Of a stretch of 56,721 nt of DNA, positions 1 through 56,721 are shown piece after piece. A model generated the notes under the pieces. It was not told where the DNA came from, made no database searches, and was given only the letters and a program-made list of their open reading frames with translations. The position numbers and the translations under genes were made by a program. The DNA is from an uncultured Nitrososphaerales archaeon (GTDB lineage: Archaea; Thermoproteota; Nitrososphaeria; Nitrososphaerales; Nitrosocaldaceae): positions 1 through 56,721 of the forward strand of contig CALHIV010000006.1 of the NCBI GenBank assembly GCA_938030895.1, given 5' to 3'. The number at the start of each line of letters is the position of its first letter. Positions within the stretch are counted from its first letter, which is position 1.

Positions 1-121
1 GAAAGCATCCAGATATATAACAGATTTGTGATCTGCTTTGCTATTAGCCTTTATCAGCTATAGTGGTATTATTTATGCTTGATATCCTTAGCAATGGTAT
101 GAAATCTATATATGGCATAGT

Positions 122-467
122 TTATCTCTTGCTCCTCTTCTTATCTTCAAAGATACTAACTACTCCCTCATCTATAGAGAGCTTGTAATATTCTACTCCT
201 GTTATAGTATAATAGGATATTATTGGATATGAACAGATGCATCTATACCAACATATACCTTCCTTACATTCGTAAGAAGGATGGACTGATCATCCTATAC
301 ACTATTATGCAATTAATCCTTGCAGCAAGTGTTGTATAATGGATACCCCTAACTACAAGAGTATCCTCTAGTATCTCATATAACCATTCATAAACCTCCT
401 CTAGCTCTTCCCTCATATGCATTAATGCTAGCATAAAGCTGCCATACAGTGCAGATATTTGCTCTTC
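122..467 (-). pseudogene. Decayed DDE transposase remnant
   Basis: Read on the minus strand, an open stretch from 467 to 264 has the feel of an IS5-like transposase N-terminal half: helix-rich, with a segment reading VVRGIHYTTLAARIN. It hits a stop at 266. Directly after that stop the reading resumes as KVYVGIDASVHI, which resembles the first catalytic strand (GIDA-type) of a DDE domain. A frame change then gives YYKLSIDEGVVSIFED, ending at a TAA at 122-124. At least one stop and one frameshift separate the pieces, so it cannot make a full protein. The family is assigned by pattern only; the remaining DDE residues are missing. Confidence 0.5.
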
Positions 468-474
468 TTATATA

Positions 475-505
475 TGCATACATACATGCATGCATACATA
501 CATGA
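475..505. repeat. Simple CATA/TGCA repeat
   Basis: A short run of alternating CATA and TGCA units forms a near-palindromic microsatellite. It lies just beyond the transposase remnant in gene-poor DNA. No regular spacers are present, so it is not a CRISPR. The rest of 506-810 shows no gene that I can support. Confidence 0.6.
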
Positions 506-810
506 CAATGGTATTAGTCTTCATCAAACATGGACATGGTTCTAGCTAGCAAGTTTGAGATATATATCTCATGCATAAGCATGAATAGCATGTTATCTTG
601 CTTATAGTGCAACTAATACAAGAGGCTAAAATCCATGCTATTCTATTCTATGGTTTCTACAGAGCCCTACTATTACAGTTGTAGTATTTAGTAACGATTG
701 ATCTCAAGATTTTATAGAATAGGTAGATGAGTATGTATCCTCAGGAGCATGAACATACAATCTCATCCACATACAATGGTTGAGATTGCCTTAATCACTC
801 ATCCGCTGCC

Positions 811-870
811 TATCTGTCTATTTATCTGCTTATCTGTCTATCTGTCTATTTATCTATTTATCTGTCTATC
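811..870. repeat. TCTA-type tandem repeat at a gene end
   Basis: Imperfect repeats of TATCTGTC and TATCTATT run through the stop codon of the transketolase C-terminal gene. The region codes for nothing convincing; the open frame on the plus strand here is low-complexity Ile/Cys/Leu/Ser. Confidence 0.6.
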
Positions 871-1852
871 TTTTCTTTGCTCTAACTACCTCTCTTACAG
901 CACCTACTATATCCCTTGCCTTAAGACCGTACTTTGCTAGAAGTTCATCATGCTCGCCAGACTCACCAAACGTATCCTTAACGCCTATCCTCTTCATCAT
1001 ACATGGATTATGCTCGCATACAACCTCAGCTACTGCAGAGCCTAAGCCACCAAAGATGTTATGCTCCTCAGCAGTAACTACTGCTCCAGTATCCCTTGCT
1101 GCCTTGAGTATAGCATCAGAATCTATCGGTTTTATGGAATACATATCTATGACCCTACAGGATATACCCTCTTCAGCAAGGGTATCTGCGGCATCCAACG
1201 CCTCAGAGACCATTAGGCCGCAGGCTATTATTGCTACATCATTACCATCCCTGAGTATATTACTTGAGCCTATTGCAAACCTAACATCGCCATTGGTATA
1301 CAAGAGTGGAGACTTTGGTCTTGCCAACCTCATATAGCATGGACCACTACTCTCTGCCATAGTAAATACAAGCCTCCTAGTGGAGTACTCATCGGCAGGG
1401 GCAAGGACCCTCATGTTTGGTATAGCACGCATAGTTGCTATATCCTCAACCTGCTGGTGTGATGCCCCATCTGGACCAACACTCAAGCCAGCATGGGATG
1501 CGACTATCTTAACGTTAAGGTTTGGATAGGCTATGGCATTCCTTATCTGATCTACACACTTGCCAGGTATGAATGCAGCATAGGTACTAACAAATGCTAT
1601 CTTCCCTGCAAGTGCTAGACCTGCTGCTATAGATACAGCGTTGGACTCAGCTATACCTATGTTGAAGAAGCGCTCAGGGAACTTGTGGCCGAAGAGCGAG
1701 GTCTTGAGTGATTGGGTTGTATCTGCCCCTACCACTACAACATCCTTGTTTATACTACCTAACTCTGCTAGTGCCTCGCCATAACCTGTACGCATATCTC
1801 CCATCACTCTCTTCCTCTCTCTAGTACCGCTCATCTGAACATCACTCTCCAT
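866..1852 (-). CDS. Transketolase, C-terminal subunit
   Basis: This is the C-terminal half of a split transketolase (pyrimidine-binding and C-terminal domains), 328 residues. It pairs with the N-terminal subunit encoded upstream to move two-carbon units between sugar phosphates in the non-oxidative pentose phosphate pathway. Visible features are the Pyr-domain start (RTGYGEALAEL), the conserved FNIGIAESNAVSIAAGLA segment whose Glu activates thiamine diphosphate, and HAGLSVGPDGASHQ. The C-terminal domain follows from about residue 200. It is the last gene of a three-gene operon, 5 nt after rpe. A nearby in-frame Met (MGDMRTG) is an alternative start. The split form is usual in archaea. Confidence 0.93.
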   Translation of the reverse strand: MESDVQMSGTRERKRVMGDMRTGYGEALAELGSINKDVVVVGADTTQSLKTSLFGHKFPERFFNIGIAESNAVSIAAGLALAGKIAFVSTYAAFIPGKCVDQIRNAIAYPNLNVKIVASHAGLSVGPDGASHQQVEDIATMRAIPNMRVLAPADEYSTRRLVFTMAESSGPCYMRLARPKSPLLYTNGDVRFAIGSSNILRDGNDVAIIACGLMVSEALDAADTLAEEGISCRVIDMYSIKPIDSDAILKAARDTGAVVTAEEHNIFGGLGSAVAEVVCEHNPCMMKRIGVKDTFGESGEHDELLAKYGLKARDIVGAVREVVRAKKR

Positions 1853-1857
1853 CCCCT

Positions 1858-2610
1858 CTAACCACTACCCCTCCTACCATCATTGCCACCAACACTGACT
1901 GCCAGCATAGCCCTCTCCCTTATGCCTTTTATTGCAGAGGCTATATCGCTATTGCTATACACACCATTGCCAGCAACTATTATCCTTGCCCCTGCACTTG
2001 CTACATCATAGACATTGTTTATATCCACCCCTCCATCTGCCTCTATAGTTGCTGAGAACCCTTTCTCTCTAAGCATAATGCCTATCATACTCATCTTCTC
2101 TAGCACTGAAGGTATCAACCTCTGCCCAGAGAATCCAGGGTAGACAGACATCACATTCACAAGGTCTATCTCGTGCATGCTATCTATAGCCCATGATGGT
2201 AATTCTGTGTCTGGGTTTATTGCTATACCAATACCAACTTGGTTGCTCTTCAAGATGGCACATATCTCCTTGAATATACTCTCGTTGCATACCTCAGCAT
2301 GTACTGTGATTATATCACAACCAGCCTTTATGAACCTCTCCAGATACTTGAGGGGCTCAGATATCATGAGATGGGTATCAAAGGGTAAAGATGTACACCT
2401 CCTTAACGCCTTTATCGTATCGGGGCCGAAGGTTATGTTTGGGGCGAAATGCCCATCTATAACATCAAGATGTATCATATCTGCCCCTGCCTCCTCGGTC
2501 TTTGATGCTACGGAGCATAGGTTTGCAAGATCTGCAGCAAGTATAGATGGTGCTATCATCACTCTATCATTGCTGATGCTTACTGCCTTGAAGTTGATGC
2601 TGCTACTCAT
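1858..2610 (-). CDS. rpe: Ribulose-phosphate 3-epimerase
   Basis: The enzyme interconverts ribulose 5-phosphate and xylulose 5-phosphate, feeding the two transketolase subunits beside it. The TIM-barrel motifs are clear: APSILAADLANL near the N-terminus, the metal-binding HLDVIDGHFAPNITFGP, the HLMI motif, VNVMSVYPGFSGQ, and EADGGVD with its catalytic Asp. I chose the ATG at 2610 because it overlaps the upstream stop codon as ATGA, which gives 250 residues. A longer reading from 2685 lies wholly inside the transketolase gene and looks spurious. A further Met just before IAPSILAA would give a protein of more usual length, so the exact start is open. Confidence 0.93.
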   Translation of the reverse strand: MSSSINFKAVSISNDRVMIAPSILAADLANLCSVASKTEEAGADMIHLDVIDGHFAPNITFGPDTIKALRRCTSLPFDTHLMISEPLKYLERFIKAGCDIITVHAEVCNESIFKEICAILKSNQVGIGIAINPDTELPSWAIDSMHEIDLVNVMSVYPGFSGQRLIPSVLEKMSMIGIMLREKGFSATIEADGGVDINNVYDVASAGARIIVAGNGVYSNSDIASAIKGIRERAMLAVSVGGNDGRRGSG

Positions 2611-3431
2611 AATAACCCCATCTCCTCCAGTATCTTGCTTACCTGCTCCTTCTTTGGTGCCTGACCATGCCACTGTGGAGACCATTCCATGAATGATATG
2701 CCCTTGCCTTTGGTTGTATGTGCTATTATCACTGTTGGCCTATTGATAGTCTGTTCAGCCTCATTGTATGCATCTATTATCTGCTCAAAGTCATATCCAT
2801 CTATCTGGATTACATGCCAGTTGAATGCCTTCCACTTCGCTTCCAATGGTTCTAAAGGCATTATACTCTCAGTAAGCCCATCCTGCTGTATCCCATTCCT
2901 ATCAACTATGGCTGTAAGGTTATCGAGTCTATACTTAACTGCAGCCATTGCAGCCTCCCATACCTGCCCCTCCTGCAACTCCCCATCCCCCAAGAGCACA
3001 TATGTCCTGTAATCCTTGCCATCGAGCTTTGCTGCTAGAGCAAGACCAATACCTACAGAGAGTCCTATGCCCTCAGAGCCAGCACAGTACTCAACCCCTG
3101 GGGTTCTAAAGTCTGGATGGCCTTGGAGCATACTCCCCATCTTCCTTAACGTCTTCAGCTCCTCAAGAGGGAAGTACCCCGCTTGAGCAAGTACAGAGTA
3201 GAGGAGAGGAGCAGCATGCCCCTTCGAGAGTATGAACCTGTCCCTATCCTCCCATCTTGGGTTCTTTGGATCATGCCTCATCTTATGGAAGTATAGTGCT
3301 ACTACAAGCTCAACAGCAGAGAGAGAGCCTCCTGGATGCCCAGACCCAGCCTCTGCTACAGACTCTATTATCAGCCTCCTAGTCCTCCTTGCTATCTCCT
3401 TAAGCCTCAGTATCTCTTGCGACTGCATCAT
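2607..3431 (-). CDS. Transketolase, N-terminal subunit
   Basis: This is the thiamine-diphosphate-binding half of the split transketolase, 274 residues. Signatures in order are GSGHPGGSLSAVEL near residue 30, SKGHAAPLLYSVLA near 70, the glycine-rich GSEGIGLSVGIGLALA, and the diphosphate/metal motif GDGELQEGQVWEA followed by DRNG. The active site forms with the C-terminal subunit. It is the first gene of the tkt-rpe-tkt operon and overlaps rpe by 4 nt. In archaea without the oxidative pentose branch these enzymes supply ribose and erythrose phosphates. Confidence 0.94.
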   Translation of the reverse strand: MMQSQEILRLKEIARRTRRLIIESVAEAGSGHPGGSLSAVELVVALYFHKMRHDPKNPRWEDRDRFILSKGHAAPLLYSVLAQAGYFPLEELKTLRKMGSMLQGHPDFRTPGVEYCAGSEGIGLSVGIGLALAAKLDGKDYRTYVLLGDGELQEGQVWEAAMAAVKYRLDNLTAIVDRNGIQQDGLTESIMPLEPLEAKWKAFNWHVIQIDGYDFEQIIDAYNEAEQTINRPTVIIAHTTKGKGISFMEWSPQWHGQAPKKEQVSKILEEMGLL

Positions 3432-3543
3432 ACATGCTCACCATATCACCATAATTATAATGGTTATTGATGCTTCAAACCAATCTGCAATATATTCTTA
3501 CTTGTAACCGTAGATACCATCACTCTGGTAATCATCTATCCGT

Positions 3544-4602
3544 CTATTTATACAAGGGTACCTGCGAGATCCCCTCCTCTATCTCTTTGCTGCTGAGGCT
3601 TGCCTCAACATCTTTGAGTGATACCGTCATCGTCTCTGGCTTGATGGTTGCTGTTGCTGCTACAACATTGCTCAGTATAGATGCCTCAACAATATCAGCG
3701 TTTGATGCTAGTGCTAGTGTGAATATGGCCATGGTAGCATCCCTTATCCCTATGGCACTCATATACTCCTTCTGCACAAAGAACGGTATCTTTATCATTG
3801 AATTACCCTTGAATATGGTTAGGCCCTTGCTCCTGCTTAGAACTAATGCCTTACAGTTCAGGCTTGAGAGCAGGTGTACACCTAGATTATGGAAACTCGA
3901 CTCGTTCATTATCCTTATACCAGTAGCCTTTACAGCCTCTGCAAGGGTGGATCTTATGTAATCAAAGCCTATGAAGTCCTTGTAGTGTTTGACCTTGGGT
4001 TGGCCTATCAGCATTATACCTCTCTCCCTTGATATCCTTGCTATATCCTTGAGCAGCAATGGTGTTACTGTACCCTTGTCATAATCAGATACACAGATGC
4101 AGTTTATACTATCATCGGCAACGCTATCCTCAACCGCATCTATAAGCAAGGCTGTTGTATCCCTATCTATATCCTCCCTAACCTCCCTATCCACCCTGAA
4201 GTATATTGAGCCTGCTATATGGTATCTGCTCTTCAATGATGTTGGTCTTGCCCTAGATACTATAACATGCCTGGTATCTATACCCTTTGCCTCTAGTATG
4301 CCCTTCAGCATCCCACCCTCATTATCATCACCAACAACACCTACAAGGGATACCTTACCTCCAAGGAGCGCTATATTAACTGCTAGATTTGCTGCACCGC
4401 CACCAAAGTAATGCTCATCTATAACCTCATGCACTGGGATGAGATGCTCCCTAGAGAGCCTCTTAACCCTCGTCTCAACATAGTGATCTAGCATGATATC
4501 ACCTATTACAAGGACCTTCTTCCCGGTGATACCTGCTAGTATATCACTGAATCTATCCTTTGGTATATGGGTTGATGATAGCGATTGTATCGATTGAACC
4601 AA
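3544..4602 (-). CDS. PfkB-family sugar kinase, HldE/RfaE domain I-like
   Basis: The 352-residue protein has the ribokinase fold. VLVIGDIMLDHYV opens the domain, and FGGGAANLAVNIALLGGKV followed by LVGVVGDDNEG is typical of heptose-7-phosphate kinase-like proteins (RfaE domain I). RVDREV matches the substrate lid region. At the usual GAGD anion-hole and base motif the sequence reads GIRDA: the Asp is kept but the two glycines and Ala that cradle the transferred phosphate are changed. The middle third is also poor in the usual nucleotide-site motifs. It may be a diverged kinase or no longer one. It lies 112 nt upstream of the transketolase operon, probably with its own promoter. Confidence 0.75.
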   Translation of the reverse strand: MVQSIQSLSSTHIPKDRFSDILAGITGKKVLVIGDIMLDHYVETRVKRLSREHLIPVHEVIDEHYFGGGAANLAVNIALLGGKVSLVGVVGDDNEGGMLKGILEAKGIDTRHVIVSRARPTSLKSRYHIAGSIYFRVDREVREDIDRDTTALLIDAVEDSVADDSINCICVSDYDKGTVTPLLLKDIARISRERGIMLIGQPKVKHYKDFIGFDYIRSTLAEAVKATGIRIMNESSFHNLGVHLLSSLNCKALVLSRSKGLTIFKGNSMIKIPFFVQKEYMSAIGIRDATMAIFTLALASNADIVEASILSNVVAATATIKPETMTVSLKDVEASLSSKEIEEGISQVPLYK

Positions 4603-4682
4603 CCAAATAGGTAGAGTTTGTAAGGGAGATAAAAAGATATTGTTATTGCTATTACTGCTAACTGTATATCCTGCTATGCTAC

Positions 4683-5138
4683 CTATGATATCTTCTTTAT
4701 CTCTATCTCCCCTCTTATCTGGTCTGGATGCTCAACGCTCCTGTATGTTAGCGTTGTATAATCGTTGTAGGAGAACTGCAGTGACTTGGTCTCTCCTGGG
4801 GCTATTGGACCTGTAGATGCTCCAGTACCATCAACTACTATTGTATGTGTATTCTGGCCATTGTTGGTTATAGTTAGTTTCAATGTACAGGCTAAGCAAC
4901 TGAACATCTGCGGGTTTGGGTTTGCATTTGCAACATCGCCTACATTGAAGAGTCTATCAACGCCATTGACATTCCTTATGACCAGTTTGATCTCTGTGGT
5001 TGCTGGAGTCTGCTTGTCAGGTCTGACATCTGGGAATAACTTGCCTCCAGTGGAACCAAATATGCCCAGTATGGCTGCTATACCAACCGCCAAGGGTATC
5101 GCTGTAACTGCTATACCCAATGCTAGTTTATTCACCAT
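4683..5138 (-). CDS. Secreted, membrane-anchored cupredoxin-like protein
   Basis: The 151-residue protein starts with a hydrophobic segment (about residues 5-27) that would export or anchor it, followed by a Lys/Pro/Thr linker and a small beta-rich domain. The domain has the look of a cupredoxin: TITNNGQNTHTIVVDG supplies the first His region and FSYNDYTTLTYRS leads to VEHPDQIRGEIEI, where blue copper proteins place their Cys-His-Met ligands. Here the Cys position is Ser and the axial Met position is Ile, so a classical type 1 site is not evident. Two Cys in FSCLACTL could bind metal or form a disulfide. Small secreted cupredoxins are common in ammonia-oxidising archaea. Confidence 0.6.
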   Translation of the reverse strand: MVNKLALGIAVTAIPLAVGIAAILGIFGSTGGKLFPDVRPDKQTPATTEIKLVIRNVNGVDRLFNVGDVANANPNPQMFSCLACTLKLTITNNGQNTHTIVVDGTGASTGPIAPGETKSLQFSYNDYTTLTYRSVEHPDQIRGEIEIKKIS

Positions 5139-5271
5139 TGGACTAGCTTAGGGGGAGGATGTATATATCGTTTTACCTAAACGCTAATTTATTATCAAAT
5201 ATGCTTATTGTTACCATATTTCTAAGAAGCGCCATTCTTCTGTTTACTTTATTTATGATATGATAGGATGG

Positions 5272-5386
5272 GCACCGGCACTGCCGCTTCGCGAGGGCTT
5301 GCGCACCTCACTAGCACGGCAGCGACGACAGGTTTGACTTCTGGGTTCGGAATGGGACCAGGTCTTACCCTGTCGCTATGGCCGGC
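5272..5386 (-). rRNA. 5S ribosomal RNA
   Basis: The minus strand carries the universal 5S core (CCATTCCGAACCCAGAAGTC and the matching GCGACAGGG and GGTGC segments). The ends GCCGGC and GCCGGT pair as helix I and define approximate borders. Neither 16S nor 23S rRNA is nearby, so the gene is unlinked, as in many archaea of this group. The 3' end may lie one or two bases further. Confidence 0.93.
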
Positions 5387-5474
5387 TATATTTAGGTATG
5401 CAGAATAGTAAATTAAACCTTTCTAGTAGAGTAATTGGTTTGTACAAATATATTAACGCTATAGGAAAGCATGA

Positions 5475-7268
5475 ATGGTAATGCATAGGATAGCTGTTGT
5501 AGAGAAGGATCTATGCAAGCCAAAGAACTGTAGCCTAGAGTGCATAGCATTCTGCCCTCTCAACAGGGATGGGGGTAAGTGCATAACATTGAGTAACGAG
5601 GCAGATAGGAGCAAGGCCATAGCCGTTATAGATGAGGATATATGCAATGGTTGTGGTATATGCGTGAAGAAGTGCCCCTTCGAAGCAATAACCATAATCA
5701 ATATTGCTGAGGAGTTGGAGGAGAGGAAGGTACATCAGTATGGACAGAATGCATTCAGGCTATACAACATACCAGTACCCAAGAGCAGTACCGTTGTAGG
5801 ACTCTTAGGCAGGAACGGTATAGGGAAGAGTACCGTTCTTAATATAATTGCAGGGTTACTGAAACCAAACTTAGGAAGGTACGATGATGAACCGTCATGG
5901 GACGAGGTTATAGAGCACTTCAAAGGTACTGCAGTTAAGGAGCATCTGAAGGCAGTCGCAGAGAAGAGGATAAGGGTAGCGATGAAACCTCAGCAAGTAT
6001 ATCTCATAGCAAAGGTCTTCAATGGCACTGGTAAGGAACTACTTGCTAGATATGATGAGAGCGGTTACGGTGAGCATTATGCAAAGAGGCTTGGACTACA
6101 TGAATCGCTTGATAGGTATGTCAATGAGTTGAGTGGAGGGGAACTTCAGAGATTAGCAGTTGCAGTAGCAGCAAGCAAGGATGCAGATCTATACCTATTC
6201 GATGAGCCATCATCCTATAACGATGTCTATCAGAGGCTTGAGGTTGCTAGGGTTATAAATGAGATAGCAGGCAAGGGTAAGAGTGTGATGATAGTTGAGC
6301 ATGATCTAACCATGCTTGATTACCTGAGTGATTATATGCATATCCTCTATGGGGAGCCTGGTGCATATGGTATAGTATCTGATGTGATGAGCACAAACAC
6401 AGCAATAAACGAGTTCCTCCAAGGCTATATCTCGAGCATAAACGTTAGGTTCAGAGATAGAGCATTTAGGTTCGATTCTGCCACAAGTGGGGAGGATCTT
6501 ATAATGGAGGAGGTTGTTACAGAGTACAGTAGGATAGAGAAGGGGTATCCAGGCTTCAGGCTTGTTGCTGATGCTGCAATGGTAAGGAAGGGTGAGGTTG
6601 TAGGCATAGTAGGTGCAAATGCTCTCGGCAAGACAACGCTGATGAGGATGATAGCTGGAATAGATAGGCCAGATGCTGGAGCATTCAAGATAAATTCAAG
6701 GATATCCTACAAGCCACAGTACCTTGAGCAGGATTATGAGTATGATGTTAGAACCCTTCTATCTGAGGCTTACGGGAGGAGTATAGAGGGTAGCAGTGCT
6801 GAACCCCTCATAATAGAACCTTTAAGGCTTAGGAAGATGTACGATAAGACTGTTAAGAACCTAAGTGGAGGGGAGCTGCAGAAGGTTGCTATAGCAGCAT
6901 GCCTGCTAAGGGATGCTGATATCTATGCGATGGATGAGCCATCAGCATTCCTAGATGTTGAGGATAGGATAACCATAGCAAGGTTCATCCAGAGGTTTGT
7001 GAAGGGGCAAGGGAGATCAGCAATAATAGTTGATCATGATATGCATATGGTGGATATGGTTGCAGATACACTGATAGTATTTACAGGCACCCCAGGGAAG
7101 GAGGGTTATGCTACAGGTACACTAAACAAGAGAGAGGGTATGAACCTCTTCCTTAAGGGCTTGGATATAACGTTAAGGAGGGATGAGGAGAGTAACAGGC
7201 CAAGGATAAACAAGATGCATAGCAGGCTTGACAGGATGCAGAAGGAGAAGGGCATCTACTATATATGA
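5475..7268 (+). CDS. Ribosome recycling ATPase ABCE1 (Rli1)
   Basis: ABCE1 splits ribosomes after termination, using two ATPase sites and an N-terminal pair of 4Fe-4S clusters. All parts are present in 597 residues: the first cluster region (DLCKPKNCSLECIAFCP), the second (CNGCGICVKKCP), the first Walker A (GRNGIGKST), signature LSGGELQRLAVA and Walker B. The second ATPase domain has GANALGKTT, LSGGELQKVAIA and DEPSAFLD. The second Walker A departs from the common GxNGxGKTT in the middle (NALGKTT) but keeps the key Gly, Lys and Thr. Two Met codons, two residues apart, could start it. It runs divergently from the 5S gene. Confidence 0.97.
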   Translation: MVMHRIAVVEKDLCKPKNCSLECIAFCPLNRDGGKCITLSNEADRSKAIAVIDEDICNGCGICVKKCPFEAITIINIAEELEERKVHQYGQNAFRLYNIPVPKSSTVVGLLGRNGIGKSTVLNIIAGLLKPNLGRYDDEPSWDEVIEHFKGTAVKEHLKAVAEKRIRVAMKPQQVYLIAKVFNGTGKELLARYDESGYGEHYAKRLGLHESLDRYVNELSGGELQRLAVAVAASKDADLYLFDEPSSYNDVYQRLEVARVINEIAGKGKSVMIVEHDLTMLDYLSDYMHILYGEPGAYGIVSDVMSTNTAINEFLQGYISSINVRFRDRAFRFDSATSGEDLIMEEVVTEYSRIEKGYPGFRLVADAAMVRKGEVVGIVGANALGKTTLMRMIAGIDRPDAGAFKINSRISYKPQYLEQDYEYDVRTLLSEAYGRSIEGSSAEPLIIEPLRLRKMYDKTVKNLSGGELQKVAIAACLLRDADIYAMDEPSAFLDVEDRITIARFIQRFVKGQGRSAIIVDHDMHMVDMVADTLIVFTGTPGKEGYATGTLNKREGMNLFLKGLDITLRRDEESNRPRINKMHSRLDRMQKEKGIYYI

Positions 7269-7500
7269 AGTATTGCTGTATCTACTACTGATGATAACCT
7301 ATAGATTTTACCCATTCCTTAATACCACCGATGTTACTCTTGATGCCTTCACCCTCTTTCTCCTATAGCATTACTCTATATGTTGAAGACCTTGATTACC
7401 CTCTGCAAGCACATTCAGTGTCTATCTTCCCTGCTATGGCAAGCAACTGCCATCCTCACATACAACGATAAATTATATATGATGATTAAATAGGTTTTGC
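7269..7500. promoter_or_regulatory. Intergenic region with a promoter before the Trm5-like gene
   Basis: This 232-nt gap holds no open frame that I recognise. Its end has an AT-rich element (AAATTATATATG, about 7470-7481) roughly 20-30 nt before the ATG at 7501, fitting a leaderless archaeal promoter. Confidence 0.45.
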
Positions 7501-8388
7501 ATGCCTAGACTCAAGGAAGTACTTAAAGGTGTACTTGGCGAGGAGGAGATTAAGCATCTATACAGTTCGTTCGATATCATAGGAGAGATAGCGATAATAA
7601 AGATACCTGATGAGTTGGTAGAGAGGAGGCATGAGATAGGCAGTGCGATACTTAGGAATGTTAAGCACGTTAGGAGCGTTTACATGCAGGTATCCCCAGT
7701 CAAGGATGTTTATAGGGTAAGAGAGGTTGAGTGTATAGCAGGCATAGATGATCCACTAACTATATACAAGGAGTATGGGTGTAGATTCAAGGTCAATGTA
7801 GCAAAGGTTTACTTCTCACCAAGGTTATCTACTGAGAGGGCTAGGATAGCATCCCTAGTTAGGGATGGTGAGACCATAATCAATATGTTTGCTGGTGTAT
7901 GTACATTCTCCATAATAATAGCAAAGAGGAACCCTAGATGTAGAGTTTATAGCATAGATATAAATCCAGATGCTGTAGCATTATGCAATGAGAATATTGA
8001 GATCAACAAGGTTGGGGATAGAGTAAGTGCAATCCTAGGAGATGCTGGAGAGGTTATTGTACATACGTTCTTAGATACTGCAGATAGGGTGCTTATGCCC
8101 TTACCAGAGAGGGCTAGAGAGTATCTGCCATATGCATTGATGGCATTGAAGGCTGAACATGATTGTTACATACACTACTTCACACATGTAAAGGGTAGCA
8201 AGGGTGAGGTAGATAAGATATGTAGGGAGGAGTTGGAGGGCATCATGGGTAAGGGCGCTTACACTATAGATGGGCGTAGGTATAGGTATACATTCAGTAT
8301 AGGAGGGATGAGAATAGTTAGGGAGGTTGGCCCAAGGATGTATCAGATGGTTGCTGATATAATGGTTAGAAAATGGTTGGGGCAATAA
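7501..8388 (+). CDS. Trm5-family tRNA (guanine37-N1)-methyltransferase
   Basis: The 295-residue protein matches archaeal Trm5, which uses S-adenosylmethionine to methylate G37 next to the anticodon. It begins with a small alpha/beta domain (GEIAIIKIPDEL, then RNVKHVRSVYMQ). The FKVNVAKVYFSPRLSTER segment is characteristic and leads to the methyltransferase core, with NMFAGVCTFSI as the cofactor loop, YSIDINPDAVALCNENI, and MPLPERAREYLPYAL at the place of the NLP catalytic loop. The family also contains the wybutosine enzymes Taw2 and Trm5a, which cannot be excluded from motifs alone. A TATA-like element just upstream suggests leaderless transcription. Confidence 0.88.
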   Translation: MPRLKEVLKGVLGEEEIKHLYSSFDIIGEIAIIKIPDELVERRHEIGSAILRNVKHVRSVYMQVSPVKDVYRVREVECIAGIDDPLTIYKEYGCRFKVNVAKVYFSPRLSTERARIASLVRDGETIINMFAGVCTFSIIIAKRNPRCRVYSIDINPDAVALCNENIEINKVGDRVSAILGDAGEVIVHTFLDTADRVLMPLPERAREYLPYALMALKAEHDCYIHYFTHVKGSKGEVDKICREELEGIMGKGAYTIDGRRYRYTFSIGGMRIVREVGPRMYQMVADIMVRKWLGQ

Positions 8389-8475
8389 TCCAATAATGAT
8401 GGTGGTGGATGCATTACCTGTACAGGTACATGCGTATGCAATATACATCATCTGATATGGGTTTATATACTACTG

Positions 8476-8700
8476 TTATTGCTCTTGCTTACCCTCTGTC
8501 ATGGCGATACTCAACCCTAGCCATGCGAATACTCCTACTATACATGCAACGAGCATAAGTGTTGTGTACTTTATGATAATCATACTCCACTCAGATGCCA
8601 AGAGTAACCAAGCGTAGAGTATGAAGAGAGATATGCTGATTAAGAATACTGTTATGCCCATCGCTCGCCTTCTATACTGCATCTCTGCTAGTCCATCCAA
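8476..8700 (-). CDS. Small two-helix membrane protein
   Basis: The 74-residue protein has two hydrophobic stretches of transmembrane length (about residues 14-35 and 41-64) joined by a short loop, with a basic N-terminus (QYRRRA) and a charged tail (TEGKQEQ). I do not recognise a family. It is flanked by the Trm5-like gene, which converges on it, and the acetyltransferase gene. A weak AT-rich element (AATAAATAAG) sits just upstream of the ATG. Confidence 0.55.
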   Translation of the reverse strand: MDGLAEMQYRRRAMGITVFLISISLFILYAWLLLASEWSMIIIKYTTLMLVACIVGVFAWLGLSIAMTEGKQEQ

Positions 8701-8783
8701 ACTTCTTATTTATTATTATCTTATGAGAGTATTAGGAATATGCTGATTCAACTAACAGCATAATGTGTTCAGTACCCAATATA

Positions 8784-9293
8784 CTAAACTTGGTTAGCAC
8801 GTAGATCTAGGGCCATAAGGTATGCATCCTCCCCATCCCTGTAGTACCCTCTTAACCTTGATTTTACTACAAACTTTAGGTTCTCATAAACACTTATCGC
8901 AGGTTCGTTGCTTACCCTAACCTCCAGATATGCCTCATCGCACCCCCTTGCCATCATAGCATTTATGGCCTCCTGCATGAGTGCTGTGCCTAGACCCTTA
9001 CCCCTATGCTCCTTCAATACTGCTATAGAGACTATATGCCCTTTCTTCACGAACCCTAACCTCTTGAAGTTAGAGAACCCATACTCTACCTTGCACATTA
9101 TATAACCAACTATGGTACCATCTATCTCCGCAACTAGGAATGCCTCTGGGAACTCTCTAAAGAGTTCCTCAAAGAAGTACTCAGAATAATGCTCAGATAA
9201 TGCAACCATGTTTATCTCCATGACATATATTAGGTCTTTATACTCGCATCTTCTTATAATGTAATCCCCCACGTATCTAAGCACTACCTGCAT
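8784..9293 (-). CDS. RimI/Ard1-type N-terminal acetyltransferase
   Basis: A GNAT acetyltransferase of the archaeal Ard1/RimI type, which acetylates protein N-termini. It has IRRCEYKDLIYVMEINMV at the start, AEIDGTIVGYIM as the central strand, and the acetyl-CoA loop EHRGKGLGTALM (Q/R-x-x-G-x-G/A form). It then has YLEVRVSNEPAISVYENLKF, as in protein N-acetyltransferases. I chose the Met at 9293 (169 residues). A TTAAATA box lies 23-29 nt before it, which is ideal leaderless spacing. The longer reading to 9347 would start upstream of that box. Confidence 0.9.
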   Translation of the reverse strand: MQVVLRYVGDYIIRRCEYKDLIYVMEINMVALSEHYSEYFFEELFREFPEAFLVAEIDGTIVGYIMCKVEYGFSNFKRLGFVKKGHIVSIAVLKEHRGKGLGTALMQEAINAMMARGCDEAYLEVRVSNEPAISVYENLKFVVKSRLRGYYRDGEDAYLMALDLRANQV

Positions 9294-9315
9294 GTAATAG
9301 ATTGCCATGCAAGAG

Positions 9316-9322
9316 TATTTAA
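9316..9322 (-). promoter_or_regulatory. TATA box for the acetyltransferase gene
   Basis: TTAAATA on the minus strand lies 23-29 nt upstream of the ATG at 9293. This is the spacing expected of a leaderless archaeal transcript and decides the start of that gene. Confidence 0.5.
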
Positions 9323-9376
9323 CTCTTAGAGCAGGGTGACCAAACATATTAAAGTGATGATGTAGTAAATAAGGTA

Positions 9377-10501
9377 GTGGAGTACTCTAGCTCACATGGA
9401 CCGATAGATGATAGGATACCCCTGCTAGTGTCAAGGCTATTCGATATTAGGAGTTACTATCTGCGTGACGATAAGGCCTATGAGTTCCATATAGAGAGGA
9501 AGGATACACTCAAGTACGACTTTGTTAAGCTTGTTAACGAGCTGGATGGGTATGGTTATCATGCTCTGCTCAACAGGGCAGAGTCTTCAGATTCTGTGTA
9601 TGATGAGGGTTCTAGGGGTGATGGTCTAATACTGCTTGTTGTACCAAAGGTACAGCCTACTAGGAGGTTCAAACCATGGATGCCTATAGTACTCTTCATA
9701 GCAACAGTTGCAGTTGTACTCTACGACGGACTGTTGAGATCGAACGGGTTAGCAGGCTTGGTCTATGGACCATGGCAGATGGCTGTACTCTATACGCTAT
9801 CGCTCATGGGTATACTGGGCATACATGAGCTTGGGCATATGCTAGCATCCAAGGCTCATAGGATAAAGGCTACGTGGCCATTCTTCATCCCAGGCATACC
9901 AGGGTTCTTCGTGCCTACATTCGGTGCGGTTATATTCTCTAGGGCGCCGATGACCAATAGGGATGTACTCTTCGATATAGGTGTATCAGGCCCGATAGCG
10001 GGGCTAATAGTCACTATAGTTGTATCATTCTATGGTGCAATGCTAAGCCCACTGATAGATGAGGCTCAAGCTAGAGCTATGATGGCAAATGCACAACTCA
10101 TCCCACTCCAACCAAGCCTGCTCATGGAACTTGCATTTGAGTTGACTGGCAAAGCAGTACCAGGGTATGTACCAGTACTCTCACCTGTAGCATTCGCTGC
10201 CTGGATAGGCTTCCTCATAACCTTCCTAAACCTGCTCCCAGCATGGCAGCTCGATGGTGGGCATATAGCAAGGGCAACACTAGGCTATAAATGGCAGAGG
10301 AGGCTAACGTTCGTTAGCGTTGTTATACTTGCTGCTCTAGGCTACATATTCATGGCAATGTTGATAATGTTCATGAGTGCTAGAACTCAGGATGTTAGGC
10401 CATTGGATGATGTGTCCCCACTCTCTAAGGGTAGGAGGATACTCTTTGTGATAGTGATCATACTGGCTGTGTTATGTGCACCAATACCATCATGGATATA
10501 A
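9377..10501 (+). CDS. M50 (site-2 protease type) membrane metalloprotease
   Basis: The 374-residue protein is an intramembrane zinc protease of family M50. A soluble N-terminal domain of about 100 residues is followed by several membrane helices. The zinc motif HELGH is at residues 150-154, and the second half of the site, NLLPAWQLDGGH, lies near residue 290 and supplies the Asp ligand. The long loop after HELGH (PFFIPGIPGFFVPTFGAV) resembles the EGY1-like subgroup found in archaea, cyanobacteria and plants. The start codon is GTG. Substrates are unknown; such enzymes usually release membrane-tethered regulators or clear membrane proteins. Confidence 0.88.
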   Translation: MEYSSSHGPIDDRIPLLVSRLFDIRSYYLRDDKAYEFHIERKDTLKYDFVKLVNELDGYGYHALLNRAESSDSVYDEGSRGDGLILLVVPKVQPTRRFKPWMPIVLFIATVAVVLYDGLLRSNGLAGLVYGPWQMAVLYTLSLMGILGIHELGHMLASKAHRIKATWPFFIPGIPGFFVPTFGAVIFSRAPMTNRDVLFDIGVSGPIAGLIVTIVVSFYGAMLSPLIDEAQARAMMANAQLIPLQPSLLMELAFELTGKAVPGYVPVLSPVAFAAWIGFLITFLNLLPAWQLDGGHIARATLGYKWQRRLTFVSVVILAALGYIFMAMLIMFMSARTQDVRPLDDVSPLSKGRRILFVIVIILAVLCAPIPSWI

Positions 10502-10548
10502 GACATGCCCGTCTGGTATAATATAGGGTAGATCTGTTACCATCACTA

Positions 10549-11634
10549 CTACTCTAAGGCCTTCATCTGCATGATCAGTGCGTCTGATACTAGCATCACC
10601 TTGTGCCTCTGCCCCATCTTGCCAAGTATGTATGCCAACACATCCCTTATCCTCCTGAATGGTTTTACCCCTAATGCTCTAGCATAGAACTCAGGTAGCA
10701 CAGTTAGTAGTCCTATATCGTAACCCCTCTCGCCCATAACCTTCAGTATGTAGAGATACTCTAACCCATCTATGTACCCATACTCATCCAAGGGATTGGC
10801 GCTGTTGTACACCAATCTACCCTCAATTAGCATCTGGAGTGCCTTTGCACCAAACCCATCTATACATTCAGCAAGCACAACTATCACCCCATCCCTCTTT
10901 AGTATGGTTGAGCAGTTCCATAATGCTGTTATAGCATCTGATAGCCTCGATGAGTACCCTGTACTTGCTATGATCGATCTACACAAATCTGTAGCATATA
11001 CTAGCGCCTCAAGTCTAGAAGATATCTCATGATAAGATCTTGCTGTATCACATACAAGAAGATCTATAAGCCCTTGCTCCCCATATATAGCCTCGAGCGA
11101 GATACAGTCTGTTCCCTGTACATATCCATCTACCATATCCCTGATGTTTGTGTAGCCTGAAGGGTTACCATCTCTACTGGTGAAGATGCTATATGCATCC
11201 CTCATGATATCCTGCTCAAACCTTAGTAGTGCTGTTGCAGTGCATCTATACTTGAAGAGAGGATCTAGCAAGGCCCTTGATATAAGTATGGATCTCTTGC
11301 CTGCTCTACCCTTGAATGGTCTTGCCTCTCTCCCAGCGACCCTACACCTTGTAGTTGCATATACATTATCTATGCTCTTACCCTTGCCTTCTAGATATGC
11401 TATCAGCCTAGATGCCAGATCTATAATTACTCTTGAGCCATCAAGGACTATTATATCAACGGTGTTGCCAACGCTGCCAGAACCCTCGAACATTGACTCG
11501 AGGGCCTCGAACCTTGAGTTTAGTACATCATCCCTTATCGGCTCTTGTACTACCTTAGCATGTCTTAGTATATTCTCAGCCCTTATATCGAGTACCACTT
11601 CGCTACTACCATATCTTAACCAGAGCTCTGGCAT
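10549..11634 (-). CDS. LarA-like protein (nickel-pincer racemase superfamily)
   Basis: The 361-residue protein has an organisation like LarA (DUF2088). The N-terminal part reads VVQEPIRDDVLNSRFEAL, comparable to the LarA opening. The C-terminal half has ASTGYSSRLSDAITALWN, a glycine turn (LKRDGVIVVLAECIDGFG) and LEYLYILKVMGERGYDIGLLTVLP, much like the LarA C-terminal domain. The His and Lys residues that hold the nickel-pincer cofactor in true LarA are not obvious, so the reaction is unknown. It is transcribed away from pyrE and could share its promoter region. Confidence is moderate for the family and low for function. Confidence 0.5.
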   Translation of the reverse strand: MPELWLRYGSSEVVLDIRAENILRHAKVVQEPIRDDVLNSRFEALESMFEGSGSVGNTVDIIVLDGSRVIIDLASRLIAYLEGKGKSIDNVYATTRCRVAGREARPFKGRAGKRSILISRALLDPLFKYRCTATALLRFEQDIMRDAYSIFTSRDGNPSGYTNIRDMVDGYVQGTDCISLEAIYGEQGLIDLLVCDTARSYHEISSRLEALVYATDLCRSIIASTGYSSRLSDAITALWNCSTILKRDGVIVVLAECIDGFGAKALQMLIEGRLVYNSANPLDEYGYIDGLEYLYILKVMGERGYDIGLLTVLPEFYARALGVKPFRRIRDVLAYILGKMGQRHKVMLVSDALIMQMKALE

Positions 11635-11673
11635 AGCACTATCTTATTATATGTGTAGATAAATGCTTAGGTT

Positions 11674-12276
11674 ATGAAGAGTGAACTGGCTGAGTTCCTA
11701 CTCAAGTCAAATGCTATAAGGTTTGGCATCTTCAGGCTTGCTAGCGGGAAGGAGAGTGCATACTACATAGATCTCAGGGTACTTCCAAGCTTCCCTACAT
11801 ACTTTAGGATGGCTATAGATGCTATGAGGGATGAGATAGAGCAAGGAATAGGCTCCAACTCCGTAGATTACATATGCTCTATACCAACAGCAGGGATCGC
11901 ATATGCATCTGCACTAGCATATACCCTTGAGAAGGGCCTCATATACGTTAGGAAGGAGGCTAAAGATCACGGTACATCAAAACTACTGGAGGGCTACCTC
12001 AAGCATGGATCGAGGGTACTCATAGTGGATGATGTTGCTACGACTGGCTCATCCCTTGCGCATGCTGTTGATGTTGTAAGGAGCAACGGTGGTATTGTCG
12101 ATCATGCCCTAGTACTTATAGATAGACTTGAGGGTGCTGAAGAACTCCTCTCCAGCAAGGGTGTAAGGTTGATGAGTGTAGCAAACATAGAGGAGGTTGT
12201 AGATATGCTTCATGATGCAGATATGCTTGATGAGGATACGGTGAGGATAATAAAGGCACATATAGGAAGCAGATAG
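11674..12276 (+). CDS. pyrE: Orotate phosphoribosyltransferase
   Basis: PyrE joins orotate to PRPP to make orotidine 5'-phosphate in pyrimidine synthesis. The 200-residue protein has GIFRLASGKESAYYIDLR near the N-terminus, YICSIPTAGIAYASALAY as the first phosphate loop, YVRKEAKDHGT with the catalytic-loop Lys residues, and the PRPP motif VLIVDDVATTGSSL. The length is normal. It is divergent from the LarA-like gene across a gap of only about 40 nt. Confidence 0.95.
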   Translation: MKSELAEFLLKSNAIRFGIFRLASGKESAYYIDLRVLPSFPTYFRMAIDAMRDEIEQGIGSNSVDYICSIPTAGIAYASALAYTLEKGLIYVRKEAKDHGTSKLLEGYLKHGSRVLIVDDVATTGSSLAHAVDVVRSNGGIVDHALVLIDRLEGAEELLSSKGVRLMSVANIEEVVDMLHDADMLDEDTVRIIKAHIGSR

Positions 12277-12410
12277 CAATGGTTAAGGAATGGAAGGAGC
12301 GAGTATGAAGAGAAGGTGTATGATCCTAGCAACTAATACAGATATATAATAAAGAAATATGAATGAGATCTTTGATAATATAAATTAAATTTATGGATTC
12401 TATTCGTATT

Positions 12411-12480
12411 GTAGTTTATAGTTGTAGTTTATAGCCGTTGTAGTTTATATCTGTTCAACCTATCTGTTCAACCTATCTAT
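12411..12480. repeat. Short direct repeats after the TBP gene
   Basis: Three copies of GTAGTTTATA and two of CTGTTCAACCTAT lie in tandem between pyrE and the TBP gene, ending at the TBP stop codon. On the minus strand they follow TBP and could affect its 3' end. No function is evident. Confidence 0.55.
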
Positions 12481-13041
12481 CTATCTGTACATCATCAGTC
12501 CCTTCTCCTCCAGCACTATATGCAGGTTATTTACTGCTCTATAGACCTCCTCCTCCTTCTTTGCTCCTGTGCACACCAACTTGCCAGATGCAAATAGTAG
12601 GATCACTGTCTTTGGATCAAGCATCCTATGTATCAAGCCTGGGAACTGCTCTGGCTCATACATACTTCTAGGGAGCACCCTTGCTGCTTGCTCAAGATGG
12701 ATCTTGCCCCCTAGGCTTGCAGATGCAACTATATTCTGTATCTCTATTATAGGCTCGTTCTCTATCTCTATCCCAGCCTTCCTGAGCCTTGATACAACTG
12801 TCTTCACAGCCTTTATAGCCTGCTCCTCGGACTTTGAGCCAGTACATACCATCTTGCCAGAACTGAATATCAGAGTAGCGGTCTTTGGTGACTTGAGCCT
12901 GAAGACTAGACCTGGGAACTGGTCTGGATGGTACTCTACATCTGGGAAGAGTTGTGTAATCTGGTTAAGGTTTATGGTCTGGTTCACGGTTGCAGATGCA
13001 ACAACATTCTCTATGCTTATTATGGGTTTTGTTTGGGGCAT
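12481..13041 (-). CDS. tbp: TATA-box-binding protein (TBP)
   Basis: TBP recognises the TATA box and nucleates archaeal transcription initiation with TFB. The protein shows the two direct repeats of the saddle: IENVVASATVNQTINLNQI with QFPGLVFRLKSPKTATLIF, then IQNIVASASLGGKIHLEQA with QFPGLIHRMLDPKTVILLF. Each repeat ends in SGKMVCTGSKSEE or SGKLVCTGAKKEE. I start it at the ATG at 13041 (186 residues), because MPQTKPIISIENVVAS is the usual TBP opening. The 21 extra residues of the longer reading are encoded by the promoter itself. A TATA box lies 22-29 nt upstream. Confidence 0.96.
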   Translation of the reverse strand: MPQTKPIISIENVVASATVNQTINLNQITQLFPDVEYHPDQFPGLVFRLKSPKTATLIFSSGKMVCTGSKSEEQAIKAVKTVVSRLRKAGIEIENEPIIEIQNIVASASLGGKIHLEQAARVLPRSMYEPEQFPGLIHRMLDPKTVILLFASGKLVCTGAKKEEEVYRAVNNLHIVLEEKGLMMYR

Positions 13042-13046
13042 ATCTA

Positions 13047-13082
13047 CCCTATATATAGGGGGTATATAAACCCTATATATAG
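13047..13082 (-). promoter_or_regulatory. TBP promoter with flanking TATATA palindromes
   Basis: The TATA box of tbp (TTTATATA, minus strand, 13070-13063) is flanked by two copies of CCCTATATATAG. One is a perfect 14-bp palindrome at 13047-13060 between the TATA box and the start. The other is at 13071-13082, where a BRE would lie. Binding of TBP itself to these extra sites could regulate its own gene. That is an inference. Confidence 0.5.
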
Positions 13083-13136
13083 TATTGCTATCGCTTCTTA
13101 CCAATTCATCTACCCATGAAGAGACTCTATATCAAT

Positions 13137-13241
13137 ACATCCATACATACATCCATACATACATTATCTTGGATTAGATCAGAATATCATAGGAGATTCC
13201 ACATCCTACTATACCATACCATTCCATACCATACCATACAG
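13137..13241. repeat. CATA and CCATACCATA simple repeats
   Basis: Two blocks of short tandem repeats (CATACATC units at 13137-13165 and CATACCAT units at 13213-13241) lie between the signal peptidase stop and the TBP promoter. They are low-complexity, with no coding or array structure. Confidence 0.55.
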
Positions 13242-13259
13242 GTACACTAATCGTTACCT

Positions 13260-13946
13260 CTACTCTGTATCGTTACTATCCTTCTTGTTTTTAGGATATT
13301 TACCATCGTTCTTCTCATCGATTGGCATACTACCACTTACATCAGTACTAGGTACGTCGCCTTTATCATCCATCCTCTCATGGCTCTTCTCATCCTCTAA
13401 ACCTAGCCTTTCCACTCTCTCGCCTGCCCCACTACTCTTATCCCCTCCTCTCTCCTTCAACTTGCTTAGGAAGATAACAGCAAGTATTATCCCTATCACT
13501 ATGTAGTTGATTGGAGGGGCAAGAACCTTGCTCACCAGCCCCAGTTTAGGTACCACAAAGATAACCTTGCCAATATACTCCTTCTTCGTTATGGGATAAT
13601 CTATACCAGGGATAGATATTGGGTTGTTATCCCCCTTTGTTGTTATAACCCTCTCACTAGAATGCTCTACCTTGACCACTCTATGCACTATAACCCTATC
13701 GTGCGCTGATGGACTATAGAATACTATTATATCTCCAGGTTTGACCTCATCGAATGTAGAACCATTCCTTACAATTATAACATCATACACCTGAAGTGTA
13801 GGTACCATACTCTCGCTAGAGACTACATAGAATGGGTTATCGGTAGCAAAGGCTACCCTAAGAGCAAGCCATACAGATGCTACCCCAATAACTATTATGA
13901 TTATATCCTTCACTGCTCTATTCAGGTTCCTGCTTTGCAATAGCAT
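13260..13946 (-). CDS. Signal peptidase I (Sec11-like) with charged C-terminal tail
   Basis: This membrane protease removes signal peptides from exported proteins. A transmembrane helix (about residues 13-33) precedes the catalytic SSESMVPTLQVYDVIIV, with nucleophile Ser46. PGDIIVFYSP, then VIVHRVVKV with the archaeal/ER-type catalytic His, and TKGDNNPI complete the site. A second hydrophobic helix lies near residues 146-162. The last 65 or so residues form a highly charged, Lys/Glu/Asp-rich tail not needed for activity in known enzymes. Similar tails are attached to NuoJ in this window. Confidence 0.9.
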   Translation of the reverse strand: MLLQSRNLNRAVKDIIIIVIGVASVWLALRVAFATDNPFYVVSSESMVPTLQVYDVIIVRNGSTFDEVKPGDIIVFYSPSAHDRVIVHRVVKVEHSSERVITTKGDNNPISIPGIDYPITKKEYIGKVIFVVPKLGLVSKVLAPPINYIVIGIILAVIFLSKLKERGGDKSSGAGERVERLGLEDEKSHERMDDKGDVPSTDVSGSMPIDEKNDGKYPKNKKDSNDTE

Positions 13947-14501
13947 GATATACCTTGACCCATTAGTAAATCTTACTAGCAGCTCAGATCAATGCCTTAT
14001 CATCACCGTTCAGATTAACTCTGAATCTTCACAGCTGCACTTGTATCAAACTCTACCCTATATATAGTTGTGACTCTATTATAGGTTAGTAATGCTACTA
14101 TTGCTATATCTGAGCTATATCTGATCTGATCTTGGAACTCATGCCGCGCATGAAAGGGATCTTCTTAATAAGATGGGATAACTTTGACCATGATTTACCT
14201 ATCTTTGCTATCTTGTACGCTGTGATTGATATCTTTGCTGCCTTATATGAATAGGGAATGGTACAGTGCAAGCATGATGAGGTCAATCCAATAGGTCTTC
14301 AAGAGTAGAAGATTACCTACCTTCTTATACCTCAAGAGTATATCACCGAGGATAGAGCAAATATTAGCCAAGGGATGAATACCAGTAACCTCCCATCCAT
14401 GCTGGTAGATCAAGCATGGTTCAATCGAGTATACGTCTGGCATAAGTTCGAGTGAACCTATGAAGAGTAGGAGTAAAGAGAGTACTGAATAGGTTTATGC
14501 T
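13947..14501. other. Gene-poor region with short, possibly decayed frames
   Basis: About 555 nt without a convincing gene. Two overlapping minus-strand frames (14243-14443 and 14104-14286) read into one another by a frame change (LLRYKKVGNLLLLKTYWIDL, then KAAKISITAYKIAKIGKSW) and may be remnants of one broken gene. I recognise no family. At 14053-14068 lies a copy of the TCTACCCTATATATAG element also found before tbp. Confidence 0.35.
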
Positions 14502-14951
14502 TTATGTATATGTTATGCTTTTATGCTTATCATATCGATCGTATCTACTTGCTCTATACTCTATGATTGCGTCATTTGCGAGTCTATCAGCATCTACATT
14601 CTCTTCCCTAGGTATGTGTATGTAGCTTACGTTGAGTTTATTCCTCGCTATGATATCATCTATCTGCTTCACCATCTCTCGTAGATGAGCCTTCTTTACC
14701 TTATACTCCTTGAGCATCTGCTTGAACAGCAACCTGCTGTCCATCATAACTATTATATCTCTACCATGCCCTGCAGCAACCTCCAACCCTCTCTTCAGTG
14801 CAGTATACTCTGCCACATTATTAGTTGCTATACCTATATACTCCTTGTACCTACTCAATACCTTGCCATTACAATCCTTTATTATGAATCCTATTCCAGC
14901 ATCTCCAGGGTTTCCCTTGCTTGCACCATCAACATACAGGTATATGCTCAT
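14502..14951 (-). CDS. rnhA: Ribonuclease HI
   Basis: RNase HI cuts the RNA strand of RNA-DNA hybrids. The 149-residue protein has all four acidic residues of the active site in place: Asp8 in YVDGASKGNPG, Glu48 in NNVAEYTALKRGLE, Asp71 in VMMDSRLL, and the Asp residues at 120/122 in ENVDADRLANDA. The basic protrusion of E. coli RNase HI is absent, as in archaeal and RNase H-like forms. The C-terminal 15 residues are Arg/Tyr/Asp/Lys rich. The gene stands alone. Confidence 0.93.
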   Translation of the reverse strand: MSIYLYVDGASKGNPGDAGIGFIIKDCNGKVLSRYKEYIGIATNNVAEYTALKRGLEVAAGHGRDIIVMMDSRLLFKQMLKEYKVKKAHLREMVKQIDDIIARNKLNVSYIHIPREENVDADRLANDAIIEYRASRYDRYDKHKSITYT

Positions 14952-15549
14952 ACTTACTAGCAGAGTCCATAGATCATCATATAACTCTTTAAGTAGAGTA
15001 AACCTGCATAAGGATGAATCGAATGAGAGAAAGAGAGATGACTTAGGTAGGTAGGTAGGATGGGATGGTTGATGGTCTGAAGGTTACATACTACAACTAA
15101 CAAACTGCTTCAATTGCAACTTTATACATAACTATAAGGTATAGGCCCTTTATAGCAAAGTTCAAGACTCTGCTATGGAGCGAGTGAATCATGTATATAG
15201 GCTAGAGGCTTAACCAACTTGCTTGCTCTCATGCTTAGCCAACAGGTCTGGTATGGGTATTCTACAATCTTATCCAGCAGGTATACAACACTTGCTAGAG
15301 GTTGAAGATGGGGGTCCTCGCAATAATGCTAGATGAATTTATGAATTGTGTTTTGATTACATTATGTAGAATATACTTCTAATTGGGGAGGTTAAGAGGA
15401 GTATCTGGATCTCGCTAGACACTTGAGAAAAAGGAGGCAAGAGATGGTGAACAGTCTTTACCAACAGATGTCATTTATTAATAATGATCTATAGCATTTA
15501 CATTATCGGATAGTTTTATTTATATACTATTCATGGTTAAGGGATCTTA
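14952..15549. other. Long intergenic region before the NikR-type gene
   Basis: About 600 nt with no frame that I can support; the short frames here have many stops and no recognisable motifs. The right end holds the NikR-type promoter (TTTATATA near 15519-15526). No RNA gene was recognised. Confidence 0.4.
15519..15526 (+). promoter_or_regulatory. TATA box of the NikR-type gene
   Basis: TTTATATA lies 24-31 nt before the ATG at 15550, so transcription probably begins at or next to the start codon. Confidence 0.45.
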
Positions 15550-15981
15550 ATGAAGAATAGTAGTAATAGCAAAAGTGGTGTAGTAAGGATCAGTATATCC
15601 CTCCCAGCAGATCTACTGACCAGTTTTGATAGAGTTAGTAGGAGGGTCGGCTTTACCGATAGATCAAAGGCTATACAGGCTGCTATTAGGGCATTCATAT
15701 CAGAGAATGAGTGGCTCTCTGGGAGTGAGTCTAGTAAGGGTGCTGGACTAATAGAACTCTTGTACGATCCACATACTAGGAATATAGAGAAGGCTCTAAC
15801 ACTAATACAGCATAACTACTATCATATAGTTACATCTAGTACACATATACACCTTGACGATGATAACTGCCTTGAGGCTATACTGGTGAGAGGGGATGTT
15901 AGGAGCATAAAGAAGCTTGCCAATAAGTTGGCAGAGAACAAGGGTATAAAGAGCATAAAGGTGAACTTCCAAGTGATATGA
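15550..15981 (+). CDS. nikR: NikR-type nickel-responsive regulator
   Basis: A ribbon-helix-helix DNA-binding domain (VVRISISLPADLLTSFDRVS, then DRSKAIQAAIRAFI) is fused to an ACT-like metal-sensing domain in 143 residues. The square-planar nickel ligands of NikR are all present with exact spacing: His88, His99, His101 and Cys107 match the H-x10-H-x-H-x5-C pattern of E. coli NikR. The gene converges on the metal importer operon, making that operon a likely target. NikR relatives can also respond to other divalent metals. The presence of the ligands is seen; which metal it senses in the cell is inferred. Confidence 0.88.
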   Translation: MKNSSNSKSGVVRISISLPADLLTSFDRVSRRVGFTDRSKAIQAAIRAFISENEWLSGSESSKGAGLIELLYDPHTRNIEKALTLIQHNYYHIVTSSTHIHLDDDNCLEAILVRGDVRSIKKLANKLAENKGIKSIKVNFQVI

Positions 15982-16021
15982 TAGTGATAGATACATGAAG
16001 TTAAGAGTTAGATTGTATCTA

Positions 16022-16927
16022 CTAGTTAATATGATGCTCGTGATCATGCTCTCCCTTATGTATATGCATATGTCTATGCCTTATCCTTCCATGTGAATGC
16101 TCATGATATACTCTATGCAATGATGTGTAGAGTACTACTGCTCCGAATACACCAGCACTAAACAGTACTATCGTTGCACCAGAGGCGGAGTCAAAGAGAA
16201 AGCTCAGATACATGCCTACAGATGCGGTTAGAGCACCGATCACTGTAGATAACACTATCAACCTGTTGAAGTTGTTCGTTAATAATCTAGCAGAGATTGT
16301 AGGAGCGACTATTGCTGCTGCAAGGAGTGTAACGCCTATTACATTCATTGATGCTATTATAACTATAGCAAGGAGTATAGAGAATGCTAGGTCTATAATA
16401 TCCGTCTTTACCCCATATACCCTTGCAGTCTCCCTATCGAACGTCATGAATAGTATCATCTTGTTAAGTAGGAAGAAGAATAGAAATACTACGATAGAGA
16501 CTAGTGCTATTACAAGCATATCCAGATATGTTATGCTCAGGATGTTACCGAAGAGCAGTGCCTCAAAGTTTCTAGTGAAACCCCTAGTACTACTTATTAG
16601 GAATATACCTATCGCAAATCCTGCTGTGCTTATAATGCCTATAGCAGCATCTGCCCTAACCTTACCACCATTGCTAACTCTGTTTATTATAATGCTAGAG
16701 ATCACGCCCCAGATTACTGCACCAATATACACGTTGATACTCAGCATATGGCTTACTACGGCACCACCAAAGACTGCATGTGATAGTCCATGGCCTATGT
16801 AACTCATGCCCCTCATCACTATATACACTCCAAGCAGACCATTCATCCCTCCTACAAGTATAGCAACTATGATGCCCCTGATGAAGAACTCGTATTGGAG
16901 TGGTTGGAACAGATTAAATTCGCTCAT
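16022..16927 (-). CDS. Metal ABC transporter permease (ZnuB/MntB type) with His-rich tail
   Basis: The membrane channel of a zinc/manganese-type importer, 301 residues with eight or nine hydrophobic helices. RGMSYIGHGLSHAVFGG and GVTLLAAAIVAPTISARLL are typical of the ABC-3 permease family. The last 30 residues (about 271-301) contain some 13 His mixed with Arg, Lys and Glu, a tail likely to bind divalent metal at the inner face. It ends a three-gene operon after the ATPase gene. The metal could be zinc, nickel or manganese. The His-rich tail fits zinc or nickel better. Confidence 0.9.
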   Translation of the reverse strand: MSEFNLFQPLQYEFFIRGIIVAILVGGMNGLLGVYIVMRGMSYIGHGLSHAVFGGAVVSHMLSINVYIGAVIWGVISSIIINRVSNGGKVRADAAIGIISTAGFAIGIFLISSTRGFTRNFEALLFGNILSITYLDMLVIALVSIVVFLFFFLLNKMILFMTFDRETARVYGVKTDIIDLAFSILLAIVIIASMNVIGVTLLAAAIVAPTISARLLTNNFNRLIVLSTVIGALTASVGMYLSFLFDSASGATIVLFSAGVFGAVVLYTSLHRVYHEHSHGRIRHRHMHIHKGEHDHEHHIN

Positions 16928-16945
16928 ATTAACTCCTTACTCACA

Positions 16946-17683
16946 TCACATCATAGAATCTATCAGGCCGTATACCTTTAGCAGGTTATCCCCTCTAAGT
17001 ATATCCTTAGCATCACCATCCGCCAGTATACGCTTATTAATGCATACTACTCTTGGGAGGTTCATCGCAACGCCAACTATATCATGAGTGCTAAGTATTA
17101 TGGTTGCTCCATCTCTATTAAGTTTATTCAATATCTTTAATATATCATCTCTAGTGCTAGGGTCTGCACCGGTTGTAGGCTCATCTAAGAGCAGTAACTC
17201 TGGCTCATGAACTATTGCTCTAGCAAGGAATACCCTCTTCTGCTCTCCTCCAGAGAGCTCCCTTATCTGCCTCTTTGCATTGCTGCTCATACCTAGATCC
17301 TCAAGTACCATATTCACCCTCTCCCTAACATACTTGCTAGGCCATGGCATCATCCCAGATCTATTCCATAGGCCGAGCGCTACAACCTCCTCTACTGTTA
17401 TAGGGAAGTCCCAATCTATGCTCTCTACCTGTGGCATATAGCCTATAACAGGCCTCTTGCCAAACTCTATAGATCCAAACCATGGCCTGATCAGCCCTGC
17501 TACTATCCTGAGTAGTGTACTCTTGCCAGAACCGTTTGGGCCTAGCAGGCCTATAACCTCTCCCTTCTTTACATCCAGATTTATATTCTCGAGTACAGGT
17601 ATACTAGTGTAGCCATAGGTTATACCTTTAATGCGTAACGCTATATCATCACCTCTACACATAAACCTTAACCACCATTGCAT
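16946..17683 (-). CDS. Metal ABC transporter ATPase
   Basis: The 245-residue ATPase powers the importer. It has Walker A GLLGPNGSGKSTLL, the Q-loop within YMPQVESIDWDFPITVEEVV (typical of ZnuC/MntA-like ATPases), signature LSGGEQKRVFLARAI, Walker B LLLLDEPTTGAD, and the switch His in LSTHD. The longest start overlaps the preceding gene by 16 nt. A Met seven codons in, at 17662, lies just after that gene's stop codon and is an equally good start. Confidence 0.92.
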   Translation of the reverse strand: MQWWLRFMCRGDDIALRIKGITYGYTSIPVLENINLDVKKGEVIGLLGPNGSGKSTLLRIVAGLIRPWFGSIEFGKRPVIGYMPQVESIDWDFPITVEEVVALGLWNRSGMMPWPSKYVRERVNMVLEDLGMSSNAKRQIRELSGGEQKRVFLARAIVHEPELLLLDEPTTGADPSTRDDILKILNKLNRDGATIILSTHDIVGVAMNLPRVVCINKRILADGDAKDILRGDNLLKVYGLIDSMM

Positions 17684-18693
17684 ACATCCCCTGCATCTAT
17701 ATCCTCTAGTGCATTAACATTGCCCCCTAGTGGTACTATCATGTTACGCATATTCTCTAGCATCATACCAATGTATGTATGGTTATAGTCTCCAACTCTG
17801 CCAGGTAGCACGTCATCTGCTAACGTCTCAACGATCTTGACACCTGCCTCTCTTGCTATCTGCTCCACAACCTTGCTTGGGAATACCTCAGATGCAAATA
17901 TTGCAGGAACTCTCTCTTCCCTTATCTGGTCTATTATCCTTGCAACCTCCTGGGGAGTAGGTTCGCCAAAGTCTGATGGTTGTACTGCTCCTATCACCTT
18001 CATCCCATAACGCTTAGCAAAGTATGCCCATGAGTCATGGTATGTTAGTAACTTTCTATTCTCTTCTGGTATACTCTGCACAGATCTCATTATACCTTCA
18101 TCCAGTGCCCTTAACCTTGCTATATAATGATCTGCATTACTTGCATAGTATGATGTATTCTCTGGATCCAACTCTATCAACTTATCCCTTATGAGTTCAA
18201 CGTACTTTATTGCATATGCAACGTTAAGCCATAGATGTGGGTTTGGATCTCCCTTCTCTTTAGGGAATGAGAAATCGAATATCCATTCATCTGGGGTTAT
18301 GGTGTTATCAGCAAGTTTAAGCAACTGTATCCTCGGATTATCTTCTCTAGACGCCTCTACCATCCTCTCCAACGAGACTTCTAAGTTAAGACCATTTATT
18401 ATGACAAGATCTGCACCCCTTATCTTTATCGAATCAGAAGGAATGGGTTCGAATGTATGAGAATCTACACCCTCTGGCACAATCCCTATAAGATCTACTC
18501 TATCGCATGCGACGTTCTTAACCATATTAGTTATGGGGGCTACAGATGTAATAACAGTAAGCCTATTATTGCTATCGGTAACTGAACTTATCCCTTCATT
18601 GTTAGTACTGATTGCCCCTATTAACAGAATAGCTGCTATACCTATACCTGTGATACCTATCACTATGGCAAGTAGCGATATTTTCATATACAT
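17668..18693 (-). CDS. Metal-binding lipoprotein-like receptor of the ABC importer (ZnuA/TroA type)
   Basis: The extracellular receptor of the importer, 341 residues. An N-terminal hydrophobic helix (residues 5-28) anchors it. Probable metal ligands are His79 (DSHTFEP), His153 (NPHLWLN), His219 (TYHDSWAYFAKRYG) and Glu269 (FASEVFP). A His at the third position is typical of zinc receptors, where manganese receptors have Glu. The His-rich loop of many ZnuA proteins is absent. It is first in the operon, and three AGTAATAC-type elements lie upstream at 18729-18811. Confidence 0.88.
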   Translation of the reverse strand: MYMKISLLAIVIGITGIGIAAILLIGAISTNNEGISSVTDSNNRLTVITSVAPITNMVKNVACDRVDLIGIVPEGVDSHTFEPIPSDSIKIRGADLVIINGLNLEVSLERMVEASREDNPRIQLLKLADNTITPDEWIFDFSFPKEKGDPNPHLWLNVAYAIKYVELIRDKLIELDPENTSYYASNADHYIARLRALDEGIMRSVQSIPEENRKLLTYHDSWAYFAKRYGMKVIGAVQPSDFGEPTPQEVARIIDQIREERVPAIFASEVFPSKVVEQIAREAGVKIVETLADDVLPGRVGDYNHTYIGMMLENMRNMIVPLGGNVNALEDIDAGDVCNGG

Positions 18694-18728
18694 GCCAACT
18701 ATATCCTAGTATTAAAATTTTATTGATT

Positions 18729-18811
18729 AGTAATACTGAATATATGATGGGTAGAGAATATATGATGAGTAGATATCGACTAAGTATTACTGATTTAACA
18801 TGAAGTAATAC
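18729..18811. promoter_or_regulatory. Three AGTAATAC elements before the metal importer operon
   Basis: AGTAATACT at 18729-18737, its inverted copy AGTATTACT at 18783-18791, and AGTAATAC at 18804-18811 lie within 90 nt upstream of the receptor gene. Repeated, partly inverted elements before a metal-uptake operon suggest an operator. The binding protein is unknown; NikR, encoded nearby, is one candidate. Confidence 0.4.
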
Positions 18812-18882
18812 AGAATCAGAAGATAAGCAAATGATAATAAGAATAATAAGAATAATAAGAATAATAAAAGTTGATTAAAGAA

Positions 18883-20325
18883 TCAAAGAATCTGCTGTCT
18901 TCCTGCTATAGTACGTGCTAATAGAGATGTAACAGCAATTGCAGAGATCAATGCTATGAGCACATAACCTGGAAATTCTGGTACCACGTTCAGTCCAAAG
19001 ATCACTCTATCATCTTCACCATCAGCACCTATCTTAAGCACAACTGCGTAGGAGCCTCCTTCTGTAATCCTGTATTCAAGTTCATCCTTCCCGTCAGATA
19101 TCATCTCCTCTGCCACTATCCTATCCTGATTGTATATCATAAGTCGATAAGGTGCATCGATAACTTGATTCTTCTCTGCATCATATATCTTTATCCTGAA
19201 GACCGTTGGCTCATCTATGTTAGGTTGTACTGGAGCATATCTTATCTCTGCAAGGTACTTACCCTTCTCGCTCTTGAGTACCATAGCCTCTGCCCATCTA
19301 TTCTGCATCTCCTCTTCCTTGACCTCCTCGACCTTTCCTTTATCCTTCTCCTCCATAGGTTTGCCAACTACTAGGGTGTATACAACCTTATTCTTCTCCT
19401 CCTCATTTATCATCTCAGCCATCTTCACAAGTCTGCTCTTGACTATCATATAGTGTACTACTATATAATCCTCTGCAGCCCTATCTACGAACACACTGGC
19501 ATCTATCCCGTTTATATATCCCTTCATCTCCCTGTTTATCCAATCTGGGAACTCATCCTTGGGGATATAGTACTCAAAGTGCAGTAGTGGTATATCCTTC
19601 ACAAAGTCAGTACTCCAGTTAAAGTCTGATACACTCTCAACTATTATATTACCATCAGCATCTGTATACATCTTCAGATCCTTTATAACATCAAAGTACG
19701 ATATATACTCCATCACCCTCTTCTCCCCATTGTACTCAACGTCCCACGCACCTTGCTCAGATATGGTTATATAAGATACATATGTTACTGGCTCTGCAAG
19801 GAACCCTTCGCCTATACCTACAAGGTCTATATTAAATACATACAGACCCGCATCGATAAGAACTGGTCCATGTACTGTGATGTCTTTACCATCCTCTGTA
19901 CGCATATAGCCCATATTAGGCATGGTCTCTCCTTCTATCATAACCTCTTTCATCTCTGGATCTGGTTTGAATATTATCTTCAATGTATCCTGATCTGGCA
20001 TTATATGGAACCTCTCATTAAGTTGATGCTCGTTGGTGCCAAACTTTGTGATCTTTATATCATACACTATTGTACCCTCTATCACCTCATCTGTATTAAC
20101 ATCTATGGCCTTGATAGTGAATGTCATATCAACAAGCTCTCCTGCTCTCCTCACCTCTGGCTCAAGCCTTAGATCGAGGGAGATGGATCTGCCATCTACG
20201 TCCTTTGGTCCTACAGTCTCTTTACCCATACCATGACCATATACCTGCACTACTGAGATGCTTGAAGCGGTTAATAGCAGAGTTACTACAGAAATTATTG
20301 CCATCAGTATGGAAACTCTCCTCAT
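18883..20325 (-). CDS. Exported surface protein with PEFG-type C-terminus
   Basis: The 480-residue protein has a signal peptide (about residues 1-30) and then HGMGKE, as in several exported thaumarchaeal proteins. A long beta-rich ectodomain follows, with no Cys in its core and many charged residues. It ends with the sorting-type signal VVPEFPGYVLIALISAIAV, followed by SLLAR and a short basic tail. This matches the PEFG-CTERM pattern that archaeosortase-like enzymes are thought to process. Segments rich in Met, such as ETMPNMGYMRTEDG, could bind metal. The first part (VDMTFTIKAIDVNTDEVIEG) looks like an immunoglobulin-like domain. Function is unknown. It shares its neighbourhood with the two HPMPGG proteins. 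Confidence 0.75.
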   Translation of the reverse strand: MRRVSILMAIISVVTLLLTASSISVVQVYGHGMGKETVGPKDVDGRSISLDLRLEPEVRRAGELVDMTFTIKAIDVNTDEVIEGTIVYDIKITKFGTNEHQLNERFHIMPDQDTLKIIFKPDPEMKEVMIEGETMPNMGYMRTEDGKDITVHGPVLIDAGLYVFNIDLVGIGEGFLAEPVTYVSYITISEQGAWDVEYNGEKRVMEYISYFDVIKDLKMYTDADGNIIVESVSDFNWSTDFVKDIPLLHFEYYIPKDEFPDWINREMKGYINGIDASVFVDRAAEDYIVVHYMIVKSRLVKMAEMINEEEKNKVVYTLVVGKPMEEKDKGKVEEVKEEEMQNRWAEAMVLKSEKGKYLAEIRYAPVQPNIDEPTVFRIKIYDAEKNQVIDAPYRLMIYNQDRIVAEEMISDGKDELEYRITEGGSYAVVLKIGADGEDDRVIFGLNVVPEFPGYVLIALISAIAVTSLLARTIAGRQQIL

Positions 20326-20477
20326 ATGTAATTATCTGCTTTGGTCACTGTTTAAGGTTTATGGTACAAGGATAGAATTAGTAGATCGTGCAGGTTAGAT
20401 ATCATGCTAGAGAGTGTTTCTATAATAGGTGTATATGCAGATGATGTGATCACAAAAATATAAGAGGAGGTTCTGAT

Positions 20478-21581
20478 CTACTGTACTGTTCTTCTGTCTA
20501 TGCTCTTTATGCCCTTCCTTGCGTATAGGAGGAATGAGCCTAGAGCTGCGCCTATTAGCCCTATACTGCCTATGAGTACCTCTGGTACTACGTTGAATGA
20601 CATGATCTCAAAGTCTAGGCTATGGTAGCCATTTGTGCCATCGTAGAATGGCATTGGATGCCCACTGCACGCCAGTATGGTTAGATGTGTACCAGGTGGA
20701 AGGTTTGGTACTATTAGAGTTGCTGTAGCCTGGAGTTGACCAGGTTCAGTTAATCTTCCAGTGTTAGGATCTACCGTGCCTGCTATAAGCGTGGCTACAA
20801 CATCCTGATGGGATCCAACAAGATTACCTGTAGAGTCTATCCATGCTAGCCTTATCAAGCTCCAGCCACCAGGTCTATCACCTTCGTTAAGATACACGTT
20901 CACTGTAACACCTATTGATCCTCCTGGAAGTCCTTGTGTTGCCGATGGGATTATCTCTATTATCCTATCCCTCTCTGTATGGCATATAGAGACTTGGTAC
21001 TCTGCTACAGTATAGTTCATATCCATTCCTCCGCCTCCAGGCATTGGATGTGCAAAGCATGCTACAAGCCATATCTCTTCTCCTGGAAGGAGGTTATCAA
21101 CGGTTATGTTTGGTACTGGGAAGTTGCTGACTGTAGCAGTGCCTACACCGTTTGTCCAAGTTGCTATCAGTGGGGCACCGGGAATAGGTCTTGGAGATAC
21201 TGGAGTAAGGCTAGGATCATCTGCTGGACTATACCATACACCGCCATTCGCTATCCAGGAACCTGTTGAAGGCCTATACCAGGCAAAGGTTACATAACTG
21301 TACATGAACTCAAATATTGGCTGTGGCAGAATGCCTCCTGACTTGTTATAGTCTGCAGTAACCTTTACGAATGTTTTATCGCCAGGAAGCCCACCTGCTG
21401 GATGTAGGTCTAGACTAATGAATGTATCATTATATGCTCCGCAAAAGTTACCTAGTACATCACCAGGGGCGCCATGACCGCCATTGTAATGATCGCCATG
21501 ATCGCTGTCGGCAAATACATCAACGAAGGTACCTGTTATGAGTACGGCCACTATTATTGCTGCTACCTTGGACTGCATCAC
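20478..21581 (-). CDS. Exported protein with two HPMPGG repeat domains
   Basis: The 367-residue protein has a signal peptide (to about residue 25) followed by a short His-rich stretch (DSDHGDHYNGGHG). Two copies of a domain follow: residues 45-198, with Cys47 and the signature ACFAHPMPGGGGMDM at 174-188, and residues 199-330, with Cys200 and ACSGHPMP at 304-311. Each domain pairs an early Cys with a late Cys next to the His-Pro-Met, consistent with a disulfide beside a metal or ligand loop. The end is VVPEVLIGSIGLIGAALGSF plus a basic tail, a PEFG-like anchor without the FG. GTG at 21581 or the next ATG may start it; TTTAATAA lies about 27 nt upstream. I know no family with this domain. Confidence 0.75.
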   Translation of the reverse strand: MMQSKVAAIIVAVLITGTFVDVFADSDHGDHYNGGHGAPGDVLGNFCGAYNDTFISLDLHPAGGLPGDKTFVKVTADYNKSGGILPQPIFEFMYSYVTFAWYRPSTGSWIANGGVWYSPADDPSLTPVSPRPIPGAPLIATWTNGVGTATVSNFPVPNITVDNLLPGEEIWLVACFAHPMPGGGGMDMNYTVAEYQVSICHTERDRIIEIIPSATQGLPGGSIGVTVNVYLNEGDRPGGWSLIRLAWIDSTGNLVGSHQDVVATLIAGTVDPNTGRLTEPGQLQATATLIVPNLPPGTHLTILACSGHPMPFYDGTNGYHSLDFEIMSFNVVPEVLIGSIGLIGAALGSFLLYARKGIKSIDRRTVQ

Positions 21582-21659
21582 ATCTATTACCTCTCCAAGC
21601 TTATTAAAACTTATGGTACAATCATCAAAAATATGAAATAATTCTAGAACAAATCTCTA

Positions 21660-21784
21660 GTACAGTGATCTAACAAATAACTACATAAGATACCCCATAA
21701 ATAAATATTATCTATAATTCTGATTCCAATACTAGCTCGATATAAAGTAGATATTATATTAATCTCTAAATTCGATCACTGTAC
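21660..21784. promoter_or_regulatory. Divergent promoter region with an 11-bp inverted repeat
   Basis: GTACAGTGATC at 21660-21670 and its exact reverse complement GATCACTGTAC at 21774-21784 frame the region between the two divergent HPMPGG-protein genes. The right copy ends 8 nt before the plus-strand TATA box (TTTATATT, 21793-21800). The left copy lies upstream of the minus-strand TATA. Each is next to an AATCTCTA element. A related sequence (GGTCACTGTTT, 20343-20353) lies before the 480-residue surface protein. This arrangement is what a shared operator pair would look like. Confidence 0.45.
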
Positions 21785-21822
21785 TATAATGGTTTATATT
21801 TATTTCTAAAATTACAAACTCT

Positions 21823-24800
21823 GTGAAATTCTCAAGAGGAGGCGCCGTGATTATTGCATCTGCTATAACTGTAGCTGTTGTAGTAACACTACTCTTCACA
21901 ACATCTCAGATGAATAATATAACAATACCAAGAGAAGAGGGTAAACATAAGGGCGAGGGCTTATCTGAGAGTGTTAGTGTTGAAGAGAGGATTACAGTAG
22001 ATCTTAAGGTAAAGGAGGTTGAGGAGAAGGGTGAAGAGGAAGAGGAAGGGGAGAAGGGTATACAGCCGATCAAGAGTGATAAAGGAGAAGAGCCTACCAG
22101 ACCCTTAGGAGGTAGGAGTAGTACCTCATGCCTCTCCGTACAAGAGGGTAATGCGAACATACCTGAGGGCCTCACAGTCAACCTCTCACTCAACAAGAGT
22201 TATGGCGCGCCAAACAGTATGATACGTGCTGTAGCATCTCTAAGGAGCATGGATGAAAGTATAATATTCACACTTACACATGTAAGGTTTGCGTGGTTCT
22301 CTCTACATGATGGTCCTAAACAGTTATCAGAGTGGGAGGAGGTTAGAGTTCTATGGGACTACCTTGATGAGTATGTGGTAGGAGAAGTGGGGGTAAACAC
22401 TAGAGTGCCAGATATCCCTGCAGGTACAGATATTGTTATAGTTGCATGCTTGGTAGAGAGATCTCCTCTATCATATAAGGAGTTAGGGTTTGTAACTTAT
22501 AATTTTAGGGTTACTGCTGAAGAGAAGAGTATACCATACTATAGAGTAGATAGCATAGATGATCTCTACACTAAGGTCACTAAAGCAATACTAAACAAGG
22601 GTGTAAAGTTTGATGAGGAGAAGGTTAAGAGACTGCTAGATAAGGTTGTGAAACAGGCTGAAAGTAGTGAAGATGGTGAGATTCACGGTGAACCTACTAG
22701 CATAACTGTTAAGGAAGGCTCATACCTCTTCATTGATGTTGCTGAAGGCAGCCTATATGGTGTTGGATGCCTTACAAGTAATGTTGTAGTAAAGGAGGGT
22801 GATACTTTACGCTGCTTCTTCATAGGCTATGGTGAGAGCAACTATAATCTTAGGGTAGATGTTGTATATAGTAATGGAGAAACATTAACCATATTTGATG
22901 GTTTAGTAGATGATAGTGAGTTTACAAAGACATTCACTCATGTAGTTAATGGGAGTGGTGAAGGAAGAGTGCACATAATTGCAGTAGTTGATGATGAGCG
23001 TGCCATACTCGAGATCAGGCTTGATATCATCAAAGCACTAGATGTAAGAGGGTTATGCACCCCATGGGTAGAGAGAGATGTTAAGATAGTTCTTGAACCA
23101 ACATATGGGTTACCTGGGAGCGATGTAAGAGCGAGTATAGGGATAAGGATACTCCCTGAGGATGAGAGTATGAGATGGATGTTCGAGTACATCACAGTAA
23201 CATGGCTTGATGATGCTAATAGACCTATACCAACGTCGTGGATTCTTGCTGAGGATGATAGTATGAGAAGTAAGTGGAAGGAACCACTAAAGATAATCAA
23301 TTGGGATGATGGTGATGACGATATCTATACTGGTAGTACTAAGATACTACTCAAGGTTCCAGAAGTGGATATAGGGAGCAGGTTAAAATTGTTGGTATGT
23401 TTTGTGCACCCAATGCCTGGAGGCTACATGGATATGGTGAACAGTTATACAACATTCTATGTTGGTAGTGAGCCAAAGGAAGAGGAGGATAAGGTGAAGA
23501 AAGAGGAGGATAAACAGCAACAACAGCAAGGGCAGCAACAACAGCAACAGCAACAACAGCAACAAGTAGGCTCTATCCCATGTAGTATATACCCTGGAGG
23601 GGATAGACAGATAAACTTCTCCATCGATCCTAAGAGTGGTGCCTCTGGCTCATCTGTAAGAGTAAGCCTCACTGTAAGGGTAAACCCAGAGGATTACGGA
23701 GAACCATTCGATCCGACAAAGCACTGGAGATGGATGTACGAGGATGTAAAGTTCTTCTGGCTAGATGCTAATAACAATACCATAGACTCTATTGGGCCGC
23801 TCAAGGTTATACAGTGGAGTAAGAGTGATCCACTGTATGGTGAAGGAGTGTATAATCTAACAGTTCCTAGAGCACAGAGTAATACTGCAAAGATAGTTGC
23901 TTGCTTTATGCATCCTATGCCTGGGGGCTTCATGGAGATGACCTACAGGATGGAGAACTTTACCATAATAGATGCTACTCCTGCAGGAGGTCAACAGCAA
24001 CAACAGCAACAACAGCAAGGGCAGCAACAACAGCAACAGCAAGAGCAAGGACAACAAGAGCAAGAAAAGGGTAGAATAGAACCGATCGACTTTGATATAG
24101 GAGAGATATGTGGTAAGTACACTGGTGATAGGGAGTTCATCTCCATGAGTATTAAGCCAAATGCTGACTCTATCACTACATCAATAATGGTAACGCTTGA
24201 TAGCGATGATCCCAATCTCGAGATCTGGAAGTTCATGTACAGTTACATAAAGTTCAGATGGTACAACTACTCTACCAAAGCATATATTAGTGATTGGATA
24301 CCATCATCTCCACAGCAATTGATAAAGGAGTGGGATAGTGAAGGCAGTAAGGTTATCGGAAGGGCAGAGTATACACTCGTACTGCCAGAAGCCTCCCCTG
24401 GTAGCAGACTAGGGTTAATAGCATGCTTCTCCCATCCATGGCCTGGACCAACAGGGTATATGGATATGAACTATACTGTTACTGCATATATAAAACCAAC
24501 TGAGTACTATAGGCTAGAAAGCATAAACGATCTTGATAGAGTAGCAAAGGATCTATTATCCCCTCTTGATGGTGAGAAGGCTGATAGTATATCTGCTACT
24601 ATAAATAGGATTGAGCCTAGGCTAGATAAAGATGCCAGATATCTTCTCATAGATGTAAAGAAAGGTAGTATATACCTCCTAGCATGTCTGCTAAGGGATA
24701 TGCCAGTTAATATAGGCGACTCTATACAATGCATAGCAGTAACTGATATGGCTATAGATAGGATCAGTATAACATCAGTAGCCCCAGACTGGACCTTCAT

Positions 24801-25038
24801 AAGGAAGGGTTACAATATGGAGGAGGTTGAGGGGAACAGGGTAACTATAGCAGATATTACGCTTGATAGAGCAGGGGATTGGACTATTCTGGCTGAGTTT
24901 GGTGATGGTGAAACGGCATCTATAAAGGCTAGTGTTGCATTTAACGTTATACCAGAAGGGATACTGGGTGTAATAGCAATAATCGTTACCATGCTTACAA
25001 CTACAGTACTCTATCTCAGAGCCGTAACCAGATTATAG
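21823..25038 (+). CDS. Giant exported protein with four HPMPGG-type domains and Q-rich linkers
   Basis: The 1071-residue protein has a signal/anchor helix (residues 7-27) and a Glu/Lys-rich stalk (50-92). Domain A occurs four times: about 100-232 (Cys103...ACLVERSP, loop lost), 410-547 (CFVHPMPGGYMDM), 584-716 (ACFMHPMPGGFMEM) and 760-889 (ACFSHPWPGPTGYMDM). Domain B occurs twice (about 238-390 and 894-1045); each begins YYR-(V/L)-(D/E)-SI and has two Cys 15 residues apart (316/331 and 954/969). Glutamine runs at 565-581 and 724-748 link A2-A3 and A3-A4. The end, VIPEGILGVIAIIVTMLTT plus Arg, is a PEFG-like anchor. GTG start with a TATA box 23-30 nt upstream. Confidence 0.78.
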   Translation: MKFSRGGAVIIASAITVAVVVTLLFTTSQMNNITIPREEGKHKGEGLSESVSVEERITVDLKVKEVEEKGEEEEEGEKGIQPIKSDKGEEPTRPLGGRSSTSCLSVQEGNANIPEGLTVNLSLNKSYGAPNSMIRAVASLRSMDESIIFTLTHVRFAWFSLHDGPKQLSEWEEVRVLWDYLDEYVVGEVGVNTRVPDIPAGTDIVIVACLVERSPLSYKELGFVTYNFRVTAEEKSIPYYRVDSIDDLYTKVTKAILNKGVKFDEEKVKRLLDKVVKQAESSEDGEIHGEPTSITVKEGSYLFIDVAEGSLYGVGCLTSNVVVKEGDTLRCFFIGYGESNYNLRVDVVYSNGETLTIFDGLVDDSEFTKTFTHVVNGSGEGRVHIIAVVDDERAILEIRLDIIKALDVRGLCTPWVERDVKIVLEPTYGLPGSDVRASIGIRILPEDESMRWMFEYITVTWLDDANRPIPTSWILAEDDSMRSKWKEPLKIINWDDGDDDIYTGSTKILLKVPEVDIGSRLKLLVCFVHPMPGGYMDMVNSYTTFYVGSEPKEEEDKVKKEEDKQQQQQGQQQQQQQQQQQVGSIPCSIYPGGDRQINFSIDPKSGASGSSVRVSLTVRVNPEDYGEPFDPTKHWRWMYEDVKFFWLDANNNTIDSIGPLKVIQWSKSDPLYGEGVYNLTVPRAQSNTAKIVACFMHPMPGGFMEMTYRMENFTIIDATPAGGQQQQQQQQQGQQQQQQQEQGQQEQEKGRIEPIDFDIGEICGKYTGDREFISMSIKPNADSITTSIMVTLDSDDPNLEIWKFMYSYIKFRWYNYSTKAYISDWIPSSPQQLIKEWDSEGSKVIGRAEYTLVLPEASPGSRLGLIACFSHPWPGPTGYMDMNYTVTAYIKPTEYYRLESINDLDRVAKDLLSPLDGEKADSISATINRIEPRLDKDARYLLIDVKKGSIYLLACLLRDMPVNIGDSIQCIAVTDMAIDRISITSVAPDWTFIRKGYNMEEVEGNRVTIADITLDRAGDWTILAEFGDGETASIKASVAFNVIPEGILGVIAIIVTMLTTTVLYLRAVTRL
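23515..23566. repeat. CAA/CAG repeat encoding a Gln linker
   Basis: An almost pure CAA/CAG run inside the 1071-residue surface protein encodes Gln with one Gly. Mixed codon use (CAA and CAG) suggests the protein-level linker is selected. The repeat could change length by slippage. Confidence 0.8.
23992..24066. repeat. Second CAA/CAG repeat encoding a Gln/Glu linker
   Basis: A second Gln-rich linker in the same gene, less pure (Gly and Glu codons are mixed in). It separates the third and fourth copies of domain A. Its antisense frames read as poly-Leu/Cys and are artefacts. Confidence 0.8.
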
Positions 25039-25200
25039 CATTTGTACATATCATCTTCATTAGACATGATCTTTATGTGGATCTGTTATTAAATAACCGC
25101 TGAACAATATGGAATGGTTGATGATAGTCTACGATATCACTCAACTATTCATACAAGATAATAATAGTGGCTAAATGCTGCATCCTGAGCCAAAGGAGAG

Positions 25201-25329
25201 TGGGCCCGAAGGGCTTCGATCCCTTGACCTACCGGTCTCCCAAGTCATTGCCTATCCGTTACCGTATACTTTATGAGCCGGTCGCTCTTCCAGGCTAAGC
25301 ATCCCGCCACATAAAGTGGTTACGGGCCC
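25201..25329 (-). tRNA. tRNA-Met (CAU, elongator) with two introns
   Basis: After removing two introns the minus strand folds as a 74-nt tRNA. The acceptor is GGGCCCG/CGGGCCC, the D-arm GCTTAGCCTGGAAGAGC, the anticodon arm ACCGG-CTCATAA-CCGGT, the variable loop AGGTC, the T-arm AAGGG/CCCTT and the discriminator A. Intron 1 (25301-25320, 20 nt) lies between positions 9 and 10. Intron 2 (25237-25271, 35 nt) lies at the canonical 37/38 site. The acceptor and anticodon stem are of the elongator type (an initiator would have GGG/CCC in the anticodon stem). CCA is not encoded. Confidence 0.88.
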
Positions 25330-25399
25330 ACCTATTAGGAGGCAACCGGCTTTACATACTGCAACTAAATTATTATATATAATTTCTTTGCTCCTCTAA

Positions 25400-26053
25400 T
25401 CAGCAGTCTGCAGTTATATACCTCTCATACACTGCATCTAGCAGCATGTTCTGTGCAACCATGGACTCTACAGCGCTTTTATGGAGAGCATCATGAGCAT
25501 CATCTGGCATCACTGCTATCATCCTCCTCCAAACATCTGCATGCCTAACATCAACTATGCTATGAACCCTCTGGTACTCAGTAGCATCATCACTGCTTAT
25601 ACTGTAGTACCTTATCAGTCCTTCAAGTTTTGTACTGCTTATCTTTGGTAGCTCTGCTTCATATGCATACATTGCTGCTATCCCTGATGGCGCGTCAGTT
25701 AACTTGAGAAGTTTATGTACTGCGTCTCTAGCCTTGTTACTAACATTGTATGCATAAAGATCTTCCTCACTTATACCAAGTGCTCTAGCAAATCTTATCC
25801 AGAGGGCTACATGCTCCCTCTCCTCCCTAAGGTTAACATCTATCTCTCCAGCGTATTCTGTACCATTATAGTATTTCATTATATTCTCGACCATCTCTGG
25901 CACACTCTGTACAAGGTAAAAGTACTCAAGCGCATATCCCTTCAATGCTTCCATGCTTAGCCTTCCATCCGACCATAGTCTATAGAATGGGTGCTTCAGT
26001 AGGCTCATCCTCTCTATCTCAACATCTATCCTCTTCACTATCTCTCTACTCAT
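25400..26053 (-). CDS. TenA/PqqC-superfamily protein, CADD-like diiron oxidase candidate
   Basis: The 217-residue all-helical protein belongs to the haem-oxygenase-like superfamily (TenA, PqqC, CADD). The spacing Glu132, His164-x3-Asp168-x2-His171 matches the dimetal ligand set of CADD, the Chlamydia protein that makes p-aminobenzoate from its own residues, and EEREHVALW (Glu77/78, His81) could give the remaining ligands. The thiaminase Cys of TenA is not evident at its usual place. A Lys (TKLEGL, 142) lies near the position of the CADD auxiliary Lys. A role in p-aminobenzoate supply for pterin cofactors is possible. It is flanked by tRNA genes and has no thiamine genes nearby. Confidence 0.65.
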   Translation of the reverse strand: MSREIVKRIDVEIERMSLLKHPFYRLWSDGRLSMEALKGYALEYFYLVQSVPEMVENIMKYYNGTEYAGEIDVNLREEREHVALWIRFARALGISEEDLYAYNVSNKARDAVHKLLKLTDAPSGIAAMYAYEAELPKISSTKLEGLIRYYSISSDDATEYQRVHSIVDVRHADVWRRMIAVMPDDAHDALHKSAVESMVAQNMLLDAVYERYITADC

Positions 26054-26149
26054 GGCTTAACATCCCATGTACCTATAAAAAATCTTTGCTCTACATCTAC
26101 ATAGGCATAGGTAAGGATTTTATTGTTATAATACATGCTAGAGTGTGGT

Positions 26150-26256
26150 GCTCCGGTGGTGTAGCCCGGTCAAGCATGGCGGCCTTTCGAGCCGCAGATC
26201 GCGGGTTCAAATCATGCATGAATACCCTGCATGTGATAATCCCGCCCGGAGCACCA
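26150..26256 (+). tRNA. tRNA-Glu (UUC) with an intron in the T-loop
   Basis: The fold is GCTCCGG/CCGGAGC acceptor, GCGGC-CTTTCGA-GCCGC anticodon arm (anticodon TTC), variable AGATC, T-stem GCGGG/CCCGC, discriminator A and an encoded CCA (26254-26256). Between the T-loop TTCAAAT and the 3' T-stem lies a 28-nt insertion, with exact borders ambiguous within 26210-26241. It contains a CATGCA/TGCATG hairpin. Removal restores a standard T-arm, so it is best read as a non-canonical intron near positions 59/60. An open frame across this region is spurious. Confidence 0.9.
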
Positions 26257-26413
26257 TAATTAATAACAGAATACATTATTAATTAAGAACTTTCGATGAA
26301 ATGATGCAATTAGTTTTAAAGATAGCCGGGATTATTGTATAATTCATCATAGAAGAAGGCTTAAAGAGATTAAACTATATATAGATAATCAAAACCATTA
26401 AAAGTGTGACGGT

Positions 26414-27976
26414 ATGGTCGTAAAGAACCCCCTTACATCACCATATCCTTGGTGGTACGAGATATATCAGAGGGTGAAGCTTGCTCCTTGGTGGTTCAGT
26501 TACAAGCTTGGTCTAAGTAAGCAGGCATTGCTACAGGATAAGATAGTTGAACTTGCCGTTGATCTAGACCTTCAAGACCTCTGGGTCAAGAGTGTCATAA
26601 AGTTCGCTATAACCGAGTTCTCAAAGAAGGGCCTAGGTCCAGATTACTATGGTTATCATAACATAGATCATGAACTCGAGGCTACCTACTTTACACTACT
26701 TATAGCGAAGGGGTTAAATGATAGACTAAACAGGGGTGACATCTACTACCTCTTCCTTGCATCGCTCTTCCATGATTTTGATCCCCTGAAGGACTTCGAT
26801 AGGCCTAATGAGGACTCTGTTGAGTGGTTTCTTAGGAACAATAAGAGCATAGTTAGATTTGTTGATTATGTTGGTCTAAGCCTAGATATAGTTATAGCGA
26901 TGATATATAGAACAGCATTCCCATTCAAGGGAGAGGTTAAGGAGCATGCATTAAGGAGGATGGATGAGCTGTTCACCAATGCTGGTATATCTAAGGATGA
27001 TCCTAGGAGGGAGCACTATATATGGCTTGGATGGATAGTCTCAGTAGCAGAGAGGTTGGCAGGGTATGCCATGAGGGATTACAATGGTAGCATGGAGCTT
27101 GCTATGAAGAATGCTCATGCACTTGGCTGGCACCCTGCCCTAATAAATAGAGAGGCTGTAAAGTACTTCAACATAATGCTAGAGGAAGAGAGGGATATGC
27201 TTGATCTAATCCTCTCAGCAGTGCCAGTAGAGTACAAGGAGAGGTTCCATAGGAATGTTAATGCATTCAAAGAAGCATATGCAAGGGAGTTAGAGACAAG
27301 GGAGATGATACTTCAGGGTCTAATAAGATTCTATATTAAGGTTGAGAATGATGGTAGGAGTGGTATTAAATGTTCAGATTCATGTATAAACTCCCTCCTC
27401 AAGATACATAAGCTACTACCGTTACAACTACGTATGAGCGATGAGCAGTTTATAGCCACGCTAAAGCGTAATGATACCCTGCTCATTACGTTAAGAAAGG
27501 TTACCAATGGATGTAATAGTACTCGTGCTGGTGTAGATGACTATAAGTATAGGGAGAGGGGAGGAGATGATGATCATAATGATAATGATAATGATAATGA
27601 TATACTAGGCTACTCCAAGGGTGGTCCACTTGAACGTTATAGGTTAAGGAGGGGCACTCGGGATGAGAATAGGGGTAAGGGGAATACCATCTACCTTGAG
27701 CCAATAAGTATAGATTACGCATATTGGGGGGCTAATGGTGGGCATCTGCTACGTTACTCATTCATCCTAGAGGCAAAGAGGAGGGGTTATAGGTTCCTTA
27801 CAGCGTATGCCCATAGATCTGTTATAGAGGAGAGGATCTCAAAGGGCGAGCCTATAGAGATGGTCTGTAGATATGATCCAGATAGGTTCGATTACTATAG
27901 GTATGATCTATCAAAGGTAGATGAGGACCAGCTTACTAGAGAGATAGAGTATATGTTAAGGGGTTCTGGACTTTGA
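26414..27976 (+). CDS. HD-domain protein with a low-complexity Asp/Asn insert
   Basis: The 520-residue protein has an HD-type phosphohydrolase core. YYGYHNIDHELEATYFTLL is followed by YLFLASLFHDFDPL (the HD pair) and WLGWIVSVAERLAGYAM, much like cyclic-nucleotide phosphodiesterase or HD hydrolases (YHN-x2-H, then LFHD). It is unusual in having Phe and Asp after HD. A long helical section ends near residue 330. A poorly conserved linker carries an Asp/Asn/His run at about 384-396. The C-terminal part (from about 420) reads GGHLLRYSFILEAKRRGYRFL, faintly GNAT-like. The substrate is unknown. The gene stands alone after the tRNA-Glu. Confidence 0.6.
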   Translation: MVVKNPLTSPYPWWYEIYQRVKLAPWWFSYKLGLSKQALLQDKIVELAVDLDLQDLWVKSVIKFAITEFSKKGLGPDYYGYHNIDHELEATYFTLLIAKGLNDRLNRGDIYYLFLASLFHDFDPLKDFDRPNEDSVEWFLRNNKSIVRFVDYVGLSLDIVIAMIYRTAFPFKGEVKEHALRRMDELFTNAGISKDDPRREHYIWLGWIVSVAERLAGYAMRDYNGSMELAMKNAHALGWHPALINREAVKYFNIMLEEERDMLDLILSAVPVEYKERFHRNVNAFKEAYARELETREMILQGLIRFYIKVENDGRSGIKCSDSCINSLLKIHKLLPLQLRMSDEQFIATLKRNDTLLITLRKVTNGCNSTRAGVDDYKYRERGGDDDHNDNDNDNDILGYSKGGPLERYRLRRGTRDENRGKGNTIYLEPISIDYAYWGANGGHLLRYSFILEAKRRGYRFLTAYAHRSVIEERISKGEPIEMVCRYDPDRFDYYRYDLSKVDEDQLTREIEYMLRGSGL

Positions 27977-28020
27977 GGATGTGATAAGTGATAAGGATGG
28001 ATGTATGGATGGCATTGCCT

Positions 28021-29826
28021 CTATGGTTTATGCCCTATGGTTGATGTTGCATTGGTAGTAGCATTCAACTCTCCATCAGTCTTATCCCCGTTCGTACTCC
28101 CAGTATCAGTACCATCCTCTCCCTCTAGAGTAGATGGTTCATATCCAACAACAGTGGTAATGGTAGCAGCATCACCCTCACTACCATGGCTACCATCACC
28201 ATGATCCTCTACCTCTACCTCCATCTCCACCGATGATCCTCCATATCGCTGCTGATCGCTTACAATGTTACTCTGCACCTCTATCGGCAATAGAGAGAAT
28301 ACATCGCTAGATGGCACAGATGCCTGGGAGAATGCTATCAATGGTGCTGGATAGACACCAAACCCAACCATGAATGCTAGAGCAAATAGGAGCGTTGCAA
28401 GTATCAGTCTAGGCTCCTTTATCTTAAGTACCCCTGCTCTACCATAAACGTAGCTCTGGTTAACCGTTGGTATTGTGACAGGTTCATCGAAGTACATACG
28501 CCTAATAACCCATGCATAATAGCCTAAAGATAATGCGCTATTGAGTATACCTGCTATTGCAAGGTATGGAGCCCATGATACTGTTGAGCCAGCATTGACA
28601 GCAGCAGCAAAGAGTATGAACTTACTCCAGAAGCCATTCAATGGTGGTACTCCAGCAAGAGCAAGTAATGATACAGCCATAACAAGGGAGATCAATGGCA
28701 TCCTACGCCCTATCCCCCTATACTGATCTATATTCATAGTTCCTATAACTAATGCTATGCCAGCAGCAGCTATGAATGCTGAAGACTTCATAACAGCATG
28801 GTTCATCACATGGAAGAGTGCTCCCTGCATCGCTAGATCCGAGTATGGAGCAAGACTCAAGCCTATCAGCATATACCCTGCCTGAGATATACTTGAGTAT
28901 GCGAGTATCCTAGTCATACTCCTCTGCGTTAGAGCAGCAAGGTTACCTATAGTCATGGTTAGCACTGCTATTACAGCAAGCATTAGACTCCACTCAACGT
29001 TGAATACAAGCATGCCGAATATTACTGCCTTGAATGCTGCTGCGAACCCAGCCTTCTTGGTTGCTGCTGATAGTAGTGCACTTATTGGTGTTGGGGCACC
29101 TTCATATGTATCAGGGATCCACATATGGAATGGTACAAGTGCCATCTTGAATCCAAAGCCTGCTATGAGCAGTGCTAGGGCTATGAAGGCTAATGGTCTC
29201 AACCCTTGGTCTATGCTGATGAGTGCCTGCATAACCGCTGCTATATTGGTTGATCCAGTTATGCCATAGATGAGTGATGCAGCGTATATGAGCATGCCAG
29301 ATGCAAGTGCACCAAACAGGAAGTACTTGATCGCTGCCTCATTGGCCAATGGATCCTTCTTCTTGAATGCAGCAAGAACATAGGTTGGGATACTCATGAG
29401 TTCCCAAGCAACTATAAGCATAAGCAGATCGGTAGAGTATGCAAGCATTACCATGCCTATCGATGAGAGCAGTATGAGCGAGTAGTACGGCCCTGGATTT
29501 GGTACCCTACGCATATACTCTATAGAGGATACTACTGCTACTATGGCAACTATGAGCATTGCTATGCTGAAGAATGAACCAAACATATCATCTGCAATAA
29601 CCTGATCTGTGAATACTATGCCTAGGGGTATAGAGCCTGATGCTATCCTTACAAGGATAACTGCTATTGAGAGGATGAGTGCACCAAACGCTATGCTGCC
29701 ATGTACCTTATGGCTCATATCCCTCCTCCTGAACGCATCAAGGAGAGGAAGGATTAGACCTGTGACGCCAAGTATTATGGTTAGTATTATTGGGGTTGAG
29801 TAGAGGTCTACCATGCTAATCACCAT
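28021..29826 (-). CDS. nuoN: NADH-quinone oxidoreductase-like complex I subunit N
   Basis: One of the three antiporter-like membrane subunits of complex I, 601 residues with about 14 helices. VAWELMSIPTYVLAAFKKKD, KMALVPFHMWIPDTYEGAPTP and LAYSSISQAGYMLIGLSL are the conserved proton-channel segments, with Lys in helix 7 and Glu in helix 5. After the last helix come about 90 hydrophilic residues rich in Glu, Asp, Gly and Thr that subunit N normally lacks. It is the last gene of the operon. Met5 is an alternative start. Confidence 0.94.
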   Translation of the reverse strand: MVISMVDLYSTPIILTIILGVTGLILPLLDAFRRRDMSHKVHGSIAFGALILSIAVILVRIASGSIPLGIVFTDQVIADDMFGSFFSIAMLIVAIVAVVSSIEYMRRVPNPGPYYSLILLSSIGMVMLAYSTDLLMLIVAWELMSIPTYVLAAFKKKDPLANEAAIKYFLFGALASGMLIYAASLIYGITGSTNIAAVMQALISIDQGLRPLAFIALALLIAGFGFKMALVPFHMWIPDTYEGAPTPISALLSAATKKAGFAAAFKAVIFGMLVFNVEWSLMLAVIAVLTMTIGNLAALTQRSMTRILAYSSISQAGYMLIGLSLAPYSDLAMQGALFHVMNHAVMKSSAFIAAAGIALVIGTMNIDQYRGIGRRMPLISLVMAVSLLALAGVPPLNGFWSKFILFAAAVNAGSTVSWAPYLAIAGILNSALSLGYYAWVIRRMYFDEPVTIPTVNQSYVYGRAGVLKIKEPRLILATLLFALAFMVGFGVYPAPLIAFSQASVPSSDVFSLLPIEVQSNIVSDQQRYGGSSVEMEVEVEDHGDGSHGSEGDAATITTVVGYEPSTLEGEDGTDTGSTNGDKTDGELNATTNATSTIGHKP

Positions 29827-29995
29827 TCATCCATTGATCCATCAACCATCAATCCATTCATACTCTTACTCCTATTCTTACCCATCTTGACTCATCCCTT
29901 CTCCATCCACCATGCATTCAGGGTTGTAACACCATTGCCTGTAGTATGTACGTGTAAATATACATGTACGTGCTATGATAACCATGATCCTCATC

Positions 29996-32104
29996 TCATT
30001 CACCTCCTGCTATGACTATGAGTAGAACAAATATTATCCCAACAGCAAATGCGTATATGTATGTCTGAACTACCCCAGTCTGCATATACCTTACTACCTT
30101 GGACCACCATGCCATTGCGAACTGGAATGCTGGATTTATACCATCTATTACTACCATCTCAAAGTACCTCCATGCTATCCTTGAGGCGAATAGCGGTGCT
30201 ATCACGAATGCCCAGTAGTACATGCTGTTAATATACCATCTATTCTCTAGGAACCTGTATACCGCATATGCTACTCTACTCCTTGCTACAACCTCTGGAC
30301 TCAGTGCTCTCCTTATGTAGAATATATAGCCTAGGCCAGAGCCTATGCCAAATGCTATCACAGATGATGCTATAGCCTCAGGATGCAACTTTACCTCGCC
30401 ATGGCTCTCTATACCATATGAGTTGAGTAGGAATGCAGCGAAGAGATTGTGTAGTTGCTCTTCAACGAACGGTCCTGCTATACCTAATGCTATAGTAAGC
30501 CCAGCAAGTACACCAAATGGCACCCACATAATAGCACCAACATCATGGAGCTTATGCCCATGATGCTCCAACTCCTGTAGATGCTTGCTCTTACTACCAA
30601 ACATAACCATGCCTACCATCCTTATTGTGTAGAATGCGGTCATCATTGCAGTAAGGAATGCTATCCAGAAGAGTGCTGGTGCAAATATGTAATGGGACTC
30701 TAGCAATGAGGCAAAGATTGCATCCTTGCTCCAGAAGCCTGATGTTATTATAGGTGCCCCAGCAAGGGAGAGTGCACCAGCAAGCATGAATATGTATGTC
30801 TTCCTAGCATGATTCCTTAGCCCTCCCATATCATCCATGAACCTACTCTCTGCAATGTGTAGTATGCCTCCAGCAGCCATGAAGAGCGATGCCTTGAACA
30901 TCGCATGACTTGCTAGGTGGAAGAGCCCTGCTGTATAGCCATTCACGAACTCTGCTGATAAGCCTGCTACTCCTAGTGCTAGGAGCATGTAGCCTATCTG
31001 TGAGCCCGTTGAGTATGCTAGGACCTTCTTTATCTCCTTGTTTACTATTGCCTGAGATGCAAGCATGAATGCTGTTATTGCACCAACCCATGTTACAACC
31101 TCGAAGAATAGGCTAGCATCAATGCTTGCTACTGCAAAGAAGAGTGGACCTAACCTTGCTACAAGGAATACCCCTGCCTTGACCATGGTTGCTGCATGTA
31201 TCAATGCTGATACAGATGTTGGGCCAGTCATAGCCTCAAGGAGCCATTCATGTAGTGGGAATTGAGCAGATTTGCCTATCGCTCCTACGAATATAAGTAC
31301 TGCTGCAGGTACCAGAAGCCCATTGGACTGCATAATATGTGCCCATGCTGGATCATCCAAGAGTGCTTTATACTCGAATGTCCCAGCATGTATGAAGATT
31401 AAGAATATGCCAGCAAGCATTGCAGCATCCCCTGCTCTAGTCATGAGGAATGCCTTCATACCAGCATGTGATGGCGATGTATACTGTGCAATACCCCATG
31501 CATGATGACCTATCCTCCCTACGTAATCCTTCACCCTATCCCTGTACCAGAAGCCTATTAGTGCATATGATGCAAGACCAACACCCTCCCACCCAAAGAA
31601 TAGCATGAGCAGGTTATCAGATAACACTATCAACTGCATGCTCCCTATGAAGAAGTTCATGAAGAACCAGTACCTAACTAGGTTAGGATCGCCCTTCATG
31701 TAGCCTATGCTGTATACCATGATTAGGAAGGATATCCATGCAACTAGATTACTCATTATTATGCTTAGGGTATCTGCTACCACCCCAGCCTTTATCCCTA
31801 GATCTGGTATCCATGGATACTGGCTATGAACCGCATCCCCTGCCAATGCTACAGGGACCAAGGTCGATGCCATCACTGCGCTTGCAAATGCAAACACTGC
31901 TGGTGCTGTATCCCTGACCCTGCTACCTATCCTTCCAAACAATGGGCTTAGCATCGCGCCAATCATCGGTAGTATCCATACAAGCCAGATGTTGATTGCT
32001 AGAGCATCGAACTCTGGGTTATGGATGAACCTATCTGCACTCTCCTCTACTACCCCTGCTGCAAGGACTATTATGCTTGCTATGATGCTTAGATCTATAC
32101 TCAT
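29996..32104 (-). CDS. nuoL: Complex I subunit L
   Basis: The largest antiporter-like subunit, 702 residues, with the long amphipathic and terminal helix after the core. Conserved parts are FFGWEGVGLASYALIGFWY, GKSAQFPLHEWLLEAMTGPT, SALIHAATMVKAGVFLVARL and YSTGSQIGYMLLALGV. The extra C-terminal residues, including a helical arm (GLGYIFYIRRALSPEVVARS), hold the membrane arm together. It lies between nuoM and nuoN. The roughly 170-nt gap to nuoN holds no gene. Confidence 0.95.
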   Translation of the reverse strand: MSIDLSIIASIIVLAAGVVEESADRFIHNPEFDALAINIWLVWILPMIGAMLSPLFGRIGSRVRDTAPAVFAFASAVMASTLVPVALAGDAVHSQYPWIPDLGIKAGVVADTLSIIMSNLVAWISFLIMVYSIGYMKGDPNLVRYWFFMNFFIGSMQLIVLSDNLLMLFFGWEGVGLASYALIGFWYRDRVKDYVGRIGHHAWGIAQYTSPSHAGMKAFLMTRAGDAAMLAGIFLIFIHAGTFEYKALLDDPAWAHIMQSNGLLVPAAVLIFVGAIGKSAQFPLHEWLLEAMTGPTSVSALIHAATMVKAGVFLVARLGPLFFAVASIDASLFFEVVTWVGAITAFMLASQAIVNKEIKKVLAYSTGSQIGYMLLALGVAGLSAEFVNGYTAGLFHLASHAMFKASLFMAAGGILHIAESRFMDDMGGLRNHARKTYIFMLAGALSLAGAPIITSGFWSKDAIFASLLESHYIFAPALFWIAFLTAMMTAFYTIRMVGMVMFGSKSKHLQELEHHGHKLHDVGAIMWVPFGVLAGLTIALGIAGPFVEEQLHNLFAAFLLNSYGIESHGEVKLHPEAIASSVIAFGIGSGLGYIFYIRRALSPEVVARSRVAYAVYRFLENRWYINSMYYWAFVIAPLFASRIAWRYFEMVVIDGINPAFQFAMAWWSKVVRYMQTGVVQTYIYAFAVGIIFVLLIVIAGGE

Positions 32105-32193
32105 TCTATATCACATCCCTTATCGCTCCATCCTGCTCTAGCTCCTGTTCTTGTTCATGTTCTTGCTCATGTTCCTGTTCTATCATTCTACCC

Positions 32194-33741
32194 TCATACC
32201 CCTCCTCCAAATAATGCCTTCATGTATGGTACTATGATGGAGGTTAGCATATCTGGATATATGCCTATCACTATAGTTAGTATGGCAAGGAACATCATCG
32301 GTGCAGCCATGTACATTGAGCCTTCTCTGACATGCTCCAACCCTTCCCTATTGCCATAGAAGATACGCTTATACATCCAGAGTATATAGCCTGCAGTCAG
32401 TACTGTTGCTGCCATTGCTAGAGCAAATGCCACCACCCTTACCATGGAGCCATGCTCTACACTGGTAGCACTCTCTAGTACTCCAAGGAATAGCATCCAC
32501 TCTGCCATGAACCCATTGGTTGGTGGTATCCCCATTATCGCTAAACCTCCGATCATCGCTGTGACAGCAGTTATAGGCATCTTACCTGCTAACCCACCAA
32601 GTCTAGCAAGGCTCCTTGTACCTGCCTGCATTATCAACATACCAGCCATCATGAAGAGCAGTGCCTTACCGGTTCCATGGCTAACATACAACATTACAGC
32701 ACCAGTGGAACCTATCACGCTTAGAGAGGAGATGCCGAAGAGGAAGTAGCCCATCTGGCTTATACTGGAGTATGCTAGAACCCTCTTCACATCATCCTGC
32801 ATCAATGCCATTGCCCCTCCATATATCATTGTAACAAGCCCTCCAAGGTTTAACCATATAGAGATATCTGCGTAAGTGCTAGGGAGCAACTGCATAACAA
32901 GCCTTGCAAGTGCGTAGCCCCCTATCCCTATCATCGCTGGGGATAAGAGTGCGCTTATCGGTGTTGGTGCCTCGGCATGTGCATATGGCAACCATATATG
33001 CACTGGGAATATAGCTAACTTCACCACCAGCCCTATGACTATTGCCCCTGCTATGAATGGTAGCAGACCCTTATCTATCATACCCTCGCTTATAGCAGCC
33101 ATATCGAAGCTCTTCACTGATAGCCCCATTGCTATAAGCCCGATAAGGAGCACTACGGCCCCAACATGGGTCCAGAAGAGGTACATGAGTGCTATCCTCT
33201 TCCTTGCGCCATATCCATACAAGGCTACTAGGAAGAACGATGGTACAAGCATCAACTCGAAGAAGACGTAGAACTGGACTAGGTTGGTAGCAAGTACGGT
33301 ACCAAGCATGCCCATGGCAAATGCAAGATACAGTGCATAGTATATGCCCATGTTGGTGTTGATGTACTCCGTTGGTACCTCCACAACTGCTCTAACAGGT
33401 GCTCCTCCAGCATTTGCATGCTCATGCTCATACTGCTCAACTATCTTGTGGACCATGTATGGTTTTGAGTAGAGTACTAGTACAGTTGATAGGATGTATA
33501 TTATTAGGGCGAATGGTATGCTCAGACCATCTAGCAGTAATCCAAACTCGCCCAACTGGCTCCACGGGTAATGCTCCTCATACCTCGCATGCATTGAGGC
33601 TAGGAGCAGCATAACTGTAGAGTACAGCATTATGCCAAAGGTGAACCATGTTGATGCATTTACACCATACCTCCTTCCTATATAGTAGGCTAGAGGTGAT
33701 AGTAGAAGTGGTATGAAGACAGCCTGCAATAGGTAGTACAT
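32194..33741 (-). CDS. nuoM: Complex I subunit M
   Basis: Antiporter-like membrane subunit, 515 residues. FYVFFELMLVPSFFLVALYG holds the channel Glu. KLAIFPVHIWLPYAHAEAPT and SALLSPAMIGIGGYALARL follow, and YSSISQMGYFLFGISSLS is the helix-12 region. Its ATG overlaps the nuoK stop by one base (TAATG), implying coupled translation. Subunit M precedes L here, as in related archaeal operons. Confidence 0.95.
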   Translation of the reverse strand: MYYLLQAVFIPLLLSPLAYYIGRRYGVNASTWFTFGIMLYSTVMLLLASMHARYEEHYPWSQLGEFGLLLDGLSIPFALIIYILSTVLVLYSKPYMVHKIVEQYEHEHANAGGAPVRAVVEVPTEYINTNMGIYYALYLAFAMGMLGTVLATNLVQFYVFFELMLVPSFFLVALYGYGARKRIALMYLFWTHVGAVVLLIGLIAMGLSVKSFDMAAISEGMIDKGLLPFIAGAIVIGLVVKLAIFPVHIWLPYAHAEAPTPISALLSPAMIGIGGYALARLVMQLLPSTYADISIWLNLGGLVTMIYGGAMALMQDDVKRVLAYSSISQMGYFLFGISSLSVIGSTGAVMLYVSHGTGKALLFMMAGMLIMQAGTRSLARLGGLAGKMPITAVTAMIGGLAIMGIPPTNGFMAEWMLFLGVLESATSVEHGSMVRVVAFALAMAATVLTAGYILWMYKRIFYGNREGLEHVREGSMYMAAPMMFLAILTIVIGIYPDMLTSIIVPYMKALFGGGV

Positions 33742-34049
33742 TACCCACTTAGCCTCTTCAGGCCCTTGATATCTATATTCCTATATATTCTATATGCTAC
33801 TATCATCAGTGCTAATCCAACCGCAACCTCTGCTGCTGCTATCGCTATGGAGAATAATGCGAATGTCTGCCCTGTTGCATTTGGTGAGGGCATGAGCCTA
33901 GAGAATGCCACAAGGTTGAGGTTTGCAGCATTGACTATTATCTCTACCGCAAAGAGCATCCTTATGAAGTTCCTCTTCACCGTAAGACCATAGATGCCTA
34001 TAGCAAGGAGTATTATTGAGACTATGGTGTAATCTAGTATCTCTGCCAT
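33741..34049 (-). CDS. nuoK: Complex I subunit K
   Basis: A small three-helix subunit, 102 residues. The conserved Glu residues that carry protons are within MLFAVEIIVNAANLNLVAFS and IAAAEVAVGLALMIVAYRIY. The start overlaps the end of the 44-codon gene upstream by 16 nt, and its stop overlaps the nuoM start. Confidence 0.95.
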   Translation of the reverse strand: MAEILDYTIVSIILLAIGIYGLTVKRNFIRMLFAVEIIVNAANLNLVAFSRLMPSPNATGQTFALFSIAIAAAEVAVGLALMIVAYRIYRNIDIKGLKRLSG

Positions 34050-34168
34050 ATGCGCTGCATTCCCCTCCTTCTTGATCCTTCTAGGCTAGATGCGCTATCA
34101 TCGGCATAGGTTATAGTTGTTACCACTGCTACTATTGCTAGCACGACCAACATCATCGATACACTCAC
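34034..34168 (-). CDS. Small membrane protein between nuoJ and nuoK
   Basis: A 44-codon frame begins with GTG at 34168, overlapping the nuoJ stop codon as GTGA, and ends in a TAG at 34034 inside nuoK. It encodes one hydrophobic helix (MMLVVLAIVAVVTTITYA) followed by a short polar, basic tail (SLEGSRRRGMQRIWQRY). The overlaps on both sides support translation. Subunit J normally has a last helix beyond the four or five in the preceding gene. This peptide could be a split-off piece of J, or a lineage-specific accessory subunit. Confidence 0.6.
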   Translation of the reverse strand: MSVSMMLVVLAIVAVVTTITYADDSASSLEGSRRRGMQRIWQRY

Positions 34169-34803
34169 CTCTCCTCCCCCTCTACACTCTCCTTCCTCTC
34201 TCCTTCCAACTCTCCTCCCCTCTCAAACCCTGAACTACTCTCTTCCTCATCCCACTCTCCCTCTCCCTCTCCCTTCCCCTTATCCCTACCCTTACCCCTA
34301 TCAACCTTTGCAAGGACAAGCGCACCTACAACAGATGCTGCGAGTGTTAATGCTAATGCTATGAATGCTGGGGAGTAGTATGTGAGCATCTCCTCCCCTA
34401 TCTGCATTAGAGTTGGAACGCTCTCAGATGCCTGCCATCTTGCTATACTTGAAGCAGCAAGGAGTGCGCCTAGAAGTCCTATGATTGCTAATGCTATTAC
34501 AGCGCCCATAACCCTCCTCCTCCCTCCCTCATCGAGTCTGAGCCATGCCTCACGCCTAACAAGCATTATAGTGAATATTATGAGTACTACAACCGCACCA
34601 ACATACACTGTTATCTGGAACATCGCTACGAATGTAGCATCCAAGAGTACAAAGAAGATAGCTATGCCTAGTAGTGTAACAGCAAGTGCTATAGCACCAT
34701 ATATCAGCTCCCTAAACTCTAGTGCTATTATCGCTGATGCAATAGTTATAACAGATACTGTAATGAAGTATGGATCACTCATCGTGGTATGCACCCAACT
34801 CAT
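34165..34803 (-). CDS. nuoJ: Complex I subunit J
   Basis: Membrane subunit of 212 residues, with helices at about 10-30, 35-55, 60-80, 102-120 and 145-165. The central segment FQITVYVGAVVVLIIFTIML is the pi-bulge helix that couples the quinone site to proton pumping. The last 45 or so residues are a Lys/Glu/Gly/Arg-rich tail that is unusual for the family. The Met at 34782 (MSDPYF) is a better start than the first one, which lies 29 nt inside nuoI. Confidence 0.93.
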   Translation of the reverse strand: MSWVHTTMSDPYFITVSVITIASAIIALEFRELIYGAIALAVTLLGIAIFFVLLDATFVAMFQITVYVGAVVVLIIFTIMLVRREAWLRLDEGGRRRVMGAVIALAIIGLLGALLAASSIARWQASESVPTLMQIGEEMLTYYSPAFIALALTLAASVVGALVLAKVDRGKGRDKGKGEGEGEWDEEESSSGFERGGELEGERKESVEGEER

Positions 34804-35275
34804 CTATCTTTATCTCATATGTGCCTTGATACTTTGGCTTTACAGCAAGTTGGTCTGGAGTATAGATTAGATGCTCCTTAGTGTATGCTGCCAGTTCATA
34901 GTCATCTGTCATGAATAGTGCATAGAATGGGCAGGCATCTACACAAAGGCCACAGAAGACACATTTGCCATAGTCTATCTGGGGCATTATACCCTTCTTG
35001 TTCTGCTTGTACTGCTTATCGACCTTAACCATGCTTATTGCTTCTGCTATACCTTCACATGCTATTGAGCAGAGTTGGCAGCCAGTGCATTTGTCATGAT
35101 AGAGTATATGCCTCCCTCTATAACCTGCTATCCCTACACCCTCTTTTGGATCGAACTGATAGCCATCGCCAACGAACTTTAACTTCTGCTCTGGGTAGCG
35201 TAGGGTGAACCTCTTTACTGCTAGATGCTTGCTACCTGATGCCAGTGCTCTTAGCATGCCTGAGACCGAGCCCAT
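34775..35275 (-). CDS. nuoI: Complex I subunit I (two 4Fe-4S clusters)
   Basis: Ferredoxin-like subunit, 166 residues, that passes electrons along the peripheral arm. Two cluster motifs are clear: CTGCQLCSIACEGIA and CVFCGLCVDACPFYA. In the first the usual Pro after the fourth Cys is Glu. YPEQKLKF and RGRHILYHDKC are typical. Without NuoEFG in the operon the electron donor is unknown; a ferredoxin is often proposed for complexes of this type. Confidence 0.95.
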   Translation of the reverse strand: MGSVSGMLRALASGSKHLAVKRFTLRYPEQKLKFVGDGYQFDPKEGVGIAGYRGRHILYHDKCTGCQLCSIACEGIAEAISMVKVDKQYKQNKKGIMPQIDYGKCVFCGLCVDACPFYALFMTDDYELAAYTKEHLIYTPDQLAVKPKYQGTYEIKIDELGAYHDE

Positions 35276-35400
35276 AGATCCATCACCATCATAATCATAA
35301 TCCTACCTAACTACCTAACTAACTAACTTGCTTGGCCATAACCATGATAACGTCCATGTTTGAACCTGCATCAAGATCAAGATCATGGTGACCATCAACC

Positions 35401-36669
35401 TTAATGACCGACACCTACAACACCAAGGTAGAGTAGTGCTACTGCTATAAATACATTGATGAATGATAATGCTATCAACTTGGACCATCCTACCCTTAGA
35501 AGTACGTCGATCTTCACCCTTGGATTTGTACCTCTAACAATTATCATAAAGAGTGCTACACCGAAGGTCTTTATTGTGAACCAGAATATGCTGCTAACCT
35601 CACCACTGCTGAGTACTTGTACATTGAAGACCTCTATGCTGGGAAGGAACTCTGGTCCTATCCAGCCACCAAGGAAGAGTGTTGTGAACAATGCTGATAA
35701 TGCATACATCTTTATGTAATTTGCTAGCTGGATTAGTCCATAAGCCATACCAGAGTACTCAGTGAGCCATCCAGCAACTATCTCACTCTCAGCCTCTGGC
35801 AGATCGAAAGGTATCCTCTCAAGCTCTGCTAATGCAGTTACAAAGAATACAAATGCTCCTATTGGCACTAGTAGTATGAACCAGTATGAGTACTGTGCCT
35901 CTACTATGCCTGTAAGGCTTAGTGTAGATGCAAGTATGACTATGGGTAGAACAGCAAGTATCAATGGAATCTCATAGGATATCAACTGGTATAATGCCCT
36001 TAACCCCCCTATGAATGGGTACTTACTATTGCTTGCATACGATGCTAGAAGAACTGTTAGGGGGAAGAAGCCTAGGAGAGCAAAGACCGCTAAAAGGCTC
36101 ACATCTATATCTGCTATTACCCATCCGGGTGCTACTGGGATGAGTGCTATGAGCCCAGCTGCTGCTATAACGAGCACTGCAGGTGCAGCCCAGAATATCG
36201 GCTTATCTGCGCCAGATGGTACTATTATCTCCTTGCCCAGTAACTTGAGGAGATCTGCTATGAGTTGGAGGAACCCTCCTAGAGAGTTTGCCCACCAGAA
36301 CGCTTCTCTACCGGCATGGTATGGACCGACTCTCAACTGCATCTTTGCAAGTGTCTTCCTCTCAGCAAATATGAGTACAGTAGCGAATAATGCAGCGAAT
36401 GTGAACCCTGGGAATACCGCTATTCTAAAGAATAGACTCTCTAAAGTTGGCCTTATCAATGGTGCACCAACCTGGGGATTGGTAAGCATTGTAAGCAGTA
36501 GGTATGGGTTTATCTCAACTCCGTTTATGACTGGAGGGGGAACGTAGAAGAGTACTATGAATATTATAGGGAGTGCTATGAGCGAGACTATGATGAGTAT
36601 CCAGAAGAGCAGCCAGAGCACACTCTTCACAAAGTTTGAGAATGTAAACTCGCTCACCGTACTCATCAA
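35401..36669 (-). CDS. nuoH: Complex I subunit H
   Basis: Membrane subunit of 422 residues that forms the quinone cavity with B and D. LIFAERKTLAKMQLRVGPYH, the loop AELERIPFDLPEAESEIVAG with its acidic residues, and the C-terminal RGTNPRVKIDVLLRVGWSKL are characteristic. The N-terminal section has one extra hydrophobic helix and a loop of about 40 residues before the common core, making it longer than many bacterial homologues. Confidence 0.95.
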   Translation of the reverse strand: MMSTVSEFTFSNFVKSVLWLLFWILIIVSLIALPIIFIVLFYVPPPVINGVEINPYLLLTMLTNPQVGAPLIRPTLESLFFRIAVFPGFTFAALFATVLIFAERKTLAKMQLRVGPYHAGREAFWWANSLGGFLQLIADLLKLLGKEIIVPSGADKPIFWAAPAVLVIAAAGLIALIPVAPGWVIADIDVSLLAVFALLGFFPLTVLLASYASNSKYPFIGGLRALYQLISYEIPLILAVLPIVILASTLSLTGIVEAQYSYWFILLVPIGAFVFFVTALAELERIPFDLPEAESEIVAGWLTEYSGMAYGLIQLANYIKMYALSALFTTLFLGGWIGPEFLPSIEVFNVQVLSSGEVSSIFWFTIKTFGVALFMIIVRGTNPRVKIDVLLRVGWSKLIALSFINVFIAVALLYLGVVGVGH

Positions 36670-36828
36670 TAGTTCACCTCTTCACGTATTGTGCAGATCC
36701 ATCCATCAAACCAACCATCAAACCAACCATCCAATCGAATCCAATCCAATCCCATAATCCTTTCATGCATATTGCCTTTACCAACAATCATCGGCCTACA
36801 CCTAATCTATATCTACCTAAATCTATAT

Positions 36829-37986
36829 CTACCTATCAGCCTCCACCGGCCAGTAGTTCATACTCCAATATATACTTGGCATATCGGCAAGTTTTGCGCC
36901 CTTGAGTAGATGTGCCATAACAGGTATCTCCCTGAACGAGGGTACACTCAACTTCACCCTGTATGGTTTTGGATTACCATCACTTACAAGATAGTACGCT
37001 AACTCACCCCTTGCTGCCTCAACACGCTTGAATACCTCCCCAACAGCACCTTTTGGGTTTGGTCCAAGTTTTGTTCTTACTGGGCCTGAAGGCATCCTCT
37101 CAAGTGCTTGCAGTGCTATCTCAACGCTCTCATACATCTCAAGCCATGGTACGTATGCCCTAGCAAAACTATCCCCCTCATTCATGGTTATAACCTTAAA
37201 GTCTAGTTCATCATATACATCGTAAGGCTCGACCTTGCGTATATCATGCTCAACCCCAGATGCTCTAAGTACTGGACCAGTTGCTCCAAGATTTATCGCA
37301 TCCTCCCTACGCAATATACCAACACCAACGGTCCTAGCCTGAAAGAGTGGGTTATCGTAGAAGATATCCTTATACTCCTTGAGTCTATTCCTGAAGTAGA
37401 GTAGATGCCTCTTAGCCTTCTCAGGGAAGGCATCGGGTACATCATTCCTAACCCCTCCAGGCACGAAGTATGCATGTGTGACCCTTGCACCAGAGGCCAT
37501 CTCAGCAAGGTCTATCAATAGTTCCCTATCAGCCATCGGCCACATGAACATAGTAGAGTGCCCAAGGAATATACCGTATATGCCAAGCCAGTAGAGTTCG
37601 AATATGCACCTATTCAACTCTGCCATTATAACCCTTATGTACTTTGCACGTTCAGGAACAGGTATATTGCATATCTCCTCAACCGCTAATACATATGGGT
37701 AGAGTATCCCACAAGAGTCTGCTATCATTGGTCTCTCAAGATGTGGTATATTCTGTATGTAGTTCCTATACTCACACATCTTCTCCTCCCCTCTATGCAC
37801 ATACCCTGGGTCTGGTAATGCCTCAACTATTATATCGCCATCAACCTTAACTATGAGCCTGAAGTGCCCTGAGCCTGGATGCTGAGGGCCTACACTTAAG
37901 GTGAGTATGCCCTTATCCATACCATCAGCATCCTTGCCCTCTACATCGAACCCAGGTATCCTCTCTCTATCTATCTCAAGACCCAT
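36829..37986 (-). CDS. nuoD: Complex I subunit D (49-kDa type)
   Basis: Peripheral-arm subunit, 385 residues, related to the large subunit of NiFe hydrogenases and lining the quinone site. VGPQHPGSGHFRLIVKVDGD with the key His, then YVHRGEEKMCEYRNYIQNIP and EICNIPVPERAKYIRVIMAE, are conserved. ASGARVTHAYFVPGGVRND and the C-terminal SMNYWPVEADR follow. The nickel-binding Cys residues of hydrogenases are absent, as expected for complex I. Confidence 0.96.
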   Translation of the reverse strand: MGLEIDRERIPGFDVEGKDADGMDKGILTLSVGPQHPGSGHFRLIVKVDGDIIVEALPDPGYVHRGEEKMCEYRNYIQNIPHLERPMIADSCGILYPYVLAVEEICNIPVPERAKYIRVIMAELNRCIFELYWLGIYGIFLGHSTMFMWPMADRELLIDLAEMASGARVTHAYFVPGGVRNDVPDAFPEKAKRHLLYFRNRLKEYKDIFYDNPLFQARTVGVGILRREDAINLGATGPVLRASGVEHDIRKVEPYDVYDELDFKVITMNEGDSFARAYVPWLEMYESVEIALQALERMPSGPVRTKLGPNPKGAVGEVFKRVEAARGELAYYLVSDGNPKPYRVKLSVPSFREIPVMAHLLKGAKLADMPSIYWSMNYWPVEADR

Positions 37987-38009
37987 CTAGATCACCTCTG
38001 TAGTAACAC

Positions 38010-38522
38010 TCACTCTTCCCTACCCTTTGTATGAAAGTCTTTACGTAATGGTGGGATATCGGCCCAGTCCTCTGGAAGAAGTAAGCGTTCAAGCCTTGGA
38101 TGCCCATCGAATATAACGCCCAGCATCTCAAATGTCTCACGCTCATGGTACTCAACCCCTCTATATATTGGGATCAGTGTGGGCATGACAGGATCATCCC
38201 TATCAAGTTGTACAGCAAATACAAGTACTGATGATCTGAACTTATCGTTCGTACATGAGCCTATATGATACACTACATCTATCAACTTGTTCTTTGGGTA
38301 ATCTACACCTGCAACAGATATGGGATGGTCAAATCCCAGTTCATCCCTAGCGTATCTGGCAAACTCTAGGATTATATCCTTGCTCACATTGAACCTTATC
38401 CTTCTGGGCTTCACATATGCTAGTTTAACCTTATCGCCAAACCTTGCGATAACCCTATCTACGATCTCCTTCTCAACAGTCAACTGATCTGTACTTGCTT
38501 GACCTTGGCCCTGTTGGCTCAT
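38010..38522 (-). CDS. nuoC: Complex I subunit C (30-kDa type)
   Basis: A 170-residue scaffold subunit of the peripheral arm. The signature DDPVMPTLIPIYRGVEYHER, followed by ETFEMLGVIFDGHPRLERLL and PEDWADIPPLRKDF, is diagnostic. It begins with a Gln/Ser-rich stretch and lies 24 nt before nuoD. Confidence 0.95.
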   Translation of the reverse strand: MSQQGQGQASTDQLTVEKEIVDRVIARFGDKVKLAYVKPRRIRFNVSKDIILEFARYARDELGFDHPISVAGVDYPKNKLIDVVYHIGSCTNDKFRSSVLVFAVQLDRDDPVMPTLIPIYRGVEYHERETFEMLGVIFDGHPRLERLLLPEDWADIPPLRKDFHTKGREE

Positions 38523-38550
38523 ATACCATCATTAATTGCTACTACTGCTA

Positions 38551-39108
38551 CTACCTGAACCTAGTCCTCTTTATCTTCTCCTGCAGGAGAATACAGCCTT
38601 GTATTAGCGTCTCTGGCCTAGGGGGGCAACCTGGTACGTAAACATCAACTGGTATAACACCATCTATGCCTGGAAGCACATTATATGAGTCAAAGTATAA
38701 CCCGCCAGTTATTGCACATGCGCCCATGGCTATAACATACTTGGGCTCTGGCATCTGATCATAGATCATCCTGACCCTTGGGGCCATCTTCCTTGTAACT
38801 GTACCCTGTATAACCATGAGGTCACATTGCCTTAAAGAGCCGAACGCCTCTATTATACCAAAGCGCTCAACATCATACCTAGGGCCTGATGCTGCACCAA
38901 ACTCAAGACTACAGCAGGCAGTCTCCAGATGCACTGGCCAGAGCGACCATAATCTACCCCAGTTTATCGCGTAACCCAATGGTTTATCAATCGCTTTCAC
39001 CAAGACCTCTGATAACTTACCTACTAGAATGTTGAAGTTTGCTGGTCTCTCACCATCTAATGCCCCTCTGCTACTCTCTCGCTTAGGGCTTAGAAGTTCT
39101 CTTAGCAT
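38551..39108 (-). CDS. nuoB: Complex I subunit B (cluster N2)
   Basis: Carries the terminal 4Fe-4S cluster N2 that reduces quinone, 185 residues. Ligand Cys residues are in ETACCSLEFGAA (tandem Cys), RQCDLMVIQGTVT and GACAITGG, and in VPGCPPRPETLIQG. It lies between nuoA and nuoC and has its own ATG. The gap to nuoA is unusually long (158 nt) and filled by ATATC repeats. Confidence 0.96.
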   Translation of the reverse strand: MLRELLSPKRESSRGALDGERPANFNILVGKLSEVLVKAIDKPLGYAINWGRLWSLWPVHLETACCSLEFGAASGPRYDVERFGIIEAFGSLRQCDLMVIQGTVTRKMAPRVRMIYDQMPEPKYVIAMGACAITGGLYFDSYNVLPGIDGVIPVDVYVPGCPPRPETLIQGCILLQEKIKRTRFR

Positions 39109-39202
39109 ACAACTTCATATACCCTACCCTAAGATATTATTTATACTTTATCAATGCTGACTACACTATGATAAGATCGATGATCGCTGTAATATATTAC
39201 AG

Positions 39203-39263
39203 ATATCATATCATATAATATCATCCCATATCATATCATATCATGTCGTATCATATCATATCT
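39203..39263. repeat. ATATC/ATATCAT tandem repeat between nuoA and nuoB
   Basis: Repeats of TATCATATCA with small variations occupy the nuoA-nuoB gap. No RNA fold or frame was recognised. This is the longest gap between the consecutive genes nuoA to nuoD. Confidence 0.6.
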
Positions 39264-39265
39264 TA

Positions 39266-39637
39266 TTACCAGATATCCCTTCTTGCAGAGAGGTACATTG
39301 CATAGGCAAGTGCAGCACCTAGGATGGCAAGGAAGATTATTATTGGTAATGTCACTGCCCTTGGTAGACCGAATAGCGATACGCCCCAGGCATAAAGGAA
39401 GATGGTCATGACATCAAACACAACGAACATGAGTACGTATGAATAGTACTGCATCATGAACCTAGTCCTACCCTCTCCACTTGGTACCTGCCCACACTCC
39501 ATCGGCATGAACTTCACCGGATTGAAGAACCTCCTCCTTGGTGCTATCATCTTCGCTACTATGAGTGCAGGTACAGATGCTACTACACCGAATAGGAGCA
39601 TCCAGAGTAACGGCTCGAATGCTGTACCAGCACTCAA
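39266..39637 (-). CDS. nuoA: Complex I subunit A
   Basis: Three-helix membrane subunit, 123 residues. PVKFMPMECGQVPSGEGRTR carries the loop with the conserved Glu-Cys-Gly, and FMMQYYSYVLMFVVFDVMTI is the second helix with its Asp. The start codon is TTG at 39637, supported by a GGAGG sequence 9 nt upstream on the minus strand; an upstream in-frame stop rules out a longer start. A TATA-like CTTTTATAA near 39680 would drive the operon. Confidence 0.93.
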   Translation of the reverse strand: MSAGTAFEPLLWMLLFGVVASVPALIVAKMIAPRRRFFNPVKFMPMECGQVPSGEGRTRFMMQYYSYVLMFVVFDVMTIFLYAWGVSLFGLPRAVTLPIIIFLAILGAALAYAMYLSARRDIW

Positions 39638-39771
39638 TTCACTCAGCCTCCAAAGAGGAGAGAGGTATCCAGTTATAAAAGGGTAACTGTAACTGTTGCT
39701 GCTACTCTTGCTTTGCTGTTACATCACTGCCACTGATTATTATAAATAGTGTCTGCCCCTTACCCAACTCG

Positions 39772-40977
39772 ATGCTTGTCATCTCAACATGGAGTAGACC
39801 GTTCGTAAAGGCATCTGTAGTACTACTCTTCATAGGCAGCAGCATAGGCTCAGCATGGATGCTAACCCTCTCTGGTTATAGCATCGGTATACCAAGTATA
39901 TTTGCTCTACACAGGGAGTTACAGACTGGAGCAGTGACGCTACTCATCATGGGTGTTATGTACATGCTAGTACCAAGGATAAGGAGTATTAGGTTTACAT
40001 ATGTGAGAGAGGCAAGGATATCATTCTTACTTATGATAGTAGCACTGATCATGTATTCTACCACTATAATTGCAGTAGATGGTAGGATTAACACTACTGT
40101 TGCATTAACATCAAGCATGATCAGGCTAACTGCCATAGCACTATTCTCAACGCTAGTGCTCCTAATGTTAAGGATAGCCCCAAAGGTAGGCAGACTGGCA
40201 GATTACTACTTCATACTTGCATTACTTATGCTGGTAGCATACAACACGTTACATACACTTGCTGTAGCAGGAGTGAGTATAGGGGTTGAGCCCCTTAACC
40301 TAATCTACATATGGATAGCATCTGTTATATTCACTATATTTGGTGTACAATACAAGGTTGTGCCGGTCTTCTTCAACCAATCAGCCCCCATGAAGGGTAT
40401 AGATAAGATAGCATTAGCCTCTTCAGTAGTATCTTCTTCCCTACTCCTATCACAACTCTTCTTTGCTGCAGTTATTGCTATGATTGTATCTACTCTAGCA
40501 TTTGCCCATAGCATATATCTCATGCGTAGACTGACCATACCTGAGTTCCTCTACACATCCGATGATCCCCAAGCAGAGGAGAAGATAGCGAGGCTAAGGT
40601 TCTTCGCAACGCTCCTAAGAGTATCCTATGCTGCACTACTCTTAGGCCTTGTACTCGCATTGCTCTATGTTGCTAGTCCTTCATTCAGCCTATATGATCT
40701 AGCAATACATATCGTAACCATGGGATTCATAGGCATAACTATGATGAACTTCATACCGATCATGATCCCTCCAATAGTTGGGAGGAATCTTAACTATACA
40801 AGGTTCAACATGATACCCTTGTTGGTACTACTCTCCTCAATAGCATTAAGGATCTCATGGAACATAATCCCATATATAGTAGCAATAGAGCGGGTTGTAT
40901 TTGGCATATCTGGTATTGTGGCAGTTGTAGCGATGCTACTTTACATAAATATGCTTCATAGATCAATGGATAAGTGA
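39772..40977 (+). CDS. NnrS-like / haem-copper-type multi-helix membrane protein
   Basis: The 401-residue protein has about 12 hydrophobic helices. His residues occur in FALHRELQTGAVTLLIMGVM, YNTLHTLAVAG and LAIHIVTMGFIGITMMNFIP, the last two being where NnrS and haem-copper oxidase-related proteins place haem or copper ligands. IPPIVGRNLNYTRF resembles the loop after the last His helix of NnrS. Such proteins are linked to nitric-oxide tolerance, which would fit a nitrogen-oxidising lifestyle. That function is inference. It is divergent from the nuo operon, with TATAAATA about 30 nt before its ATG. Confidence 0.5.
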   Translation: MLVISTWSRPFVKASVVLLFIGSSIGSAWMLTLSGYSIGIPSIFALHRELQTGAVTLLIMGVMYMLVPRIRSIRFTYVREARISFLLMIVALIMYSTTIIAVDGRINTTVALTSSMIRLTAIALFSTLVLLMLRIAPKVGRLADYYFILALLMLVAYNTLHTLAVAGVSIGVEPLNLIYIWIASVIFTIFGVQYKVVPVFFNQSAPMKGIDKIALASSVVSSSLLLSQLFFAAVIAMIVSTLAFAHSIYLMRRLTIPEFLYTSDDPQAEEKIARLRFFATLLRVSYAALLLGLVLALLYVASPSFSLYDLAIHIVTMGFIGITMMNFIPIMIPPIVGRNLNYTRFNMIPLLVLLSSIALRISWNIIPYIVAIERVVFGISGIVAVVAMLLYINMLHRSMDK

Positions 40978-40994
40978 TGAGCATATCTATCTAT

Positions 40995-41045
40995 TGGTTC
41001 TGTTCGGTTAGGTTAGGTTCGGTTTAGTTTGGTTTAGTTTAGATA
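40995..41045. repeat. GGTTTAGTTT-type short repeat
   Basis: Runs of GGTTAGGTT and GGTTTAGTTT lie between the NnrS-like gene and the end of glmS, and may belong to a convergent termination zone. No function is shown. Confidence 0.4.
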
Positions 41046-41083
41046 TAGGAGGTGAGAGGGAGTAGTGATTACATCCTCTCATC

Positions 41084-42928
41084 TTACTTGACGGTTACAG
41101 ACTTTGCTATATTCCTTGGGTAATCTGGGTTGCAATCCCTCTTAAGTGCCATATGGTATGCCAGTAACTGTAACGGTATAACCTCATAGAGTGGATAGAG
41201 CATTCTATCAACTCTAGGGATGGCAAGTGTGAAATCGTAGATACTGCTGCTCGAATCAGATACACCTACTATGTATGCTCCTCTAGCCTTGGCCTCATGA
41301 GCAGATGTTAGAACATCGTTATATGTCTCATCCATAGGGTTCAACACTATCACTATGCTCTTCTCATCTATCAGTGCTAGTGGACCATGCTTCAGCTCCC
41401 CAGCATGTATACCTTCAGCATGAATATATGCTAGTTCCTTGAGTTTCAATGCACATTCAAGTGCTATGGCATAGTGTATCCCTTTTGCTATTATGTATAT
41501 GTTGTTTGCATGCTTTATCCTCTCTGCAAGATCACTGATTACTGCTTCCATCTCCAGCATCTTCTCTACATATATGCTAGAACTCTCCATACCAAGAGTA
41601 AGGTTAGTACCTTTACTCCTTGCAATCTCTACACTAATCCTGTATAGTAGTGCAATCTGTGCTGTAAAGCTCTTCGTTGCAGCAACACCAATCTCTGGAC
41701 CAGCATTTATACTTATGAAGATATCGCTCTCCCTTGCAAGTGTTGATAATGGAGAGTTCACGATAGATGCTATCTTGAAGTTGTTGAGCCTTGCAAGCCT
41801 AACTGCGTTCAACACATCTGCAGTCTCACCACTCTGTGATATTGCAAGTAGTATGGGTCTGCCATTACCGATGCAGATACCCATGTTATACATGAACTCA
41901 CTTGCAACTACTGCATCACAATTCAACATGCATATGGTAGAGAAGAGGTACTTGGCCATTAGTGCTGCATGATGACTACTACCAGAGCCTGTTATGACTA
42001 TTCTATCAGCATTAACAAGTGAGTCTACTAGCAGGTGTAATCTCTTGGGATCATTATTGAATGCCTTGCTTATTGTATATCTCTGCTCATGTATCTCCTT
42101 CAGTGTATAGTGTGCAAACCTGCCCTTATCTACATCTGCAAACTCCCATGCTATCTGGGTTATATCCTTCATCACTACCTTACCATCCCTATTACATACT
42201 CTTATGCTCAGCCTTGGATTATGCCCTTCACCCCTTACAATAAAGACCTCTCCATCTGCAAGGAAGATGGCCTTATCAGTATACTCTATGAATCCTAATA
42301 CATCGCTTGCTATGAAGCACTCATTGGCAAAGAGCAGATAGTCATCATCATTGCCCCTACTTGGATTACCAAGCCCTATTATGAGAGGCTCGTGATACCT
42401 TGCTCCCAGTAATATGCCATCGCCTGTGAGTGCTACGAATGAGTATGAGCCTCTTAGCATGTTCAGTCTCTCTGCTATTGCCTTGCATATAATATTGCTA
42501 TTACCATCATCAATGGCAGGCAAAGACTCTAGGATGTGTGCTATAACCTCGCTATCTGTATCGCTCTTGAATATATGTCCTTCTGCAATAAGCATTGACC
42601 TCAACTCATCATGATTCTCTACTATCCCATTATGTACAACTGCTATCCTACCATTGCAGGATAGGTGGGGATGGGCGTTGATGTTATTCACTGCACCATG
42701 TGTAGCCCATCTAGTATGCCCTATCCCAACACTACCCTGCATACAATCAAGGCTGAGTCTAGCATTAACATGACTTACATTACCAACGCCCTTCCTTACG
42801 ATCAGGGCTGAGTTGTGTACTGTTGCTATACCAACGCTATCATAGCCCCTATACTCCATCCTAGATAATGCCTTGACCATTAAAGGAGCAGCATCCCTGT
42901 AACCTTTGTATGCTATTATGGAGCACAC
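41084..42928 (-). CDS. glmS: Glutamine-fructose-6-phosphate aminotransferase (GlmS)
   Basis: Makes glucosamine 6-phosphate from fructose 6-phosphate and glutamine, the first step toward amino-sugar polymers and N-glycans. The mature N-terminal nucleophile is Cys2 (MCSIIAYKGYRDAAP), with MEYRGYDSVGIA and GHTRWATHGAVNNINAHPH forming the glutaminase site. Two SIS domains follow: ITGSGSSHHAALMAKYLF with AISQSGETADVLNA, and YIIAKGIHYAIALECALKLK with EGIHAGELKHGPLALID. It ends in the conserved LAYHMALKRDCNPDYPRNI before a few extra residues. At 614 residues the length is normal. Confidence 0.95.
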   Translation of the reverse strand: MCSIIAYKGYRDAAPLMVKALSRMEYRGYDSVGIATVHNSALIVRKGVGNVSHVNARLSLDCMQGSVGIGHTRWATHGAVNNINAHPHLSCNGRIAVVHNGIVENHDELRSMLIAEGHIFKSDTDSEVIAHILESLPAIDDGNSNIICKAIAERLNMLRGSYSFVALTGDGILLGARYHEPLIIGLGNPSRGNDDDYLLFANECFIASDVLGFIEYTDKAIFLADGEVFIVRGEGHNPRLSIRVCNRDGKVVMKDITQIAWEFADVDKGRFAHYTLKEIHEQRYTISKAFNNDPKRLHLLVDSLVNADRIVITGSGSSHHAALMAKYLFSTICMLNCDAVVASEFMYNMGICIGNGRPILLAISQSGETADVLNAVRLARLNNFKIASIVNSPLSTLARESDIFISINAGPEIGVAATKSFTAQIALLYRISVEIARSKGTNLTLGMESSSIYVEKMLEMEAVISDLAERIKHANNIYIIAKGIHYAIALECALKLKELAYIHAEGIHAGELKHGPLALIDEKSIVIVLNPMDETYNDVLTSAHEAKARGAYIVGVSDSSSSIYDFTLAIPRVDRMLYPLYEVIPLQLLAYHMALKRDCNPDYPRNIAKSVTVK

Positions 42929-43008
42929 GGAGTAGTAGAGGCATGCTGGTATTTCAATATTTGGAGACCTCGTATAATAAGGCTAAATAATATGTATGCT
43001 ATGACGGG

Positions 43009-43953
43009 TTATGTGTATACCCTACCTAGCTGCCTTCTCATCATCCTCATAAGCCTCATCTGTGAACGCTTGACTACCAGAGAGAGTACACCTACGCTCA
43101 TCCCTTGTATTGCTACAAGGAGTAGTGCTACACCAACAAGGAACCAGTTACTAGAGAACTTTCCAGTGTAGACCATCTCCATGAATGAGTTGAATAGCAT
43201 TATCCCAGCAGGTATCAACAACAGGCTGACGAGTAATGAGTAGAATGCCCCAGGGTTATGCAACTTTGCAAGGTTGAATATACTGCTTATTATCCTGAAT
43301 CCATGCCTCCATGTAGAGAGCTTCTGCCTCCCAACCCTTGCCCTGTAATTTATTGGAACCTCTGTTATACTGCCTATGCTTGCTATCTGTGCAGCGATCT
43401 CAACCTCAACATCGAACCCAGATGTATTAAGATCGATCTCCCTCATAGTCTCAGTCTTGAGCATGTACATGCCGGAGCATACATCTGAGAGGTTAGTGTT
43501 CATGAGTAGGTTGAATACCTTTGTTATAACAGCATTGCCAAACTTGTGTAGCCTACTCATGCTACCATCCTCAACAGGTATCCTTGCACCTATTATCTCA
43601 TCATAATTGTCCATATGCTGAAGGAAGCGCTCTATGCTAGATGCATCATATGTGTAATCTCCATCCATAACAAGCATGTATGGAGTGTTAACATGTTCTA
43701 CAGCGGTCTTGAGTGCCCCAGTCTTACCCTTCCCGTGCTGATAGATAACCCTTGCACCCAAACCCTTTGCTACATCAACAGTTCTATCCTTAGAGTAGCC
43801 ATCAACTACAAGTATATTGGTTATACCTAGAGAGTGCAACTCCTTTATAACCTCGGCTACGCCCTGCTCTTCATTAAGTGTTGGTATAACTACAGTTATC
43901 AACTTGTTAAGATCTAGAGCCTTTAACCTCTCCTTTATCTCTATACCCATCAT
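43009..43953 (-). CDS. Family 2 glycosyltransferase with two C-terminal membrane helices
   Basis: The 314-residue protein has a GT-A catalytic domain, with VVIPTLNEEQGVAEVIKEL, VVDGYSKDRTVDVAKGLGAR and the DxD-type LVMDGDYTYDASSI. NYRARVGRQKLSTWRHGFRI is typical of dolichyl-phosphate mannose/glucose synthases. Two membrane helices (about 235-255 and 270-295) anchor it. It probably charges a polyprenyl phosphate for surface glycan assembly. It overlaps the winged-helix gene upstream by 4 nt (ATGA). Confidence 0.9.
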   Translation of the reverse strand: MMGIEIKERLKALDLNKLITVVIPTLNEEQGVAEVIKELHSLGITNILVVDGYSKDRTVDVAKGLGARVIYQHGKGKTGALKTAVEHVNTPYMLVMDGDYTYDASSIERFLQHMDNYDEIIGARIPVEDGSMSRLHKFGNAVITKVFNLLMNTNLSDVCSGMYMLKTETMREIDLNTSGFDVEVEIAAQIASIGSITEVPINYRARVGRQKLSTWRHGFRIISSIFNLAKLHNPGAFYSLLVSLLLIPAGIMLFNSFMEMVYTGKFSSNWFLVGVALLLVAIQGMSVGVLSLVVKRSQMRLMRMMRRQLGRVYT

Positions 43954-44294
43954 AACTTATCACCCTCATCGGTATTCTTGCTTGATATATTATGATTGGC
44001 TGTATTTAAGCTTTCATAGAACTTTAGGTACTCAAGGCCCTTCTCAGTCGTTACATATATATACTTGCTTCTCTTACCAGTGCTATTATCCTCATACGCT
44101 CTAATAAAGCCAGAGTTGAGAGCATAGTCTATGTAGTGTTTAACTTGCATGAAGCTTAGAGCATTGCTATACATTATCTTGGTCTTTGTTGTACCGTTTA
44201 TGGCAGATGCAAGTACACCAGCCAATATCTCTTCCTTACTCCTCCTAGAACTCTTTAACATATTGGTATTTCTCTTAACGTTATTGCCCTTCAT
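43950..44294 (-). CDS. Winged-helix DNA-binding protein
   Basis: A 114-residue protein that matches thaumarchaeal winged-helix regulators. SKEEILAGVLASAINGTTKT starts the helix region, ALSFMQVKHYIDYALNSGFI is the recognition part, and KYIYVTTEKGLEYLKFYESL the wing and last helix. Both ends are Lys/Asn/Ser-rich and probably disordered. It is translationally coupled to the glycosyltransferase gene and could control it. Confidence 0.82.
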   Translation of the reverse strand: MKGNNVKRNTNMLKSSRRSKEEILAGVLASAINGTTKTKIMYSNALSFMQVKHYIDYALNSGFIRAYEDNSTGKRSKYIYVTTEKGLEYLKFYESLNTANHNISSKNTDEGDKL

Positions 44295-44389
44295 ACCTAT
44301 TACTCCTGTAGAGTAGGATATAAAGACTGATGGTATATGAGATATGTAATAGATGTTATATAACAGCAGTTATAGAATAAAGTACACCT

Positions 44390-45055
44390 TCAATGTATCC
44401 TTGCTAGCAGTGCACGCATACCCTGTATTATAGATATAGATAAGAGTAGGGAGAATGATACGTGCAGTATTATTGCTATAGATATCATATCCTCTCTTCC
44501 TCTAATAATACCCTTGTTGATATTGCTACCAATTATGTGATCAAAGAAGAGCAGGCCATCGGTAGTGAATAGGTAGAGTATCGAGCCTAGAAGGGGTAGC
44601 ATTACAACCAAGCCCAGTATGTTGCCCCTACTCCTAGTAAGGATAGCCTTATCATACTTTATGATGAGGAGTACCGCTAAGCCTAGAGCAATAGACTCTA
44701 CAACAATATTCATGGGTGAGAGTAGATCATAACCCATGCCTATCTCATACCTCCATGGCCATAACACATTTGTACTAGCAACTATCACATCCCCCAGCAT
44801 TATATGCTGTATAATCGCTACAAAGTATGGTATGCTCCTCTTCCTGTAGATTATAAGGAATGGTATGAATACTATGCCCCAGAATAGTATGCTATGGGTT
44901 ACAGATCTATGCTTGATGTACTCCTGAAGTAGGATATCAACGTCAGGGACCATGCCCAGTAACATCACTAGGTAAGGGTTGATCCTAACTCTCAGCAGTG
45001 ATGCCAATGATCTTGATATGATATATGCCCATGCAGCATGTCCTACTAGGAACAC
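44390..45055 (-). CDS. DUF457-like membrane protein (YdjM type)
   Basis: The 221-residue protein has about six hydrophobic helices. VGHAAWAYIISRSLASLL and MVPDVDILLQEYIKHRSVTH (Asp-x-Asp and HRSVTHS) are typical of the DUF457 'metal-dependent hydrolase' family, and AIIQHIMLGDVIVAS gives a third His-Asp region. The family's substrate is unknown. It is divergent from the small basic protein gene at 45117. Confidence 0.75.
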   Translation of the reverse strand: MFLVGHAAWAYIISRSLASLLRVRINPYLVMLLGMVPDVDILLQEYIKHRSVTHSILFWGIVFIPFLIIYRKRSIPYFVAIIQHIMLGDVIVASTNVLWPWRYEIGMGYDLLSPMNIVVESIALGLAVLLIIKYDKAILTRSRGNILGLVVMLPLLGSILYLFTTDGLLFFDHIIGSNINKGIIRGREDMISIAIILHVSFSLLLSISIIQGMRALLARIH

Positions 45056-45116
45056 CTGTAGAACTGTATATGAGCAGACTAAAAACCTTTATCTGTATCT
45101 ATATGATCTGCTCTAT

Positions 45117-45227
45117 ATGGCTAAGAGGTTCAACCCTGAGAGGTTCGAGAGGTGTACAGCAAAGTCATACAGTAGGAAGGAGGCAAGGGCCAAGAGGGTT
45201 AAGATAAGGAGGAGGAAGAAGGGCTAA
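45117..45227 (+). CDS. Very small, highly basic protein
   Basis: A 36-codon frame encodes MAKRFNPERFERCTAKSYSR and then an Arg/Lys-rich end (ARAKRVKIRRRKKG). About 45% of residues are basic and there is one Cys. Its composition resembles small ribosome-associated or nucleic-acid-binding proteins, but I cannot name a family. A CCTTTATC element lies about 30 nt upstream of the ATG. Upstream in-frame codons exist but read as non-coding sequence. Confidence 0.6.
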   Translation: MAKRFNPERFERCTAKSYSRKEARAKRVKIRRRKKG

Positions 45228-45234
45228 TACTCTA

Positions 45235-46605
45235 CTAACTAAACTGCTCATCTAACTCTGCAAACTCCTGCATTATACTGCTAACATAGCATATACCATC
45301 GAGTACATTCCTTATACTTGTAAACTCATTCGGTGCATGTATATTTGCATGTGCTGGTGAGCATCCAGTCCATACAGAGTTCATCCTGAGTAGTTTGGTG
45401 AATACATAGTCTGGTCCAGAGGCCCATGAGTTTGGGAATACCGATGGTTCCGTATCGTATACATTGCTAGCAGCACTTGCAACTGCCTTCACTATCCCTG
45501 CGTTTGGATCCGTCTTTGAAGGTTCCAGAGAGCCTAGCATGGTAACCTCAACATTAGTGAAGTCCATATCACTCAGATGCCTCTTCAACATATTGAATAG
45601 TTCATCTGGCTTCTGATCATACACAAGCCTAAAGTCAACCTTGGCAAACGCCTCGCTTGGGAGAACAGTCTTCGATCCTGATGCTACATAGCCAGAGTAT
45701 ATTCCTGCTATATTGCATGTTGGCTCAAATAGTAGTCTTTTAAGTGCTGCCTTACCCTTGAGATTGCCTATGAACTCCTTCACACCATAATCCTTCTTGA
45801 TACTCTCAACATCATACTCTAACCTATCAAGGAGGGTAAGATCATCCTTACTTGGAACCTTAACACCGTCATACCAGCCTTCAACCGTTATCCTACCATC
45901 CTTCTTCAGACTGTTAAGAACCTTTATGAGTGTCCATGCAGCGTTTGGTACTATTGGAGCAAGAGATGAGTGTATATCCACTGATGCTGTTCTTGCCCTG
46001 AACTCAACGTAGAGCAACCCTTTCAACCCAGCGTATATGTTAGGTGAGCCAGATGGGTTCAATGAACCATCGAAGCATACACATGAATCTGCCTTTAGCA
46101 TACTAGCATATTCCTTGACAAATGCTGGTAGATGTATAGAGGAGATCTCCTCCTCGCCCTCTATGATCACCTTCACATTAAGAGGTAGAGTGCCATTGAT
46201 ATCCAGTAGAGCCTTGACTGCATTGATTACTGCTATAACATTCCCCTTGGAGTCTGCTGCGCCCCTCCCATGTACCTTATCATCAGTAACTATGCCAGAG
46301 AATGGGTTGTAGCGCCAAGCATCCAACGGTTCTGCTGGCTGCACATCATAATGCCCATAGAAGAGCAGAGTCTTATCACTCTCCCCCCTTGCCTCGCCAT
46401 AGACTATTGGATTGCCATCTTCTAATCTTATCAACCTACTCTCTAAACCAGCGTCACGCATCAACCCATTGAGCACTCCAGCACACTCATCTATCCCTAT
46501 ACCTTGGGCAGATACGCTTGGATGCTTTATGAGGCTTCTTAGATCACCTACTATCTCATTCCTCTTCGCCTTGACATACTCCCTCACCCTATCTATCACT
46601 AGCAT
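45235..46605 (-). CDS. M20-family metallopeptidase (ArgE/DapE/carnosinase type)
   Basis: The 456-residue protein is a dinuclear zinc hydrolase. FYGHYDVQPAEPLDAW has the first His and Asp, HGRGAADSKGNVIAVINAV the bridging Asp, and VIIEGEEEISSIHLPAF the catalytic Glu pair. The C-terminal SCSPAHANIHAPNEF-like segment (GCSPAHANIHAPNEF) holds the last His. It resembles carnosinase-like dipeptidases more than DapE. It is convergent with the small basic protein, whose stop lies 8 nt away. Confidence 0.92.
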   Translation of the reverse strand: MLVIDRVREYVKAKRNEIVGDLRSLIKHPSVSAQGIGIDECAGVLNGLMRDAGLESRLIRLEDGNPIVYGEARGESDKTLLFYGHYDVQPAEPLDAWRYNPFSGIVTDDKVHGRGAADSKGNVIAVINAVKALLDINGTLPLNVKVIIEGEEEISSIHLPAFVKEYASMLKADSCVCFDGSLNPSGSPNIYAGLKGLLYVEFRARTASVDIHSSLAPIVPNAAWTLIKVLNSLKKDGRITVEGWYDGVKVPSKDDLTLLDRLEYDVESIKKDYGVKEFIGNLKGKAALKRLLFEPTCNIAGIYSGYVASGSKTVLPSEAFAKVDFRLVYDQKPDELFNMLKRHLSDMDFTNVEVTMLGSLEPSKTDPNAGIVKAVASAASNVYDTEPSVFPNSWASGPDYVFTKLLRMNSVWTGCSPAHANIHAPNEFTSIRNVLDGICYVSSIMQEFAELDEQFS

Positions 46606-46752
46606 GATATATGATACAATGAAGTTAACTTAATACTTTGCCCTCATAACTGAATAGGATATATTTGTGAACCATGATCTATATATAATTAATATGTTAT
46701 TAAACGGTATCATACTTAATGAATTTAATATACAATAAGGGATAAATCAAAA

Positions 46753-46760
46753 TTTATATA
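46753..46760 (+). promoter_or_regulatory. TATA box of the hexulose-phosphate synthase gene
   Basis: TTTATATA lies 21-28 nt before the ATG at 46781, and supports a leaderless transcript and that start. Confidence 0.55.
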
Positions 46761-46780
46761 ATTCGTAGTAGCATTCATAG

Positions 46781-47446
46781 ATGATTGGTATGGGTAAGGC
46801 GCTTCTCCAGGTAGCGCTGGATGTTACAAGGATAGAAGATGCTCTAAGCATAGCGATAATGGCTAGGGAGAATGGTGCTGACATAATAGAGGCTGGTACA
46901 CTGCTCATAAAGGGCGCTGGCATCTCATCTGTGAAGAGCATAAAGGATGTGTGTAGGGATCTTCCTCTAGTTGCTGATATGAAGATATTAGATGCTGGGG
47001 CGGAGGAGGTTGAGTTGGCAGCAAGGAATGGTGCAGATATAGTTACTGTATCTGCGCTAGCACATGATAGGACTATACTTGATTCCATAATAGCGGGAAG
47101 GAACCATGGCGTGAAGGTAATGGTAGATTTTCTGCACGTGAAGGACCCATTGGATAGAGGCATGGACCTCTGCGAGTTGGGAGTTGATTATCTATGCATA
47201 CATAGGGGTATGGATGCAACAAAGGCTGGGGCAATACACCTAGATGAGATGGTTAAGATCGTCAAGGCCTTGAGTACTTCATGTAATGTACCCATAGCTG
47301 TTGCTGGAGGCATAGATGATTCAAATATATGCGAGTTTATAAGGGCTGGGGCAAAGATAATAGTTGTAGGCTCATACATAACCAGATCTGCAGATGTTGG
47401 AAGGACAGTCAGATGGGTTAGGAGGTTCATAGATAGCGCAGTATAA
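46781..47446 (+). CDS. 3-hexulose-6-phosphate synthase-type aldolase
   Basis: The 221-residue protein is in the orotidine-phosphate decarboxylase superfamily. LQVALDVTRIEDALSIA, then ENGADIIEAGTLLIKGAGIS and LVADMKILDAGAEEVELA carry the D-x-K-x-x-D motif. NGADIVTVSALAHDRTI and VAGGIDDSNICEFIRAGAKI complete the barrel. In archaea such enzymes work in reverse to make ribulose 5-phosphate from fructose 6-phosphate, linking to the transketolase and epimerase genes at 1-3 kb. The partner isomerase (Phi) is not in this window. A related ketogulonate decarboxylase role cannot be excluded. Confidence 0.85.
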   Translation: MIGMGKALLQVALDVTRIEDALSIAIMARENGADIIEAGTLLIKGAGISSVKSIKDVCRDLPLVADMKILDAGAEEVELAARNGADIVTVSALAHDRTILDSIIAGRNHGVKVMVDFLHVKDPLDRGMDLCELGVDYLCIHRGMDATKAGAIHLDEMVKIVKALSTSCNVPIAVAGGIDDSNICEFIRAGAKIIVVGSYITRSADVGRTVRWVRRFIDSAV

Positions 47447-47536
47447 AATAAAGATGATGATATATAAAATAAAGATGATGATATTGATATTGATATGATA
47501 TTGATATGATATAGAGATGGAGCATAGTATATAGGA

Positions 47537-50483
<2,947 letters not shown>

Positions 50484-50594
50484 GCCTTACCTTAGAGTAT
50501 CCTCTCTTTTATCCTATTCGTTAGAATTTTAGCCAGTGTTAAAGTAAGTAGATACCAACTATGGTGTACATATATGCATGCATCTAATCTATAG

Positions 50595-50786
50595 CTAGCC
50601 TCCCCCAGTAGTAGCATCGAATAGGCAGCATTTACACCCTTCCCTTTCACCACAGTAAGGGCATACACATGAACATGCCTCTATTGTATTACCACATATC
50701 TCGCAGAAGACCATCTCTACCCCTTCGATATCAGCATCTGTCTTAGTATTAACATCATTATCACTATCCATGCTATTACTACTCAA
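50595..50786 (-). CDS. Small Cys-rich zinc-ribbon-like protein
   Basis: The 63-residue protein has an acidic N-terminus and then CEICGN, CSCVCPYCGE and CKCCLF, nine Cys in about 30 residues. The first and third groups could bind one or two zinc ions. No family is recognised. Met24 (MVFCEICG) is an alternative start that would remove the acidic leader. Confidence 0.6.
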   Translation of the reverse strand: MSSNSMDSDNDVNTKTDADIEGVEMVFCEICGNTIEACSCVCPYCGEREGCKCCLFDATTGGG

Positions 50787-50893
50787 CCCTTTCTTTTAAA
50801 TATGTTTAACTATTGCAATGCAAATAACTATGGCATATCCTCTCTTACCAAAAGAATTCTATAATGGATGTAGAAGATCTGTTAACATATAAA

Positions 50894-51133
50894 TCATGAG
50901 GTGTAGTTGCATGCTGTTGCTACGCTCTTGAGTTCCGTGAACCTTATGGAACCCTTTGGTACCTCACCTAGTTCTTGCTTCAATAGCACTATCCTCTCTA
51001 TAATGGTGATATGCTCTCTACACACTAGTCCTATCATATACTCGCCAGAGTCATCAAGTATAGATATTATATGTGATGGGATGCCTCTACAGGCTTTGAG
51101 CCCTACCCTTATACAACACTTGTCCGGGAGCAT
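50894..51133 (-). CDS. Conserved-looking small hypothetical protein
   Basis: The 79-residue protein has regular alpha/beta character: IRVGLKACRGIPSHIISILD, YMIGLVCREHITIIERIVLL, then GEVPKGSIRFTELKSVATAC. Four Cys are present (CC near the start, CRG and CRE). I do not recognise it. It is divergent from the DUF47/PiT pair. Confidence 0.5.
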   Translation of the reverse strand: MLPDKCCIRVGLKACRGIPSHIISILDDSGEYMIGLVCREHITIIERIVLLKQELGEVPKGSIRFTELKSVATACNYTS

Positions 51134-51205
51134 CGTTGTATCATCTTTGAACCTACTTTTATCCTTATCTTAAGACTATTATTACTCAGATCTTCACTAG
51201 ATTAT

Positions 51206-51883
51206 GTGAGGAAGGGTAGAAGAATATTTGATGATAGAGGGGGAGAGAGTAGAGATATTCAAGGCATACTACTAGAGCATATGAATGTTATCATAGATAC
51301 ACTTGACAACTTTAGGAGTATGATAGATTCTCTACTTGCACTTGATACTAGGAGGAGCCAAGAGTATCTTGAGATGATAGATCATCTAGAGACCAAGGCA
51401 GATGATGTGCATAGGGAGAATGTTATCAAGGTATGTAAGGGTTCGTTCTTTGGCTACATGCGTGAGGATATACTGGCATTCATGGAGCATGTTGATGATA
51501 TAGCAGATAGTGCAAAGGAGGCATCTAGGGTACTAATGATGAGGAGGATACCAGATGATGCATTACAAAAATTCTTCAACGCTAACTCCATTGCATACAT
51601 AAATGGGAGTATAGAGACGGTTATGCACCTCCTCGATCTTGTAAATGCGTTAAACGAGAAGAGGGATGTGATACTCGAGAAGGTTAAGAGGGTAGAGCAG
51701 AGTGAGGAGAGCGTTGATACTATAAAGGGTAGTGTACTACATGAACTCTACAGTAGCAATACTTATGATATACTAACCATAATACAACTCAAAGAGTTCG
51801 TACAACTTGTGGATAGGATTGCGGATAGTGCAGAGGATGCAAGCGATGTTATAATACTCATGCTGGCCAAGGGGTATGCATAG
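51206..51883 (+). CDS. DUF47 (PhoU-like) accessory protein of the phosphate transporter
   Basis: The 225-residue helical protein is of the DUF47 family, which usually sits beside PiT transporters and modulates them. DHLETKADDVHRENVIKVCK and EHVDDIADSAKEASRVLMMR are the two acidic E-x-x-x-D-type helices expected to bind metal; VQLVDRIADSAEDASDVIIL repeats this pattern. The start is GTG. The end overlaps the PiT gene by 8 nt. Confidence 0.9.
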   Translation: MRKGRRIFDDRGGESRDIQGILLEHMNVIIDTLDNFRSMIDSLLALDTRRSQEYLEMIDHLETKADDVHRENVIKVCKGSFFGYMREDILAFMEHVDDIADSAKEASRVLMMRRIPDDALQKFFNANSIAYINGSIETVMHLLDLVNALNEKRDVILEKVKRVEQSEESVDTIKGSVLHELYSSNTYDILTIIQLKEFVQLVDRIADSAEDASDVIILMLAKGYA

Positions 51884-52784
51884 CATAGCAACATACCCAT
51901 TGGATCTACTGCTCCTACTATACATAGCGTTCATCTTTGGTATCAACAATGCTGGTATAGCAGTAACAAGCATGCTTGCCTCAGGTTTCAAATACAGGAT
52001 CAGTCTAGGAATATCAGCATTAGGGTTCATCACTGGAGCACTGCTTGAAGGCTGGAAGATGAGCAGTATTACAATGCAAGGGGATTACACTATAACGTTC
52101 ACAATAACAGCAATAATGCTATCCATATTCTCATTCCTTAACCTGCCTGTGAGCATGGTCAACATAATATTTGCAAGTTATATAGGGAGTACTATGGGTA
52201 TAGAGACTCTATCTCCTAACATAGTATCTGTAATAGCAGCATGGATCATATCACCATTCATAGCGCTGATAACTACTCTCTTCATATACCATCTCATAGT
52301 AAGGTTCACAGCAACGTTAAGCATAGTCAGTCTATTCAGATTCTATTCTATCATGATCCCATCTGCAACATTCTATACCTCATACACCATAGGGGCAAAC
52401 AATCTAGGATTGCTTTACTCTATGGGCTATGGACACACCAATAGTATAGATAGTTACATGATGCTTGCTATACCTGTGGTGTTTATAATTGGGATAGTTA
52501 AGGGTAAGAAGATATCAAGATTCCTGAGTGAGGAGATAGTTGGTTATACCCCTTCTACCATATTGAGTGGTATAATAGCATGCTCCATCATACTATGGTT
52601 ATCTACACAGATGCAGATACCATTACCATTCTCACAGATGCTCATAGGTTCACTCATAGGTATAAATATGATAAAGAGACCCCGTGTGTACAATAAACGT
52701 TCGCTACTCTTACTTGTATCATCTTGGATAGGATCCACATCTCTAAGTTTTATAATAACATCTGTAGTTGCTAAGGTTATATAA
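51876..52784 (+). CDS. PiT-family inorganic phosphate permease
   Basis: The 302-residue protein has eight to ten hydrophobic helices and the two inverted repeats of the PiT family. The repeats open as FIFGINNAGIAVTSMLASG and YTIGANNLGLLYSMG. In most PiT proteins these are GxND or GANDxxNA, with an Asp for cation and phosphate. Here both have Asn in place of Asp. It is coupled to the DUF47 gene. The protein is shorter than many homologues (about 330-500). Function as a phosphate transporter is likely but not certain, given the changes. Confidence 0.8.
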   Translation: MHSIATYPLDLLLLLYIAFIFGINNAGIAVTSMLASGFKYRISLGISALGFITGALLEGWKMSSITMQGDYTITFTITAIMLSIFSFLNLPVSMVNIIFASYIGSTMGIETLSPNIVSVIAAWIISPFIALITTLFIYHLIVRFTATLSIVSLFRFYSIMIPSATFYTSYTIGANNLGLLYSMGYGHTNSIDSYMMLAIPVVFIIGIVKGKKISRFLSEEIVGYTPSTILSGIIACSIILWLSTQMQIPLPFSQMLIGSLIGINMIKRPRVYNKRSLLLLVSSWIGSTSLSFIITSVVAKVI

Positions 52785-52807
52785 AAAAGAAAAAGAGAAG
52801 TAGATTG

Positions 52808-52855
52808 CTCTACTCTGCTCTACTCTACTATACTCTACTATACTCTACTATACTC
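52808..52855. repeat. CTACTCTACTATA tandem repeat
   Basis: About four copies of a 10- to 12-nt unit (CTACTCTACTATA variants) follow the PiT gene. No coding frame or RNA fold is seen. Confidence 0.6.
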
Positions 52856-52916
52856 ATATTAATCTGGTATCAGCAGTTATTGTTGCTATCATCATTCTAC
52901 TATAGCATGCACTCAG

Positions 52917-53192
52917 TTAACGCTTTCTAGCCACTATGGTATGGGTCTTTGCAACATACCATCTTATCCTATCCTTGAAGCTTGGCCACCAATCAAGGAA
53001 GGTATCAGCATCATCGCTCTCAAATATAAGGAACCCATTATACTCTGTTCCCCAAGCATGAACATACTCTCCAACCAGCCTTATACCAGAAGGGATGTTC
53101 TTCTTCAACTCATTCCATTCTCTGCTTGCCTTGGAAGCATCGTCATCACTCATACTCTTGAACTGGTAGAGTACCAGGAACGCTGTAGCCAT
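52917..53192 (-). CDS. DUF3303-like small protein
   Basis: The 91-residue protein reads ATAFLVLYQFKSMSDDDASK, then SGIRLVGEYVHAWGTEYNGF and LIFESDDADTFLDWWPSFKD, close to the DUF3303 family (a ferredoxin-like fold dimer). Function is unknown. The ATG at 53192 lies about 28 nt after a TTAATAA element on the minus strand, so I prefer it to the GTG at 53210 that adds six residues. Confidence 0.75.
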   Translation of the reverse strand: MATAFLVLYQFKSMSDDDASKASREWNELKKNIPSGIRLVGEYVHAWGTEYNGFLIFESDDADTFLDWWPSFKDRIRWYVAKTHTIVARKR

Positions 53193-53237
53193 GTATAGGT
53201 ATTGATTCACATGTTATTAAGTATTGTGTACCGTTGT

Positions 53238-53265
53238 CGGATAGTTAACATTTTATAACTATCCG
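53238..53265 (-). repeat. Perfect hairpin at the end of a transposon remnant
   Basis: CGGATAGTTA (53238-53247) and TAACTATCCG (53256-53265) form a 10-bp stem with an 8-nt loop. On the minus strand the hairpin contains the stop codon of the fragment upstream. IS200/IS605 elements often have such subterminal hairpins right after their last gene. Confidence 0.6.
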
Positions 53266-53640
53266 TTCCCCCTCAGCCTTGAAGGCATTAGGTGGCTTTC
53301 TGGAACAACGGTGAAGGACGGCACATCGGGAGTTTCATGGCTATGGCTATATTCCATCGAGACTAAGTGCCTGTCCGCTTTCCGCTTGGAAGCTGCTTCT
53401 ACACTTAAAGGTATGCCCATTCGGCTTACTCTACTCAATTCGCCACATATCGGGCACTTACCTACTCATATAGGTATATGGGGATGTAGTATAGAAGGGT
53501 TTTGATTGATTGGTTACTTGCTAGTGATGAGCAAGTCTCCATACGAGTTTTACTCTTTGGTGTAGAATTAAGAAAGAAGAGGGCTAGTTACCTTTCACAG
53601 GCTTAACTACACTAAGCGTCAACATCTTTTCAACCATCAT
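53259..53640 (-). pseudogene. Internally deleted TnpB/OrfB-like transposon remnant
   Basis: On the minus strand a frame starts at 53640 with two Met and reads VEKMLTLSVVKPVKGN before a stop, the style of an OrfB/TnpB N-terminus. After broken sequence, an open stretch from 53465 reads VGKCPICGELSRVSRMGIPL and continues to a stop at 53259. CPICGE is the kind of zinc-finger half seen near TnpB C-termini. The middle is missing. With the terminal hairpin this looks like a MITE-like derivative of an IS605-type element. Assignment is by pattern and is uncertain. Confidence 0.4.
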
Positions 53641-53753
53641 ATAAAGAAATTGTAAGAATTGTTATGCAAAATTATCTATTCAGGAACTGCTTTACGCCCA
53701 TCATAGCATAACACAGCATATAACATCATATCGCATCATACAATACTGCCTTG

Positions 53754-54245
53754 CTATTGGATGAGTGCTGATACACATCTGCGTATACTCTCAAGGTCTA
53801 TAACACCCCTCATATCTATTATAGTGCTTATCTGAGCCCTAAACTCATCGACCTCATCCTTGCTCACTGTCAGTGTTGGATCTTTACCCTTTGATCCTAT
53901 TATCCTTCCATTAGCATCTATACCGTTGATCCATAAGGCAAGTAGTGACTGCCCAGCCAGATGCCCCTTCGAATCCTTACCAGCAATGATCATGTACCTT
54001 ATCCTCTTCTCTCCTATAACATGCCTTACAAGTGCATCTATACCCTTATTCTCAGATAGCAATCTACCAACGATGACGATGTGTTGCATTATATCAGATC
54101 TAGATATGCTAAGCAGTAGATCAATGCTTGATAGGGTACATAATGCTATGCTAGAGTTTGGATTGCCTATGAAGATATCATGTCTTATTGGGAGTATGTA
54201 CTCACATACCCTTCCAGCTATGTAGGAGAACTTCTCTAGTACCAT
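53754..54245 (-). CDS. Stand-alone MtrA-like corrinoid-binding domain protein
   Basis: The 163-residue protein matches the soluble domain of methyl-tetrahydromethanopterin:coenzyme M methyltransferase subunit A. DIFIGNPNSSIALCTLSS is the opening, GRLLSENKGIDALVRHVI follows, and RYMIIAGKDSKGHLAGQSLL with NGIDANGRIIGSKG is the most diagnostic part. The C-terminal membrane helix of methanogen MtrA is missing, as are all other Mtr subunits here. MtrA homologues do occur in non-methanogenic archaea, where the role is unknown. A CTTTATTA element lies about 27 nt upstream of the ATG. Confidence 0.85.
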   Translation of the reverse strand: MVLEKFSYIAGRVCEYILPIRHDIFIGNPNSSIALCTLSSIDLLLSISRSDIMQHIVIVGRLLSENKGIDALVRHVIGEKRIRYMIIAGKDSKGHLAGQSLLALWINGIDANGRIIGSKGKDPTLTVSKDEVDEFRAQISTIIDMRGVIDLESIRRCVSALIQ

Positions 54246-54275
54246 GGTAGGTATTGATTAGACTGACTAATAAAG

Positions 54276-54668
54276 TCATAAACCCCAGGATACCTTCTTT
54301 ACTGCAGTTACCTTTATGAATGGTGCCTCCCCTTCACCCCATGGATCTCTCCTAACCCATTCAAACCTCTCATAGAATAACCTATAGATCTCATCAAACT
54401 CTTGCCCATGCTCTACTATCTCTGCTATGCCCTCAACCATCAGAGCCTTGTTTGGTTTGTACATATCTATAACAAGAGAGACATTCCTATTCCTTGCTAT
54501 ATTCCTGAACTTCTTTGTATTGTAATCCGTTGCTATGTAGAAGTGGTTATTGTAGAAGATATAACATACTGGCACCACGTGTGGTCTGTTATCTGAGCAT
54601 GTTGCTAACCTACATACCTCATGTTTATTGATGAACTCTAACTCTCTGGTTGAGAATCGTACGCCCAT
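54276..54668 (-). CDS. Pyridoxamine-phosphate-oxidase-like (FMN/F420 split-barrel) protein
   Basis: The 130-residue protein has the flavin-binding split-barrel. ELEFINKHEVCRLATCSDNR, PHVVPVCYIFYNNHFYIATD and NIARNRNVSLVIDMYKP are typical, and the end WVRRDPWGEGEAPFIKVTAV is common among archaeal members that may use F420 or FMN. A longer reading to 54827 runs through the whole tRNA-Ser gene and is wrong. The ATG at 54668 (MGVRFSTRELEF) is the start. Confidence 0.85.
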   Translation of the reverse strand: MGVRFSTRELEFINKHEVCRLATCSDNRPHVVPVCYIFYNNHFYIATDYNTKKFRNIARNRNVSLVIDMYKPNKALMVEGIAEIVEHGQEFDEIYRLFYERFEWVRRDPWGEGEAPFIKVTAVKKVSWGL

Positions 54669-54707
54669 AACACCATCTCTAGCAAGATGCGTATATAATT
54701 GCTTTAA

Positions 54708-54825
54708 CGCCGGGGGTGGGATTTGAACCCACGAGCCCTTGCGGGCACAGGCTATTCGTTGCTTATCATACTCCAGGCATAGGCTATCGACCAAACTGCC
54801 CCCTACCAGACTAGGGTACCCCGGC
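54708..54825 (-). tRNA. tRNA-Ser (GGA) with two 17-nt introns
   Basis: The minus strand has acceptor GCCGGGG/CCCCGGC, discriminator G, a long variable arm (TGCCCGCAAGGGCTC) and T-arm GTGGG-TTCAAAT-CCCAC. A normal anticodon arm, CAGGC-CTGGAGA-GCCTG, appears only if two segments are removed. These are 54779-54795 (after the third base of the stem, about positions 29/30) and 54754-54770 (canonical 37/38). Both are 17 nt. Anticodon GGA then fits the class II arm and the G discriminator of tRNA-Ser. CCA is not encoded. Confidence 0.82.
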
Positions 54826-54939
54826 ACGGTCCATCCTGTGTAGTTGTTAATAACATCATCTATGCAATAACTACTAAATATATGATTCTTCCCTGTAAAT
54901 AAGCAAAGAGTTTAATAACCATACGGGCGAGTTGGTACT

Positions 54940-55254
54940 ATGAGTACGAAGTGGAGCTGTGCTGTATGCTCAAGGCAGATACTATGGAGTGAGATCTTCA
55001 CATTCTACTCAAAGGGCGCTGTACACTTCACCTGCTTCAAGGATGCAGTTATAAGCAAGGATAACAGCGATGAGGCCAAGGCTCTAGTAGATGCTCTGGA
55101 GAACGAACTCAAGATGATAGTTACGTATAAGGGTTATATATCAACTGTTAAGAGTGAAGATGCCAAGAGACTCCTTGAAGAGAATGAGAAGGATGCTGAG
55201 AGGCATGCTGCTCTGCTAACCAAACTGATAGATAGGAAGATAGTGCAGAGCTAG
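54940..55254 (+). CDS. DUF2175 zinc-binding protein
   Basis: The 104-residue protein has KWSCAVCSRQILWSEIFTFY and KGAVHFTCFKDAVI, the Cys/His set of the archaeal DUF2175 family, with a helical C-terminal half (KSEDAKRLLEENEKDAERHA). Function is unknown. Its ATG follows TTTAATAA by about 29 nt, a leaderless arrangement. Confidence 0.85.
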   Translation: MSTKWSCAVCSRQILWSEIFTFYSKGAVHFTCFKDAVISKDNSDEAKALVDALENELKMIVTYKGYISTVKSEDAKRLLEENEKDAERHAALLTKLIDRKIVQS

Positions 55255-55311
55255 ATAGGTAACAGATGATAATTATAAATCAATCTAACGCTCTAGTCTA
55301 TTCTAGACTAT

Positions 55312-56331
55312 TCATACCTTCTGTTCATATCTGCTACCTTTGCTACTCTTCCAAGCCTTAGGATACGTATTTGGCTTCATTATGACCCGCTTGAGAGTGA
55401 ATGCTATACCTTTATCGGTCTTGCTCAACTCATCTGTGGACATCATAGCCTCTGCCAACGCAACCAGTTCACCCTTCAATGTGTATATACCAACCAGATC
55501 ACCTCTACTGATATCTTTGGATAGCCTCACCACTCCTGGCACTGCTAACTGTGCTCCATGACATATAGAGTCTACAGCGCTATCCCTTACCACTACAGCC
55601 TTGACATGCTTCAGAGCATGCTCTATAGGCTTGATCATACTCCTCAACTTACCCTCTTCTCCCTTCTCCTTCCATAGCATATATGCATCGTAAAGATCAT
55701 GCAATCTAACCATGTCTGCCTCACCCAACATGCTGACCCTTGTCCTCCTCAACTCTACCATGGTTGCGCCAGAGCCTAGAACCTCCCCTATATCATATAT
55801 CAACTTCCTAACATACGTCCCTGCCTGACATAACACCCTTAGGAGGATTAACCTGCCATGCTCCTCAACCACATCTAACTCATATATCCTCCTTATCCTA
55901 ACCTCTCTCTTAACAGAAGATCTCTGGGGAGGTCTCTGGTATATATAGCCCTTGAACTGGCTTATTACATCATGGATCGTCTTACTGGGCATACTTGCAT
56001 GCAACCTTGCTATAGCATAATACTCCTTTGGTCCAAGGAGTAGTACTGTCAATGCCTTTGTAGCCTCCCCAAGTCCTATTGGAAGAAGGCCAGTGGTTGG
56101 AGGATCTAGTGTACCGCTATGCCCTGCACTCTCTACAGCAAGAATCCGCTTAACCCATGCGACAACCTCATGGCTTGTAGGTCCTGCTGGTTTATCCAGT
56201 GCTATAAGACCATAACTGAGCAGTACATCTATAGGCCTAGAGAATGGACTGTGACCATAGCGTTCATCTGTAACATCATCATCTATGCTCAACAGATTAC
56301 AAAGTTGAGGCAACTGTTCATCCTGTATCAT
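55312..56331 (-). CDS. cbf5: Cbf5/TruB-type pseudouridine synthase
   Basis: This is the catalytic subunit of H/ACA RNPs that turns uridine to pseudouridine in rRNA and tRNA. The 339-residue protein has IALDKPAGPTSHEVVAWVKR, then AGHSGTLDPPTTGLLPIGLG with the catalytic Asp, KEYYAIARLHASMPS, RRIYELDVVE and CQAGTYVRKLIYDIGEVLGS. The C-terminal PUA domain (AVVVRDSAVDSICHGAQLAV and DLVGIYTLKGELVALAEAMM) is complete. In the usual archaeal sequence the Asp loop is followed by Lys-Val-Thr; here Pro-Pro-Thr-Thr. It overlaps cmk by 4 nt. Confidence 0.95.
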   Translation of the reverse strand: MIQDEQLPQLCNLLSIDDDVTDERYGHSPFSRPIDVLLSYGLIALDKPAGPTSHEVVAWVKRILAVESAGHSGTLDPPTTGLLPIGLGEATKALTVLLLGPKEYYAIARLHASMPSKTIHDVISQFKGYIYQRPPQRSSVKREVRIRRIYELDVVEEHGRLILLRVLCQAGTYVRKLIYDIGEVLGSGATMVELRRTRVSMLGEADMVRLHDLYDAYMLWKEKGEEGKLRSMIKPIEHALKHVKAVVVRDSAVDSICHGAQLAVPGVVRLSKDISRGDLVGIYTLKGELVALAEAMMSTDELSKTDKGIAFTLKRVIMKPNTYPKAWKSSKGSRYEQKV

Positions 56332-56721
56332 ATGCTCTTACCCATGCTTCTAATAAGATGGTTTACTATATTACATGCTATATCTATAACGCTCTCCGCA
56401 TGGAGATCATCAGTACTTATCACGAAATCGAATACATCTATATCCTTGCAGAGGTCTATGTTATATAGGCTCTTATATAACCTCTTATTTCTCTCATCCC
56501 TTATAGATACTATCCTTAGAGCCTCTTCATAAGGTATAGAGTCCCTTACAGACATCCTCCCTGCCCTCTTCTCTTTAGAGCCCTTGAGGAGTATCTTGAC
56601 TGCTTCGTTGCCTATGAGCCAAGGCAATGTATAGCTTGTAACTACCACCCCTCCCTTCCTGACCAATGCTATAAGGTATTCATCAACATGTTTATCGAAC
56701 TCTGGATTCGATGCTCTCTCC
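56328..56721 (-). CDS. cmk: Cytidylate kinase (5' end beyond the window)
   Basis: The frame is open to the window edge. It reads ERASNPEFDKHVDEYLIALV, then VVVTSYTLPWLIGNEAVKIL, SKEKRAGRMSVRDSIPYEEA and YNIDLCKDIDVFDFVISTDD, which fits archaeal cytidylate kinase after its Walker A (which lies outside). It phosphorylates CMP and dCMP. The adjacency cmk-cbf5 with a 4-nt overlap is common in archaea. A TTG inside the frame is not the start. Confidence 0.88.
   Translation of the reverse strand, partial: ERASNPEFDKHVDEYLIALVRKGGVVVTSYTLPWLIGNEAVKILLKGSKEKRAGRMSVRDSIPYEEALRIVSIRDERNKRLYKSLYNIDLCKDIDVFDFVISTDDLHAESVIDIACNIVNHLIRSMGKSI

Follow-up and report, generated by a model that had tools for sequence, protein, structure and literature searches.

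A genus-specific surface domain with an unusual His/Met hairpin in Nitrosocaldus, a possible copper-binding clip

CopC (PF04234), including the CopC-CopD fusions of ammonia-oxidizing archaea, is an exported beta-sandwich tied to copper, with His and, in some members, Met ligands. In PCuAC (PF04314) and CusF (PF11604), His and Met residues on beta strands hold Cu(I), in CusF next to a Trp. The cupredoxins (PF00127) are Greek-key sandwiches, and in plastocyanin and amicyanin Cys, His, and Met follow in succession at the end of the penultimate strand. Copper enzymes drive the energy metabolism of ammonia-oxidizing archaea, which makes these organisms heavily dependent on the metal; their extracellular copper gathering is not well understood (PMC7785015). 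In Nitrososphaera viennensis, the CopC/D genes rise under copper limitation, and the CopC part lacks a Met-rich Cu(I) region (PMC7785015).

A repeated domain confined to one genus

The window, a stretch of 56,721 nucleotides, is part of a 1.37-Mb genome of Nitrosocaldus, a genus of thermophilic ammonia-oxidizing archaea, and was compared across six species of the genus, including Ca. Nitrosocaldus schleperae and Nitrosocaldus sp. SKYG19. The gene order is NikR (plus strand), ZnuB-ZnuC-ZnuA (minus), A480 (minus), B367 (minus), C1071 (plus, divergent from B367), and a TenA-like gene. An earlier note on this DNA had proposed that two genes share one domain in six copies. Both open reading frames are present, and pairwise BLAST comparisons reached E values down to 1e-20. 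The domain is about 135 residues long and is arranged as follows.

18883-20325, minus strand: A480, exported protein without the domain, syntenic with it (weak PEFG-CTERM)
20478-21581, minus strand: B367, exported, C-terminally anchored, with domains B1 and B2 (open reading frame, two domain copies)
20988-21449, minus strand: domain B1, residues 45-198 (BLAST/profile copies, model)
20589-20987, minus strand: domain B2, residues 199-331 (BLAST/profile copies, model)
21823-25038, plus strand: C1071, exported, C-terminally anchored, with domains C1-C4, two D modules, and poly-Gln linkers (open reading frame, domain copies)
22123-22518, plus strand: domain C1, residues 101-232, His/Met residues lost, both Cys kept (BLAST copies, alignment)
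22519-23049, plus strand: module D1, residues 233-409, repeated as D2 (BLAST of D1 against D2, E 5e-10)
23050-23469, plus strand: domain C2, residues 410-549; hairpin at 23398-23436, CFVHPMPGGYMDM; Met453 at 23179-23181
23575-23976, plus strand: domain C3, residues 585-718, the modelled domain; hairpin at 23902-23940, CFMHPMPGGFMEM; Met638 at 23734-23736
24103-24504, plus strand: domain C4, residues 761-894; hairpin at 24424-24468, CFSHPWPGPTGYMDM; Met805 at 24235-24237
24505-24957, plus strand: module D2, residues 895-1045, followed by the C-terminal membrane segment (VIPEGILG...) (BLAST against D1)

All six copies in the window have both the early Cys and the one in the ACF motif, as had been claimed. 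The characteristic loop, described earlier as a feature of the copies, has the form HPM/HPW...M[DE]M in four of the six (B1, C2, C3, and C4, the last reading HPWPG as reported), but B2 carries a variant, CSGHPMPFYDGTNGYHSLDF, with His in place of the Met of the other copies, and C1 (A1 in the earlier note) has indeed lost it, reading CLVERSPLSYKELGF. A480 lacks the loop, in agreement with the earlier description. The duplicated D1/D2 module of C1071 is an addition to that description. In the C1071 of SKYG19 (L035:13020-16256), poly-Gly stands in place of the second poly-Gln linker; the conserved feature is therefore only a flexible spacer.

The domain had been said to belong to no named family, and searches of Pfam, NCBIfam, and PDB sequence families with the whole proteins and 21 domain copies gave no family match; the nearest Pfam entry was the Ig-like family Big_3_5, at a sub-threshold E of 0.013. 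A profile of the six copies retrieved a seventh (group s), a single-domain protein of about 200 residues encoded in the window genome (G000:C11 132350-132748) and in the sister species, and a looser paralogue group (t) is present in two species. In another species (genome G001), the group s paralogue is split across two reading frames (L045, G001:C1:1571693-1572095), and this species seems to be without an intact copy bearing the His hairpin. With a 21-row profile run against 400 genomes of the class and 398 of the phylum, the family was confined to Nitrosocaldus, so that the suggested restriction to Nitrososphaeria narrows to one genus. Two matches in other genera (E 0.03-0.04) and two in other families of the phylum (E 0.006) were left uncounted and look like generic Ig similarity. 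The expectation that homologues would lie beside metal importers was not supported: the window genes adjoin an importer, and the solitary paralogue adjoins none.

The order NikR-ZnuBCA-A480-B367-C1071 recurs in three more Nitrosocaldus species, with identities of 52-78% for the A, B, and C proteins. Because of this conservation, the cluster is not due to chance or to an assembly artefact. B367 is retained in four of the six genomes. The other two species keep NikR, ZnuABC, and TenA, have no A480 or B367, and live without B and C; in both, C1071 is reduced to a 3' remnant between ZnuA and TenA (L062:8498-8710 and L063:10880-11353). The loss of A and B from two species, with C left as a remnant, indicates that A480, B367, and C1071 are a dispensable set that was probably already in the genus ancestor.

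Predicted fold and the His/Met hairpin

AlphaFold2 models were obtained for domain C3 with 18 related alignment rows (pLDDT 85.4, pTM 0.81) and for B1-B2 with 11 rows (pLDDT 84.8, pTM 0.68), the two alignments sharing part of their rows. A common beta-sandwich, which the earlier note had raised as a possibility, was predicted as an Ig-like fold. The C3 model has seven strands (15-20, 29-37, 59-65, 71-79, 90-98, 106-117, and 120-133) arranged in Ig order, strands B and C being joined through a helix, and the loop of the earlier note corresponds to its F-G hairpin. Foldseek searches against the PDB returned generic Ig/E-set matches only, the best for C3 having an E of 5e-4 and a TM score of about 0.4-0.5. 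The top 50 PDB fold matches of each model included neither a cupredoxin nor CopC.

These results can be set against the described families. The domain resembles CopC as an exported beta-sandwich whose associated A480-family genes adjoin CopC genes, but its site lies on the F-G hairpin, and it occurs in tandem copies on anchored proteins. A mature N-terminal His ligand, as in CopC, is absent, the domains starting with Cys-x-x, and PF04234 matched none of the 21 domain copies at E<=5, with a library that does find CopC at loci of A480 relatives. The ligand logic is similar to that of PCuAC and CusF; Pfam gave no match to PF04314 or PF11604 in the domain copies, and neither protein appeared among the 50 best PDB fold matches of C3. 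The domain shares with cupredoxins a Cys-x-x-His followed by Met at the same end of the sandwich, but its Cys belongs to a conserved Cys pair, and the upstream His ligand is absent, since the column scan found one invariant His per domain in Met-type copies. No significant cupredoxin profile match, and no fold match to rank 50, was found. Bacterial Ig-like domains such as Big_3_5 (PF16640) probably have a common fold with it, three copies giving weak sub-threshold matches, and we know of no His/Met hairpin of this kind among them. B367 and C1071 follow the export and C-terminal anchoring style of the PEFG-CTERM surface proteins of Nitrososphaeria (TIGR04296) but carry only a degenerate PE motif; they gave no match to this model and A480 gave 16.3 bits, below the cut-off of 25 bits, and the tail signal is uninformative about the domain. 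By these profile, fold, and ligand comparisons the domain does not fall among the cupredoxins, CopC, PCuAC, or CusF, and a resemblance in working principle remains.

The following features make up the proposed site in B367; after this list, positions are given in the numbering of the C3 model.

21018-21059, minus strand: F-G hairpin of B1, CFAHPMPGGGGMDM, with His178, Met180, Met186, and Met188
21303-21305, minus strand: Met93 of B1, equivalent to position 56, in the B-C helix; found only alongside the H..M..M hairpin type
20616-20669, minus strand: F-G hairpin of B2, CSGHPMPFYDGTNGYHSL, with His308, Met310, and His320

The hairpin strands span 106-117 and 120-133 in C3, 126-137 and 143-155 in B1, and 257-267 and 277-289 in B2 (model numbering). 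With the register read from the strand ends, 115 lies opposite 122 and 116 opposite 121 in all three modelled hairpins, and this register is unchanged by a spacing between 117 and 122 of 4 (C3), 5 (B1), or 9 (B2) residues. The models would thus place 113, 115, 117, 122, and 124 on one face, and Cys112 and Asp/Glu123 on the other. The proposal that His and Met cluster is borne out in the models by their position on one face of one hairpin. The Asp, which had been counted as part of the site, falls away, with Asp/Glu predicted on the opposite face and replaced by Ser or Trp in paralogues that keep the His.

An alignment of 31 copies in eight paralogue groups places His115 in six of the groups. 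Of these six, B1, C2, C3, and C4 have Met at residue 122, and B2 and s have His; at residue 117, Met is present in B1, B2, C2, and C3, His in s, and Trp in C4. The stretch between 117 and 122 varies from 4 to 10 residues across the alignment. The core comprises three residues: His115, Met/His122, and between them Met/His117, which is Trp in one copy. In C1 all three have been lost together, and Glu, Ser/Gly, and Lys/Arg stand in their places (115, 117, and 122). Group t has Ser/Thr at 115 and Asn at 117; its hairpin alignment is uncertain, and one alignment puts His at 122. A scan of all columns for His or Met invariant within paralogue groups ranked 122, 115, and 117 at the top, followed by 124 and 56, against a His plus Met content of 5.2% of residues. 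Met56 and Met124 are restricted to the four groups that have Met at 122 (B1, C2, C3, C4), where 56, 115, 117, 122, and 124 are invariant over four species, as compared with 41-63% of residues overall. The link between His115 and His/Met122 has a Fisher probability of 0.036 for a small sample of eight groups chosen after inspection. Met56 sits on the helix that forms the B-C connection, and in the Ig topology this connection shares its end of the sandwich with the F-G hairpin. Met56 and Met124 would also fit plain core packing, since 124 is Leu, Phe, or Tyr in other groups. The Cys of ACF and the second Cys are retained together even where His and Met are lost (C1 and group t), and this structural behaviour points to a disulfide, as had been considered probable.

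Neighbouring importer and promoter elements

Upstream features of the cluster and the promoter elements of the surface genes are listed below.

15550-15981, plus strand: NikR with all four nickel ligands (His, HxH, Cys) (Pfam, alignment)
16022-18693, minus strand: ZnuA-ZnuC-ZnuB type metal ABC importer, predicted for nickel (Pfam, operators, orthologue beside urease)
18709-18736, no strand assigned: predicted NikR operator GTATTA-N16-TAATAC upstream of znuA
18784-18811, no strand assigned: second predicted NikR operator GTATTA-N16-TAATAC upstream of znuA
20359-20368, minus strand: TGTACCATAA element, 43 bp upstream of the A480 start
21611-21620, minus strand: TGTACCATAA element, 39 bp upstream of the B367 start
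21780-21789, plus strand: TGTACTATAA element, 43 bp upstream of the C1071 start

The NikR protein matches NikR_C (PF08753, E 2.9e-27) and conserves QH, HIH, and C, corresponding to the His, His-x-His, and Cys that are the four nickel ligands of E. coli NikR. The 28-bp inverted repeat GTATTA-N16-TAATAC occurs exactly twice in the whole genome, both times upstream of znuA; each of the six Nitrosocaldus species retains it, as does the sister genus. In length and layout it agrees with the published NikR signal of enterobacteria, the 27-28 bp inverted repeat GTATGAT-N13/14-ATCATAC (PMC545781). Since the nickel ligands of NikR are kept and the operators lie at znuA, the importer appears to be nickel-regulated, a concrete operator accounting for this neighbour, and very probably serves nickel. 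An orthologous importer adjoins urease genes in a soil ammonia oxidizer. Urease was nevertheless rejected as the purpose of the importer in this genus, as three of the four species with A, B, and C lack it. The importer was likewise rejected as a ground for copper because the operators fit NikR, and nickel is the sole metal with regulatory evidence at this locus.

No NikR operator (GTATTA-N16-TAATAC) precedes A480, B367, or C1071. Their promoters have in common TGTAC[CT]ATAA, 39-43 bp before the start codons, and the three genes therefore look separately controlled. The element occurs 19 times in the genome, compared with 11 for the reversed control, so that most copies are chance occurrences, and only the sites ahead of A, B, C, and one further exported protein are informative. 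That other site (G000:C15:17687-17696, L095), the only such case just ahead of an exported-protein start codon, precedes a protein that looks like an NHL/beta-propeller and possibly belongs to the same regulon.

Candidate roles of the hairpin

The well-conserved, genus-specific surface domain with its unusual His/Met hairpin is real, and copper is the metal that we prefer for it. What the sequences and models show is a repeated domain, its conservation pattern and synteny, and a predicted fold with its hairpin register; from these we infer that the hairpin likely binds metal, because His and Met interchange at fixed facing positions, the turn length is free, and the core residues are lost jointly. 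Met favours soft metals. Copper is our first choice owing to the Met-type ligands and to the export of the protein by a copper-dependent ammonia oxidizer, an argument from coordination chemistry and biology. In the proposed arrangement, the F-G hairpin, at the tip of each active domain, would carry a clip to which strand F contributes His115 and Met/His117 and strand G the facing Met/His122; in four copies, Met124 together with Met56 from the B-C helix would probably complete it. The clip would most likely bind Cu(I) in the copies rich in Met and perhaps Cu(II) in those rich in His. Together, the five clips of B367 and C1071 may serve to trap or buffer copper outside the cytoplasm and pass it on, possibly to A480 or to copper enzymes. 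That these are surface-anchored, genus-specific Ig-like proteins with clips most likely for copper, serving as such a trap or buffer, we propose tentatively, at slightly less than an even chance. A broader formulation is possible, with a somewhat lower probability: a new extracytoplasmic copper protein family, built on an Ig-like F-G hairpin clip (His-x-Met/His plus a cross-strand Met/His) and multiplied in one thermophilic genus to give a multivalent trap on the cell surface, would supply the Cu(I) handling that CopC there lacks. A literature search on methionine-rich proteins and copper in ammonia-oxidizing archaea yielded nothing. The 135-residue domain, with C1 as a built-in negative control whose ligands are lost, is directly expressible and titratable.

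The main rival takes the domain as an ordinary Ig-like surface or adhesion module, in which the Met residues cover the end of the sandwich as hydrophobic caps, the His is structural, and no metal is bound. The generic Ig/E-set fold and the weak Big_3_5 match agree with it, as do the exchange of Met124 for Leu, Phe, or Tyr elsewhere and the long poly-Gln linkers and C-terminal anchors typical of surface proteins. Hydrophobic capping does not readily explain why Met122 changes to His rather than to Leu or Ile in two paralogue groups, why the groups that keep His115 always have His or Met at 122 and His, Met, or (in one copy) Trp at 117, why C1 lost all three core residues at once, or why the conserved set is independent of hairpin length; we consider this rival rather unlikely. 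The same core pattern weighs on a sacrificial role, in which Met-rich hairpins on the cell surface would scavenge reactive oxygen or nitrogen species without metal. Ammonia oxidation in this organism yields reactive nitrogen compounds, and three to four Met sit at the tip of each active domain, but the invariant His115 and the change from Met to His at 122 and 117 would be left unexplained, which makes such a role very improbable.

Among metal-based rivals, surface capture of nickel to feed the neighbouring ZnuABC importer under NikR control draws on the synteny in four species, the NikR with its full ligand set, the sole exact operator pair of the genome at znuA, the orthologous importer beside urease genes, and a [NiFe]-hydrogenase gene in five of the six species. 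Against it, Met is a poor nickel ligand, A, B, and C share a different element in place of the NikR operator, two species retain the importer and operators without A, B, or C, urease is absent from the window genome and two others carrying B and C, and the solitary paralogue is distant from the importer. We judge nickel capture improbable. A type 1 copper site with the Cys and His of C-F-x-H as ligands is hardly credible: the Cys-His-Met succession at the penultimate strand end recalls plastocyanin and amicyanin, but copies that lack the His/Met still have the Cys, which has a second invariant Cys as its counterpart and is most likely in a disulfide, the conserved upstream His is absent, and no cupredoxin appears among the Pfam hits or the first 50 PDB fold matches of the two models. 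With no second His and a paired Cys, cupredoxin identity was rejected.

The suggestion of copper or another soft metal thus stands in part: copper is still likeliest from the ligands and the A480 family, but the adjacent importer gives it no support. No copper genes are present in the immediate neighbourhood of the window cluster. A480 (480 residues) has a likely mature N-terminus of HGMG, and most members of its family, found in 20 of 61 genomes of the order and in four families only, seem to begin with His-Gly after the signal peptide (likely HG[LMFV]). This His-headed surface protein family is wide among ammonia oxidizers and recurs beside metal importers and CopC/CopD genes. A480 relatives (L066, L067, L118, L119, L124) adjoin CopC-CopD fusions, cytochrome oxidase, or ZnuABC with a NikR-like regulator, the fusions being neighbours in Nitrosocaldus and in two further ammonia-oxidizing archaeal families. 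In N. schleperae and G001, two paralogues have as neighbours cytochrome oxidase subunit I, a cupredoxin, and a CopC-CopD-YtkA fusion. In a different family of the order, two genomes show the gene order CopC/CopD fusion, ZnuBCA, a NikR-like regulator with one nickel ligand lost, and an A480 relative. By gene neighbourhood, A480-type proteins appear linked to both copper genes and metal importers, a link that does not prove copper for B and C. A480 itself contains a conserved Met-rich stretch, GETMPNMGYMRT, and an FHIMPDQDT segment, both of which set it apart from the CopC-linked paralogues, where they are absent.
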